A stretch of DNA of 64,000 nucleotides from Gambelia wislizenii (Eukaryota; Chordata; Lepidosauria; Squamata; Crotaphytidae): positions 247,294,645 to 247,358,644 of the forward strand of contig JAUMIR010000005.1 of the NCBI GenBank assembly GCA_030847615.1, given 5' to 3'. Under the pieces are notes generated by a model. The model did no database searches and was not told the origin of the DNA. It worked only from the letters and a program-made list of their open reading frames with translations. The translations under genes and the position numbers were made by a program. This document shows positions 1 to 64,000 of the stretch, piece after piece; position 1 is the stretch's first letter; every line of letters begins with the position of its first letter.

Positions 1-1401
1 TAGGGTCAGTAGCAGCCAATACTTTGCCACAACACAGAGTCATCAGAGATGGATCCAGCTACATTTAATTTGCCTTCCAACCTACTTCCTTGCATGGTCT
101 AAGTTCACCTTGTACACAAACACATCCCACTGGCCTAAAGAAAGGTGAGGGGTTAAGTGGGCAATGCCACACTTGTCCAAACTTGACCACCCCTGGGTTG
201 AGTGTACCAGGAAGGGAAACATGGACTCTAATAACCTACTTGGTAGTAAACTAAACAGAACAGAGTAGCCACTATTTCTGAGAAAACATGTATGGTATCA
301 GGCTGTATGGAAATGAGACTACAGCCAGCATGTCTTGCCAGCACCCTTTTGTTGTGCTTGGGACCAGTAACAAACAGAAACCAATGTACATGTACAGAGC
401 AGAAGGGAACAACCTCTCTTACTGTCTATTGAAGGCAATCTCCCAAGCTTTTCACTAGCCTCAAGTGGACAGCAAATCAAGTAGGCGCTACCTTGAGGAC
501 TACCAGCTGTTCTTTCACAATGAGTACTATCAAAGACACCTCAAGCTACCTCTTTGGTCTAGTTAACATAATCAGCAGGTTGATAAATCTAATTTCTTGA
601 CTGAATCATTTCAAACCACAGGCAGGGCTCCTGTGATTGAATACTCCCTTCCACATAAGAAGCAGCAAGTCTGGGGAAAGTAAGATGCTCCCTGACATGT
701 TACTTTTCTATTTACAGGAAATATTCTGTATAGAGAACGGATTTGCATGAAAAACACAGATACGCCTGATGTGATACATCTGTGTGATGTAATGGCTACC
801 GGCTATTGGATGATGTATTGGATGCCATGGCCATTGGAATCCCAGATTCATATTATTGAACTGTTGTTAAGCTCCACTGGGTACGACTGGATAAATAACA
901 ATCTTTCAGCCAAACCCACCTTACAGAGTTACTGTTATGAAGCTAGAATATCATCCTTCATTCATTAGTCAATGGGTTGTGTATGGAAGAAATCAATAAA
1001 TCAAGTCCTTTACCATTTCTCTGCTGAACAGCACAGTCAACACAGTGGATGGCAGACCCACGGATCCAAGAGGAAAGCATTGCCAATAAATGACAACAAA
1101 TGTTCTGGCAGAGATCAATACACCTGGGGTCTTGCTGGGGCCAACAGGAGTAGGTTCCAGAGCCACATGTGGCCAGCTGGTTGGTTGGAGGAAAGTCATG
1201 CATACTCTTTCCCACCCAGATCTTAGTGTACAGAGATGGGGAAGCTTCAGCCTCTCCTCTTTTCCTATATGATAGGATAAAGGGAGGAGATTAAAACTCC
1301 TTCCATCACCTAGCAAATCCCAAGCAACACTGATCTTTTTCTGCCACTAACAGTGGTAGGGAAACAGTAATCAAGGCAGCATCAGGTTCATAGATGGGTT
1401 T
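1..1401. other. Intergenic or intronic DNA, nothing recognised
   Basis: No coding exon, RNA gene or named repeat can be supported here. Several short open frames overlap on both strands at about 0.75-1.3 kb, but none has a recognisable domain and they shadow each other. The sequence is A+T-rich and CpG-poor, like most of the window. Confidence 0.5.
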
Positions 1402-1627
1402 CGTTGTTACATGCCTTCACGTTGACTCCAACTTATGGCCACCCTATCATAGGGTTTTCTTGACAAGATATATTCCAAGGAGGTTGGCCACTACTTTCCC
1501 CTGAGGTTGAGAGAGTGTCATCACCAAGAAAATGCAGTGGGCTTCCAAGGCTGAGCAGGGATTTGAACTCTAGTCTTCCAGAGTCCTAGTCCAACACTCA
1601 AAAGACTACACCACACCAACTCCCTCA
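1402..1627 (-). repeat. tRNA-derived SINE, near full length
   Basis: Read on the minus strand, the copy has a tRNA-like head ending near 1627 (GTGTGGTGTAGTC as box A, and GAGTTCAAATCCC as box B). A middle part follows that matches the other tRNA-SINE copies in this window (fragments GAGTGTTGG and CTCTCAACCTCAG). The tail reads GGGTGGCCATAAGTTGG and ends in the ACTTGAAGGCA-type motif seen elsewhere. Copies at 9.3, 23.0, 23.4, 27.9 and 62.7 kb share the layout. The family is squamate-type; I do not assign a database name. Confidence 0.8.
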
Positions 1628-1702
1628 CAGAGGGGTAAGTGAGATGAAATCCTCTCCCGCTGCAATGCCATCTTCTCCAAAATCACACTTTTTCCAACAG
1701 TA

Positions 1703-1941
1703 CTGTGTGTATGTGTCTTCAAGTCACCTGTAGACTATGCCAACCCCATGAATTTCACAGGGTTTTCTTAAGTAAGGAATACTCAGGTGTGGTTTTCCCG
1801 GTTTGTTCCTCTGACATATATCCTGCAGCACCTGGTATTCATTGGCCATCTCCCATCCAAGTACTAATCAGAACTGACTCTGCTTAACTACCAAGATCAG
1901 ATGGGATCTGGTGCCTTTAGGGTACTTAGGCCTCCCAACAC
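1703..1941 (-). repeat. 5S rRNA-derived SINE (5S-Sauria type)
   Basis: On the minus strand the head is plainly 5S rRNA-like: GATCTTGGTAGTTAAGCAGA, then AGTACTTGGATGGGAGATGG, then AATACCAGGTGCTG. These correspond to the internal promoter region and 3' half of 5S rRNA. The tail includes CCTTACTTAAG, ATGGGGTTGGCATAG and GACTTGAAGACAC. Sibling copies lie at 22.4 and 61.7 kb. 5S-headed SINEs with this tail are known from lizards and snakes. This is a retroposed copy, not a working 5S gene. Confidence 0.85.
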
Positions 1942-2190
1942 TACAAGCAACATGGGAATGATGATCTCAGTAGCATCAGAATCACTGAGAGCAAAGAAAC
2001 ATTTGACCCAGTCTCCGAAGTCCACATCTGACAGCCTACTACACACACCACCAAGGAGAACCAGGGATGCATGGAAGTTGAGATGGTTAAGGGCTTTCAC
2101 CATGTAAAACTGACCTTAAAGTAGGAGCAGAAATATTGTCTCTTAAAAGGTGGGGGGGACAATGAGAGGAGACAAAAGGTTTATAGATGA

Positions 2191-2816
2191 GAGCTTGTCT
2201 ATATGAGGTGATATGTGGATTGCTGCGCATTAGTGCAGAATTGCAGCAGCCTTCATTTGTCTCAACTTTTTTGAGCAAGATCATTGGTATGCAAAGTTAT
2301 CCATGTTTGAAGTTCACATGGAGGCATGCCTGTGAATCAAAATGGTGGCTGTGAATGAATTACTTGTGTTGTTATTCTCCACAAGTTGCCACCACTGTAC
2401 AAGTTTTTTTTTTAAAAGAACACTCTAAATCTAAGGTGCAGAAGTGCAACCTTCCGCTAAAAAAACTGTTTGATCACCTTACCACTGCAAAAATGCACAA
2501 GATCGCTGCGGCGAAACTAAAAAAACGTGGTTCTGGCCACTTTGTTGCCGGCAAGCCCACCCTGTGCACATCTGATTAATCAGCTTTCGACTTCTGGAAT
2601 GTGTTCCACTGCAAATAGGTTGTACAATCTGGCAGTAATGTGCATTTCTGTGCATTTTTTTAACAAACTTCGGGAAAGGCCATAAAGGTATTCTCCCAAA
2701 GTTTCCCCCCCCCCTCCTTACAAAAACAACGAATCACCACAGGATAAATCACTAGCTGGGACAACAGGTATTCTCCTCAAATTCTATGAGGAGTTTTTCA
2801 CCATGTAGACAACCCC
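2191..2816. mobile_element. Non-autonomous DNA transposon with GCTTGTCTA-type TIRs
   Basis: The left end reads GCTTGTCTATATGAGGTGAT. The right end, reverse-complemented, reads GGGGTTGTCTACATGGTGAA. The ends therefore share the core TTGTCTAnATG(a)GGTGA. The interior (about 600 bp) has no transposase frame. A 74-codon open frame at 2355-2579 lies wholly inside and has no recognised domain. The same terminal motif starts the repeats at 24932 and 46823, so this looks like one terminal-repeat class. I cannot assign a superfamily. Confidence 0.55.
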
Positions 2817-3363
2817 TGAGAGAAGAGACCCCCTAGGGCAGGGGCTAACCCTGATAGTGTTTGACAACAACTCCCGTAAACCCTGTCCACAGCCCATTCT
2901 GATTATGATTTCTGGAAGCTGTACTCCAACAACATTTGAGGAGCTAACATGGGGAGCCACTAATCTATGGTGTTTCCCAAGTCTTTCACATCACTAAGAA
3001 TTTCCCATCCAGAATGAAGAACATTTTACGATTTTTTAAAATCACTTCATTGTCCAAGAACCTGCTTATGAGAAAAGCATCAATAGTACAAAAACAACAG
3101 TATTTCAACATGGGGTTGTCTCCTGAATACACTCTTAATTTGTCCCTTGTGGTTTACAAGTAAATAGCCAGAGCTGAATTGTTAGTGTGTAAGATGAAAA
3201 GTTCTCTACAAGTAAATGCAGATCCTGTACAGGTTATGGGGTAAGAAACTAAAACAGACCCATTGAATCAATTACTGAATGTTGAGTCAACACTTATATA
3301 AATCACATTGATTTAATGGGTATACCAACAGAATTCAGGCATATATCACCTTCAGCTCAACTC

Positions 3364-3437
3364 TGTTGTTGCTGTGTGCCCTAAAGACATTTCCAACTTA
3401 TGGCGACAGGGTTTTCTTGGCAAGAATTATTCAACTA
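3364..3437 (-). repeat. tRNA-SINE tail fragment
   Basis: Only the 3' part of the tRNA-SINE is present on the minus strand: CTTGCCAAGAAAACCCTGTC, then GCCATAAGTTGGAAATG and an ACA-rich tail. The tRNA-like head is missing. Confidence 0.7.
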
Positions 3438-5339
3438 AAACATACTAATATGGAACACTCATGTGGAAGAGATCTCTTAATCCTAATTCACATCTGACAC
3501 ACTCTGTGTTTTAAGTAAGTATTTGGCATAATTCACTTACTGTAGTGTAAATGTCTCAACATAGCTTCCCACAGAAAAAAACTACCGGTAGGCAAAAGTT
3601 CTGCTTCATCTCTCCCAGGGTTAAAGTAGTCCCATCACATTTAGCTCAGTGATCTTAATGGTGTCTGCATCTCTCACAACTAAAAATGAACAAATTATAT
3701 CATAGAGGCTCATCTAAAGAAATACAGTACATGGCAAAATGATCCCTTCCACACAAGAGCTGCTCAAAATAGAACATGTGAACACATGCACACAGCCCCA
3801 CCAATCTCTCATGAAAAATATCTCATTCTCTGTCTGGTATAAGGAGTGTCTGGAGTGAAAACTGGAACATAATACACACAACAATCCCAGTAGGGGGGAA
3901 ATGAGTTGTCCAGCACAAAGGAGGCTTTGGATAAAAGGAGCTTTACTGTTTATGAGTTCATTACCTACCAACTTCACAGCAAAGGCAAACAAATCAACCC
4001 CATCCAGGAGGCATGCTAAAATAAATCCCCTCAGAAAACACTGGTAAGAAGTTACGAAACCAGCTTGTCTACTGCCCTTTCTGATTTCAAATATTTACAG
4101 TACTTTCCTAGTTTTCAGACATAGCCCCACAAATTGTCTTGTCTCCCTCTCCATCAACACACTTCCCACTGTACTGTGAACTCTCCTCTGATAGTTCAGC
4201 CACAAATAACTCACAGGGGCATTATGCATGTTCCCACATTTTGTCCAGGATGGAATTCCAAGGGATTGCTCTCACCAAACAATACCTCTTAGTACCAAAT
4301 TCTATTGTGTTAATTCTTTATATGCACACAAAGAAGCAGAATATGCACAGCTACCAGGCCACAATCTGCCTTTTGAGTCTCCTTAAGGGATTAATCTTCT
4401 TGCAACCCAAGCTTGGCTTCAATCCAACTGTTATTCCCAACTAGAGCAGCCCCACTATATCAATGGAATTTCCATTGATGTTGACTTAATAAAGTCCCAA
4501 TGGTTCTACTTAGTACTAACAATGGGATTTAGCCCAAGATTGCCAATTACTAGGATTTAAACTACAGACAGAGTTCATGAGGGCTTTACCCAGAACACTC
4601 CTTCTTGAGGCACTCAGGCTCAAGCATATACAATGGAACTGACCCTGACCATGCACAAAGTTCCTTTTCCTACCAGCCTAACTACAACCTACACAGCCTG
4701 GATCAAAGGGCCGCCCAGAGACAAGCTTAAAAACCTGCTCATTTCAGAAATTCAACACTGCCTGCAAAGCGTTTTCAAAGTCTTCCTCCGACCAACACAC
4801 CATGAGTGCCACCATATGCAATGGAATGGGAAGGAAAGGATAAAACGTTGAGCATTGGCGACTTACACCCCACAACTCCCTCAGATACGGCAGTGTTGTC
4901 TACATGACTACCTCAAGGCTTTGACTTTGCTGCTGTATGACTTTAGATGTAGACACAACAACTAGAGGTGTAGCTATGGGGAGGGGGAATGAAGGCATTG
5001 CCCCCCAAATAAGAATGCTCCACCCTCCAATGAAATGTTCCTTTAGCCCCCACATTTTCTAGCACTGCAGAAAGTGACACATTGAGAAGCCTTCACACCT
5101 ACCACTCACACATGTAGCTGTGTGAGTGGCTCCTTGCATTCCTTTGGTTACTTTTCCTGCCCCTTTTCTTGCGATGACTAGAATGTACTTCAACTGGGGT
5201 TTTAAGTTTCTGCTAGAACACTGGTGGCAAAAGGAACATTTCATTGGGGGGGCAGAATTCTTATTGGGGGGTCAACACCACCAGTTTGCTCCCACTGTAG
5301 GTACACACTCCTGACCAGACCCACGGCTCAAGTTAAAGT
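3438..5339. other. Unannotated non-coding DNA
   Basis: I see no gene or clear repeat. Short open frames on both strands (for example 4139-4444) have no recognisable domain, signal peptide or splice context. Base composition is ordinary until about 5.34 kb, where CpG content jumps. Confidence 0.45.
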
Positions 5340-7045
5340 TCTGCAGCCAGGGGAGAATCACTTACTGCGGATCAGTTACCGCCCACGCGCGACACAACCA
5401 GGACAGCAGGAAGAGGAAAGGGAGGAGGTCTTGAATGAAGTGGAGGCTTTTAATCCACATTTACTGAATACCCAGATTAGAACCCTCCACCCAACCACAA
5501 GGTAACGGTCTACTTTCTCCAGATTAATAAAGGAGGAGTAGAGAGAAAGGGGCATTCAACTGCCGGAGAATGAAGCCCTCTTTCTCCCCTTCACCCGCAA
5601 CAACACAAAAAAACCCGCGAAGAGCTTCTTTTCGGTGCAGCCCCGGAGGAGGGCGCTGCTGGTCCTATTACCTAAGAAGAAGAGGCGGAGGAGGAGGGAC
5701 AGGAGGAGAAAGAGAGGATTTAAAAAAAAACAAACCAGAAAATGAACCCCAATACACACTTTGCACACCCTGCATTTATTCCAAAAACGAACGCCAACCG
5801 CGCGTAGCTGGTGCAAACCGAAGCCTCCGTGCAACTCATCGCTCCCCGAAAAAGATCACCTTCCCCGGGGCTATGGAAGGACAACAAGGCCACTCTCACG
5901 TGGGGTGGGGTGGAACGGACCCCCCTCCAACCCTGGGAGTTTGGGGCTGAGCCAACCATGCACGCGCTTTTGCCAGACTCCCTCCCCACCCGGTCCTTAA
6001 TTTTGCTCCGCCCGGCCTGGGTGCCAAAAACGGAGGGGTTTTCTGGCATCCGGCCACTAGAGAACACGCTTCCCCTCCCTCCCTCCCTCCGGGGCTATTG
6101 CAGCCTCCCGTACTTGCCCACCGCTCATGGCTGGTGCTCCGTCCTGGTGGAGGGGGGAAATCGCGCGTGGAAACCGTGTTAAACCATGGTGCGGATGGGG
6201 AGGAGGAAGGTTTAAAAAAAAGGAAGAAAAAGAAAAAAAGCCTCTTTGCAAAAGCAGCGGCGGGGCTGCTGCTTGGCTGCGGCTGCTGATCCTCCTCCAG
6301 GGCGTGCGCTGCACCGCCGCTGCTGCTCCAGGCTCTGCTCGCCCAAAAGAATAGCAGGAGCACCAGCCGCGGCTGCTGCGAGTGGCTCGCGCACACCTTG
6401 GCAGCAGTTACTCAGTGCTGCTGCTGCTGCTGGACACGAGGGAATGGCGATGGGACAGAGGGGGGGAGTCCAGGAGCTCCTGACCTGTGTCGCTTCTTAA
6501 AGAGACCCTTCAAAGCTTCTTAAAGGTTATGTTGAGGGACCCAGGTTGTTCACCCAGAAGACACGGTTGGGAGCGCCCGGTTGGAGCATTGGTTGCATCC
6601 CTCCTTACACATACACACCTAACCCCCCTCTTTGGGGAGAGCGAAGTGGTACGTTCCGAATTTTGAGACATGGGGGGGGGAAGCGGCGGCGGCGGTTGGT
6701 CAAAGCGCGGGGAAAGGTGGCGGGGATGCGAACTGGGGCAGCCAATAGGAAGCGCGCGAAGGGCGGCTCGAGAGGGACTGCAGCGCGGGCCAAGGAGGCG
6801 CAATGGATGGAAAGACCCGGGCGGGTGCGAAGGGCAGCCCAGGTGCCTGGAGGAGTCGCAGGGAGAGCGGAGGAAGGAAGAGAGGCTCTGGAGAGGAAGG
6901 AAGGAAGGAAGCGGCAGGCAGCCACGCAAGCCCTTCTAGCTAGGAGAGGAGGCAGCCGCCTTGACCTCCAGCTCGCCCACACTTTGCGTGGCCCTTTCGC
7001 CAAGAGCTGCAGCACCCCGCCAAGACAAAGGAGATTGGCAGCAGC
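5340..7045. promoter_or_regulatory. CpG island, candidate promoter / first exon region
   Basis: CpG dinucleotides and G+C are strongly enriched compared with the flanks, which are nearly CpG-free. A CCAAT box (GCCAATAGG) lies at 6741-6749 with a GC box (GGGCGG) at 6761-6766. A (CTG)n run of about six lies at 6416-6433, and purine-rich GGAA repeats lie near 6895-6910. Unmethylated islands of this size usually mark promoters of vertebrate genes. Many overlapping open frames exist on both strands, but this is expected in G+C-rich DNA; several of the longest begin with GTG rather than ATG, and none matches a protein I know. Neither the direction of transcription nor the gene can be read from this window. 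The island is not a TIR element or tandem array, unlike the 48.7-56.3 kb block. Confidence 0.7.
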
Positions 7046-7533
7046 AGGAAAGAGTCCGTGAAATTTAATACATGGGTCATAATGGCTCCCACTCGTTGGG
7101 CTTTTCTAATCTGCAACGCCGGGTTGCCTTAGCGGAACAGCTTTCCTAATGAGAGCAAATGCCCTTGAAAGCAATCAAACTGCTGCAGTTCGGGTGGCGG
7201 GAAGAGGGAGGGGAGCAATGTTGTGAACTGGAGTTCGAAACATTGTGGGTGTAAACATTTGTTTATTATAATTATTTTTAATTTGATTTTGATTTTCACT
7301 AGGTCCCATAGCAGTAACACCATGAACACAATGAAGCAAAAATGGAATCTATGAAGCAAACATGGAGTCATTCAAAATGTGAGAACACTCCAAACAAGTT
7401 TCCAACGAATGCCTACGATGCACTAATATTTGCGCCTTTACCTAGTGCAGTGCAAGATCATACAAGTGGCAGGTGGTACTGTTTTAAGCATTCTAACATA
7501 TAAACAAAAGGGTCCTGTGCCTAACTCACAACT
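7046..7533. other. Flank of CpG island, nothing recognised
   Basis: CpG content drops back to background. No exon or repeat is supported. Confidence 0.4.
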
Positions 7534-7767
7534 TAGAATCATAGAGTTGGAAGAGACCACAAGGGCCATCCAGTCCAACCCCCTGCCATGCAGCAATACA
7601 CAGTCAAAGCATTCCCAACAGATGATCATCCAGCCTCTGTTTAAAAACCTCCAAAGAAGGAGACTCCACCACACTCTGAGGGAGCGTATTCCACTTCCAA
7701 ACAGCTGTTACTGTCAGGAAGTTCTTCCTAATGTTTAGGTGGAATCTCTTTTCTTGTCACATTGAAT
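7534..7767 (-). repeat. CR1 LINE 3' fragment
   Basis: On the minus strand this matches the 3' end of CR1: a C-terminal stretch (GGAGTCTCCTTCTTTGGAGG, then TTTAAACAGAGGCTGGATG), then GGGGGTTGGACTGGATGGCC, CTCTTCCAACTCTATGATTC. The copy ends at the terminal ATTCTA motif without a poly-A tail, as CR1 does. It is heavily 5'-truncated. Sister fragments lie at 32.6, 42.3, 47.65 and 61.02 kb. Confidence 0.85.
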
Positions 7768-8382
7768 ACAAGTATAGTGTGTATGTGTTGTGTGTATATA
7801 GTTATATATATATGATTACATCTATATTTTACATACCATATAAACTATAATATCTAGTTATAGTCCATATGCTTTCACTCCTACTTTTAATTAGATTGAT
7901 GATTTCACAATACATACACATAAATTATAGTACCTCTGTGCCAAAATAAGACACTCATTTTTGCCACAACAGACAACAGCTTTGCAAATTCTATCTTCCC
8001 AAAATAGAGAATCAAATAAAAAGTTGGAGGCTGGGAGAGCTACCATGGGAAGTAAGATATGAGGAGGTTTACTTCCACTAGTGCAGTTGCTTACTCCAGT
8101 TTGGAAAAGGAATGTTCTCTCCTCCTCCCTAGTCTAATGGGACAGAGAAAATATTTGGAGACTGTTTTCTCCTTTCAGTTCCAGGAGAGGGAAGCCAGAA
8201 GCTATTAGCTAAGCTGAAGTTAGCTAAAGTAGTGGTTCCCTGAGATTCTGATGCACAGAGGATATGCTGTCTATTTTTAGGAGCTGTTTTGCATGTGTAC
8301 ACTCTTTATAAATGAAATGAAACTTATCTCCAATGTTCTTTCAGGTAAAGGAAAACAGCCGTGCAGCATCACCCCTGGACTA

Positions 8383-8597
8383 CAGTTGTCCCTCCATATT
8401 CACATATTTAAATATTCACAGCTTGAAAATATTCTTAAAAAAACAATTATCCAAAAAGCAAACCTTGATTTTGCCATCTTATATAAGGAACACCATTTTG
8501 CTATGCCATTGCATATAATGGGACTTGCATATTCATGGATTTGGGTATTCACGGGAGGTCCTGGAACCAAACCCCAGCAAATGTGAATGGACAACTA
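8383..8597. mobile_element. Tigger/MER2-like MITE
   Basis: A 215-bp element with ends CAGTTGTCCCTCCATATTCA and (right, reverse-complemented) TAGTTGTCCATTCACATTTG, flanked by TA on both sides (8381-8382 and 8598-8599). The interior has A+T-rich (T)ATAATGGGACTTGC and TATTCACGGGAGGTCCTGG motifs typical of MER2-like pogo/Tigger derivatives. It has no coding capacity. Its termini match the large array-bearing element at 48592-56377. Confidence 0.8.
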
Positions 8598-9164
8598 TAC
8601 TTCTTGCTTTGGGGGAGGGAGAAACTCATCATGGTAGAAACTTTGCATGGGCTTAATCTTTATCAGGGTGGAAATCATGGAGTCCCATATTGTTAGATTG
8701 CAATTCCCAGCATTGCTTGACATTGGTCACTTTCTAGGGCTGGTGGCACTTCGAATCTAACAGTATCTGGAGTTCTGCATGATTCCAGTCTGCATATGGT
8801 GTTTCTATAGAAGGACTCTATGTCACCATTGGTAGCATATTGCAGTGGCCAACTGAGCCAATTCTCAGAATAAAGCCATGAAAATCGTTGGATGTGGAGT
8901 TTATAAAGTGTTAATGGCACTGGAGGAAGTGCAAATTATTGGGATGTAGCTACACAGTTAGACTGGTCCAGAGAGGAACAAAGTGACACAAAAGAGGGTT
9001 ATCCAGCCAGAAAAAGTGCTTCAACTCACATGGCAGAGAGCAAGAGTTTTGTGAAGCCTTCTAAAATATAACTCCACAAAGATCTAGCCTCACCATGACA
9101 CAGAGTGAGACTGGAATCCTATTGGTAGTCCCAACTAGAGGAGATGCACTTCACTCTAAACAGT

Positions 9165-9545
9165 TATAGCACTGTGATTCCATTTCAGCAGCCATGGTTC
9201 CATCCTATGGAATCCTGGGACTGGCAGTTCAGGAAGGGGTAAGTTAGAATTAGAGAGCCAGTGTGGTGTTGGACTAGGACTCTAGAGATCAGGGTTTGAA
9301 TTCCCGTTCTGTCATGGAAACACTGGGTGGCTTTGGGCAAGTCTTACTGTCTCAGAGGAAGGGGATAGCGAATCCCCTCTGAACAAAGAAAACCCCATGA
9401 TAAGGTTGGCATAAGTCAGAAATGACTTTAGGGCATACAACAACAACAATTTAGAATTCTCAGCCAGAGGACCTTAGGAGCCTCACAAAACTACAAATCC
9501 CAGGATTCCATAAGATGCAGCAATCATAGCTCTGTGGTGTGAAAG
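9165..9545. mobile_element. Foldback MITE interrupted by a SINE
   Basis: The outer parts (9165-9251 and 9459-9545) form one palindromic element. The left half contains CCTATGGAATCCTGGGACTG; the right half contains AAACTACAAATCCCAGGATT followed by CCATAAGATGCAGCAATCAT, and these fold together. A tRNA-SINE (9252-9450) splits it. The same foldback core (tggaatcctggga / cccagaattcca) forms the apex of the large inverted repeat at 59.3-60.0 kb. Confidence 0.65.
9252..9450 (+). repeat. tRNA-derived SINE with target-site duplication
   Basis: A plus-strand copy: head GAGCCAGTGTGGTGTTGG and box-B-like AGGGTTTGAATTCCC, middle GGGCAAGTCTTACTGTCTCA, tail GGCATAAGTCAGAAATGACT followed by (CAA)n. The direct repeat TTAGAATT at 9244-9251 and 9451-9458 is the target-site duplication. 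This shows that the SINE jumped into the surrounding foldback MITE. Part of the tRNA-like head is deleted between boxes A and B. Confidence 0.85.
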
Positions 9546-12500
9546 ACGCATAATCAATTGTTGAATGATGAGTCACCACTTATGATGAGTCAATGGGACT
9601 ACCAAAAATATTCAGGCCTGAGATAGCAAAATGCTGGAGGTGGAGGGGAGACTGTAGTAGCAAAATTTGGAGGACATTATGTTATAGTTGGAGAACATTA
9701 AGTTAGCCAGCCTGACCTCAGCTATGGCCACTGAAGGACACATAGGAACAGTCAACTTCAGTACAATGAGTGCCACATTGTCCTTTGCCTCAAGTAAAAA
9801 AAGTATTTCAGGCTAGGGCTTATTCTACCATTAGTTAATCTGTCATTAATCTTGGAGAAAACTTCCTATATAATTTTTTTCTAGGCCATTCAGAAAAATA
9901 AGTTTCTGTTAATCCTAGGAAACCATAAAATTTTCAACACGATAAAAAAAATTAAAAGGAAAAATCTTCTCTCTCCCCCCCCCCTTGGAACCTGAGAGAA
10001 TGTGTGTGTCACTATTTTTTCTTAACTGTTATGCTTACTCTGTATGTTAACATGGCTATATGGAAGCCACCAGGAAAAGAAACAACAACCAGAGTATAAG
10101 CCGTATCATTTTGTGTTTCTTTATAGTCCTTACTTGCCACATAAATTATTTGGGTTGCATGAGAAGGATCCACACATCCCACCAGATGTTCCTTTTAGCT
10201 ATAGTGGTACGGATATTCTCCACAATGTCATGACAAACAATTCCATATGTTTTGGTCATTATGCGAAGCAGTTGCTCTCCAGAAGACATTGCCAGCAGCA
10301 TTAAAGCACAATTGTGTCATACAGACAATTTCTTCAATACCATCTCAAAGCAGTACTAAATTAGCTTAACTCCCTACTACTCCTGTTTAAGTCATTTGTG
10401 TCCAGACTGCTGCATAATTGTGTAATTAATCCCAGGATTATGGGGGTTAGCGTTCAAGTTCTTGACCCCCTGCTGTGAAATGCCAGATTGTTTAAAAGAC
10501 AAACGTCAGCAAATAAGATGGAGATCACATATGGAGGAAAGCCCAAATAAAAAATTAATAACGTGCGCATCTGCTTTCAAAAGCATTATCTTTACTGAGC
10601 CAGAAATGGAGACTGCCACAACTATAGAAGCAGATCCTCCTCACCAGTCTATCATTATCACCATCAAATGCTAATGAAGACCAAAACAATTCTTGCTAGA
10701 GAAATAAAAAACTGAATTAAATTGCAGCCTGAAGGTGACAAATGCACAGCAAGCATCACACTTCAGCCATGGTCTTTGAAGAGGATGGGATACTCTGTGG
10801 TTAATCCCATGACAGGATTATTTGCATCAAGAGATAGGATGGGAGTGGGAAATGGAACACATTTTTTATTCATTTTCCTCCACCCCAAACCAAGAAAAGG
10901 TTTATCCCCATATGTTTTTGTTTTTCCCCCATATGCTTTTACTCCTACTAACATCATCATTATTTTCTTTGATTCTCTATAGACACTTCAGTGCTACATT
11001 GTAGAGAAAGACAAGCTATGATTAAAATTGCAGTAAGATATGGTCTTTGTGTTGTTCGAGAACAAAACCTTATATCTTTAATCCAGTTTCTTAGAGAAGC
11101 CTAGTTCCTTTTACCATCTTAGTGAGAATTATTAATGGCCATGAGCTCAGACAGAGAGTCAATGTGGTAAAGCAGTTGTATATAGGCTGTGACTTGAGTG
11201 CACATGTGCATTTGATGGTGCCGAATGAATGAATGAATGATGTGCAGTCCCCAATGACTGCCCTGGCACACATATCCTTATCCCATTACTCATGCGCCCC
11301 TCCAATTTTATTCAGATTTTTCTTTCTTCACTCTTACTATTAGCAATCCAAAAGTAATTTCTATCAGGAGTGGTGAGGGGTGATAGAGAAGATTCTCTTG
11401 ATTAGGGTGTGCCAAGACACTTCATTCTTTCTCAGCAAGGAAAGAGGATTGCTGGGGTGGATGGGTGTACATGCATTTGTATCCTTCAGATGTGTCCACA
11501 GCAGTGGAAAGGCAATGCACACCTGAGTGGCTCAGCAGGATTATAGGCTTTCTAGATTCATCTAAAACAATGTGAACTCCTTGACTTTTACTAGTTGTTG
11601 CCTCCAAATCCACTCATCCCATTCTTTTGGGGGAGGGTGCTATTTGTAGCAATTTTTTTGGATCTGTACAAAACCTCTTCCAAAAGTTGATTAAAAAAAA
11701 CATTTTAAAAGTTGATTTAAAAACAGCCTCAGTGGTTTGCTGAGGTGGTCCTATGTTTTTATGGGTAAATTTTATCCGAATTAAAATACTGTGATATGTT
11801 TTTACAGTCAGTGTTATAGTGCAAAGGTACTATTTAACCAAAACACTAAGCATTATAATTCATATTTTAAAAGAACAGAGGAGAGGAATAGAAGAGAGCA
11901 TTTTATTCTGATATGTCTCTGAGTTAAAAAGAGAACTACTTGATGTTGCAGCTGAGAATTGACAGAAAATAGTCCAGGACAACATAAATTTTGAGAGATG
12001 TTAAGTGGGGTGGAAACAGGAACTACAGTAACAAAATACCACAACAAAATACTGCAACCTGCTGATCCATTTGCTCTGTTTCAAGAAGCCCTAAGACTAT
12101 AAAAACTAGGTTCAAATCCCTACTCAGCCATTAAGTTGGTTTACCTTAGGTTACGATTGGTTAGTCACTATGACCAAGCTCAACAAAACCCATCTGAAAG
12201 AGTTGTTGTAAGGATAATTGGGGGGTGGTAGGCCGTACCATATACCACCTTCAGCTCTTTGGACAAAAGCAAACACATAGCTAATATTAGAATAGTTTAA
12301 TTGGAAAGCCATTTTAAGATGGGATGCACAATTAGACACCCCCCCACACACACAATATACTACCTCCAAGGATGGAACTACCCCATTGGCTCACCAACTA
12401 ACCTGTTTTTGTAAGGAGCAGCTGGATAAGGCATTGATCTATTTTAGGAAGCCAAGGTTATCTTTTCACAGCCAACTGATTTATTGTGGTATGTGTGAGC

Positions 12501-13528
12501 TGCTACCACTTAACTGGGCTATTTGGAAATTAATTGAAACCCAAGGAGTGGTTAATGCAATGTACCACAACAGTTTTGATCTGCGTACAACTCCACAAGA
12601 ACAAACTCACTGTTCCATCTTCTAAAGGCCCAGGACAGCGAACCTCTGCCCTCATCTCCAACTCCCTATAATATCACAGCAACACAATCATTCACACATA
12701 TGTTCTCAAGTCCGTTGGCAGTCACATCAGCCCAACCAACACTATGGCAAATTGAATAGGATAGGCAAAGTGGTATTCTTTATAATCTCCCCCAGACTTG
12801 ATTCCCTGAACTAAACATGAAACAGTAGAGGTACAGAACTAGGAGAAAAAATATGGAATTCAGAAGAAATCCAGGCATCAGAGAGAAAAATTACTGCTGT
12901 CAGATTCTAAACACTAAGCATAAATGCATGCTTGTGTCAGCAGTAACAAGGGCCCTTTGATGTTAAATATTTACACACCTATTTAGGAGAAACCCTCTCT
13001 TTTCATCTATCATAAACTGTTCCTCAAAGCTGGTAACCCATAAATACATAACACCATTCATATTTGCCTGCTAATTGTTTAGCACAAGTTTCTTTTTCAA
13101 GGTGTTAATAGTATTCCAAGAAAAACTGATGTCAGTTTCCCAAATCTGTTGTATTTTGCTAGCAGCAAAGACAGATTACTCTACAACAGAGATCAGGGGT
13201 AGTACCTTTGATGAGAAATTGGGTAAAATATTTTGTTGCCTGAGTCAAAAGACCAGCTAGTGCCCCTTCCCATTTCACATATAAAAACAAATGAGACCAA
13301 GAGCTGAATCTTATTTCAACATACTGGAAATGGGATAATATAGGGGGAATCCACACAACACAAATAATCCAGTTTGAAACCATATCTGAGGCCTTAGGTT
13401 AGTCAGATGGGGGGCAGGGAGCTGGCACATTGAGGAGGCATCAGCATGCTTTGGAGAGCCCTGATATTTACAATAAAACAAAATGCCTTGTGGGGTGGGC
13501 AGAAGAGAAGAGCTTCCAAAGCAGTATG
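9546..13528. other. Unannotated non-coding DNA
   Basis: No exon, RNA gene or clear repeat family is recognised. There is a short (GAAT)n run near 11222-11240 and several homopolymer tracts. Small open frames at 10044, 10462, 10722 and 12386 carry no known domain. Confidence 0.4.
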
Positions 13529-13757
13529 CAGTTGTCCTTTTGTATTTGTTGGGGTTTGGTTCCAGGACCCCTGTGGATACCAAAATCCATGAATACTCAA
13601 GTTCCATTATATGCAGTGGCATAGCAAAATGGTGTCCCTTATATAAGATGGCAAAATCAAGGTTTGTTTTTTGGATTATTATTTTTTAAATAATATTTTC
13701 AAGCCGTGAATACTTAAATCCACGGATACCAAATCTGTGGATACGGAGGGACAACTG
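13529..13757. mobile_element. Tigger/MER2-like MITE
   Basis: A 229-bp element. The left end is CAGTTGTCCTTTTGTATTTG and the right end, reverse-complemented, is CAGTTGTCCCTCCGTATCCA. Inside is TTGGTTCCAGGACCCCTGTG and CACGGATACCAAATCTGTGG, the usual MER2-like subterminal sequence. It is in opposite orientation to the copy at 8383 and similar to the one at 40769. TA lies right of the element; the left TA appears mutated. Non-coding. Confidence 0.8.
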
Positions 13758-14122
13758 TAATGTGAATGGAGCATGACCAACAGCCATGAAGAGCAGGGAA
13801 TCAAACACGTGGAGTGGGTAAGGAGGAGTTAGTAAATGAAAAGCAGTGTTCCATGCTGCAATGTTTTGTTACAGGTTCCACTTGTAGATTATCAACTCTG
13901 CCACTGGAAAGCCTACTTTTGGCCTATAGCTCCCAAAATCTCCTGGGCCAAGGGGATTCACTTCCTCTTCAGAAATGGCTTGCAAATGTAGGCTTATGGA
14001 AGTTGCAATCTGTAACTGACTTGAAGGGGGATGTAGGAGGAGTTGCTTGGGTCCTTGTGCTAAAAACACAACTTAACCATTGCTACCCCCCCCAATCTTC
14101 AAAATTAATATAAATTAATATA

Positions 14123-15779
14123 CTTATTAATATACATCCGAGATGCAGTCATCATCACCCTGTACAAGAAAAAAGGAGCAAAATCCGATTGCTCAAACTA
14201 TCGAGGCATAACACTGCTCTCTATTGCTGGAAAAATCCTTGCAAGGATACTCCTGAACAGATTAGTTCCTGCTATTGCAGAAGAACTTCTCCCTGAAAGC
14301 CAAAGCAGAACTTCTCCCTGAGAGCCAATGGGAGTACTACAGACATGGTATTTGCCCTTAGGCAACTGCAAGAAAAATGTAGGGAGCAGAACAAGGGTCT
14401 CTATGTAACATTTGTCGACCTCACCAAAGCCTTTGACACTGTAAGTAGAAAAGGTCTGTGGCAGATCCTGGAAAGACTAGGATGTCCCCCCAAATACCTT
14501 AAAATGATTATCTTGCTACACGAGGGCCAGCGTGGTCAAGTCAGATATGGTGATGCTCTTTCAGAGCCCTTTCTAATAACTAATGGAGTGAAGCAAGGTT
14601 GTGTTCTTGCACCAACTTTATTTACAATCTTCTTTAGCACGATGCTCCAAAGGGCTATGGCAGAGCTTGAAGACGACGACGGCATCTATATACGTTACCG
14701 TACTGATGGTAGCTTGTTTAACTTAAGCCGTCTGAGGGCTCACACTAAGACTCTAAACTATCTAGTCCGTGAGCTGCTCTTCGCCCATGATGCTGCCCTT
14801 GTTGCCCACACAGAAGCAGCTCTGCAGCGCCTAACATCCTGCTTTGCAACAGCTGCAGAGCTGTTTGGGCTAGAAGTCAACCTGAAGAAAACAGAAGTTC
14901 TTTACCAGCCTGCACCACAGGACGAACACCACCATCCCCACATTGCCGTCGGCAAATCTGTGCTCAAGTCCGTTCAGCAGTTCACCTACCTGGGAAGCAT
15001 CATCTCCTCAGATGCCAAGATTGACAAAGAGATCGATCACAGATTAGCAAAGGCATATAGTGCATTTGGAAGACTTCACAAAAGAGTCTGGAGCAATAAA
15101 CACCTGAGGCAAAGCACAAAAATGAGTGTGTATAGAGCCATCGTACTGTCTATCCTCCTTTATGGATCTGAAACATGGGTCACCTATCGCCACCACCTAC
15201 GACTCCTCGAGCGCTTTCATCAGCGCTGTCTACGCACAATCCTAAATATACACTGGACTGACTATGTGACGAATGTTGCTGTCCTTGAGCAAGCAGGGAT
15301 CACCAGCATTGAGGCCATGATATTGAGAACACAGCTGTGCTGGGCAGGGCACGTTTCTAGGATGGAGGACCATCGCCTCCCCAAAATACTACTCTACGGT
15401 GAACTCGCCACGGGTCAGCGTAAGAGGGGCGCTCCAAAAAAGCGATACAAAGACTCCCTGAAACAACATCTCAGGCTTGGCCAAATTGATCACCAACAGT
15501 GGTCCGCCCTGGCCTCACATCGGGAGGCATGGAGACGCACTATCCACAATGCTGCAGCCTTATTTGAGAACTCACGACGAACAAGTCTTGAAGAGAAACG
15601 ACAACGCAGAAAGAATCACAACCCAAAAACATCACCCAAGGAGACCTTCTGCTGTGCTTTTTGCAACCGGACTTGTTTATCTCGGATTGGCCTTTTTAGT
15701 CATCAGCGCGCTTGCAGAAAGCACAGGATGAGTCCTTCCTGAATCTTCGTTTGCGAAGAAAAGCCAGAGAGAGAATTTT
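14123..15779 (+). mobile_element. Non-LTR retrotransposon (RTE-like?), 5'-truncated
   Basis: The longest of three copies of one LINE family here. It starts inside the reverse transcriptase (translated fragment RDAVIITLYKKKGAKSDCSN just after 14130) and ends at a conserved 3' tail, GAATCTTCG...CGAAGAAAAG...CCAGAGAGAGA. The tail contains a small hairpin, CTTCG-TTTG-CGAAG. An imperfect short tandem duplication (CAGAACTTCTCCCTGA, near 14280-14320) shifts the frame, so the first RT blocks are out of frame with the long downstream open frame. The endonuclease domain is absent. Clade assignment is uncertain: RT layout and the LLYGSETW motif suggest RTE-like, but the C-terminal zinc finger is not typical of RTE. 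Confidence 0.85.
14345..15742 (+). pseudogene. Reverse transcriptase with C-terminal CCHC-type finger, inactive
   Basis: A 465-codon open frame. Visible RT motifs: FVDLTKAFD (residues 23-31, metal-binding Asp present), GVKQGCVLAPTLF (81-93), and LLFAHDAAL at 144-152, where the usual F-A-D-D has become F-A-H-D. That loses one catalytic Asp, so the polymerase should be dead. Then come FTYLGSIIS (213-221), LLYGSETW and WAGHVSRMED in the thumb/C-terminal region. A zinc-finger-like C-x2-C-x12-H-x3-C lies at residues 437-457. The ATG chosen is only the first in the surviving frame; the true protein began far upstream. No endonuclease is present. This is a retroelement relic, not a host gene. Confidence 0.85.
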
Positions 15780-16613
15780 GTACATGGATGTTTTTTTCTA
15801 ACAAAACCCAAGAAAAAGACCAGGAGATACAATACAGCCAATAGCAAACCACCAAATTTCTTTGAAAATGATAATGTTATTTTCTTGCATGATTAATTTC
15901 ACTGTGCTCCTCCCCACCGCCTGGAATTATCTGATGTCTTCCTATAACACCAGCTTAATTAAAGGAAGTACCTGCTTTTCTGATTGTGGATATCAGGCTG
16001 TTATAAGATAAAAAGTGTATCTAATACTGCCTTACACAATCCACTGTATGCTATAACATGTTTGCAATTTTTTATTGATTTGTTACTCATCAAAAAGGCA
16101 CCCACCGAAGTGTATACTCTTAAAAACCAATACAACTCATAAAAGCAATACAGGTTTTCTTGCTCGTATAGAATTGTTTTTAAATTCTTCAAATGTAATA
16201 ATTTGAGAGTGAACAATTAGGGCCTGTACAGTAAAATATGTGCATTGAGAGCTGGAGGAAATGGTTTATTTGAAGTGTGTATGTGTGTGTATGTGTGTAT
16301 ATAAAAGAAGCCAACATGTATGAAATGGGATTTTATTTATTTTTTTTGCTTAGTTATTTAATTAACAAATTATCAATTACTTGTCTGTATTTCATCAAGT
16401 AAATACTTTTTGAATATTCAAACAATAGCATTAAGGATTTTCTCCTTCCTTTGCTAGTTTCTGTTTGGAACTGACACCCAAACCACCTACGTGATGTTAC
16501 TTCTCTTCCTTTATGTCTGTCTCAAACCCTACCTCTTCCATTAGGCCTTTGGCACAACTCCTTTCTTTTTCCTTTGTCTGCTTTTAAGACCGTAAGCTCC
16601 ATGAGACAGCAAT
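15780..16613. other. A+T-rich non-coding DNA
   Basis: No gene is recognised. A short TG-rich stretch lies near 16277-16303. Nothing else is supported. Confidence 0.4.
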
Positions 16614-17180
16614 TTATTGATTTATTCAGTTTATATCACACCTTTCTCCTGACAAGGGATTCAAAGTGGCTTACAAAAATTTAAAACAAAGTACTGTACA
16701 TCTAAAAATCTTATTTTGCAAAGGTTAAAACACAATTAAACAAGCAATTCTATTTAAAAAGCATATTGCTCAAACATTTTGAAGCATATTTAAAACAGTA
16801 ACTAGATAAAAGCATAGCATACCACATTTAAAACACCCTTCTGCTATGTAATTTAAGCACCAAAGTCCTGCCTAAATAAAAAGGTATTTGCCTGCTGGCA
16901 GAGAGTAGACCAATCAAACCTCCCATGGAACAGAATTCCACAGCCTAGGAGCAGCCACTGAGAAGGCTCTCTCCCATGTTCTCACCCAATTTGCCTCTGA
17001 TGTTAGTGCGACTGAGAGAAAGCCGTCCCTCAAAGTTCTTAAAATTTGGGCCAGATTGTATAGGGGGATATAATCTTTTAAATAGCCTGGACCCAAGCCA
17101 GCCCCCAAGTACTGTTGTAAATGGTTGTGAACTCTGATGGCTCTCTTTAATGCTGCACTTTCACTATTTTGAATCAAGAC
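16614..17180 (-). repeat. L2/CR1-group LINE 3' fragment
   Basis: On the minus strand, 17177-16914 translates to a LINE C-terminus: LRTLRDGFLSVAL, then WERAFSVAAPRLWNSVPWEV, the ERAFSVAAPRLWNSLP block common to L2-like elements. Downstream the 3' untranslated end reads TTTGTAAGCCACTTTGAATC, then AAAGGTGTGATATAAACTGA and AATAAAT repeats, the usual squamate L2-type end. Similar fragments lie at 28.2 and 37.65 kb. Confidence 0.75.
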
Positions 17181-18064
17181 TGTATTTAAATCAATGGATG
17201 TATTTTTAGCACATATCTGAACAAAATATTATTGCAATTTTTAAGAACATTCATGCACATATGCCAGATACCATCAATTACCACCTACTGGATTTGAAAA
17301 CACTGCATTATCTGGGTCAAGTTCTTTAAGCATTGTGTTTCCTTGGAGTAAGATTCCTACAACTCCAGTGATGTGGGTTTTTTAAAAAACAAGCAAGGTT
17401 TTAAAATAGGTTTCTGTCAAACAGTCTTCTTCATTACAAAGGCAGTGACTCATCACACTCTAATTTGTGTTCAATAACAGGAAGGTACTAAATGATTAAA
17501 TGGTAGGATACATACTCCAGACTACATTGAGGAAATCCCTGTGACTAAAATTAACTTTTTCAGGCATAAAAATATGAGGAGAGTCTGATACAAAAAACTG
17601 TTACCACATATAATTCATAGCAAGTAAGGATATAGTGTCTTTAATGTCTTTAATACCAGAGCAAAATGCCAACTGGTAACTTTATCATAATATATGGGTG
17701 TGGGAAAGAACAAAGGTATACCTGCTAAAGTCCCTCTATGATATAAGCACTGAAGGCACAGAGTTTTATCATTTTTTTAAATTGGCTAACCTGTATCAGG
17801 AGTAGACAGCCTGGTGCCTTCCAGGTGTTATGGACTATAATTCCTATCAGCATGATAAGGGATTATGGGCCTTGGCATCCAAATTACTTGTAGTGAACTA
17901 GGTCCACTTAACCCCTGTCCTATAGAAAAACAGATCCGAGAAAACAAATAACTGAAAATGAATTGGGGGCCCTCAATACCTCCGGTCCATAAAACAGGAC
18001 TTAATTTTATTTTAATTGCTTGCATCGAACACTGTCAATTTATGCAGCAAGAAAAATTAAAATC
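17181..18064. other. Unannotated non-coding DNA
   Basis: No gene seen. A short degenerate palindromic-repeat remnant (CTATAATTCCTATCAGCATG) lies at about 17820-17870. Confidence 0.35.
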
Positions 18065-18400
18065 TGCATTTAGACCAGGGGTGGGCAACTATGGAAGGCT
18101 GGGAGACCACGTTAGCTTCCCAGAAGAACCTGGACAGCTGCACTCCATGCAAAAAAAGTAATAAAAATTGCCCCATAAGCTCCTAAACACCCTCTAGGGG
18201 TTGTTTTTGCCTTGTTTTTGGGCCTAACACAGGCTCTTTTTTCACAACAGGAAGTGAACAAAAGTCACTTTCTGTTCACTTCCTGTTTTTTAAAAAAATC
18301 CTCTCCAAAATCAGCAAAAATTGCCCCACACTCCCTAGAAGGCATTTGAGGACATTGCTCACTGCTGAATTAGAAAAATGCTTGTTGTTTAATTCTGATC
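18065..18400. mobile_element. Degenerate hAT-like foldback element
   Basis: Begins with CAGGGGTGGGCAACTATGGA, a hAT-like terminus. The interior is palindromic around ACAGGAAGTGAACAAAAGTC / ACTTTCTGTTCACTTCCTGT (18249-18288). The same GGAACAGGAAGTGACTTCC...CACTTCCTGTT core occurs at 41.92 kb, so the two are relatives. The right end is not clear. Confidence 0.5.
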
Positions 18401-18419
18401 ACAGTCACTTAGCAAAGTA

Positions 18420-18657
18420 CAGTAGGACCCCCATATCCACTGATTCATTTATCCACGGGACACAAAACAGCACACCTACTACCACAGAGGCTTCTTAGAA
18501 AATGTGTCCTCTCTAGCTACTTTCTAGGTCTACCAGGGCAACTCTATGGTATTTTAGACCAGAAGTCCCGTTATTTTCCATGGCATTCATGGTTATCGAT
18601 GGTTTTCGTAAGCAACCCCCCCGGAACCAATCCCCAGCGGATACAGGGGTCCTACTG
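18420..18657. mobile_element. Tigger-like MITE, CAGTAGGACC subfamily
   Basis: 238 bp with TIRs CAGTAGGACCCCCATATCC (left) and CAGTAGGACCCCTGTATCC (right, reverse-complemented), 17 of 19 identical, flanked by TA on both sides (18418-18419, 18658-18659). The interior carries CCACGGGACACAAAACAGC and CGGAACCAATCCCCAGCGG. The copy at 61414 has a related interior. Non-coding. Confidence 0.85.
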
Positions 18658-18659
18658 TA

Positions 18660-20764
18660 GTCTAATTTCTTACAGGTTCTTAATAGTTCATTCTAAACTA
18701 TAAATATTGGAAAAGTTGCATAGTTGTGCCAGGTTTCCAAATGCTTCCTCACTCACAAAGACCTACACACTATTCCTCACATGCACTCAACATACTGTTC
18801 TCAAAATTTTCCATAATGGAGAAAGTATTCCTGTTGGGTATATCTTTTAAAAATCTATATAGGAAGCTCTTTCCTTTTCTCATCAATGTAAGTCTTGGTC
18901 CAACTTCCCTTCTGTTCCAGAATAATACTTTTGTGTTAGGACCAGTAAATATTATTTCTAGTTTGATTGACCAGTAGGCTCATTTGTTTGTTTTCCCCCG
19001 CATTAGTCAGGAGATTTGCATGGCTGCTGCTTATATTAAAAGAGCACAAGATTATCACTTGCAAGCAAGAAAAATACAGAGTCAGATGAGTCATAGCCAG
19101 AAGCACCCTGTCGCCACCAGAGAGACAGAAAAACAGAGCTATACTTAAGGATATAGAACATACACATGTCTGGGAAACAAGCTAAAAGTTCAAGCAAGGA
19201 ATACATGCTTTATCACAAAAGAGATATGTCCAAAAACAGGAAAGAAATACAACCAGTTAAGGCTACAGAGTCTCTGTGACAGAAAAGGCTAGCTAAATTG
19301 TAGAATACCAATAATAAATAAATAAATAAATTCTAGTACCAAAAGAGATTATAAGATGCAATCAATTAATGACAGTTTCAGTTAGAATTGAAGACAATAA
19401 ACAGGTTTTGTTGTTACCTTTTTCACTGGAGAACAAACTACTTTTGAAACCAATTCTTTTGGGTAGAAACCAGTACTGAATACTCTTCTTTAAATACAGT
19501 TACTGTAATACTCTTATTTTTTAAATATATATACTCTTCTTTTATATTATATATATATTCTTTAAGTTAGCTTCAGATTCTTCTTCTTATTTTAAAACTA
19601 TACCCTGTGTAAAATAAAAGGGACAAATCTAAAAGAACTAAAAATAAAATAAAAATTATAATTGTATTCCCTGCTATATTTAGTCACCTGCTCAGCAGTA
19701 CCCTAAATCTAAAGAATAAGGCAACTGTTTCCTTTCCCTTTTAAACTGACCTATGCAAGGAACCTTTCTCTAGACAAAATCAAACACCTGTGCTTTATGT
19801 AGACTTCATCCTGGAGCTTACAAGGATCCAACCACACATAACCAATTACTTAATGTTATTAGTTTTGTTTCTCAGTAAGATTTAACTACATCATACTACA
19901 ACTGTAACTTCATTAGGGACAACTTCACTTTGGGGGTGATGTGAGTCTTAACTTTAGTTACCATAAATGTTATGGAGTGGTAACGTCATTGAATGGTGGA
20001 GGAAAAATATCACATGGTTCAGGTGCTGGCCTGTGCTACTTCATGCTCTGTTGTGGTTATTAAGGCAACAGTGACAGTGTGTTTTATATCAAGACTAGTG
20101 GCTTATGGCATTCAGGAGGCTTCTAAAAGTCACTGTCTGTTACTTTAGTGCAGAGTTAAGAAAAGTTATTTCTTAAGACTGCAACTCCCAGAATCCTCAG
20201 CTAGTCATACTGGCTTGGTGTCTAGGAGTTGCAGTCCAAAGCAGCAAATGTTCCCAACATCTTCTGTAGAGAAAGGACGTAAAACAGTAATTGTTTTAAA
20301 GTATCTTTCCAAAGTTTGGTCTATCTCCTTTTGAAAAAAAGGACAAAGTAATGAACAATCTCTACTTCATTTTGAAGAAGGTGGGTAAAATTACAAGGTA
20401 GGAAAGTAAAAGAAAAACAAAGACAGCAAGGGGGGAGACCAGGAGACCAAAACTAAAATTGGGCAGTTTCTTTCTTATAACCAACTAAAATGCTACAAAT
20501 ATTTGCAAGCTTTCCCTAGAACTCTTAATCAGGCTAGTCATTAGGTAGTACAAAAATGTAAGATACAAGGAAACAAATAGGGGGTAAACCCAAAATTTTG
20601 GCAGCTGTTGTAGTCACGAGGACTCCCAATATCCCCCTGTCAGCAAGATTTGAGAGTCCTAATCTAAACATGCAACTTTTCCAAGTTCTGAACCTCTCAT
20701 TTGTATATATCAGATTTATATTTGGTAATGCATACTAAGATAAAGAAACAACCAGAAGCAGTAC
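18660..20764. other. A+T-rich non-coding DNA
   Basis: Nothing supported as a gene. Includes an (AATA)n run near 19310-19330, an AT-rich stretch near 19510-19565, and a weak foldback near 20175-20245 (CTGCAACTCCCAGAATCCTC / AGGAGTTGCAGTCC). Confidence 0.4.
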
Positions 20765-20920
20765 ATATCAGTAAGCAAGGGGGTCATGTAGCACCTTTGA
20801 GACTAACTGAAAGAAAGAAATTGTAGCATAAGCTTTTGTAGACGCTACTTCCTCAGCTTATGCTACAATTACTTTCTCTCTGTTTCAAAGGTGCTGCAAG
20901 ATCCTCTTGCTTACTGATAT
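20765..20920. mobile_element. 156-bp foldback MITE with perfect 15-bp ends
   Basis: The ends ATATCAGTAAGCAAG and CTTGCTTACTGATAT are perfect inverted repeats. Inner parts also pair: GTAGCACCTTTGAGAC with TCAAAGGTGCTGCAAG, and ATTGTAGCATAAGCT with AGCTTATGCTACAAT (perfect, 15 bp). So almost the whole element is one imperfect hairpin. Non-coding. Confidence 0.8.
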
Positions 20921-20939
20921 TCCAGAGCAGCCTTTCCCA

Positions 20940-21540
20940 ATCTTTTTCTCTATTTACTTAATTACAGGATCATTATTTGTGGAACAACAGCATTTTTTTT
21001 ATTTAGTATGGGATCATTACCTCTATATTTCTGTTAGCCTATAAGATTTTTGCTCACTCTATATAGGATTATTAACTGTGAAATAACAGGATCTTTATTT
21101 ACTTAGTACAGGATTATTACCTTTACATTTCAATCACCCATGTGGATGTAAAGTGGTAGGTTTTTGCTTTATTCTGTATGGGATTTCTCATGTTATTTTT
21201 GTATATTACCATACTGAAAACATTGTGGTTACCTCTCTGTATGTAACGTTTGAAGAATATATAATGTTACTGTGGTATTATATATGTAATTACTGATACT
21301 ATATATGTTTTAATTGTTATAACTGCTCTGTGGTTATTGGTTTATATGATATGAGTTCTACATATTACGTATTGTATGAATATTATGTATTGTTATATAC
21401 TTTAAAACAATTATATAGACTATTTCTCTTGAAGCCTTTATTGATAGTACATATTTTTGTTGTACTATTTTTGTATTATAGTATTGTACTATAATACAAT
21501 ACACTGATACTTAGTTTTCAAACATATAACAAGTTTGGAT
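20940..21540. repeat. Degenerate A+T-rich tandem repeat
   Basis: The motif TACAGGATCATTA / TATGGGATCATTA / TATAGGATTATTA / TACAGGATTATTA recurs about every 55-65 bp between about 20962 and 21130, and then the sequence decays into TATATA- and GTATTAT-rich DNA. This looks like an old minisatellite. No coding capacity. Confidence 0.5.
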
Positions 21541-21609
21541 ACTTCCTCCAGAGGTTTATTGGTTAGTTCAGACACCCAGCCGTACCCAGCAGTTATTGGT
21601 ATTCCAGAC

Positions 21610-21804
21610 CAGTCTTTCCCAACCTTTTTATCCTGGAGGAACCCTTGAAATAATTTTCAGGTCTTGGGGAACCCCTGCATAAACATTATTATATATACTG
21701 CAATTGCTCTCCCCCCACCACACACAATCACAATCTCATCAGGAACCCCTAGCAACCTCTTGGAGAACCCTAGGGTTCCAGGGAACCTTAGTTGAGAAAC
21801 ACAG
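21610..21804. mobile_element. hAT (Charlie-like) MITE with 8-bp TSD
   Basis: 195 bp. Left end CAGTCTTTCCCAACCTTT; right end, reverse-complemented, CTGTGTTTCTCAACTAAGG. The direct repeat TTCCAGAC at 21602-21609 and 21805-21812 is a perfect 8-bp target-site duplication, diagnostic of hAT elements. The interior GAGGAACCCTTGAAATAATT is typical of Charlie-type MITEs. Non-coding. Confidence 0.85.
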
Positions 21805-21812
21805 TTCCAGAC

Positions 21813-22399
21813 TAACAGGACTATGTGAATTTTGTGAATATGTGTGCAGATTTACATGCTCATCTAGTGCTAGAATGCCTAACCGACATAGTGTCTGAAA
21901 CTTAAGAGTTTGCTCTAAAACTATGATAAAAGGCATCACTCACTACGATAAGTAGTATAAAAGGCATCATTCATATCTTTGGAAAAGACATGATAGGGAC
22001 AGGAATTTGTTGAAACAACAGACTACAACACTTCTATTGTATTCAAGTTAGAGCAAATCCTTTCCATATTCATTTGGATGTGTAAAGTCTATATAGGTTT
22101 CTTGATGTCTGCACTGATCTTGTTAGTCTGCAGACTTTGTAGCACTTACATGGCTAATCATGTATGGGATGGCTGCCTTTTTCATTGACAAAGGACCTAT
22201 GCCTTTAACAGCTGCACAATAGCCAAAAAATGTAGCAGGCCAGCTTTCTTATCATTGCATTGAAAAGTAGAAGCAGGTGAATTTGCACATGTTAGGCTCT
22301 TCTTAAAGCTACATTAATTTCTGGCAGGAGATAAGAAATCAACCATAAACACATATACTATAATAACTGTTTAGGATTTATTTTTGCATGGTAGAATCA
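21813..22399. other. Unannotated non-coding DNA
   Basis: No gene or clear repeat seen. Confidence 0.35.
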
Positions 22400-22602
22400 C
22401 CTTCTGATCTTAGAAGCGAAGCAGAGTCAGCCCTGACTAGTGCTTGGATGGGACTGCCAATTAATACCATGTGCTGTAGGCTATGTTTCAGAGGAAGCAA
22501 CTGGCAAAACCCTCTTTGAATATTCCTTGCCTAAGAAACCCTATGAAATTAATGGGGTGGCTGTAAGTCGACAGGTGACTTGAAGACACGTAAACACAAC
22601 AT
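22400..22602 (+). repeat. 5S rRNA-derived SINE (5S-Sauria type)
   Basis: Head CTGATCTTAGAAGCGAAGCA, then AGTGCTTGGATGGGACTGCC and ATACCATGTGCTGTAGGCT, clearly from 5S rRNA. The tail has CTGGCAAAACCCTCTTTGAA, TTCCTTGCCTAAGAAACCCT and GACTTGAAGACACG. The 5' part of the 5S head is missing. Confidence 0.85.
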
Positions 22603-23036
22603 AGGGTCACCAGATCACAATCTGGAGGCTGGGTCTTGCTCCATTCTTCTGTCACTCTCTTCACCCTTTCACCTTCCGCTTTTGCAAGGATGGGAAACCT
22701 TTGGGCTTCCAGTTGTTTAAGACTACAGCTCCCATCATCCCACCAATTCTCAATATTATCATTGCATTGAACAGTAGAATCAGGTGAATATTACCCACAC
22801 TGCTCACGTTTCTGGAAGATGAAGTCAAACACCTGTTACCCATCCCTAGATTAATGTGTGTAAAAACCAAGTGTTGCTTGCTATGGCAGAGATTGCTGAG
22901 TAAGTCAGAAATGAATGAGAAAGAAAGCAGACAGAGGATGCAACAGATTTCTGTCTCTTTGTTTGGAGATGTTTAAAGTAGAAGGGGGACTTATGCAGTA
23001 GGAGTGGGACTTAGATGGTGCTGATGGCTGTAGACA
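22603..23036. other. Unannotated non-coding DNA
   Basis: A weak foldback remnant lies near 22695-22760 (CTTCCAGTTGTTTAAGACTA, CAGCTCCCATCATCC). No gene. Confidence 0.35.
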
Positions 23037-23257
23037 GAGCCAGCGTGGTGTGGTGGTTTGAGTGTTGGACTAGGGCTCTGAGAGACCAGGCTCTGAATTC
23101 CTGCTCAGCCATGTTAACTCACTGGGTAACTGTGGCCACGTCACATTCTCTCAGCCGCAGAAGGCAGCAACAGAAACCCCCTCCGAACAAATCTTAACAA
23201 GAAAACCCCATGACAGGGACACCATAAGTCAGAAATTACTTGAATGCACACAATAAC
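23037..23257 (+). repeat. tRNA-derived SINE
   Basis: Near full length. Head GAGCCAGCGTGGTGTGGTGG with box A TGGTGTGGTGG, box-B-like AGGCTCTGAATTCC, then CTCACTGGGTAACTGTGGCC, the middle CTCTCAGCCGCAGAAGGCAG, and tail GACAGGGACACCATAAGTCA...ACTTGAATGCACACAA. Confidence 0.85.
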
Positions 23258-23384
23258 TAGATGATCTTAGACTGCAACTTCCAGCAATCCTCATCATTGG
23301 ATATGCTGGTTATGCCTGCTGGGAACTACAGTCCAAAAATATCTTCAGGACTTCATGGTTCCCACTCTTGATTCAGACAGGTCC

Positions 23385-23570
23385 AATCTGGCACGCTTTG
23401 TTTGGGGACTATGATTCTGGAGACCAGGGTTTGAATCCTTGCTCGGCCATGAAAATCCTCTGGGTGACCTTGGGGAAGTCACCCACTCTCCGTCTCAGAA
23501 AACGCTGTGATAGGTTCACCTTAGGGTTGCCATAAGTTGGAAACAACTTGAAAGCACACAGCATATACAA
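23385..23570 (+). repeat. tRNA-derived SINE, partial head
   Basis: Box-B-like AGGGTTTGAATCCTTGCTCG, then GGGTGACCTTGGGGAAGTCA and tail TTAGGGTTGCCATAAGTTGG...ACTTGAAAGCACACAGCA. Box A is lost. It lies head-to-tail, 128 bp after the previous SINE and in the same orientation. Confidence 0.8.
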
Positions 23571-24931
23571 GGTTATACAGGGAAGCTTTGGGTTGTACTT
23601 CGACTAGCGAGCTCTGTCTTCAAATCCACACACAGCTAGTCACCATCCTTCAGCCTTAGCTATGACACAGGAATATTGTGAAGATAAAGTGGGAAGTAAA
23701 CCAGCCTTATATGCTATCTTCAACTCTGCATGAAGAGCAGGATAAAAATGTAACAAAGAATGAAAATATATACTAAAGGCATGGTTTCATGTTCTTTTCT
23801 TATTTTAGGAAACACTTCTACAATTATGTGAACTTGGATTGCCAGTGATAGCTGTATTTCAGAGGCAGTGAATGTGAAGAAACCAGTAAGTACAGGTTTT
23901 GCAACTTGTATGGAAATCTGGAAATCAGTCTCTGAGGTTTTGCTGCAGGCCCCATTACTGTCTCAGGCAAAGTACAGAGTTACTGAAAACAGGTACCCTT
24001 ATGTGGAATTTCTTCCCCAACAAGTGAAGTTTGCCTGAACCCATCTTTATTTCAGTTTCAGATTGTATCCCAGCAGGATGATTTACACAGAAATTTTAAT
24101 CTGCTCTGCTGTATTCCACACTCCCCACCATATGTTTTACTACTTATATTGTAGTAAGCCTCTCCAGGAATTTGAGCTAAAGAGCAACCAACTAATAGCA
24201 AAAGAAACAAACATAACTGTGAGGCTGTGTTTCTCCCTCTAGAGACAATCGTAACAATAGCTGCAATCTAGTTGAGTAATTAGAAGTTCCATTGTCTCAT
24301 CTGTTTATTTCATTTAAGATTTTTTTAATAGACCAAGATATTTATGTACATATGTGTATGTGCTACCAGACTTCTGTGACCAGGACTGTAACTTAAGGGA
24401 ATACCTGACCACAGTCTCAGAATATTAATAGCCTGGAATATAGCCCAACGGGAGCTCAGTGTTTGAAGACTGCTTCTAGATACAGGAATGCTCTGCTTTG
24501 TCAGTCTTGAATTAGAGGGTGGTGGTCAGATAGGGAGGAGTGAGCATATGCATAGCTTCAACCCGCCTCTAGCTAAGGATGATGTAATCTAGGTCTGTGC
24601 ATGAAAAGGAACAATAGAACCTGAAGTACTGTGTCTGGGAACAAGAATGAATGAATGAACAGGTGCAGTGAGAAAGCTGAGCAGTAATCTCTGAAAGCAT
24701 TTTGGGATGCTTGCTACCTCTTTCTGGGCATCTGATACAGCGCAGTGACTTTTGGTGGTGAAAGGTTTCAGTTGTTTGACCCCACTCATGTTCAACCTGC
24801 ATTATGTGCACATAAACTCAAATATTACAAGCCTCCAGTGATCTCCTTCCAAGGGAAATGAACAATAAGTAAGTACCTCATCCTGGATCATGTCACCTGT
24901 GCTGGGATGCATGTAACAGCAGTTAAACTAT
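23571..24931. other. Unannotated non-coding DNA
   Basis: No exon, RNA or named repeat is supported. Short open frames at 24569-24811 (minus) have no recognised domain. Confidence 0.35.
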
Positions 24932-25370
24932 TGTGGGGGTTGTCTAAAGGGTGAAAATACTCTTCATGGAATACAAGGAGAATATGAGCTGTCTTAAGGG
25001 CATCCTGCATCGTTTCGCTGTATTCTGAAGGAGGGGAGCCAAAAACTCCAAAGGAAAAGCCTTCACGGCTTTCCCCGGAGTTTTTAAAAAACAGCAGGGG
25101 GAATGCACATTCCTATTTATTAGGGACAAGCGATGTGAGTTGATTTGCTTTAGTGCAAAGCTGATTAGCCAGACAAGCACGGGGGGCAGGGCTTGCTAAC
25201 AAGGCAAGCGCTCGAAGCCACCATGTTGGATTTTCGCCTTAGCAAATGAGTGCTAAGGCAATAAAACAGCGTGGGGTGTGGGTTTTTTGGTAAAGACAAA
25301 ATATCATTCTATAGCACATTGGAAATGTTTTTTTAACATTTGGTGGCTGCAATTTGAGGTAAGTTAAAAT
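24932..25370. mobile_element. TIR-class DNA element, one end only
   Basis: Left end GGGGGTTGTCTAAAGGGTGA matches the end of the 2191-2816 element. The body shares long stretches with 46823-47640: TTCTGAAGGAGGGGAGCCAA, GGAATGCACATTCC, AAGCTGATTAGCC, GGGGCAGGGCTTGCTAACA, CCATGTTGGATTTTCGCCTT and GCTAAGGCAATAAAACAG. The matching right end is not visible, so it is truncated or too diverged. Confidence 0.6.
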
Positions 25371-27944
25371 GTGAGTGCAGCTGCCATCTTGATCCGCAGG
25401 CATCTGAAGCTTATGCCTGCAAACAACAACAACGCATTAAAACAAATCACAGCTGCTGCAAATTGCCATCACTGTGGAGCAATCCATTTCTTTTCCCCTC
25501 ATATAGACAAGCTCCATCTTATCCCCTATGAACCTGTCCTGCCTTTGAGCCATCTGTGGAGATTCCCCTCTGTTTCCTATAAATGCCTGAGTTGCCTTTA
25601 GCTGGGATTCAGGAGAGAACCTTCTCTTTGGCTATGGCTGGAGTCTGAAAGTCTATGCCAGAGGAGACCTGTCTACTCTGTGATAGTCATCAGTCACTAT
25701 GAAAAGACATTTCTTAGACGTGATTTCTTGTTTGGAAGGCACATTGAGAAAGAAACTTGATTATCCTTGTTATATTTGTTTTTGAACAGCTTCACCTGCT
25801 GCCTCTGCTCTCATTTGTACTTGATTGTTTTGTACATTGTCACTGTTTTGATATGCTCGATTATATTGTAATCTGCTTCAAAGCACCTCTTATACCAGTA
25901 TTATCAGTAGCAACAGGTGCCTCCCATGTCAGTGGAGCAGTGATTCTGATCTGAGTCTTAGTTTGAAAGTTAAAGGAGCTATGCAGTGTGTTGAAGCTAT
26001 CTTGCAGGAAAGGGTCCTACAATTGTAGTAGCTTCTTTTTAAAACCCGGAGCAGAATCAAAGCCCCTCTAGCCTGGAAGCCACCAGCTACCACTGCAATA
26101 ATTAATCTGCAATCCTTGTCATCATCCAAGGAAAGTCACATTAAGGAGAAACATGTGGTGTAAGTGATAGCTGGTATAAAGGTAGTTCTTAATATGGCAT
26201 GGGATCAAACCTCTACTCAACTCCATTGGGTGAGCCCCTGTAGCTTGGCCTAACTGTGCCCTCCAGATGTGTTGAACTGCAACTCCTACAATCTTCACTG
26301 GTTGGGGATAATGGGAACTATAGTCCAACATATCTAAAGGGACTGGGGTGAAAAAGGCTTGCCTAACTCATCTACCAGGATGTAGTCAGGATAAATTGGG
26401 CCAATTGCTCATATTCAGTCTATCCACTAAGCTCCTTGTAGGGATGGCAAGATACAAAGTGTGATTAATAAAAAGAAAGAGGGCTGGAGAATGAGGCAGG
26501 AAGGAGGAGGACTGGATTCAATCAGAACTGGCTTTCTAGAGTATCCCCTTGTCTGGATTGCCAAGTAATCATGATAAGATCTAAGAGAGAGAGAGTTTTA
26601 ATTTTGTGTGTCTGTTTGTTTATACCAACTAGGCTGAACTCACCCAAAGTGACAGCAGAGGATAATTCTGTAGTGGTTTCCGTGGGGATGGGCAAGATGA
26701 ACAAATAATTCATGTCCATTTCTGATGTCTATTATTCTTCCACACTAGGCCCTGCAGCCATGCCAACACACACACAGACACCTCTTTATGCAGCCTGCAC
26801 ATTGAGGGGGCGGCTTCAGCTCTCGTAGAGAATTTCATCTCGTGACTCCCATTAGCATTGACAGGAGTTATGTGCATACATTTCCCTTCCCTTTTGTCCA
26901 TGGATCAAGCTGAGCTTGCCAACTCACTGCTTTCCTTGATGATCCAAAGTCAGCTTTATATCCAAATGCCGTGGGGTGTTTGACTGGTGGAGCCACAAAC
27001 TCTTTTAGTTCACTCATGACCTGAGTCCCTCTTTGTAGCCAAACTGCCTTTCAAGCAGCAGAGCGCAATGACCTGCAGCCAAATGGCCTTAATATGATTA
27101 CAATTCTGGGTATACACACTGCAAAGCTAAATTCTGGTTAAGGAATAGAACAAATCTTAAATTCAGAAAGAGACAATCTAAACTAAGGGTGGGGGGGAAT
27201 TACTTCTGGGGATTGCAAATCCCAGAACCTTTAGCCAGCATGGCTTCCTGGGAAGTGTAATGGATTGTAGGGTGTGTGGGTTTGTTTGTTTGTTTGTTTG
27301 GTAAAGTCTGGAGCAAACATAATTTATTTTAGCTTGTTCAAGTAAATCAAACAATAGGGGATGTTAGGGGTTCCTTTGTCAGGACCTATATAAACATCAC
27401 ATAGCTTATATTCCATAATAATAACCATATATATAATATGGTAGACTGCTGGGGCCATCAGAAGGAGAGGAAGCAGTATGCAAACATCCTTCCATCATGA
27501 CTGGACCCAGTTTCAGCTGAAAGTATCCTTCCCTTCTGCTACTTATTGCTGCTGCTGTAGTTGCTAAGAGGAGAAGAAACAGCGTTGCTTCTTTGTGCTT
27601 AAGTTTATTGTGCTTCCATCCAGTTGCATGAGGTACTGAATTTTGCAACAAAGGGTCTATGCAGGGGTGGGCAATATGTGCCTATCAGATGTTTCTGGAT
27701 TGCATCAACCCTAGCTGGCATAGCCAATGATGAGGGATCATGGGAGTGGTGTATGTGGAGAGCCTCTGCTGCTCCCAGAACAGGATCAGGCTATACTCCT
27801 GCCTGTCCTTCCCATGCTGTCCTCCGACCTGGCACTTGTAGTGTAAGGATCCTTAGCCATCCCTCTGTAGTGTTTGCCTACCTACAAATCCACACTTCAC
27901 TGTACATCTGTCATCTGATGCAACCCCATTAATTTCATAGGCGT
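25371..27944. other. Unannotated non-coding DNA
   Basis: No gene recognised. Contains a foldback remnant at about 26255-26330 (GTTGAACTGCAACTCCTACA / ACTATAGTCCAACATATC), a (TTTG)n run at 27280-27300 and a hAT-like GCAGGGGTGGGCAATATGTG start at 27661. Confidence 0.4.
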
Positions 27945-28135
27945 TCTTGTGGTGGTGGTGGTGGGCCTTCAAGTTGTTTCTGACTATGGGGACCTTAAGG
28001 TGAACCTATCATGGGGTTTTCTGAGGCTGAGAGCGTGTGACATGCCCAAGGTCATCCAGTTCATTTTCATAGCCGAGTGGGGATTCCAACCCTGGTCCCC
28101 AGAGTCATAGTTCAACACTCAAATCATTACAACAG
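27945..28135 (-). repeat. tRNA-derived SINE
   Basis: On the minus strand: box-B-like CCAGGGTTGGAATCCCC, then GATGACCTTGGGCATGTCAC, CTCTCAGCCTCAGAAAACCC and a tail with TTAAGGTCCCCATAGTCAG and ACTTGAAGGCCCACC. A (GGT)n run at the + strand start corresponds to the ACC-rich SINE tail. Confidence 0.8.
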
Positions 28136-28224
28136 GCATGTTTACCCAAAAATAAGGTTCACTGCGTCCTACTACCTTGTAAGGCTGCAGTCCTGTACGT
28201 TCTTATCAAGGAATAAGTCCGAGA

Positions 28225-28600
28225 CACCTATTTATTTATTTGATTTATATCCCCCCTTTCTCTTAGAACCTGGAGTCTGGGTGACTCATAACATGACTAA
28301 AAACAAGTACAAACAGATAAAGTCAATTTCTCAGCTGCCAGACAAATGCTCAAAGCCCACTTGAACAAAAAAGCTCTGTGCTTGCTCGTCAAAGGGCAAG
28401 ACAAAGAGGTCCAACCTAGGTTCCCTTGGAAAGAGTTCCACAACATGGAAGCAGCCATCTCCCCTCCCCAGCATCCCCACTAGACTGGGAGAGTCATAGG
28501 AATGGTAGAAGACCCGACTAAAAGGATCTCAAAGCTCAGCCAGGATTGTGGGGGAGAATATAGTCCTTTAGCTACCCTGGATTCAAGCTATATGAGGCTT
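28225..28600 (-). repeat. L2-like LINE 3' fragment
   Basis: On the minus strand it ends in AGAAAGGGGGGATATAAATC and AAATAAATAAAT. Further 5' (towards 28450) is TTGTGGAACTCTTTCCAAG and ATGGCTGCTTCC, the same area as the AFSVAAPRLWNSVP block of the 16.6-17.2 kb fragment. Frames are broken. Confidence 0.6.
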
Positions 28601-30715
28601 ACTTCTGGGTAAACATATATAGGGTTGCACTGTAAGTAAGCTCTGAGGGCCTTTGCTTCAACATACTTATTATAATATAATTCCCATTAAACAGTATAGC
28701 ACTTACTCTTGAGAAAGCATGCACAGGATTGCATTAATTGCCTTTGTGCAAATATTTCCACTATTTTAGTTCCTCCACTTAAAAATTGGACTGTAGGCCT
28801 CCTGGAGCAAGGATCTGTCTTTCTGATTAAATCAGTAGCAGGCATTATGCATACATAGTATGGTAGCACATATCTATATGCATATTTGTCCTCATGAACA
28901 TCCGTAGATGATTATCTCCTTTTTTATGTTATTTTATCCACTGCTGAAATGTGGACAATATGCATCTCAGGATAAGCATTTCTTTATAAAACTCTTCAAA
29001 ACACAATACACATTGATGGGATAGTAGCAGTAGAACAATGACTACGACGACGAGTACTACTAATAATAAATAGTGTAAGCAACCAAATCTAGAGCAGACC
29101 TCCAGCTTCAGTTAGCTGACAACACTGACTGCATATTGTGAAATAAATCTGAGTAAATTGGCAAAGCCAGCTAACAAAAGTTATAATTTCCCATTATCTT
29201 TCTCCTAAAGGCAGCAACACTTTAGTTAGAACAAGGCAATGAAATCTATGTCAGCTTCAAAATTTACATGAGGGGTGAATATTGTACTCACAGAATAATG
29301 AGGAAATGCTGTTCGCCTCTGTTGTTTTGTTCTCGGGGCTAAAATCCTTGCCAGCAAGCAGAACACTCACAAATTTAAGAGCATCTGATTTGATGAAGCT
29401 CCAAGTACATAAATTCCCTCCATGCTGGCTCTTGTTCTCAGGCTCCTCTGGCCCTGGACAGAATCTTCTTTGGAAAACCTACAGGTACCATTTTCTCCTC
29501 TCATCCTTGTCTGTGGCTGTGAAAGGGGGAGAAGCTATTTGGGAGGTGCATCTCCTCCACTAAGCTTTCCACACAACATCTCATCAGGGTCTTAGGGAGA
29601 TGGTGCGTTGATGCAGCAGCAGGCTGCTGTTCGTCACGGTTGTCATGGCAACCAAGATATGGTCCCCTGTGGTACAGTAACGCAGATGCAAAAGGTAAGA
29701 CACAAAGTATGTGCTGAACATTCTTTGAGGGGCCACCAGAGATTTTTTTTTTCATCTCCACACATTTCTTTTTAAAAAATCCATTTCTAGGAAACATTTT
29801 TCTCCTTCAACTGCTCATTTTTTGAGGCTTCAGAACACCCACTTTAATTTCCTATGATACAGAAAGCCTGGCTGAATCCCTGCCTTTGTGAGCACTTACA
29901 AGCATTTGAGAAGATAAAAACCTAAAGCTAACTGGAAGAGCTAGGGATCGCCATCAGAGTAGGAAAAAAAACGAGGGCATTGCCCCTTCAAATAAGAATT
30001 CTGCCCTGCTCCCTAAAATTTTATTTCAGTCCCCAAATTTCAAGCATTGCAGACAAACGCTGAAAATTATTCACACCTAGAACTCTAATATTTACTGAGT
30101 TTGCATTTCATTTAAATTGTGCCTGCTTCCTTTATTTGAATGCATAAACAGTATTTCTAAATGCTCAACTCAAAACTTCAGTGCAATGCTAGATATTTTG
30201 GGGAAAGGAAGGAAAATTTAATTGGGGGGGATTCTTATGAAGGGACTATGACTGCCTGTTGCCCCCCATAGCTGCACTCCTGTATACACCCCAGAATGCC
30301 TTACTGAAACTACATTGAGGACTGAAACATCATCCTATGCATAATTGTAAGGCAGGGATGGGGAACACATGGCTCTTAAGATGTTGTGGGACTTCAGGTT
30401 TCATCATCCCATCTTGGCTATGCTAGCTAATGTGTCAGAAGTTCAGTCCTGTAACATCCAGACTCTAGAGGTTCACACAGTTCCACCCGCTTTGCAGGGG
30501 AATCCCATTTAAAACAATGAGACTTCATTTTATATAAAGATGGGTAGGATCAGGCTGAAAATGGAAACGGAGCTTGTAAGAACCAGAGATGCTTGAGTGA
30601 TGCAAGGGCTTTGTTCAGTGCAATAAAATTACAAGAACATGTCCTAGACTCAAGTATGATTGAAAGGACAACAAGAAAGGAGAGAAAGGAGAATTTCCCC
30701 CAGAAGCCCCCCCCC
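28601..30715. other. Unannotated non-coding DNA
   Basis: No gene supported. Open frames at 29282-29563 (+) and 29501-29797 (-) overlap each other without known domains. A hAT-like GCAGGGATGGGGAACACATG start lies at 30354. Confidence 0.35.
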
Positions 30716-30800
30716 GATGGCATTCGCTATTATCCACGGAATTCGCCGTCTGCAGGAGGCCCTGGAACCAATCCCCTGCAGATACGGGGGTGCTACTTTA
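30716..30800. mobile_element. Tigger-like MITE fragment
   Basis: Subterminal sequence ATTATCCACGGAATTCGCCG, then CCTGGAACCAATCCCCTGCA and GATACGGGGGTGCTACTTTA resembles the right half of the 18420 copy. The left end is absent. Confidence 0.55.
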
Positions 30801-31221
30801 TGGCACTATATTTTACAGCGTTCATGTTCTAGCACAATCACAAACATTTTAGCATGCTGACATGATAACAATACAAAATTGCCCCAAGAATCCAGCAATA
30901 TGAGTGCTCCTTCTGCTTACTTCCATGTTTCCCCATGAATGAGATTTCGGCACATCTCATGAGTGTGCAAAAAAGCCCCCAAATACCAAAATTAAAAAAG
31001 AAAATGTTCAGAAAAGCACTGATACATTTAGAAACTTGCAAGCAAGATAGGGAGGTTCATAAAAAGAGTGTACAGTACCTAGTTTTCTCATTCGCACCCA
31101 GAAGTATTCTGGCGGGACCACCCATTGATGCTGGAATCACGTCAGCAGAATGAGGCACCTTCTTGCACACACAAAAATCCAGAACACATATGCTGTGGGA
31201 GATCAATTTTTGACCTCTTCC

Positions 31222-31300
31222 TGACACCATTTGTAAGCTACTCTTATAGACTTTGTGACTGAAGAGCGGGGTATAAATACAACAACAACAACAACAAAAA
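31222..31300 (+). repeat. SINE tail with L2-type 3' end
   Basis: TTTGTAAGCTACTCTTATAG then GACTGAAGAGCGGGGTATAA and (ACA)n is the 3' end of the SINE family seen in full at 46900-47184 (minus). Confidence 0.65.
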
Positions 31301-32607
31301 ACTCCCTCATAATGGCAGCAGAACAATTGCATAATGCTGGGGCATGACATCATCTAATAAGGAAGCTGTTTTGTGATCTCATGGCATCGTTATAATGTCG
31401 TTTTTAACGTCTAACAATCTCCTTGGCTTAACTATACTTTAAATATCAGATTTCAACCTATCCAGTTGGATTAAGCATTCTGGAGAATTGAAAAACTAGC
31501 TCAAGATTTTTCAGCATTTTGGCTAGCATTGCCTAACTGAATTTTGGAAATGTATTCAGTGTTCTTTAATCCTATAAACTATCCTGATTCTTCTAGGAAG
31601 CCTTCTCAATTTAGTAATGGGAAATCTTTGCTGATGTCTTCCTGACTACTGTATAACATGAAAAAATGCAAGAAGAATTACTCTGAACACTGGAGAGTGA
31701 TTAGAGAACAACATTTTGGATAGTGAATCAATATTGTTCAGTTCCAAGACTATATATATTTATATAGCTCTTATATTTAAAGAGCCAGTAAGACTTCTCA
31801 AGGATTACCTCACAGCTGCGTGGAATTAATTGAAGTGTAATTTATATTTGGGTTACAGTTCATGAATCTATAAATTGCTTTCAGATTGTTACTGCATATT
31901 TATCCTCACAACAATCCTGCAAGGTAAGTTAGACTGAGATCAGTTGACTTCCCTAAGACTACCCAGTTGATTTCATAATGGAAAAGAATGGGGCTAGAGG
32001 AACATTGAACTCATGTCACCTAGTCTTAATCCAATACTCAGTTCACTACAGCTCTGTACAAAAGTGCAGGGTGGAAGATGTCCACCATTCAAATGACTGC
32101 TGATCAAATTAACACAGTCCATGTTCAAAGTCAGTGTGATAGATCAGGTGAGTCCTTCAGTGGCTAACTGTTGACTGTGGCTCCCATCCACCTGCAGCAT
32201 TCCTGAGATGTTGTCTTTGGCAGTAACTGCTTCTTACCAGGCCCCAAGATCTTGCAGAGGAGGTTAATAGAATCAGGAGGCTTCATCTGCTCCATCACTC
32301 ACAAAGGAAAGCATAAATGTGACAGTGGCTAATGGCCAGCTCCATTCTCATCAACTGCCTCATCAGCTCGATTTCCCAGGCAAAAGGTTGCAATGATAGC
32401 TCACAGAGTGGCAGTTTCAATGAAATGTCTGGCACAATGCTAATCACAAACTATGCACACACACATACACTTCTGCAGCTACAAAAAAGCAAGTACATAC
32501 TTAATGAAAAAACTTGGGAAAGTTCCTTTTTGTAGCCCCATACATTATAGTAAAACAAAAACATTTTCAGTGTCTGCTTTAAGATATTTTCTTTCTTTTC
32601 TTCCTGG
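31301..32607. other. Non-coding; possible MIR-like fragment at 31893-32055
   Basis: Around 31900 the sequence TTATCCTCACAACAATCCTG, CAAGGTAAGTTAGACTGAGA and ...GACTACCCAGTTGA resembles the reverse strand of old CORE/MIR-type SINEs. The match is diverged. No gene is seen. Confidence 0.4.
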
Positions 32608-33066
32608 TCAGACATCATCTGGAATATTGCATCTGGAATATTGATCTGGAAACCACAGTTCAAGAAGGATGCTGAAAAGCTGGAACTTGTCCAGAGGAGG
32701 GCAACCAGGAAGGTAAAAGAACAGAAAACCAAGCCCTATGAGCAATGGCTTAGGGAGCTAGGACTGTTTAGCTTGGAGAAGATAAGATTGAGAGGTGATA
32801 TGATAGCCGTCTTTAAATATCTAATGGCAAGTTTGTTTTCTGCTGCTCCAGAGACTAGAATACAAACCAATTTATTCAAATTCCAAGAAAAGAGATTATA
32901 ACAAAAGAACTTCTTGACTGAATATACTACCTTGGAGGGTGGTGGGCTTTCTTGTTTTGGAGGTTTTAAAGCAGAGGTTAGATGGCTATCTCTCACACCT
33001 ACTTCAGCATTGTATTCTTGAATGGCAGGGGATGGGACATGATGGCTCTTGCAGTCCCTTCTGATT
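32608..33066 (+). repeat. CR1 LINE ORF2 C-terminal fragment, decayed
   Basis: 32641-32901 translates to a CR1 C-terminus: WKPQFKKDAEKLELVQRRAT, then LRELGLFSLEKIRLRGDMIA, VFKYLMASLFSAAPET. The frame then breaks, and DNA identity continues (TTGGAGGGTGGTGGGC, TTAGATGGCTATCTCTCACA) to about 33066. It is older than the copy at 42325-42952. Confidence 0.8.
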
Positions 33067-33354
33067 TCTTTCCCCAAATCCCCTGTAATTTCCTTGGTGT
33101 CTGTCCACATGGTGGAAATTGAGTATTGGGGCTCAATCTGAAGCAGGCCAAAAATCTATGCTCTGCATAGCCCAACTTTCTTGATGTAGAAGGACAAAAA
33201 AGTCAGTGTTTGTATGTATTAAACATGCAAAACCCCATGTTCAATCCCAGGCATTTGAAGCTTAATAGATCAGAACACTCTATAGCCTGAATCATATTGA
33301 TAGTCCTGACTAAAGTAGAACCACTGAATCAATGGGATTTACCTGTGTATTACA

Positions 33355-34091
33355 GATTAGCAAAGGCACATAGCACATTTGGAAGACTTTACAAAAGAGT
33401 CTGGAGTAATAAACACCTGAGGCGAAACACAAAAATCAGTGTGTATAGAGCCATTGTACTGTCTATTCTCCTTTATGGATCTGAAACATGGGTCACCTAT
33501 CGCCACCGCTTACAACTCCTCAAACACTTCCACCAGTGCTGTTTACGCACAATCCTAAATATACACTGGACTGACTATGTGACGAATGTTGCTGTCCTTG
33601 AGCAAGCAGGGATCACCAGCATTGAGGCCATGATATTGAGAACACAGCTGCGCTGGGCAGGGCATGTGTCTAGGATGGAGGACCGTCGCCTCCCCAAAAT
33701 AGTACTCTATGGTGAACTCACCACGGGTCAGCGTAAGAGGGGTGCTCCAAAAAAAGCGATACAAGGACTCCCTGAAACAACATCTCAGGCTTGGCCAAAT
33801 TGATCACCAACAATAGTCCGCCCTGGCCTCACATCGGGAGGCATGGAGACACACTATCCACAATGCTGCAGCCCTATTTGAGAACTCACGCTGAACAAGT
33901 CTTGAAGAGAAACGACAATGCAGAAAGAATCACAACCCAGCAACATCACCTGAGGAAACCTTCTGCTGTGCTTTCTGCAACCGGACTTGTCTATCTTGGA
34001 TTGGCCTTTTTAGTCATCAGCGCGCTTGCAGAAAATGCAGGATGAGTCCTTCCTGAATCTTCGTTTGCAAAGAAAAGCCAGAGAGAGAAGT
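33355..34091 (+). pseudogene. Second copy of the 14-kb LINE family, 5'-truncated and broken
   Basis: Corresponds to the copy-1 RT C-terminal region, from RLAKAYSAFGRLHKRVWSNK to the zinc finger and 3' tail. Breaks compared with copy 1: one extra A in the run near 33750 (frameshift after RKRGAPKK), TGG to TAG at about 33812-33814, and CGA to TGA at about 33892. The tail hairpin is changed (CTTCG-TTTG-CAAAG). It is the most diverged of the three copies. Confidence 0.85.
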
Positions 34092-34555
34092 CACCAAATC
34101 ATCAATTGATTCAGTAGGTCTACTCTGGTTCAGACTAGCCTCTGGGAAATTTGTTGCCAGTTTAGTCAACATGGTGACCACTGTCTAATGCAGCTTCCTA
34201 TGACATTTGAAAAGAACAGCTTGTTTGGGGGATAGGAATACAGTATCCAATTATTTTGCCCTCCTTTGAATTCAGTGGTACAGGTCTTTCCAGAAAGTTT
34301 GGCTCCTGTATACAAAAGCTAGTCTCTCATACATGTTTGTGTTTAACATGCTGCTGTTCAAGAAAGCAACTCTGAAAAGGGAGATGTTACGTAGCAAAGC
34401 AGCAAGGGGCCCTAAATCATCATAATAAAAATAATTCTCTCTGTTAGAGATGATCAGAGGTGATTGCCCTGCTGATTAATCAGCAGCAGCAGCAGTTGCC
34501 CCTCAGTTAATGGATGTTAAGAGTGACTGTCAATCCTTTACAAAGCAAAACAACA
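34092..34555. other. Unannotated non-coding DNA
   Basis: A short (CAG)n run lies at 34481-34496. No gene recognised. Confidence 0.35.
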
Positions 34556-34559
34556 TAGA

Positions 34560-34660
34560 GCTTGGAAAAAATTACAATTCCACAAATTCCTCAAACAATT
34601 CTAGATTATGGGACTCTGGGAGTTATAGTCCATGAAAGTAATTTTTCCAAACTGCAAAAA
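34560..34660. mobile_element. Small foldback MITE
   Basis: Ends CTTGGAAAAAATTAC and GTAATTTTTCCAAA are near-perfect inverted repeats. The inside contains GGGACTCTGGGAGTTATAGT. Related sequence at 34957-35060 and 36325-36405 starts GAGTTTGGAAAAGTTA. Confidence 0.6.
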
Positions 34661-34956
34661 TTAAACTACCAGTGCAAAAGAGAGAAGTATTAGCAAGGCT
34701 TGCGAGAGCCCTGAGATTTGTAGAAATAGAAAAGGGACAAAATAAATGGGAAGAGATCCCCAAAAAGGATTGAACATGCTATTTGCACAAAAAATGTTAC
34801 ACACCTTTTGTGAAAAGAGCAAATTGAAAACAGGATACATTCTGAAACAGAGCATAACTGGGTAGAACCCTGAGCAGGAGTGATCCACACTGCATCATCA
34901 CAACACAGGTCCACCCAGGGTAGTAAGAAATAGCAGCAGGAGGTACTTTAAATAGT

Positions 34957-35060
34957 TTGTTCAGAGTTTGGAAAAGTTACTTTTGTGGACAACAACTTCC
35001 ACAATCTCCTAGTTGGCATGGCCATACCAGTTGGAGCTGCAGGCTGAAAAGTAATGTTTC
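34957..35060. mobile_element. Related foldback MITE, imperfect
   Basis: Begins GAGTTTGGAAAAGTTACTTT and ends GAAAAGTAATGTTTCCAGC, weak inverted repeats around CTCCTAGTTGGCATGGCCAT. Same type as the element at 34560. Confidence 0.45.
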
Positions 35061-36521
35061 CAGCCTCTGCTTGGGAGGCCAAAGAGAGTGTGTTTCCAGA
35101 CTGAGATCTACAATCGAAGCACCTACCATCACTACACTGGAGCACCTACCACTGTTTCACCTGCTGTTGCCTCCTCCTTCTGGCGATAAGGTAAGTTGTT
35201 TTCAGGGTGGGACAGGTAAAGGGTGAGACCCAAGACCTAGAAATGTTAGGCCACCTACAATTAACGTTTCCCAAATACTCCAAACAGCTCCCTATTCTGC
35301 CAGGAGCTTCTTCTGAATACGGTTGCATAATTTTTCAGGCTGTCCTTGATTTGTGTCCATCCATGAGTGCCACCTTGACTGACTCAGGAGGCAGGCGGAA
35401 GGAAGGTGGTGCCTGCACATTCTTCCTGGTGAAACTTCTAGTCTCTAGTCATACTGACAACAAGATGTGCAATGGCTTGCAATGCTAGAAGGATAAGCAA
35501 GCAGTAAATGGATGGACTAGAGGAATAGTTTTGTTTGCATAGAGAGGCAGAGTACTAGTTGTTTCTGCTTATGGTTAAGAATCATTTGCAGCACTAACTA
35601 ATAAGAGTAGAGAAGCACTCTCTCTCCCCCACTTCCTGCCCTGTGTGTGTGTGTGTGTGTGTGTGAGTGAAAGAGAGATGGGGGGATGAGAGAGAGAGAG
35701 TATCTCTAACTCCATACAGCTGTACAAATATTTCATCATGTGATTCCTAACGCACAACACTGAAAGCCTCTGGATGGTGCCAAGAGGGGCGGGGGAAATG
35801 CCCTGAAACAAAAGGCTAAATATTGGACAAGATCCAGCTGCCAGGATCCATCATCCCTAGCTGACTTTGGGCCGAAGTAGGATCATCTTTGCACATTTTC
35901 CTTGCTCTTGCTGCTGGAGGGAGGGAAGGCGATCTGTGCACTCCAAGAGAGATACAGCAAGACCATGGGGCAGGACAATCAGCTCTTTGTTGTGTTGCTG
36001 GGTGATCCAGGAACGCTGGCACCCTGGCACCGTCTGTACTGCCATCTGCATGTATTGGACTGGCTTAAAAGGTCTTGTTCCTGGAAGGCAAACTGAAGGG
36101 CCAAGTCAGCAAGGAGGTTCCATCAGTCTCACGAGCCTCAGTTGTTCCTAGATCTGGTAAAAAGCACTCCTATCAGACTAGTCTGATTTATTCACTTGAG
36201 AAATACAGTACCTTCCAATGTACCACAAATGGAATTAAAGACACCCTGAAGTCCCGGTAATATAGCTATTAACATAATCAGAATCACTCTGAGACAAACT
36301 AGATATACTGTACAGTACTGTGAGTTTGGAAAAGTTAACTTTGTGGATTACAGCTCCAAGAATTCTGGGTGTTCCCAAGAGCTATAGTCTAAAAAAAGTT
36401 AATGTTTCTTTTGTAACCATCTCTGGATGCAGTAAAAGAAACATGTTCATGGCTACATGTATATGCGTGACTGAACAGCAAAGGCAGGCTCACAGGGGCT
36501 TCTACTGAAAAAGCAGTATAC
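35061..36521. other. Non-coding; (GT)n at 35642-35665
   Basis: Contains a (TG)n microsatellite at 35642-35665 and a GA-rich tract at 35668-35700. Overlapping open frames near 35.8-36.1 kb on both strands have no known domain. Confidence 0.45.
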
Positions 36522-36564
36522 CTAGAATCACACAGTTGGAAGGGATCCCAAGGGCCTTCTAGTA
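36522..36564 (-). repeat. CR1 3' end fragment split by a hAT element
   Basis: TAGAATCACACAGTTGGAAG then GGATCCCAAGGGCCTTCTAG is the reverse strand of the CR1 3' end. It stops at the hAT target site TTCTAGTA; a few further bases resume after 37100. Confidence 0.65.
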
Positions 36565-36659
36565 CAGTGATGGCGAACCTATGACACACGTGTCAGCACT
36601 GACACACGTAGCCATTTCTGATGACACGTGGCCATAGGCCTCCTCCCTACCTCCTGCAA

Positions 36660-36863
36660 TCTCACCACCCTCCCTAAAGTGGTGATCGGGGCTTCAAAGC
36701 CCCGGTCACCACTTTCTTCCCCCCTCCCACACTCCCTAAAGTGGCGATCAGGGCTTCGAAGCCCCGGTCCCACTTTCCTCCCCCCTCCCACCCTCCCCAA
36801 AGTGGGAATCTGCAAATATGTGGAACCGCGAATGTGAAACCCGCAAGTGTGGAGGGACAACTG
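36660..36863. mobile_element. Palindrome-cored Tigger-like element, right half
   Basis: The right end reads ACCGCGAATGTGAAACCCGC then AAGTGTGGAGGGACAACTG, followed by TA. This matches the right terminus of the 48592-56377 element (CGCGAATGTGGAGGGACAAC). Inside are two tandem palindromic units plus part of a third (AAAGTGG starts at 36676, 36738 and 36799; spacing 62 and 61 bp). Unit 1 folds as AAAGTGGTGATCGGGGCTT / AAGCCCCGGTCACCACTTT with one mismatch. C-rich linkers (TTCCCCCCTCCCAC) join units. No left TIR is seen, so it is a truncated copy inserted in the hAT element. Confidence 0.7.
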
Positions 36864-36891
36864 TAGTCGCAAATGTTTCATCCTCCCCTAT

Positions 36892-36952
36892 TAGACACTC
36901 TGTGCCGGAGGTCTGTAGGCCAAAACAACAGAAGTCCGGCACAGAGTGTCTA
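36892..36952. repeat. Perfect 18-bp inverted repeat
   Basis: Arms TAGACACTCTGTGCCGGA (36892-36909) and TCCGGCACAGAGTGTCTA (36935-36952), loop 25 bp. It lies inside the hAT element, right of the Tigger-like fragment. Confidence 0.85.
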
Positions 36953-37232
36953 GTTCTGAAACTTCCGGTTAAGCTCCCTCACATCCGCTGGCAGAGATAA
37001 TGTTTTTTTCACAAAGTGACACACCACCTTAGTTATGCTCAACTTTTTTGGCGAAGTTTGACATACCAAGCTCAAAAGGTTGCCCATCACTGTTCTAGTA
37101 GGACATTAGCAGTGCTTTTCATATTATTACTAGCTGTACCTGGCATAACATACGCTGTTATAGTAGATTTGAAAGGTTCACATGGTTCCGCTACACACTA
37201 TTATTTTAGGAAAACAATACTGCATTGTTTTA

Positions 37233-37380
37233 CATGTGGGTGGTGAGTGGCTGAGGGAGTGAGAGGAGGGAGGGGCCCTTGTGAGGCTGAGGGTGTAGAT
37301 GCAGATTGAGTGGCAGGAGTGGATTGTGAGGTGGAAAGGGAATTTGCATGTGGGTGGTGAGTGGCTGAGGGAGTGGGAGG
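37233..37380. repeat. Direct duplication, spacing 114 bp
   Basis: CATGTGGGTGGTGAGTGGCT... begins at 37233 and again at 37347 and matches over about 34 bases with one difference. No gene seen. Confidence 0.7.
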
Positions 37381-37452
37381 GATTGGTTATGTATGTTTCC
37401 TAAGCAGCCAATCAGCACACTGGGAAAGGAAACATACCCAAGAGTTTTACAC

Positions 37453-37490
37453 AGAGAGAGAGAGAGATGATGATGATGATGATGATGATG
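37453..37490. repeat. (GA)n-(GAT)n microsatellite
   Basis: A GA run followed directly by about eight ATG/GAT triplets. It produces a poly-Asp run in one frame, which is not evidence of a gene. Confidence 0.9.
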
Positions 37491-37639
37491 TATCTGCTAG
37501 ACTTAATACCTTCCCACATTGCCATCCTTTTGTGTCATATTTTAATTAAACTAAGCCTGAGGGCAGGGAAGTAGGGATGTGGGGTTTTTTTTGGTTGGCA
37601 TTTACTTGTAAAGTGCGGTGTTCAGTGATGGTACTATAT

Positions 37640-38070
37640 AAATAAATGATAAAAATAATATTTATATCCTGTTTTTCTCTCAATAATGAGACTCAAGGTG
37701 GCTAACAGCATATCTAAAACTATACAGATTAAAACTATGCAAAACATTCAATAAAAGTGTAACTATACATGTTATTGGAAAACAAAGAAATTATAAAATT
37801 AAAAATATTTTTAAAACATTAAAAAGACTACATACAAACTTTAAAAATAGTACCACACAGCCTTAAAAGCCCACCACAGTCAGCCTGATAGCTTAAAGCC
37901 TGATGGCATAAAAATATTTTGATTTGCTGATGGAAGGAGATCAAGAATCAACCATCCTGGCCTCTCTAGGGAGGGAATTCCAAAGTCTGGGAGCAGCCAC
38001 TGAGAAGGCCCTCTCTCATTTTACCACCAAATTATCTTGAATAAGGATTTCCAGTTATGTATTTAAGAGG
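37640..38070 (-). repeat. L2-like LINE 3' fragment
   Basis: On the minus strand: GAATTCCCTCCCTAGAGAGG, AGCAGCCACTGAGAAGGCCC on the plus strand (the AFSVAAP-LWNSLP area), and the 3' end GCCACCTTGAGTCTCATTAT, AACAGGATATAAATATTAT. Frames are broken. Confidence 0.6.
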
Positions 38071-38168
38071 GAACAAGAGGGTAAGTTCTTTGTAGTGGAA
38101 TTCATATATCACATTTGCATTTATTTGGTATTTTTAGGCCTTTTAACATTTGTCTTATAGTCAGTCCA

Positions 38169-38680
38169 TGACGAATGTTGCTGTCCTTGAGCAAGCAGGG
38201 ATCACCAGCATTGAGGCCATGATATTGAGAACACAGCTGCGCTGGGCAGGGCACGTTTCTAGGATGGAGGACCATCGCCTCCCAAAAATACTACTCTACG
38301 GTGAACTCGCCACGGGTCAGCGTAAGAGGGGCGCTCCAAAAAAGCGATACAAAGACTCCCTGAAACAACATCTCAGGCTTGGCCAAATTGATCACCAACA
38401 GTGGTCCGCCCTGGCCTCACATCGGGAGGCATGGAGACGCACTATCCACAATGCTGCAGCCTTATTTGAGAACTCACGACGAACAAGTCTTGAAGAGAAA
38501 CGACAACGCAGAAAGAATCACAACCCAAAAGCATCACCCAAGGAGACCTTCTGCTGTGCTTTTTGCAACCGGACTTGTTTATCTCGGATTGGCCTTTTTA
38601 GTCATCAGCGCGCTTGCAGAAAACGCGGGATGAGTCCTTCCTGAATCTTCGTTTGCGAAGAAAAGCCAGAGAGAGAGAGA
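38169..38680 (+). pseudogene. Third copy of the 14-kb LINE family, 3' end only
   Basis: Begins at the TNVAVLEQAGITSIEAMILR region and runs open through the zinc finger (CCAFCNRTCLSRIGLFSHQR) to MSPS and stop at 38642, then the 3' tail with the CTTCG-TTTG-CGAAG hairpin. Compared with copy 1 over about 490 bp I count about six substitutions and no indel, so these two copies are close in age or source. Confidence 0.85.
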
Positions 38681-38827
38681 ACATTTGTCTCCAAGGTTGC
38701 TTCCTGCACATACAAAGTATTTCTACAATCAGGTCTGGCATTGGCACTTCATTGGATGTATGGAAATTTGGGGACACTGGATATCTGTCTAATTTAATAA
38801 TACAATTTAATATATAATTTGTTGCAT

Positions 38828-38829
<2 letters not shown>

Positions 38830-38858
<29 letters not shown>
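38830..38858. repeat. (GT)n microsatellite
   Basis: About 14 GT dinucleotides in a row. Confidence 0.95.
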
Positions 38859-38860
<2 letters not shown>

Positions 38861-39400
38861 GACATAAATTGTGGTTTTGTTTGCAATATTAATATATGAT
38901 TGGCCTTCTAGAATCCAGAAGAGATATACTTGTTAACTAAACACAAGGAGATGAGAGTCAAATGTCCAGAACTGTGTTCCAGCTAAAGGAAGCAACCACT
39001 GGTTATTCAGTGGATGATGGTTTCAAGACCTATTACTCTTCTGACACTGTAAAGTTTCTCTCCAAAGTGCTTAAAGGCTTGACAATGAAAGGGCCTCTTG
39101 CCCGGTACTGATTAACAGCATTTCTATCCTCTTGCCAAGCTCAGGTTCCAGTTTTATATAGATATCTGATTTCAGAATCTACACCTCGGTGACCAACAAC
39201 AGCTGCAGAATATACCTGCCTTTGTGTAACCACAAAAAGTTGAACTCCCCCCCCCATTGCACAAAATAGTCCTACAAGCCAGTTGGGTTCTAAAATAAAA
39301 CATAAATTTTTAGTCCCTTATTTGGGATCTGTCAAGTCTACAAGAAGTGATATGAAACTTTTGCTCTGGAAAAACAAGCTCTCTCTCCAGTTAAGACAGA
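38859..39400. other. Unannotated non-coding DNA
   Basis: No gene or clear repeat recognised. Confidence 0.35.
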
Positions 39401-39961
39401 GGAGATTATCACATGCGCTAAGTATCCCAGGACAGGGGCGAGCTGAGATCACTAACAGGCTCCCTTTTCAGATGACGTCGTCCCTGTCCTGGTATGCTCC
39501 CATTCTGCTCCCGTCCCCTCTGCTTCCTCTTATTAACGATTTAAATTGTTAATAAGGCGCCTGTTCCCTCTCTGTGATGGAATCACGGGCGTATGAAAAG
39601 GAGCCCCGTTATGCTGGTGCGATGCCAGCCACGGTGGAGGTCCCTCCCGAACACTTCTGGGTGCGATCAGGACAAGGAGGTAAGTGACATCCTTCCCCTT
39701 CCACCCCGGCTTATTTGCGTTTTTCTACCTTTGTTTTTGTACTTGCTGTCACTTTTCTTTCTTTCGTTCACTTTATTTTTTTGAATTCCCCACGTGCTCA
39801 TTCTCTCATGAGAACAGCCTGGGATTTCAAATAAGGAAGCGAGCCATTTCTGTTGCGGTTCTAAGGTATGACTGAATTTTTTTTTAAAGTGTTACAGGGA
39901 CGGGAGTGGGGTGGGATTGGGAGTACTGGGATGGGTTTTTAGGACCTTTGTGATAATCTCC
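39401..39961. mobile_element. TIR element with GGAGATTATCACA ends
   Basis: Perfect 13-bp inverted repeats: GGAGATTATCACA at 39401-39413 and TGTGATAATCTCC at 39949-39961. The interior (561 bp in all) is more G+C- and CpG-rich than the flanks and has an inner palindrome, ATTAAC-gatttaaatt-GTTAAT, near 39532. It contains a GGAGGTAAGTGAC donor-like sequence at about 39676, but no acceptor or coding frame. No clear target duplication; superfamily unknown. Confidence 0.6.
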
Positions 39962-40115
39962 AGCATGTAAGATGTGGGATATAGATCATACAGTAAATTT
40001 AATTAGAGTCTGAGAAGATAGACAAGATTATTGTTTTTATAGCAAAGTGTCTTTATTCATATACTTTATTCCTGATCCATATAGCTTCTGGGTACAATGT
40101 AGCCTGTTTGGAATT

Positions 40116-40335
40116 CAGTGGGCACTCCAGAACCATGGGGGTTCAGTTCTGGGATACCCCCCCCCTGAAGATGCAAAAAAATGCAGACAGTCAAGACCCA
40201 TATTATTACATGGCGGTGACGTAAACATACACACTTCAGTCTGTTCACATTCTTGCCATTTAATAATATGAGGTGGGGCAATCCACAGACATCCAATTTA
40301 TGGATCAGGAGCCTGCGGATACAGAGGGCCCACTG
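40116..40335. mobile_element. Tigger-like MITE, CAGTGGGC subfamily
   Basis: Left end CAGTGGGCACTCCAGAACCA; right end, reverse-complemented, CAGTGGGCCCTCTGTATCCG, followed by TA. The interior has GTTCAGTTCTGGGATACC and ATTTATGGATCAGGAGCCTG. Non-coding. Confidence 0.7.
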
Positions 40336-40424
40336 TATTGGTTAAAATGTGCTTTCATGTCTGTTTGTATATCATTATCAACAAAAATGAAGTGACTGAT
40401 TGCTCTCTCTGTACAGGTCACACA

Positions 40425-40705
40425 CACTGTACCCACGGGGGATAGGTTCCTCGACTTACTGTTTATAAGTGAAACCACAGATAATATTGAGTCCTGTTAA
40501 AATAAAGGACTTCCAATACAAAAATACCATAAATTTGCATTGGAGGACTTAGTGATTCCTAGAGAGGACACCTCTCTAGGCATTTTCCAGCATGATTCTA
40601 TAGTATGTGTCCCTATTTTTTCAGCTGTGGATAACTGAAACCAGAGATATTGGTTCTGTGGATATTGGGGGGTGGGCGACCTGAATATACAAAGAGGATT
40701 GAACA
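40425..40705. mobile_element. Old Tigger-like fragment
   Basis: GTACCCACGGGGGATAGGTT, TAAGTGAAACCACAGATAAT, then AAATAAAGGACTTCC and CTGTGGATAACTGAAACCAG resemble the interior of the 61414 and 18420 MITEs. The ends are eroded. Confidence 0.5.
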
Positions 40706-40768
40706 TTGTTAATCATCTTTCAGTCAGGAGTGTAGTGTGGGGTGTTTTTTTTTTTAAAGTGTGCTATG

Positions 40769-40959
40769 TCGCTGGGATTTGGTTCCAGGACCTCCCCCCC
40801 CCCCCCGTGGAGCCATGAATACTCAAGTCCCATTATATGCAATGGCATAGCAAAATGGCAAAATCACGGTTTTTTTGGATTATTTGTTTTTTTAAGAATA
40901 TTTTCAAACCATGAATACTTAAATCCGTGGATACCCCCGTGGATATGGAGGGACAACTG
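40769..40959. mobile_element. Tigger/MER2-like MITE, left end lost
   Basis: GTCGCTGGGATTTGGTTCCA ... CATTATATGCAATGGCATAG ... GTGGATATGGAGGGACAACT-G then TA. Same interior as the copies at 8383 and 13529. The left TIR is missing or mutated. Confidence 0.75.
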
Positions 40960-41088
40960 TACTTCGAAACAGCACAGCAGCAGGAGAGAAATAGAAAGTC
41001 CTTTTCCAGGGGGAAGGAGAACATATCTTTATAAGGGAGCCTAGGGATAGTTGTCTTGCCAGTGGCAAGTAGTTATTTTGGATATGGA

Positions 41089-41694
41089 GGTCCCGTCTAC
41101 ACGATTTAAATAATACGTACAGCGTGTGAAAGTTCGCGCTTCGGTACAAACGGCTGTTCGGATGCACACGAATGCAAAAGAGGGGGCCCCCGGTTTTCCA
41201 CCCTGAAATACGCACACGCGGCGTTTGGGAGGGAAAGCGGATCGCGAAGAGAAATCCGTACGCCATTCGGATGGCTGACAGGTCTGTACGGTCCGTTCAC
41301 ACACATACAAACAGGCTGTGTAATCTGATTGGCTGGCTGAGTAGAGGGGGCGGGGCTAGCACAGAGGGGAATTGGGAGCGGCTGCCATGTTGGTTTCCCG
41401 GCTTGTGAGCGTCTGGTAAGTTCGTGAATTTATATGTTTATTTATTTTTATTTTATATTGTAAATACGGAAAACTGACTGTCTGCAAACCAGGAACCTTT
41501 TTTTTAAAAAAAAGTGGCAGGAGATTTAAAACTGCCGCTTGGCTTGCTCGCTCCAGCCAGCTTCGGGAAGAGGGAGTCATACGGAGTTTAGGGGGGTTAA
41601 AAATCGTATAGCCGGTTCGTATGCATACGAACGACAGGCTGTTCGTATTTCTTGCCCCCCATACGGATTTTTTTATGATCGTATAGCCGCACCC
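41089..41694. mobile_element. CpG-rich TIR element with repeated CGTAT motifs
   Basis: Left end GGTCCCGTCTACACGATTTA; right end, reverse-complemented, GGTGCGGCTATACGATCATA. About 606 bp, rich in CpG. Near its ends, the words CGTAT/ATACG/CGTAC recur many times. A perfect 18-bp palindrome GTTCGTATGCATACGAAC is at 41615-41632. The interior shares TGATTGGCTGGC, GGGGCGGGGCTAGC and GCTGCCATGTTGG with the elements at 24932 and 46823. No transposase. A second member is at 57993-58585. Confidence 0.65.
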
Positions 41695-41786
41695 GGAGAC
41701 AATGAACATACCAGTGGTAGAAGGCTTTACAGATTTATTAGTTTAGCAGACAAGATATCTAGATGTTATAAAAGCAAGGCCTATAT
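41695..41786. other. Spacer containing left copy of a 30-bp direct repeat
   Basis: TCTAGATGTTATAAAAGCAA at 41758-41777 resembles TCTAGATACTATAAAAGCAA at 43579-43598, on the other side of the nested block. Confidence 0.6.
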
Positions 41787-42085
41787 CTGGCATGTGCAAA
41801 CTACAACCCAAGGGCTTCCCTAGGGGGTCAAACTTTTTTGCCCCCAAGTGCCCTCTGCAGGGTATAGAAGGCATTTTCGCCACATTCTTGGGCCTAGGAG
41901 AGGCCTTTTTTGGAACAGGAAGTGACTTCCTCTCACTTCCTGTTGTTAAAAGAGGCTTCTCCTGGGCCTAAAATATCCTCCATACCCTCTAGAGGCCATT
42001 TGGGTGCAAAAATTAGATTTTTTTTTTTTTTTAAATGCAGGGAGGTACAGCCAACAAAAATGTCCTGTAGGGGGAAATGCAGTCC

Positions 42086-42324
42086 TTCTCCCCAACTAAT
42101 GAATTAAGAGAGAATTGTTACAAAATGCAATTTCACTGGTATATGACCCTGTTAAAAATGGCAAAAAAATGTATAAAGAGAAGACAAATAATTGTTGGAA
42201 GTGTGGAGACATAAACGGCTTATTCTATCATATGTGGTGGTCATGTAAAGCTGAAAAGAATTTTGGATCAATATTAATAACTTAATAAGAAAAGTAATAA
42301 AAAAGGATTTCAGATTTAAACCAG
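42086..42324 (+). pseudogene. L1 LINE ORF2 C-terminal fragment, part 1
   Basis: Translation gives KKMYKEKTNNCWKCGDINGL then FYHMWWSCKAEK, the C-x2-C...H...C zinc-knuckle-like block at the C-terminus of vertebrate L1 ORF2. The sequence goes on to KKDFRFKPEL at the CR1 insertion point. Stops interrupt the frame near 42270-42300. Confidence 0.85.
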
Positions 42325-42952
42325 AACTATGAGGCAGCTAAAAAGGCCAATGTGATTTTGGGCTGTATCAATAGAAGTATAGTGCCTAGATCAAGGGAAG
42401 TAATAGTGCCACTCTATTCTGCCTTGGTCAGACCTCACCTAGAATACTGTGTCCAGTTCTGGGCACCACAATTCAAAAAGGATATTGACAAATTGGAACA
42501 TGTCCAGAGGAGGGCAACTAAAATGGTGAAAGGTCTGGAAACGATGCCTTATGAGGAGAGACTTAGGGAGCTGGGTATGTTTAGCCTGGAAAAAAGACAG
42601 TTAAGAGGCAATATGATAGCCCTGTTTAAGTATTTGAAGGGATGTCATGCTGAGGACGGAGCAGGCTTGTTTTCTGTTGCTCCAGAAACTGGAACACAGA
42701 GCAATGGATGCAAGCTCCAGGAACAGAGATTCCACCTCAACATTAGGAGGAACGTTTTGACAGTAAGAGCTGTTCGGCAGTGGAACACACTCCCTCGGAG
42801 CATGGTGGGGTCTCCTTCCTTGGAGGTCTTTAAACAGAGGCTGGATTGCCATCTGTTGGGGATGCTTTGATCAAGATTTCCTGTGTGGCAGGGGGTTGGA
42901 CTGGATGGCCCTCGTGGTCTCTTCCAACTCTTCAGTTCTATGATTCTATGAT
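42325..42952 (+). pseudogene. CR1 LINE 3' part inserted in L1
   Basis: The last about 180 codons of CR1 ORF2 are intact: ILGCINRSIVPRSREVIVPL, LVRPHLEYCVQFWAPQFKKD, LRELGMFSLEKRQLRGNMIA, NVLTVRAVRQWNTLPRSMVG, and VFKQRLDCHLLGML then stop at 42870. The 3' end GGACTGGATGGCCCTCGTGG, CTTCCAACTC and TCTATGATTCTATGATT follows. The RT catalytic domain and endonuclease are absent through 5' truncation. It sits exactly between L1 codons ...FKPEL and LLNMLDRE.... Confidence 0.9.
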
Positions 42953-43537
42953 TATTGAATATGCTTGATAGAGAATTTCCAAAGGAATTTAAGAAAGTAA
43001 TGCTTTACGTGACCACCACAGCCAGAATTGTCTACGCTAGGTATTGGAGACATAAAAAGATTCCAAACTGTGAAGAGTGGATGATAAAACTACTGGAAGT
43101 AGCTCAAATAGAGCAACTTACCTGTTGGGTTAAACACCAATCAACAAATGAGTTCAGAAAGGAATGGGAAAGCTTAATTGAGTATTGGAAAATGAATTGG
43201 AATGAGTATATAGTAACATGGTTTACAGATTAAGTTATGAAGATTAAATGAAAGTTGGCTGGGGAAAAAAGGAAATGATGGAATAGCTTACGTGTTAAAC
43301 CTTCTGTTGTTACAGGGTATAATTTGTAAACTATGATATTTGTTAAAAGATTGTAGATTCTGTATCCAAAACTTTGTTTGTAGAGCATTGGATAAGAAAT
43401 ATTATGTAAGAAAGCCAAAAACAGAGAAGGAAAGCTAGTTCAAACAACAGTACAGAAGGAAGTTAAATGTGTAATTTGTCTTTTTTTATGTCTGTATTTG
43501 AAAATATCTTTAAAGATAATAATATTTTTTTAAAAAA
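42953..43537 (+). pseudogene. L1 LINE ORF2 C-terminal fragment, part 2, and 3' end
   Basis: Resumes the L1 frame: LLNMLDREFPKEFKKVMLYV, then TTTARIVYARYWRHKKIPNC and WMIKLLEVAQIEQLTCWVKH, ending at a stop at 43231-43233. About 300 bp of A+T-rich 3' sequence follows and ends in an A-rich tract (TTTTTTTAAAAAAG) at the target duplication. Confidence 0.85.
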
Positions 43538-43606
43538 GAAATGCCGTCCCCTAGCTTTCTGCAGTTAGCTGTCCCTGCTCTAGATACTATAAAAGCAATT
43601 TCTATA

Positions 43607-45019
43607 CGTAGAACAAGTCCCACAGATCAAACTCACATCTCCTCCATTCTGTTGTTGGGAGCTCTAAAGAAGCAACAGTGGAGATACCTCCTTTGTGGCC
43701 ACTGTGGATCACCTTGCCAATTCTTCTTTTCTGCACCAACTTCTCCCAGGGCAAATCCACAGGGCTTTATATAGGTTAATGGCCCTTAGATCTAGCACAC
43801 CTGTACTCCATTGGGTGTATGCCTCCTGTTACCCACAGTTGATTTTACTTGATAAATTCTAACAAACGAACAGTCCTGTTCTAATTGCAAAGTCCTTATG
43901 TTTACATTTAACTGGACAAGGATAAATCACATCAAATAGTTTGTTCTGATACCTCCCTTTCTTCCAAGGCCATATGAACCATACACTAAAGATAAAGATA
44001 TATAAAAGTAATTTTACTAAAGTAAGAGTAAGATTATGTAAGCTTACAATTAGTCAAAGCCAATACTGCTCAGGCTTCCGGGAGAAAATAATCAAAGTGG
44101 TCAGCATGATGGAATAATTGATACATGTCATCCTTCTTGTATAAAGTTCTTTGGTTGTATTTCCTCCCACAATACTATGTAGGATTTCTGAATACAGCTG
44201 CAGACTGGCGAGGAAGGTTAAATATGGCATATTGATTCAAAATGGCAGGCAAATGTTTGGTTGCAATCTTTAGAGACATTTTAAATTATTTTTATTGGAG
44301 TAATTAACTCATCCAGTTAGCTTCATACTGCTTTTGTATATGAGCAAGGAAACCAATATCGGCCTTTGAAGGTCAAGTATTATAACTAGGGCACATAAGC
44401 CAAGTATTCTGTTCTGGTCTATATGGATATACTGGAGGACAGAGAATAGAGAGTGATTTCATTCTAAGTACTGTATGTGGATACATGTAGCCCCATGAAA
44501 TGGCTGCTTATATTCACAAATATCCATTGCCACTGTAAAGGGAAAGAAAAGAGACCAAAGGTTGACCAGACAGGCTTCCTGATCCCTTATTTAAATTTTG
44601 ACTCCCATAAAAAGTGGAATAGATTTGTTGTACTGCAACTAATAACTTTACAGAAATATTCCTTTTGCCCTTCTAGCCCAGTCAGAGCATACTTTCAGAG
44701 GCAGGTTAACCAAATGGGAATTAACCTAAAAGTGGAACTTCATCACCAAAATAAATAAACAAATAAAATGATGTGATTAAATGTGTGTCTATGTATAATA
44801 GTGTATATGTATAATGTGAATTTAGAAATAATCACTGTAATTTAAATAAAATACACTATTCTCACTGTTGTGGATAAATAGTGATTTTTGTTTTAAATCC
44901 AAAACTACCAACATACACATGTGAAATGAAATAACAAGGTCAGATAGTGACTACCTCACTTGCATACCTGCTGCTTAGTTAACTGTCCAGGTCATGAGTG
45001 TTAATGGAGGCTCACAAGG
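43607..45019. other. Unannotated non-coding DNA
   Basis: No gene recognised. The region is A+T-rich with small open frames (43541, 44477) lacking known domains. Confidence 0.35.
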
Positions 45020-45027
45020 CTCTAGCT

Positions 45028-45379
45028 CAACGCCTCTTAACCTTTTCTTTACCAGGGACCCTCTTTAAATATCTTTTGTTGCCGCAGACCCCCAAAACTT
45101 AACTCAAGATTTAAAACAACATCAACAATAATACAATTGCACCATCCATTAAACCTTCCCTGAGAGGCACTGGAGGGGGAGGGAAGAATGTTCTCCTGCT
45201 TCTTCCTGCAAGTTTGTGGCTGGAGTGGATTGAACAGCAATGTGCAGGCCAAGCCAGCCTTTGCCTTGGCTCCTGTCACACTGTGGGGAGGAGGTGGGCT
45301 AAGCAGCCTTCTTCACGGATCTCTTGTGAGGACATCACAGCCTCCAGGGGGTCTGCGGACCACAGGATAAGAACCACTG
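45028..45379. mobile_element. hAT (Charlie-like) MITE with 8-bp TSD
   Basis: 352 bp. Left end CAACGCCTCTTAACCTTTTC; right end, reverse-complemented, CAGTGGTTCTTATCCTGTGG. CTCTAGCT is duplicated exactly at 45020-45027 and 45380-45387. The interior has GGGACCCTCTTTAAATATC and CCAGGGGGTCTGCGGACCAC, typical of Charlie-type MITEs. Confidence 0.85.
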
Positions 45380-45387
45380 CTCTAGCT

Positions 45388-45827
45388 GTTTTCCCTTCTT
45401 TATAATTAACCCGGACTTACACTGGACAGCCCTTCAAATAAAAGAGAGTCCTCTGGCATCCCTTCAGAGAGAGAACTATCCCCCCTAAAGTAGGGCACTT
45501 GGCTAGCTTAATGGGAGGAATTATCCAAGTTGGACCAGTCTTTTCTGGAAGAATGCTCCTTTTGGCAGGAGTCTCTCTGAGGCACCAAAGGAATGAATGG
45601 CAGTTCCAGACAGGATAAAACCTCTTAAAGCTGCTTTCCTCCTTGTCTGGCTCACTGCCTGCTAGCAGTACTAGCCCAAGATGAGAGGAAATAAATAAGC
45701 AAGAGCTGTCGCTCCTCACTGGTTTGGAAGAGAGCTACCCCGGAAATGGGTGGCATGGGATTCTTAATATGGTTTGCCACACGGAAACAGGCTAAAGTCA
45801 GATGAGACATAAGAAGTTACAACACAA
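45388..45827. other. Unannotated non-coding DNA
   Basis: No gene recognised; a 100-codon minus-strand open frame (45417-45719) has no known domain. Confidence 0.35.
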
Positions 45828-46810
45828 GGGCTTCAGTTACACGACAGTTTTTATTGTGGTAATTTGCGCTTTATCGCTGTTTCGCAGCAGTACTGCATCG
45901 GTCACATGAATTATTGCTTAATTGGTCTATCGGTTTAGTTTTCAGCTGTTTTCCGCTTTGATATTCACACACAGACTGAGACGGGGGCGTGGCCTTCCAA
46001 GCACATCCTCTGATTACCACAGGAATGCCTGAGACGCACATTCACACACACACAAGAGAGACTGGAAAAGGCTTGCTTAATTCTTCAGATCGCAGCAGCT
46101 GGGCACAAGATAGCAAGGAGGGAGGGAGAGAAACACATACACACACACACACACACGGCTAGCACTCCATTCTTTTTTGTGGCTAAGCACAAGACAGGGA
46201 GAAGGGAAGGGATGCGATCTCAGGAGGGGAGACAACGATCATTCACACACTGAAAGTAGCAAGGTGGGAGGGAGAGAGGAAACACACACACAAGGCTAGC
46301 ACTCACAGTCTTTTTTGTGGCTAAGCACAAGATGGAGAAGGGAAGGGACGCCATCTCAGGAGGGGAGACAACGATGATTCACACACAGAGAGATTGAAAG
46401 TAGCAAGGTGGGAGGGAGAGAAGGAAAGACACACACACACACACACACACACACAAGGCTATCACTCACAGTCTTTTTCGTGGCTGGAAACACCATGGAT
46501 CTTTCCTCCATCCCCTCCTTGTCCACACCCCTCCCTGGTGAGTTCAACCAATCATGGCAAAGCTCTGCTGTGAATGTATTGAAAGATTGCTGGTAATTCA
46601 CACAGCACATAGTGTAATGGTTGTTCAGACTATCGAAAATGCACTACTTTTAAAAAAAGTCGGGAAAAGTCCTGAAATACTTTCTTGCATTTCTAATGGG
46701 TTTTTGTGCCCCCCTCCTTCTGAAAGAGGCAGCTTTGTGGCGCAATGCATGTAAACAATTAGGAATCTTGATGAATTTTTCACTTTTTTTTCACCGTGTA
46801 ACCAAGCCCC
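45828..46810. mobile_element. TIR element with internal tandem repeats
   Basis: Left end GGGCTTCAGTTACACGACAG; right end, reverse-complemented, GGGGCTTGGTTACACGGTGA. About 983 bp. Between about 46085 and 46490 a block repeats about 2.5 times (GGCTAGCACTC at 46157 and 46294, GGCTATCACTC at 46457; periods 137 and 163). Each block holds a (CA)n run, GCAAGGTGGGAGGGAGAG, and CTTTTTTGTGGCTAAGCACA. The length differences come from the (CA)n runs. Non-coding. Confidence 0.65.
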
Positions 46811-46822
46811 AGGTTTGTTCTA

Positions 46823-47645
46823 GGGCTTGTCTAAACAGTGAAAATATCCCTCATGGAATTAACTAGGAATCCTACCTGTCTAAATGGGATCCAGCACCAA
46901 TCTTTATTTTTTAATTTATTTAGTTATTTATACCCTGCTCTTCAGCCACAAGGCTATCAGAGTGGCTTACAAATTGTTTTTTTAAGCAATAGGTATTTAT
47001 ACATCTACACTGCATTAAACAGTTTCCAATGTGTGTTAGCTAATTGCCCCCACAAGCTGGGTACTCAACTTACCAACCTACGAAAGGATGGAAGGCTGAG
47101 TGAACCTTGGAGCCCACTGGAATTGAACTTGCAATGTGGTGGCTTGCAGTACTGGCATTTAACCACTGCGCCACCAGGGCTCCACACTATTCGGAAGGAG
47201 GGGGGCCCAAAACGGCAAAAACAATGCACCAAAAACCTTTGCAGATTTCCCTGTATTTTTTCAAAAACTATGAAGGGGGTATGCATTCCTGTTTGTTTGG
47301 ACTATCCAATGACAGGACATGCAAATGGAAGCACAAAGCTGATTGGCCGTGTGAGCGTGGGGCTGGGGCTTGCTAGCAGGGCAAGTGCCTCCTGCTGCCA
47401 TGTTGGATTTTTGCCTTAGCAAGCAATTGCTAAGGTGATAAAACAGGATCGATATTTTCTGTTTTGCTTTTCTATAAAATCGGAGAATTGCTCTATTGCA
47501 TCAGCTCACCTTGGACAACTTAAAAAACACACAGCGGCTGTGAAGAACTAACGTGAGTAAATCACTCATAGCCGCCATCAGAAATGCAAGGCTCATGGAG
47601 GCTTCTGAGGCCAGAAAAACCATTTAGAAATGTCGCTGCTGCTGT
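46823..47645. mobile_element. TIR-class DNA element, split by a SINE
   Basis: Starts GGGCTTGTCTAAACAGTGAA, 12 bp after the end of the previous element. The body (46823-46899 and 47185-47645) matches 24932-25370: TTCGGAAGGAGGGGGGCCCA, AAAGCTGATTGGCC, GGGCTTGCTAGCAGGGCAAG, TGCCATGTTGGATTTTTGCC and GCTAAGGTGATAAAACAG. The right TIR is not seen. Confidence 0.65.
46900..47184 (-). repeat. tRNA-derived SINE with L2-type tail, full length
   Basis: On the minus strand: head GGAGCCCTGGTGGCGCAGTG with box A TGGCGCAGTGG, box B AGTTCAATTCC, a middle with TCAGCCTTCCATCCTTTCG and GTACCCAGCTTG, and tail TTTGTAAGCCACTCTGATAG, GGCTGAAGAGCAGGGTATAA, AAATAA. The L2-like tail suggests mobilisation by the L2-type LINE seen at 16.6 kb. 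It lies inside the TIR element above. Confidence 0.8.
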
Positions 47646-47650
47646 ATTTT

Positions 47651-47780
47651 TTAAACAGAGGCTGGATTGCCATCTGTCGGGGATGCTTTGATCAAGATTT
47701 CCTGCGTGGCAGGGGGGTTGGACTGGATGGCCCTCATGGTCTCTTCCAACTCTGCAATTCTGTGATTCTATGATTCTAAT
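47651..47780 (+). repeat. CR1 3' end
   Basis: TTTAAACAGAGGCTGGATTG, CCATCTGTCGGGGATGCTTT, GGGTTGGACTGGATGGCCCT, CTTCCAACTCTGCAATTC, TGTGATTCTATGATTCT. It is close in sequence to the 3' end of the 42.3-kb CR1. Confidence 0.9.
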
Positions 47781-47872
47781 TATACCTCTGCCCTATAGGT
47801 AATTACTACTCACCTTTTACAGATGTCAGAAAAAGGCTGAGATAATGGCAGTACTGGGATTTAGATCAGGGT

Positions 47873-48042
47873 TAGGAACAAAGGAAGCTGTCTTATACTA
47901 AGTCAGACTACTGGTTTGTCTAACTCAGTATTAGTGACACTGACTGGCCACAGCAATCCAAAGTTTCAGACAGGTGTCTTTTCCAGCTGTCTGTTTGAAC
48001 TTGGAGCCTCCTGCATGCAAAGCACATATTCTAGCACAGAGT
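47873..48042 (-). repeat. tRNA-derived SINE, second squamate type
   Basis: On the minus strand: TGCTTTGCATGCAGGAGGCT, ...CTGGAAAAGACACCTGTCTG, CAGTCAGTGTCACTAATACT, GAGTTAGACAAACC, CTGACTTAGTATAAGACAGC, TTCCTTTGTTCC. This family has a tRNA-like GTGGTAGAGC head; here the head is cut off. Confidence 0.7.
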
Positions 48043-48591
48043 AATGGGTGCTCACAGATCAAATTCTAACTATCTATCCACTAGACCAACTATATTACAG
48101 AGTTGACAGCTACACCTTTTCCTGTGAATTAAAGCACACAGGATTTAAATGGCTACAAGTTGGAAAGACCTGGCTCTTCCCCATGTCAGGACAAACTGTA
48201 CATTCTGTTCTATATAATGGTAACATACTACAAGCAGCAGCTGCCATCTGTCTGTAGCTAGTGGCTTTCCACTAAAAGATTCTAAAATCAATGAGTTAAA
48301 TAACACCAAAGAGAGTTAATTAAAAACACAATATTCTGTTGGCAATGATTTTTAACCAAACTGACTTTAACCTCCAATTCTAACATCTTTCAAATCTTCC
48401 TATTATTCCGCTATCTAGCCCTAACCCCATGTGACATCAGAGCAGTTCAACCAATAATAGTCAAACAGGTTACATCCTCTCTGTCTGCGAGGTCCTAATG
48501 TGACATAAAAGTAGGTCAGCCGGTGAATAGTTTGGAAAAGGTTCTAGCTGGATTTCAAGTGTATGTTTGTTTGAACAGATGGAGACAAATA
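48043..48591. other. Unannotated A+T-rich DNA; target site of the large element
   Basis: No gene. The last two bases (TA, 48590-48591) form the target duplication of the element that follows. Confidence 0.5.
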
Positions 48592-48600
48592 CAGTCGTCC

Positions 48601-48646
48601 CTTCACATTCGCGGGGGTTCCGTTCCGCGGACCCCCGCGAATGTGA
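48601..48646. repeat. Left subterminal hairpin of the large element
   Basis: TTCACATTCGCGGGGGT (from about 48602) and ACCCCCGCGAATGTGAA pair perfectly around TCCGTTCCGCGG. The outer arm overlaps the TIR. Confidence 0.85.
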
Positions 48647-50610
48647 AAAAACCGCGAATAATGACACCCCTCCCCCCCTCCCTCCCCAGGCCTTCGCGGG
48701 GCCTTCCGAGGCCCCGCAGAGGCCTCCCCGGCCCTCCCCACCGCGTCCCCAGGCCTTCCTGGGGCCTCCGGAGCGTCTCCGGAGGCCCCAGGATCGCCTC
48801 CCCAGCCCTCCCCACCGCGTCCCCAGGCCTTCCTGGGGCCTCCGGAGCGTCTCCGGAGGCCCCAGGATCGCCTCCCCAGCCCTCCCCACCCCGTCCCCAG
48901 GCCTTTCTGGGGCCTCCGGAGCGTCTCCGGAGGCCCCAGGATCGCCTCCCCAGCCCTCCCCACCCCGTCCCCTAGCCTTCCTGGGGCCTCCGGAGACGCT
49001 CCGGAGGCCCCAGGATCGCCTCCCCAGCCCTCCCCACCGCGTCCCCAGGCCTTCCTGGGGCCTCCGGAGCGTCTCCGGAGGCCCCAGGATCGCCTCCCCA
49101 GCCCTCCCCACCCCGTCCCCAGGCCTTTCTGGGGCCTCCGGAGCGTCTCCGGAGGCCCCAGGATCGCCTCCCCAGCCCTCCCCACCCCGTCCCCTAGCCT
49201 TCCTGGGGCCTCCGGAGACGCTCCGGAGGCCCCAGGATCGCCTCCCCAGCCCTCCCCACCGCGTCCCCAGGCCTTCCTGGGGCCTCCGGAGCGTCTCCGG
49301 AGGCCCCAGGATCGCCTCCCCAGCCCTCCCCACCCCGTCCCCAGGCCTTTCTGGGGCCTCCGGAGCGTCTCCGGAGGCCCCAGGATCGCCTCCCCAGCCC
49401 TCCCCACCGCGTCCCCAGGCCTTCCTGGGGCCTCCGGAGCGTCTCCGGAGGCCCCAGGATCGCCTCCCCAGCCCTCCCCACGCCTTTCTGGGGCCTCCGG
49501 AGCGTCTCCGGAGGCCCCAGGATCGCCTCCCCAGCCCTCCCCACCGCGTCCCCAGGCCTTCCTGGGGCCTCCGGAGCGTCTCCGGAGGCCCCAGGATCGC
49601 CTCCCCAGCCCTCCCCACCGCGTCCCCAGGCCTTCCTGGGGCCTCCGGAGCGTCTCCGGAGGCCCCAGGATCGCCTCCCCAGCCCTCCCCACCCCGTCCC
49701 CAGGCCTTCCTGGGGCCTCCGGAGCGTCTCCGGAGGCCCCAGGATCGCCTCCCCAGCCCTCCCCACCCCGTCCCCAGGCCTTCCTGGGGCCTCCGGAGCG
49801 TCTCCGGAGGCCCCAGGATCGCCTCCCCAGCCCTCCCCACGCCTTTCTGGGGCCTCCGGAGCATCTCCGGAGGCCCCAGGATCGCCTCCCCAGCCCTCCC
49901 CACCGCGTCCCCAGGCCTTTCTGGGGCCTCCGGAGCGTCTCCGGAGGCCCCAGGATCGCCTCCCCAGCCCTCCCCACCCCGTCCCCAGGCCTTCCTGGGG
50001 CCTCCGGAGCGTCTCCGGAGGCCCCAGGATCGCCTCCCCAGCCCTCCCCACTGCGTCCCCAGGCCTTCCTGGGGCCTCCGGAGCGTCTCCGGAGGCCCCA
50101 GGATCGCCTCCCCAGCCCTCCCCACCCCGTCCCCAGGCCTTTCTGGGGCCTCCGGAGCGTCTCCGGAGGCCCCAGGATCGCCTCCCCAGCCCTCCCCACC
50201 CCGTCCCCAAGCCTTCCTGGGGCCTCCGGAGACGCTCCGGAGGCCCCAGGATCGCCTCCCCAGCCCTCCCTACCGCGTCCCCAGGCCTTCCTGGGGCCTC
50301 CGGAGCATCTCCGGAGGCCCCAGGATCGCCTCCCCAGCCCTCCCCACCCCGTCCCCAGGCCTTTCTGGGGCCTCCGGAGCGTCTCCGGAGGCCCCAGGAT
50401 CGCCTCCCCAGCCCTCCCCACCCCGTCCCCAGGCCTTCCTGGGGCCTCCGGAGCGTCTCCGGAGGCCCCAGGATCGCCTCCCCAGCCCTCCCCACCGCGT
50501 CCCCAGGCCTTCCTGGGGCCTCCGGAGCGTCTCCGGAGGCCCCAGGATCGCCTCCCCAGCCCTCCCCACCCCGTCCCCAGGCCTTTCTGGGGCCTCCGGA
50601 GCGTCTCCGG

Positions 50611-51275
50611 AGGACCCAGGATCGCCTCCCAAGCCCTCCCCACCCCGTCCCCAGGCCTTCCTGGGGCCTCCGGAGCGTCTCCGGAGGCCCCAGGATCGCC
50701 TCCCCAGCCCTCCCCACCCCGTCCCCAGGCCTTTCTGGGGCCTCCGGAGCGTCTCCGGAGGCCCCAGGATCGCCTCCCCACCCCGTCCCCAGGCCTTCCT
50801 GGGGCCTCCGGAGCGTCTCCGGAGGCCCCAGGATCGCCTCGCCAGCCCTCCCCACGCCTTTCTGGGGCCTCCGGAGCGTCTCCGGAGTCCCCAGGATCGC
50901 CTCCCCAGCCCTCCCCACCGCGTCCCCAGGCCTTCCTGGGGCCTCCGGAGACGCTCCGGAGGCCCCAGGATCGCCTCCCCAGCCCTCCCCACCGCGTTCC
51001 CAGGCCTTCCTGGGGCCTCCGGAGCGTCTCCGGAGGCCCCAGGATCGCCTCCCCAGCCCTCCCCACGCCTTTCTGGGGCCTCCGGAGATGCTCCGGAGGC
51101 CCCAGGATCGCCTCCCCAGCCCTCCCCACCCCGTCCCCAGGCCTTCCTGGGGCCTCCGGAGCGTCTCCGGAGGCCCCAGGATCGCCTCCCCACCCCGTCC
51201 CCAGGCCTTCCTGGGGCCTCCGGAGACGCTCCGGAGGCCCCAGGATCGCCTCCCCAGCCCTCCCCACCCCGTCCC
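50611..51275. repeat. Higher-order block A, copy 1 of 3 in the array
   Basis: Four rare variants occur in fixed order: AGGACCC (50611), GGAGTCCCC (50884), GCGTTCCC (50994-), and a palindrome-less GTCCCCAGGA (51271). The same four recur at exactly +2149 (52760, 53033, 53145 for GTTCC, 53420) and at +2956 (53567, 53840, 53952, 54227). No indel separates the copies over at least 660 bp. Confidence 0.85.
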
Positions 51276-51615
51276 CAGGATCGCCTCCCCAGCCCTCCCC
51301 ACCCCGTCCCCAGGCCTTCCTGGGGCCTCCGGAGCGTCTCCGGAGGCCCCAGGATCGCCTCCCCAGCCCTCCCCACCCCGTCCCCAGGCCTTTCTGGGGC
51401 CTCCGGAGCGTCTCCGGAGGCCCCAGGATCGCCTCCCCAGCCCTCCCCACCCCGTCCCCTAGCCTTCCTGGGGCCTCCGGAGCGTCTCCGGAGGCCCCAG
51501 GATCGCCTCCCCAGCCCTCCCCACGCCTTTCTGGGGCCTCCGGAGCGTCTCCGGAGGCCCCAGGATCGCCTCCCCAGCCCTCCCCACCGCGTCCCCAGGC
51601 CTTCCTGGGGCCTCC

Positions 51616-51686
51616 GGACCGTCTCCAGAGGCCCCAGGATCGCCTCCCCAGCCCTCCCCACCCCGTCCCCAGGCCTTTCTGCAGCC
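51616..51686. repeat. Higher-order block B, copy 1 of 4
   Basis: A GGACCGTCTC unit followed by a TTTCTGCAGCC unit (51616 and 51681). The pair recurs at 52462/52527 (+846), 54794/54859 (+3178) and 55566/55631 (+3950), always 65 bp apart. Confidence 0.85.
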
Positions 51687-54600
51687 TCCGGAGCGTCTCC
51701 GGAGGCCCCAGGATCGCCTCCCCAGCCCTCCCCACCGCGTCCCCAGGCCTTCCTGGGGCCTCCGGAGCGTCTCCGGAGGCCCCAGGATCGCCTCCCCAGC
51801 CCTCCCCACGCCTTTCTGGGGCCTCCGGAGATGCTCCGGAGGCCCCAGGATCGCCTCCCCAGCCCTCCCCACCCCGTCCCCAGGCCTTCCTGGGGCCTCC
51901 GGAGCGTCTCCGGAGGCCCCAGGATCGCCTCCCCACCCCGTCCCCAGGCCTTTCTGGGGCCTCCGGAGCGTCTCCGGAGGCCCCAGGATCGCCTCCCCAC
52001 CCCGTCCCCAGGCCTTTCTGGGGCCTCCGGAGCGTCTCCGGAGGCCCCAGGATCGCCTCCCCAGCCCTCCCCACCCCGTCCCCTAGCCTTCCTGGGGCCT
52101 CCGGAGACGCTCCGGAGGCCCCAGGATCGCCTCCCCAGCCCTCCCCACCGCGTCCCCAGGCCTTCCTGGGGCCTCCGGAGCGTCTCCGGAGGCCCCAGGA
52201 TCGCCTCCCCAGCCCTCCCCACCCCGTCCCCAGGCCTTTCTGGGGCCTCCGGAGCGTCTCCGGAGGCCCCAGGATCGCCTCCCCAGCCCTCCCCACCCCG
52301 TCCCCAGGCCTTCCTGGGGCCTCCGGAGACGCTCCGGAGGCCCCAGGATCGCCTCCCCAGCCCTCCCCACGCCTTTCTGGGGCCTCCGGAGCGTCTCCGG
52401 AGGCCCCAGGATCGCCTCCCCAGCCCTCCCCACCGCGTCCCCAGGCCTTCCTGGGGCCTCCGGACCGTCTCCGGAGGCCCCAGGATCGCCTCCCCAGCCC
52501 TCCCCACCCCGTCCCCAGGCCTTTCTGCAGCCTCCGGAGCGTCTCCGGAGGCCCCAGGATCGCCTCCCCAGCCCTCCCCACCGCGTCCCCAGGCCTTCCT
52601 GGGGCCTCCGGAGCGTCTCCGGAGGCCCCAGGATCGCCTCCCCAGCCCTCCCCACGCCTTTCTGGGGCCTCCGGAGATGCTCCGGAGGCCCCAGGATCGC
52701 CTCCCCAGCCCTCCCCACCCCGTCCCCAGGCCTTTCTGGGGCCTCCGGAGCGTCTCCGGAGGACCCAGGATCGCCTCCCCAGCCCTCCCCACCCCGTCCC
52801 CAGGCCTTCCTGGGGCCTCCGGAGCGTCTCCGGAGGCCCCAGGATCGCCTCCCCAGCCCTCCCCACCCCGTCCCCAGGCCTTTCTGGGGCCTCCGGAGCG
52901 TCTCCGGAGGCCCCAGGATCGCCTCCCCACCCCGTCCCCAGGCCTTCCTGGGGCCTCCGGAGCGTCTCCGGAGGCCCCAGGATCGCCTCGCCAGCCCTCC
53001 CCACGCCTTTCTGGGGCCTCCGGAGCGTCTCCGGAGTCCCCAGGATCGCCTCCCCAGCCCTCCCCACCGCGTCCCCAGGCCTTCCTGGGGCCTCCGGAGA
53101 CGCTCCGGAGGCCCCAGGATCGCCTCCCCAGCCCTCCCCACCGCGTTCCCAGGCCTTCCTGGGGCCTCCGGAGCGTCTCCGGAGGCCCCAGGATCGCCTC
53201 CCCAGCCCTCCCCACGCCTTTCTGGGGCCTCCGGAGATGCTCCGGAGGCCCCAGGATCGCCTCCCCCGCCCTCCCCACCCCGTCCCCAGGCCTTCCTGGG
53301 GCCTCCGGAGCGTCTCCGGAGGCCCCAGGATCGCCTCCCCACCCCGTCCCCAGGCCTTCCTGGGGCCTCCGGAGACGCTCCGGAGGCCCCAGGATCGCCT
53401 CCCCAGCCCTCCCCACCCCGTCCCCAGGATCGCCTCCCCAGCCCTCCCCACCCCGTCCCCAGGCCTTTCTGGGGCCTCCGGAGCGTCTCCGGAGGCCCCA
53501 GGATCGCCTCCCCAGCCCTCCCCACCCCGTCCCCAGGCCTTTCTGGGGCCTCCGGAGCGTCTCCGGAGGACCCAGGATCGCCTCCCCAGCCCTCCCCACC
53601 CCGTCCCCAGGCCTTCCTGGGGCCTCCGGAGCGTCTCCGGAGGCCCCAGGATCGCCTCCCCAGCCCTCCCCACCCCGTCCCCAGGCCTTTCTGGGGCCTC
53701 CGGAGCGTCTCCGGAGGCCCCAGGATCGCCTCCCCACCCCATCCCCAGGCCTTCCTGGGGCCTCCGGAGCGTCTCCGGAGGCCCCAGGATCGCCTCGCCA
53801 GCCCTCCCCACGCCTTTCTGGGGCCTCCGGAGCGTCTCCGGAGTCCCCAGGATCGCCTCCCTAGCCCTCCCCACCGCGTCCCCAGGCCTTCCTGGGGCCT
53901 CCGGAGACGCTCCGGAGGCCCCAGGATCGCCTCCCCAGCCCTCCCCACCGCGTTCCCAGGCCTTCCTGGGGCCTCCGGAGCGTCTCCGGAGGCCCCAGGA
54001 TCGCCTCCCCAGCCCTCCCCACGCCTTTCTGGGGCCTCCGGAGATGCTCCGGAGGCCCCAGGATCGCCTCCCCAGCCCTCCCCACCCCGTCCCCAGGCCT
54101 TCCTGGGGCCTCCGGAGCGTCTCCGGAGGCCCCAGGATCGCCTCCCCACCCCGTCCCCAGGCCTTCCTGGGGCCTCCGGAGACGCTCCGGAGGCCCCAGG
54201 ATCGCCTCCCCAGCCCTCCCCACCCCGTCCCCAGGATCGCCTCCCCAGCCCTCCCCACCCCGTCCCCAGGCCTTTCTGGGGCCTCCGGAGCGTCTCCGGA
54301 GGCCCCAGGATCGCCTCCCCAGCCCTCCCCACCGCGTCCCCAGGCCTTCCTGGGGCCTCCGGAGCGTCTCCGGAGGCCCCAGGATCGCCTCCCCAGCCCT
54401 CCCCACCCCGTCCCCAGGCCTTTCTGGGGCCTCCGGAGCGTCTCCGGAGGCCCCAGGATCGCCTCCCCAGCCCTCCCCACCCCGTCCCCTAGCCTTCCTG
54501 GGGCCTCCGGAGCGTCTCCGGAGGCCCCAGGATCGCCTCCCCAGCCCTCCCCACCCCGTCCCCAGGCCTTTCTGGGGCCTCCGGAGCGTCTCCGGAGGCC

Positions 54601-56379
54601 CCAGGATCGCCTCCCCAGCCCTCCCCACCCCGTCCCCAGGCCTTCCTGGGGCCTCCGGAGACGCTCCGGAGGCCCCAGGATCGCCTCCCCAGCCCTCCCC
54701 ACGCCTTTCTGGGGCCTCCGGAGCGTCTCCGGAGGCCCCAGGATCGCCTCCCCAGCCCTCCCCACCGCGTCCCCAGGCCTTCCTGGGGCCTCCGGACCGT
54801 CTCCGGAGGCCCCAGGATCGCCTCCCCAGCCCTCCCCACCCCGTCCCCAGGCCTTTCTGCAGCCTCCGGAGCGTCTCCGGAGGCCCCAGGATCGCCTCCC
54901 CAGCCCTCCCCACCGCGTCCCCAGGCCTTCCTGGGGCCTCCGGAGCGTCTCCGGAGGCCCCAGGATCGCCTCCCCAGCCCTCCCCACGCCTTTCTGGGGC
55001 CTCCGGAGATGCTCCGGAGGCCCCAGGATCGCCTCCCCAGCCCTCCCCACCCCGTCCCCAGGCCTTCCTGGGGCCTCCGGAGCGTCTCCGGAGGCCCCAG
55101 GATCGCCTCCCCACCCCGTCCCCAGGCCTTTCTGGGGCCTCCGGAGCGTCTCCGGAGGCCCCAGGATCGCCTCCCCACCCCGTCCCCAGGCCTTTCTGGG
55201 GCCTCCGGAGCGTCTCCGGAGGCCTCAGGATCGCCTCCCCAGCCCTCCCCACCCCGTCCCCTAGCCTTCCTGGGGCCTCCGGAGACGCTCCGGAGGCCCC
55301 AGGATCGCCTCCCCAGCCCTCCCCACCCCGTCCCCAGGCCTTTCTGGGGCCTCCGGAGCGTCTCCGGAGGCCCCAGGATCGCCTCCCCAGCCCTCCCCAC
55401 CCCGTCCCCAGGCCTTCCTGGGGCCTCCGGAGACGCTCCGGAGGCCCCAGGATCGCCTCCCCAGCCCTCCCCACGCCTTTCTGGGGCCTCCGGAGCGTCT
55501 CCGGAGGCCCCAGGATCGCCTCCCCAGCCCTCCCCACCGCGTCCCCAGGCCTTCCTGGGGCCTCCGGACCGTCTCCGGAGGCCCCAGGATCGCCTCCCCA
55601 GCCCTCCCCACCCCGTCCCCAGGCCTTTCTGCAGCCTCCGGAGCGTCTCCGGAGGCCCCAGGATCGCCTCCCCAGCCCTCCCCACCGCGTCCCCAGGCCT
55701 TCCTGGGGCCTCCGGAGCGTCTCCGGAGGCCCCAGGATCGCCTCCCCAGCCCTCCCCACGCCTTTCTGGGGCCTCCGGAGATGCTCCGGAGGCCCCAGGA
55801 TCGCCTCCCCAGCCCTCCCCACCCCGTCCCCAGGCCTTCCTGGGGCCTCCGGAGCGTCTCCGGAGGCCCCAGGATCGCCTCCCCACCCCGTCCCCAGGCC
55901 TTCCTGGGGCCTCCGGAGCGTCTCCGGAGGCCCCAGGATCGCCTCCCCAGCCCTCCCCACCCCGTCCCCAGGCCTTCCTGGGGCCTCCGGAGACGCTCCG
56001 GAGGCCCCAGGATCGCCTCCCCAGCCCTCCCCACCGCGTTCCCAGGCCTTCCTGGGGCCTCCGGAGCGTCTCCGGAGGCCCCAGGATCGCCTCCCCAGCC
56101 CTCCCCACCCCGTCCCCAGGCCTTCCCGGGGCCTCCGGAGCGTCTCCGGAGGCCCCAGGATCGCCTCCCCACCCCTCCCCAAGCCTTCATGGGGCCTCCG
56201 GAGCGCCTCCGGGGGCCCCGTGGACGCCTCCCTGGGCCTCCCCGCTCCCTCTATGTCTTTCACGGGGCCTCTGGAGGCCCCGTGTCGCGGTTTTGGGGGG
56301 GCCCGGGGGGGGCCCTCCCAAAACCGCGAATAACCGAAACCGCGAATGTCAAGTTCGCGAATGTGGAGGGACAACTGTA

Positions 56380-57992
56380 CAAAGCTATAATGAACTGCCC
56401 CATGTGCATTGTTGTGATCTAGACCTTTCCAGGGCTATGTTATATGGACCATCGAATCACACAGTAAGAAGTAATTTTCCAACAAGCTGTGACAGTTAAT
56501 CTTTTCCTGATTTGCTTCTATGGAACTTTGTAATTACACTGACCCAGTGTAATCAACACCCATGTTTCAACATGCAAGCAGATTGCTATAACACAATAGT
56601 CTTGTGGAGGGGGAGCTGTTATGGAGCATACTGATAAAACAAACTAATGCACTCACAGGAATGTTAAGTATCACTTAACGCTGAGAGTGGGGCAGACATT
56701 GAGCATGAGTCTGCCCCACTCTAAAATAGAGCCCAGCCAACACCTTTAGATTATTTGGAGCATCATTCCTAGAACTTGGTGCTGTGGGCAAAATGTATCT
56801 ACCAAATGACCTGCTGACCTTCCTTCATGCATCCTCTCCAATTTCACTCAGGTTGCAAACCAACAGTATCATTACAAATGTGTTTGCTGCTTTCAGCACT
56901 TTCAGAAGGAGGCTACTCAGAATTTGTGAGCAGGTGCATCTTGTGAATCTCAGCCTTCATTATCATCTTTAAAAAAACAAACCAAGGTTGTAAGCATGCC
57001 CCCCCCCATCCTGAAGCGGGCCCCCTACCTACTGCTAAGGTTAAGGGAAGAAAGATGCTTTACAGGATTTAAAATTAAAATTAAAATAAGACACTTTAAA
57101 TGATGACACCAAAGTAATATTTATATTTATATTGATTTAAAAAACACTAAAGGGATTTACATAATAAAAACTTACAATAATATCATGCTGGGGCCCACTC
57201 CTAATCCTGGGCGCCCAGACCCCCAGGCTAGAGCCCTGTTTGTGGGGGCCATTGTTCTAGGCTGTAAGGTTGCAAAAAGAGGCTCAAAAGTGTTTAGATC
57301 ATTGTTGATGATCCGAAAATCAGAAGCAGGGAATACAGAGAGATGGATGGGAAGGAAGGAGGGGAGAGAATTCCCCATTATGCATAGTAACATCATGCTC
57401 TTTTCTTGCCTAGTAAAACTGGTATGAATTATGCAAAGTGAGCATGGCTATGACAATGTATTTCATTTGTATAATTTAAACATGTTGCAGAATTCAAAGG
57501 ACTGGATGTTCTGCACATAATTCTTTTACTGCTAGAACCATAGCGTATCTATAAGGCCTTGCCTAAAATTATGTAGAAATGCTTGTCATCCAACTCAGGT
57601 TTCACTGACACTTGAAAGGTAAGGCAAAGAAGGTCAGGGTCAGGTTTCTTGTCACTGGCCTCCTCTCCCCCTGCAGCTGAGAAGTAAACAACTGTGTGCC
57701 CAGAGACAGTTAATGAATTAGAAATCTAATCCCAGTTTCATCTGTATCCAATTTTGCCCTAGCATTTCTTGAGGTGGAAGACTTAAGTAGTGAGGATAAA
57801 GAATACTGCACATGTTTTTTTATGCCTAAGCGTGCAGTATTATATGTATCTCCTCAACAGTAAATACTACCCATTTTTCCCCCTAGGTAGTAGAAATGAA
57901 AAGTGATTAGTATAATGTGTTGCTTCTGAATAAGGGATGGAAACCATTCCTCCCCGCCCCAGAATTAAGACAGATTCCCAACGTACACTAAG
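56380..57992. other. Unannotated non-coding DNA
   Basis: Ordinary A+T-rich sequence resumes directly after the element. Short open frames at 56784 and 57185 have no known domain. Confidence 0.4.
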
Positions 57993-58585
57993 ATCTTGTC
58001 TATACAAGGGGGGAAAATATGAACACGTCTGAAAAAGCAGGCCTTTGCAACAATGAAACCTGTCTTCATGGTCAAAAGAGTCCCCCTAAATTTCGCATGA
58101 CACTGATCCAGGATGGCGGCCGCAAGTGATTTACTTGTGGTTTTAAACCTGCCATTGCAAGTTTTTTTTAAGTTTCCCATGGTGCACACAAGCAATAATT
58201 CGGATTTACGAAAAGAAAGAAAGAAAAAAAGTGTAAGATCGCTGTGTTATCAACTTACTGGACCCTCACTTAGCTGAAAATTTAACATGGTGGCCGCAGG
58301 TGCTTTCCCTGTTTGCTAGCCCAGCGCCCCCATGCTCATCTTGCCAATCAGATTACTCTGCCTGTTCGTATCTGTGCAAATGTGAGTGTTCAAATGATCG
58401 TACATTTGCATGTCATACGGAGCTTTTTAAAAAATCCGGATGAAGCCCTGGATTCAGCACACGGACTTTGTATTGGATTTGGCTGCCCCCCCTTCCAAAT
58501 GACATGTATTTATGTGCATGTCCGTATGAACGGATCACTGTGTGTTTGCATCCCATTTGTCTTACTTTGACCGTATAACAAGGCC
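57993..58585. mobile_element. CGTAT-motif TIR element, second copy, decayed
   Basis: Left end TCTTGTCTATACAAGGGGGG; right end, reverse-complemented, GGCCTTGTTATACGGTCAAA. Like 41089-41694 it is full of CGTAT/ATACG words (CTGTTCGTATCTG, GATCGTACATTTG, GTCATACGGAGC, GTCCGTATGAACGG, GACCGTATAAC) and contains ATCCGGAT and CATGGTGGCCGC. Non-coding. Confidence 0.55.
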
Positions 58586-59294
58586 TATGTCACTATTTCA
58601 GTGCTTACAACAGCCTTTAAACAAGTCAGAAATGCAAAACCTAGCTTTTCAATAGGGAGAGTGTACAATAATCTTAAGTATCAGTTATATCTCCTGGTGG
58701 AACATTATTCATTATATATGCATGAGGTTTCAAAATATAATTATTCCACCCAGGCTAAAATCCTATCTTAAAGTTTTCCTTCAAACCAGCAGAATTTTGC
58801 TTCCAGACAGGTTTAATATGAGGGAAGAAGATAGAAAAAAATATTATCCATACAAGCAAGGCAGAATAGATGCAAACAGGCAGTTAATTCCAGAATTCCA
58901 CCCAGCTATTCCCCAACGAGACACTGGAATGACAGTAGCATCAGCCAATGGAGCACTGAGAGAGAGAGATTTCATCATTGGGACAATCTTTAATTAGTTG
59001 ATCCTGCCTTGAGAGCATCCTAGCAACCACAGAGGATGGCCAGCTTTTGCAAAACAGTCTTTCTTTAACCCTGTCAGAGACGGCAGAGACAGTCTGGCAC
59101 ACAAAGGCTAGAATGAAGCTGAGGCACTAGGGAGGTGGTTTCTGGCTGTTCTTCTTGAGTTCCTCCTCTAAACTGTTCTGCCCTTTCCACTTTTACCATA
59201 TAAAATCAAGTAACAGTGCTAATTTTGAAGAGGAATGAGAAAAAGTGGTGGGGGGCTGTTTATAGACAAAACGGGGTTGAAATTGTGATGGTGG
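58586..59294. other. Unannotated non-coding DNA
   Basis: A 91-codon open frame at 58722-58997 has no recognised domain. Nothing else supported. Confidence 0.35.
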
Positions 59295-59967
59295 TAGAAA
59301 TGAAAGTGGTTTGAGCAACCAGCTCCTGGTGGCTTGAGCAAGTTACATGCTGGAAGGGAAGCCAATAAAAACAAGGGTTCCTAGTCGGTTTCATCTGTTT
59401 GAAAGTTCTCCTAAAGTGTACGTATGAGGGGGGGAGGCTTTTACTGGGCAAAACTACAACCCTCCACTTTCTGCCCCTCATTGTGACACTTCCTGGTACT
59501 CCCAAGAAAGTTGGGATTTTGGGGTACACACTACACTGTTACAGTCCACTATAACTGCTACGGCTGCCTCCTGTGGAATCCTGGGATTTGCTGTTTAGGG
59601 AGGGGCATTTAGAACTCTCAGCCAGAGGGCTCTTAGGCTTCACTAAACTACAAGCCCCAGAATTCCACAGGAGGCACCCATAGCAGTTAAAGTAGAATAA
59701 TAGCACTGTAACAGTGTAGTGTGTACCCCCCAAATCCCAGCTTTCTTGGGAGTACCAGGAAGTGTCACAACGAGGCACATAAAGTGGAGGGTTGTACAGT
59801 TTTGCCCAGTAAAAGCCTCCCCACCACATACATACACTTTAGGAGAACTTTCAAACAGATGAAACGGACTAGGAACCCTGGAGGCTTTTGTTTTTATTGG
59901 TTTCCCTTCCAGCATGTAACTTGCTCAAGCCACCAAGAGCTGGTTGCTCAAACCACTTTCATTTCTA
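59295..59967. mobile_element. Large foldback (inverted repeat), 673 bp
   Basis: The left arm 59295-59545 and right arm 59705-59967 are reverse complements with a few substitutions and small indels. For example TAGAAATGAAAGTGGTTTGA at 59295 pairs with TCAAACCACTTTCATTTCTA at 59948-59967, and CACTACACTGTTACAGT pairs with ACTGTAACAGTGTAGTG. The 159-bp centre is itself a foldback MITE core: CTGCCTCCTGTGGAATCCTG / CCAGAATTCCACAGGAGGCA. No gene; open frames on both strands mirror each other because of the symmetry. Confidence 0.85.
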
Positions 59968-60204
59968 TGATGCATCTGACCTCTCACTGTTGTACACAAT
60001 CTGGATCACATAGAGAGGGGGCTAGAGTTGGGGAGCTGGATTAAGATGACCTTTCTTACATAGGCATAGACTAGTGCTGCCATGTTTTCAAAATATCAAT
60101 AAAGGACAGTTGAAATTAATGCTGTGTAGGGCTAACAGACAGAAAGTTGCTATTAGCAAGTCCCCCTTCTAATTAAATACCAAATGAAATCATGGATTTA
60201 AGTT
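59968..60204. other. Unannotated non-coding DNA
   Basis: Nothing recognised. Confidence 0.3.
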
Positions 60205-60275
60205 ACTGTGTGTGTGTCTTCAAGTTGCCCATTGACTTATGGCAACCCCATGAATTTCATGAATTTCATGGGGTG
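60205..60275 (-). repeat. 5S-SINE tail fragment
   Basis: TGTGTGTGTCTTCAAGTTGC, CCATTGACTTATGGCAACCC, CATGAATTTCATG: the reverse strand of the 5S-Sauria-type tail, as at 1703. The 5S head is absent. Confidence 0.65.
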
Positions 60276-60775
60276 AAGTCGAAGGCTTTCACATCTGGCA
60301 TCTATAGATTTTCCTTGTTGTTGTTTTTTCCGGGCGGTGAGGCCGTGTTCTGGAAGAGTTTATTTCTGACGTTTTGCCTGCATCTGTGGCTGGCATCCTC
60401 AGAGAATGGTTGGGTAGGTGTGTGTGTGGAGTTTATATACTGTGAACCCCTGTTGGGGAGGATATGTAAATTTGTGTATTTGAATGGTTAGTTTCTGGGT
60501 ATAGAAACGCAAGGCTCGTTAGTGTCTGTTTGGCTAATGGTTGATGGGTCATTATCTGCTGGAACTCCCCCTGTCCCTGGGTGGAATTCCTTTGTAAGTG
60601 TTGAGTTTTGATTCTATTGTTTTTCAAAACTGGAAGTCAGATTTTGTTTACTTTTAGGGTTTCTTCTTTCCTGTTGAAGTTGTCCAGGTGTTTGTGGATT
60701 TCAATAGTTTCTCTGTGCATTCTGACATGATAGTTGTTGACCTGGTCCAGAATTTCTGTGTTTTTAAATAATTCT
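60276..60775 (-). pseudogene. Penelope-like element, C-terminal fragment
   Basis: On the minus strand near 60725-60645 the translation reads VRMHRETIEIHKHLDNFNRK then EETLKVNKI and stop. The R.-RE-IEI.KH--NFNR-E pattern is typical of the end of the GIY-YIG endonuclease domain of Penelope-like elements. Downstream comes the usual 3' sequence, with CACAGATGCAGGCAAAACGT, CAGAAATAAACTCTTCC and GTGAAAGCCTTCGACTTCAC. The RT domain is absent. Confidence 0.7.
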
Positions 60776-61021
60776 AGCCATTGAGAATCAAGTCCAGTCT
60801 TATCCACCTAGCCTTCCTCTTTCACCTCTAAGTATGCAATTTAGAGTTTGTTCTTAGTCATACTGGAGTTTGAGAGATGGTTGAGAAATAGTTAATACAG
60901 TAGTGGAAATATTTTATGGACCATGTCTTGCATGCCCAATGACTTCCATGTGTGCTATCACAGAACAACAACAAACAAAAATAGTTTACAGAGAAAATAA
61001 TTTACAGAATATGCATACTAA
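60776..61021. other. Unannotated non-coding DNA
   Basis: Nothing recognised. Confidence 0.3.
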
Positions 61022-61071
61022 TGATGGCCCTTGTGATCTCTTCCAACTCTACAATTCTATGATTCTATGAT
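61022..61071 (+). repeat. CR1 3' terminal fragment
   Basis: GATGGCCCTTGTGATCTCTT, CCAACTCTACAATTC, TATGATTCTATGA: only the last 50 bp of CR1. Confidence 0.85.
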
Positions 61072-61413
61072 AACCTTCATATATGTGTGTCTGTGCTTGT
61101 TTTAATCTGTAGCTGTTCTAATTCTGTCATCTGCCTTGAAGCCCAGTTTTGGGGGAACAGATAAGATATAAGTAGGTACATATAAAACTGGCTCACAGCC
61201 CTTTAAACACAGCAGTGTTCAAAGGAATCCATTTGTGCATTCGACTGTGAGTTATCATGTTCAGTCCTCAAGTGATGAAAGATTTAATACCTAGCTACGC
61301 AGGTGATTCCAGTATTAGAGGGGATAATAAAACTGGCTCCTTTTGCAAATCCAATTTTAAAAAATCCCTAAACACTAGGAAGTAAACAATGGCCTGCTCT
61401 TTAGAAGGAAGTA

Positions 61414-61652
61414 CAGTTGGACCCTCATACCCACAGTTTTAGTTATCTGCAGGACACAAAATAGGGGCACATACCATAGACTTGTGCTGTAAAATGCCTA
61501 GAGAAGCATCCTCTGTTAGCATCTTCTAGGTCATCCAATGCAACTCTATGGTATGTTTTTACTAGAAGTCCTTTATTTTAATAGGGTTCATGGTTTCCAG
61601 TATTTGTGGTAAGTCCAGGAACCAAACCTTTGTGGATACAGGGATCTGACTA
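61414..61652. mobile_element. Tigger-like MITE
   Basis: Left end CAGTTGGACCCTCATACCCA; right end, reverse-complemented, TAGTCAGATCCCTGTATCCA. TA flanks are at 61412-61413 and 61653-61654. The interior has TTATCTGCAGGACACAAAAT and CCAGGAACCAAACCTTTGTG, like the 18420 copy. 239 bp, non-coding. Confidence 0.8.
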
Positions 61653-61654
61653 TA

Positions 61655-61905
61655 TAGCCCTAAACACTCCAAAGGCACCCTAAAGTTCCTGTCTGATCTT
61701 GGAAACTAAGTAGGGTCTGCTCTGGTTAATACTTGGATGGGAGACTGACAACGAATACCAGATACTGGAGGCTATATTTCAGAGGAAAGGATTGACAAAA
61801 CCACCTTCGAGTATTCCTGGCCTAAGAAAATCCTATGAAATTCATGAGGTTGCCATAAGTCAACAGCCAACTTGAAGGCGCACATGCACACACGCCTACA
61901 CCCAC
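61655..61905 (+). repeat. 5S rRNA-derived SINE (5S-Sauria type)
   Basis: The best 5S head in the window: CCTGTCTGATCTTGGAAACT, AAGTAGGGTCTGCTCTGGTT, AATACTTGGATGGGAGACTG, ATACCAGATACTGGAGGCT. Then the tail, CCTGGCCTAAGAAAATCCTA, AGGTTGCCATAAGTCAACAG, CTTGAAGGCGCACATGC. It starts right at the end of the 61414 MITE. Confidence 0.9.
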
Positions 61906-62660
61906 ACCAGCAAGTTACATCGTCATCATTACTTAACAACAGATAACTTCACTCCTTTTGTAGTGTAACAGTACTGTCTAAATTTACTTTAATAGCTTAC
62001 AGAGGTTTGGCCTCACTAAATGGTGGTGGAAGAGTATCATATGGTTCAAATGCTGGCTTATGCTGTGCGCCATGCTCTATTGTAACTGTTCAAGGCAATG
62101 ATAACGTAGACAGGTAGCCCATTTTATACCACAGGCCAGCAGCTTGCAGCATTCTTTTTTTTTTTTTGGCAAGTAACTAAAAGTAACTATATTAGTTGCT
62201 TTTAAGAAATTACAAATCATCAAATCCATTTTCAATTGCAGTTTTAATGCCTAACTACTTTTTGGATTCATGGGAATTATAATGGGGATTAGTTCCTTTT
62301 TAAAAGTGAAATTTCAAGCTCTGATTAATTGACACACTCTTGCTTAAGAAGTGTTTTGCACCGGATCAGACCAGTATTGGTGTGACGCAGCATTAATTGG
62401 CTTATCCAAACCTGCCCATTGATCCATCATCTACCTTTCCTCCACGCCACACAAGGAACTTGCCCTCATTATGTTCCTTCTCATGCAGTAACTTTTTCTT
62501 GGTTTCCTCGTTTGGTTCTCATGTACAGAAGCAAGCACAAACCAAGGCTGTCTTTTTAAAACAACAACAACAACAAAACCAGTTTTTAATATATTAACTC
62601 CAGAAACTGTTAGACTTACTTCCTGAGCACAGGGGTAATATTGGCCATTGCTTCATATTT
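61906..62660. other. Unannotated non-coding DNA
   Basis: A poly-T tract lies at 62155-62168 and (CAA)n at 62560-62577. No gene. Confidence 0.35.
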
Positions 62661-62905
62661 GTTGTTGTTGTCTGCCTTCAACTCATTTTGGACTTATGGT
62701 AACCCTAAGGTGACACTATCCTGGGGTTTTCTAGATGAGATTTGTTCAGAGGGGGGTTTGCCATTGCCTTCCTCTGAGGCTGAGAGAGTGTGACTTGCCC
62801 AAGGTCATCCAGTGAGTTTCCAAGACTAAGCAGGGATTTCAGTTCTGGTCTCCTGGAGATCTAGTCCAACACTGAAACCACTACACCACACTGGCTCCCA
62901 TTGCT
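62661..62905 (-). repeat. tRNA-derived SINE, full length
   Basis: On the minus strand: GGAGCCAGTGTGGTGTAGTG with box A, CAGTGTTGGACTAGATCTCC, GGTCATCCAGTG region reversed as GGATGACCTTGGGCAAGTCA, CTCTCAGCCTCAGAGGAAGG, CAATGGCAAACCCCCCTCTG, GGTGTCACCTTAGGGTTACC, and tail ending in (CAA)n. The best-preserved member of this family in the window. Confidence 0.9.
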
Positions 62906-64000
62906 TCATAGACCAGAAAAGTTTTCTATCCAAACATGTCATTTTGCTGGCCAATACATGGTTTTTAAGCCAAAACTATAATTCCTACACAGCCTTTTGC
63001 TACACAGCCTTTTGCTGCAGTTGTACAGTAACTGGATGGCCCCTGTCGCTTCAGCTATTTTACAGGCATCAACACACAAAGCTAAAGTGCAGAGAGAGAT
63101 ACACAAAGCAACACAATACAATTCCAGAGGCGGCACTTCATTATCAGTAGCAAAGGAGAGTACTTTGACTTTATTGCAATGGCCAACTACTCTGTTCTCT
63201 CTTACAAGCATTTTAAAAAACCAAAACATTGTACAGTTGTACAGCATATGCCAAAGATGCACCAATCATGGTTAGTGCTTAGTTTAATTTCTTACATTCT
63301 CCAATTAATAACAATAAGGGTCTCCAATGTGCAATCCACAATGTCAGTCCTAACAACCAGAACATTCCTCTCAACCGAGGGAACATTGTGTTCTAAGACA
63401 CTTACACATGATAGGATGTCTGCAAACTACATAGTACCGGTATATAGATATATTAATGATACATACTTGCCCCATAAGATGCTCTCACTGTACTCTGCTG
63501 TGCTCTACCCCCATTTGATGTTGCTGACTTTTTGATGCTTTTCCTTTTCAACATGAGAAGCCATGGCTATTTCTTTTTCTTTGACTGTAGCTGTATAGCC
63601 TTGCTTCTTCCAGCTCAAGAGACTTATACTGCTAATCTCTAATTAGCGGTCCTCTAACAACAAGAGGCCAGGAGTTAAGACAGAGAGAGAGAAATTACCC
63701 ACCCCCAGCTCTGTGTCCCTGTGACCAGGTACTGTTCCAATCTGGATTAAAGTTTGAGACGATTTGCCCTGGAGGCCTTGTTTCAGTGCATGTATGTCTA
63801 ACTCTTCTTGATCTGCACTGGTTGACAAAGAGATACATTTTTTTTAAATCACATTTTTTGGAGGGGGGGTTGCCATGTGCAGAAATACAGATCTGGTTTC
63901 TACAGTAGTTCCTGCACCTACTTACTGCTACCCAAATTGCTTGAGGTCTGTGGGGACCCTCTAGAGTTCTAATATTAAATTGTAGAATTTAATTAGCTCA
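62906..64000. other. Unannotated non-coding DNA
   Basis: A short direct repeat ACACAGCCTTTTGCT lies at 62988 and 63003. Open frames near 63.0-63.5 kb overlap on both strands and show no known domain. Confidence 0.4.

Follow-up and report, generated by a model that had tools for sequence, protein, structure and literature searches.

A large family of non-autonomous transposons with palindromic tandem-repeat interiors in the genome of Gambelia wislizenii

The window analysed here, a stretch of 64,000 nucleotides of the G. wislizenii contig JAUMIR010000005.1 (positions 247,294,645 to 247,358,644 of the forward strand), carries a TA-flanked element of 7,786 bp at 48592-56377, one end of which is of a hairpin type and the other of a triple-motif type. 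The terminal repeats, CAGTCGTCCCTTCACATTCGCG at 48592 on the forward strand and CAGTTGTCCCTCCACATTCGCG at 56377 on the reverse strand, were identical at 18 of the first 20 bases and at 20 of 22 bases, and the TA dinucleotides were located at 48590..48591 (left junction, target-site duplication) and 56378..56379 (right junction). Thus, the matching repeats and the TA on both sides that had been claimed in a first-pass annotation of this DNA were confirmed. Two further elements (L047 and L048) also had TA at both ends, and in each of 12 unselected copies TA follows the right end. The left end (48592..48665, forward strand), defined by folding and alignment, consists of the terminal repeat and a subterminal hairpin within 48602-48647; the folding energy of this hairpin was -25.2 kcal/mol in comparison to a shuffle mean of -10.6, and none of 200 shuffles was equally good, which bears out the left hairpin reported earlier. 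The hairpin-type end of a MITE at 8597 could be aligned with the left end of the element (score 48, shuffle mean 13.6; 0 of 300 shuffles). The right end (56250..56377, reverse strand), recognised from the sequence and from alignment to other copies, contains the motif ATTCGCG three times in addition to the terminal repeat, and a right subterminal hairpin (TCGCGGTTTTGGG... / ...CCCAAAACCGCGA) lies at 56285..56329 on the forward strand; 10 such hairpins are listed for 12 unselected copies. Comparison with further elements from the same genome showed that the hairpin end and the triple-motif end stand in a fixed polarity.

The interior of the element is a tandem array. TRF reported a single array at 48722-56181 with a period of 74 and 103 copies, and splitting it at GGATCGCCTC yielded 105 complete units on the forward strand, made up of a palindrome and a C-rich spacer. 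These units represent 30 distinct sequences and are 74 bp (75 units), 63 bp (16), 64 bp (11) or 35 bp (3) long. The tandem array had previously been described as about 7.6 kb of 74-bp units; its tandem nature stands, but it measures about 7.46 kb and 30 of the 105 units are not 74 bp long. Most of the units in the window carry a near-perfect palindrome of 15-17 bp, and a G4 motif is present on the reverse strand in 73 of 105, a feature that is not constant in the family (none in L044, one each in L037 and L039). The observed/expected CpG ratio was 0.57 in the element in comparison to 0.25 in the remaining window. The array is homogeneous in its centre and has diverged units at its edges: a left-edge unit with another stem (GCGGGGCCT / AGGCCCCGC) at 48688..48725 (forward strand), similar to the edge unit that opens L047 and L048, and two palindromic right-edge units at 56191..56284 (forward strand). 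In an alignment with a short sibling, L017, the rightmost 211 bases of the window copy matched the right end of the sibling and its two palindromic units, to which the two right-edge units correspond. In addition, stretches of 615 bp (offset 772), 575 bp (2,332), 551 bp (3,104) and 486 bp (2,149) are duplicated exactly within the window copy.

Long open frames run across the array, and we take them to be a by-product of stop-free G+C-rich repeats; the open frames inside the element are repeat-coded and no transposase was seen there. With its 7,786 bp the element is too long for a MITE, a term for short non-coding elements of a few hundred bases (about 400 according to a review, PMC9659126). 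Elsewhere in the window, a related fragment at 36660..36863 on the reverse strand shows a right-type end at 36863 and, adjoining it, about 2.3 copies of a palindromic unit that is 62 bp long and differs from that of the element; no left end was seen for this fragment. A kinship of the 62-bp unit stretch (36656-36800) with the edges of the 74-bp array was tried and rejected as not significant, as 92 of 300 shuffles were equally good.

The element belongs to a large non-autonomous transposon family with palindromic tandem interiors and is not a one-off. In the 2.47-Gb genome we counted 4,222 exact matches to a 20-mer of the right end, 4,823 to a 21-mer of the left end and 8,756 to a 35-mer of the unit, whereas the reversed-sequence controls for the end and unit k-mers gave none. 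The exact left-end and unit patterns had no matches in the IMG/VR and GTDB contigs, as expected for a vertebrate repeat. Among the first 12 copies listed, which were not selected in any way, palindromic units lay directly inside the right end in all 12, the last 120 bases were 0.87-1.00 identical to the window copy in all 12, and complete elements of 343-473 bp were present in 4, with 600 bp fetched for each copy. At the same time, the type of the palindromic unit differed strongly between copies. The genome search for both termini, which had been proposed as a check, thus revealed many other loci with these ends and a palindromic interior.

The 100 listed matches of the unit 35-mer fell into 7 loci within 23 Mb of one contig. 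An exact left end was found at all 7 (in one of them 459 bp from the last listed match and so beyond the 400-bp limit, though this left end is among those listed and was paired in the length survey) and an exact right end at 6, and the strand of the units was that of the element in 7 of 7; no free array was observed among these loci. Since 100 unit matches per 23 Mb predict about 10,700 genome-wide and 8,756 were counted, little room is left for a large free block of the exact 35-mer. The arrays seen were interspersed and reached a few kb. The suggestion that the element carries a satellite was borne out, as tandem arrays lie between the ends here and in two more fully read elements. Its companion suggestion, that the element may seed a satellite, held in so far as arrays are dispersed with the element, but a free array was not seen in the 7 loci within 23 Mb.

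To the length of the elements we devoted a survey of 43.6 Mb of one contig, in which exact ends only were paired and each end was used once; 18 of 100 listed right ends, situated past the final left end in the list, were excluded, and 36 of the remaining 82 were without an exact left partner. This yielded 46 elements of 196-3,432 bp (median 1,359 bp), 41 of which exceeded 600 bp, whereas the chance controls within 15 kb gave 1 opposite-orientation and 3 wrong-order neighbours. The array lies between the ends and the number of units varies between copies, as in a MITE-borne satellite. The window copy was the longest measured, surpassing the median by a factor of about 5.7 and the largest of the 46 pairs by a factor of about 2.3, and the survey excludes that it is a unique giant. 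The earlier estimate that it exceeds its relatives in length more than 30-fold does not hold for its own subfamily, with the median and maximum given above. That estimate referred to MITEs of 215-240 bp with the same end; such MITEs do exist and share the end design (A+T-rich, 215-236 bp in 10 of 13 end pairs of a 324-kb sample), but they belong to another subfamily.

The two further elements that were read end to end, L047 (2,563 bp) and L048 (3,432 bp), are TA-flanked and contain the same 74-bp unit. The three copies have the same kinds of edge unit and a largely private order of unit variants: 23, 3 and 11 adjacent-unit pairs were repeated within the window copy, L047 and L048, respectively, whereas 2 pairs were common to the window copy and L048, and none to the window copy and L047 or to L047 and L048. 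The mean distance between units was 2.37 within L047 and 3.10 within L048, in comparison to 3.65-3.95 to other copies. In the window copy it was 3.91 within, 3.92 to L047 and 3.69 to L048; as the distance within this copy is not below that between copies, it shows by this measure no extra homogeneity, and only its order of variants is private. The palindrome loops occurred in both orientations. In the window copy 72 loops were CGT and 2 CAT, as against 15 and 7 with the reverse complements ACG and ATG; the corresponding numbers were 20, 11, 0 and 10 in L048, and 24, 1, 0 and 2 in L047. Moreover, the arms covaried across copies: of 90 outer positions, 74 were complementary, whereas 5,000 shuffles gave a mean of 53.3 and a maximum of 67; the 30 rows of this comparison come from related copies and so are not independent.

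We take these ends to be like the Tigger/pogo/MER2 consensus. The window copy very probably belongs to the long tail of a large non-autonomous pogo/Tigger-like family whose interior is a palindromic minisatellite that expands locally and is dispersed by transposition. At least 151 DDE_1 matches, many of them without stops, are present in the genome; for one DDE_1 copy (C44:47985803), 1.2 kb of either flank was read, and none of the ends described here was found there. The search for empty sites that had been proposed as a check found none, as the joined flanks gave 0 matches with up to 3 mismatches allowed. We suggest that a short element with few units could have relied for its movement on a transposase acting in trans, and that its array would grow or shrink after or between jumps, by slippage, by unequal exchange or by re-replication at the hairpin/G4 units. 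Template switching within the palindromes may keep the arms matched and occasionally invert the loop; in yeast, spacer inversion together with arm homogenisation has been described for template switching (PMC8604942). Longer arrays might then jump as blocks and so disperse the satellite. Tentatively, and with somewhat less than even confidence, we propose that the family functions as a system of satellite dispersal, in which palindrome/G4 units expand intrinsically, palindromes are renewed by template switching that matches arms and flips loops, and arrays of up to several kb spread along the chromosomes as single blocks, giving thousands of separately evolving satellite copies from one family.

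A different history is conceivable, in which the array expanded at its locus after the insertion of an ordinary short MITE, so that only short elements move and the array itself has never been mobilised. The existence of short complete elements (343-473 bp, few units), the edge units present in L017 and the predominance of private variant orders would all fit such an expansion. However, three loci that were read from end to end, and that lie on two contigs, share the 74-bp unit, its spacer and the inverted loop (ATG), and the 35-mer occurs in 7 loci within 23 Mb (100 listed matches), which implies that some, and probably several, units pre-date the separation of the copies; the 41 of 46 paired elements above 600 bp also speak against it. 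We regard this history as rather unlikely. The same can be said, a little more firmly, of the capture of a pre-existing satellite by the transposon, whereby the array would not have arisen from the element's own palindromes. Capture of a satellite has been proposed in print for the Xenopus MITE miDNA4 (PMC12628747), and it would agree with the strong differences in unit type between copies and with the finding that the 62-bp unit stretch has no significant likeness to either edge region of the 74-bp array, but element ends accompany the units at each of the 7 loci to which the 100 listed matches belong, and the genome-wide count of the 35-mer stayed below prediction.

It is very improbable that the locus is an assembly artefact in which a repeat, collapsed or expanded, was fortuitously linked to transposon ends. 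Misassembly is a common problem with tandem arrays, and none of the 46 other elements measured is as long as the window copy; nevertheless, the same architecture recurs elsewhere, the window contains no N, and at each junction diverged edge units are followed by an end of the proper type. The window copy has about 105 units as assembled.

In its TA target, its CAGT-type ends, the subterminal hairpin at one end and the co-resident A+T-rich MITEs of 215-236 bp with a common end design, the family is like Tigger/pogo/MER2-type elements, from which it differs in having a satellite in place of the interior and no transposase seen inside. Satellites borne by MITEs are already known, and what appears to be new here is the scale, the palindrome/G4 unit and the loop inversion. 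The source study on one of them, miDNA4, is reportedly that of Scalvenzi and Pollet (2014). Two reviews describe miDNA4 as a MITE of the Tc1/mariner type that is found in Xenopus tropicalis and contains a satellite (PMC9659126, PMC12628747). Like the present family, it is non-autonomous with an internal tandem repeat ranging from one monomer to an array, and a route from MITE to satellite was proposed there; the features that would set the present family apart are the G+C-rich palindrome with a G4-type spacer, the element length of up to 7.8 kb, the several unit types in one family and the loops in both orientations. The BrickBuilt MITE of Porphyromonas gingivalis likewise has a minisatellite inside a MITE and many dispersed copies, but it is bacterial, with a 23-bp unit and 19 copies in strain ATCC 33277 (PMC4596501). 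The Tetris foldback element of Drosophila virilis is also a DNA transposon that supplies building blocks of a satellite (PMC4079207), although in a review table its satellite derives from terminal repeats (TIR-220) and not from a central palindromic unit (PMC9659126). Among the matches listed from the open-licence literature, none described a palindromic-satellite interior in a Tigger-type element.

The origin and spread of satellites is an old question. Extrapolation from the 43.6 Mb surveyed suggests that exact-ended pairs alone would number about 2,600 elements that together span about 4 Mb, and one genome apparently contains thousands of bounded arrays of few to more than 100 units with comparable ends and edge units. 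Because these arrays are bounded and comparable, one can count in each copy how often arrays have expanded or become homogenised, how well palindromes are maintained and how often loops have been inverted. Near genes, such CpG-dense, hairpin- and G4-rich blocks could influence replication and chromatin.

The element at 48592-56377 has a TA at either border. On the left it starts at 48592 on the plus strand with CAGTCGTCCCTTCACATTCGCG, after which comes a subterminal hairpin. The right end, which runs inward from 56377 on the minus strand, begins with CAGTTGTCCCTCCACATTCGCG and continues with two further ATTCGCG motifs and another hairpin. Left and right ends differ in type, and each type recurs in other elements within the window. 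The left end aligned with the hairpin-type end of the MITE at 8597 at a score of 48 (mean of shuffles 13.6), and the right end with that at 36863 at a score of 50 (mean of shuffles 15.6); in either comparison none of 300 shuffles did as well. Since each end type matches its kind elsewhere in the window, 48592-56377 reads as a single complete element of correct polarity rather than as a chance meeting of two ends.

Between the ends TRF delimited one tandem array (48722-56181). By a separate count it holds 105 complete units, of which 75 are 74 bp long, 16 are 63 bp, 11 are 64 bp and 3 are 35 bp; they comprise 30 distinct sequences. When up to two arm mismatches were tolerated, 98 of the 108 non-overlapping hairpins of the element consisted of a short loop between arms of 15-17 bases. 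A two-unit stretch folded at -46.9 kcal/mol, where shuffles gave -26.9 and none of 200 did as well, and a G-quadruplex motif was present on the minus strand in 73 of the 105 units (mononucleotide shuffles: mean 18.5, maximum 28). The longest exact duplication within the array was 615 bp. The edge units at both borders were diverged and carried other stems, as is expected for an array grown from the middle.

The first-pass annotation had claimed that a 7.8-kb DNA transposon carries, and may seed, a satellite. A search of the genome (2,466,384,532 bases in 68 contigs) found both termini at many other places, with 46 unique pairs in the 43.6 Mb surveyed for length, and palindromic G+C-rich units lay directly inside the right end in 12 of 12 unselected copies, which upheld the claim on this point. 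The right-end 20-mer AAGTTCGCGAATGTGGAGGG gave 4,222 matches and the left-end 21-mer GTCCCTTCACATTCGCGGGGG 4,823, and both reversed controls gave 0. The unselected copies were 600-bp stretches fetched at each of the first 12 right ends among the matches listed; each held 4-8 hairpins, compared with shuffle means of 0.0-1.0 (five shuffles each). Four of the 12 were complete elements (343, 377, 404 and 473 bp), and the other eight showed no left end over the 587 bp covered; toward the far side of one of the eight, L046, other sequence replaces the units. Several unit types coexist, with stems such as GCGGGGCCT/AGGCCCCGC and CATGGGGCCTCCGGAG/CTCCGGAGGCCCCATG among others, and in some short copies the units were rather diverged from each other. 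A separate 324-kb sample, made up of the window and 26 stretches of 10 kb, contained 13 end pairs, 10 of them A+T-rich MITEs of 215-236 bp; the remaining three were G+C-rich elements of 7,786, 1,523 and 766 bp, the last enlarged by an inserted repeat.

Element lengths were surveyed over the initial 43.6 Mb of contig C1, from 100 left ends and those 82 right ends, out of 100 listed, that fall in this stretch. The 46 unique pairs measured 196-3,432 bp (median 1,359, mean 1,570): 5 were below 600 bp, 21 were 600-1,499, 17 were 1,500-2,999 and 3 were at least 3,000 bp. The window copy exceeded them all. For 36 of the 82 right ends no exact left partner was found in this stretch, and chance neighbours within 15 kb amounted to 1 in opposite orientation and 3 in wrong order. 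If the C1 stretch is typical, the genome would hold about 2,600 exact-ended elements, or about 4.1 Mb.

A 35-mer from the window unit had 8,756 matches in the genome (reversed control 0), and the 100 places listed fell into 7 loci within 23 Mb. The exact left end lay in the same orientation beside the unit array at all 7 loci, counting the one at 11,443,872, where it stood 459 bp past the last listed unit and thus outside the 400-bp limit of the automatic assignment, although it is one of the listed left ends and was paired in the length survey; the exact right end was present at 6 of the 7. No free array was seen among these loci. The listed density predicts about 10,700 35-mers genome-wide, and the count was somewhat lower. 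As far as seen over the 7 listed loci, the satellite resides within the element.

To place the units relative to transposition, we compared the window copy with two TA-flanked elements that share the 74-bp unit and were read from end to end: L047, with 29 units in 2,563 bp, and L048, with 41 units in 3,432 bp. Edge-unit kinds were common to all three. Distinct unit sequences in common with the window copy numbered 3 for L047 and 2 for L048, and adjacent-unit pairs in common numbered 0 and 2, respectively; pairs repeated within a single copy numbered 23 in the window copy, 3 in L047 and 11 in L048. All three contained 63-bp units, each from different deletions. Some 74-bp units thus predate the separation of the copies, and their present order mostly arose later. 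However, mean unit distances in the window copy were as large within it (3.91) as between copies (3.92 and 3.69), which counts against a simple picture; in L047 (2.37) and L048 (3.10) they were smaller within than between copies. Judged by the identity of their ends, 0.956-0.989 across the left 90 bases and 0.974-0.983 across the right stretch, the copies may be rather young.

Loops occurred in both orientations. The 96 regular-arm palindromes of the window copy, a tally that omits 4 hairpins with a CCGTC loop, had CGT in 72 and CAT in 2, and the reverse complements ACG in 15 and ATG in 7. The corresponding CGT/CAT/ACG/ATG counts were 20, 11, 0 and 10 in L048 and 24, 1, 0 and 2 in L047. Spacer inversion by template switching is expected to leave the arms perfect and to turn a three-base loop into its exact reverse complement. 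The process has been described in yeast (PMC8604942), and PMC8794818 argues that template switching makes and maintains hairpins. The outer stem bases vary among copies yet were complementary at 74 of 90 positions (30 rows), compared with a mean of 53.3 and a maximum of 67 in 5,000 shuffles, which is a trend rather than a clean test because the copies are related.

Related and neighbouring features were also recorded. Judging by its ends, we take 36550-37107 to be a hAT-like element. Inside it lie an Rfam mir-9338 match (36889-36955) and a Tigger end of the right type (36863), which is accompanied by about 2.3 palindromic units of 62 bp. Elsewhere in the window, a G+C- and CpG-rich stretch at 5600-7100 is likely a promoter CpG island, and a 5S rRNA match at 1820-1938 (Rfam, 48 bits) is perhaps a 5S-derived SINE. 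A 481-aa open frame at 14297-15742 resembled a LINE reverse transcriptase by eye, and fragments like it lie at 33291-33803 and 38147-38644. In other stretches of the genome, a short sibling element (L017, 1640-2405) had, as well as two palindromic units, a run of CCCTAA repeats resembling telomere sequence and, in its left hairpin, a presumably CR1-like insertion. In L014 (6048-7570), an element of 1.5 kb combines related ends with numerous imperfect palindromic units, each about 100 bp long, and possibly represents a further satellite-bearing subfamily. An element with a C-rich interior (L015, 8490-9022) had Tigger-like ends, one of them presumably so. The CR1-like insertion, the 5S rRNA match and the kinds of repeat present would fit a reptilian host, probably a squamate.

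MITE-borne satellites have already been described, and the kind of arrangement found here is therefore known. The closest parallel is miDNA4 of Xenopus, a satellite within a MITE of Tc1/mariner type according to the reviews PMC9659126 and PMC12628747; BrickBuilt (PMC4596501) and Tetris (PMC4079207) are further cases. New among the literature matches listed are the palindrome-plus-G4 unit, lengths up to 7.8 kb, several unit types per family and two loop orientations.

No transposase was visible in 48592-56377; together with the ends and the TA target, this identifies a putative non-autonomous element of pogo/Tigger type. DDE_1 matches in the genome number at least 151; many lack stops and several share one 456-aa open frame, which means that the genome does contain transposases of the appropriate class. 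The family ends were not found within 1.2 kb either side of one DDE_1 copy (C44:47985803). A different terminal-looking sequence, CGCCGGAATATACGGTA, occurred on the 3' side of its frame (L050, sense), and a tandem repeat of AAGGTGGGGAGAAAGAGCAAAGCCAGGGC units about 1 kb upstream of the likely transposase start (L049, sense). Because this stop-free 456-aa frame recurs at several places, another pogo-type family may have been recently active. In the mechanism we propose, a short element with a few units would be moved in trans, arrays grow and shrink locally, and long arrays may then transpose as blocks.
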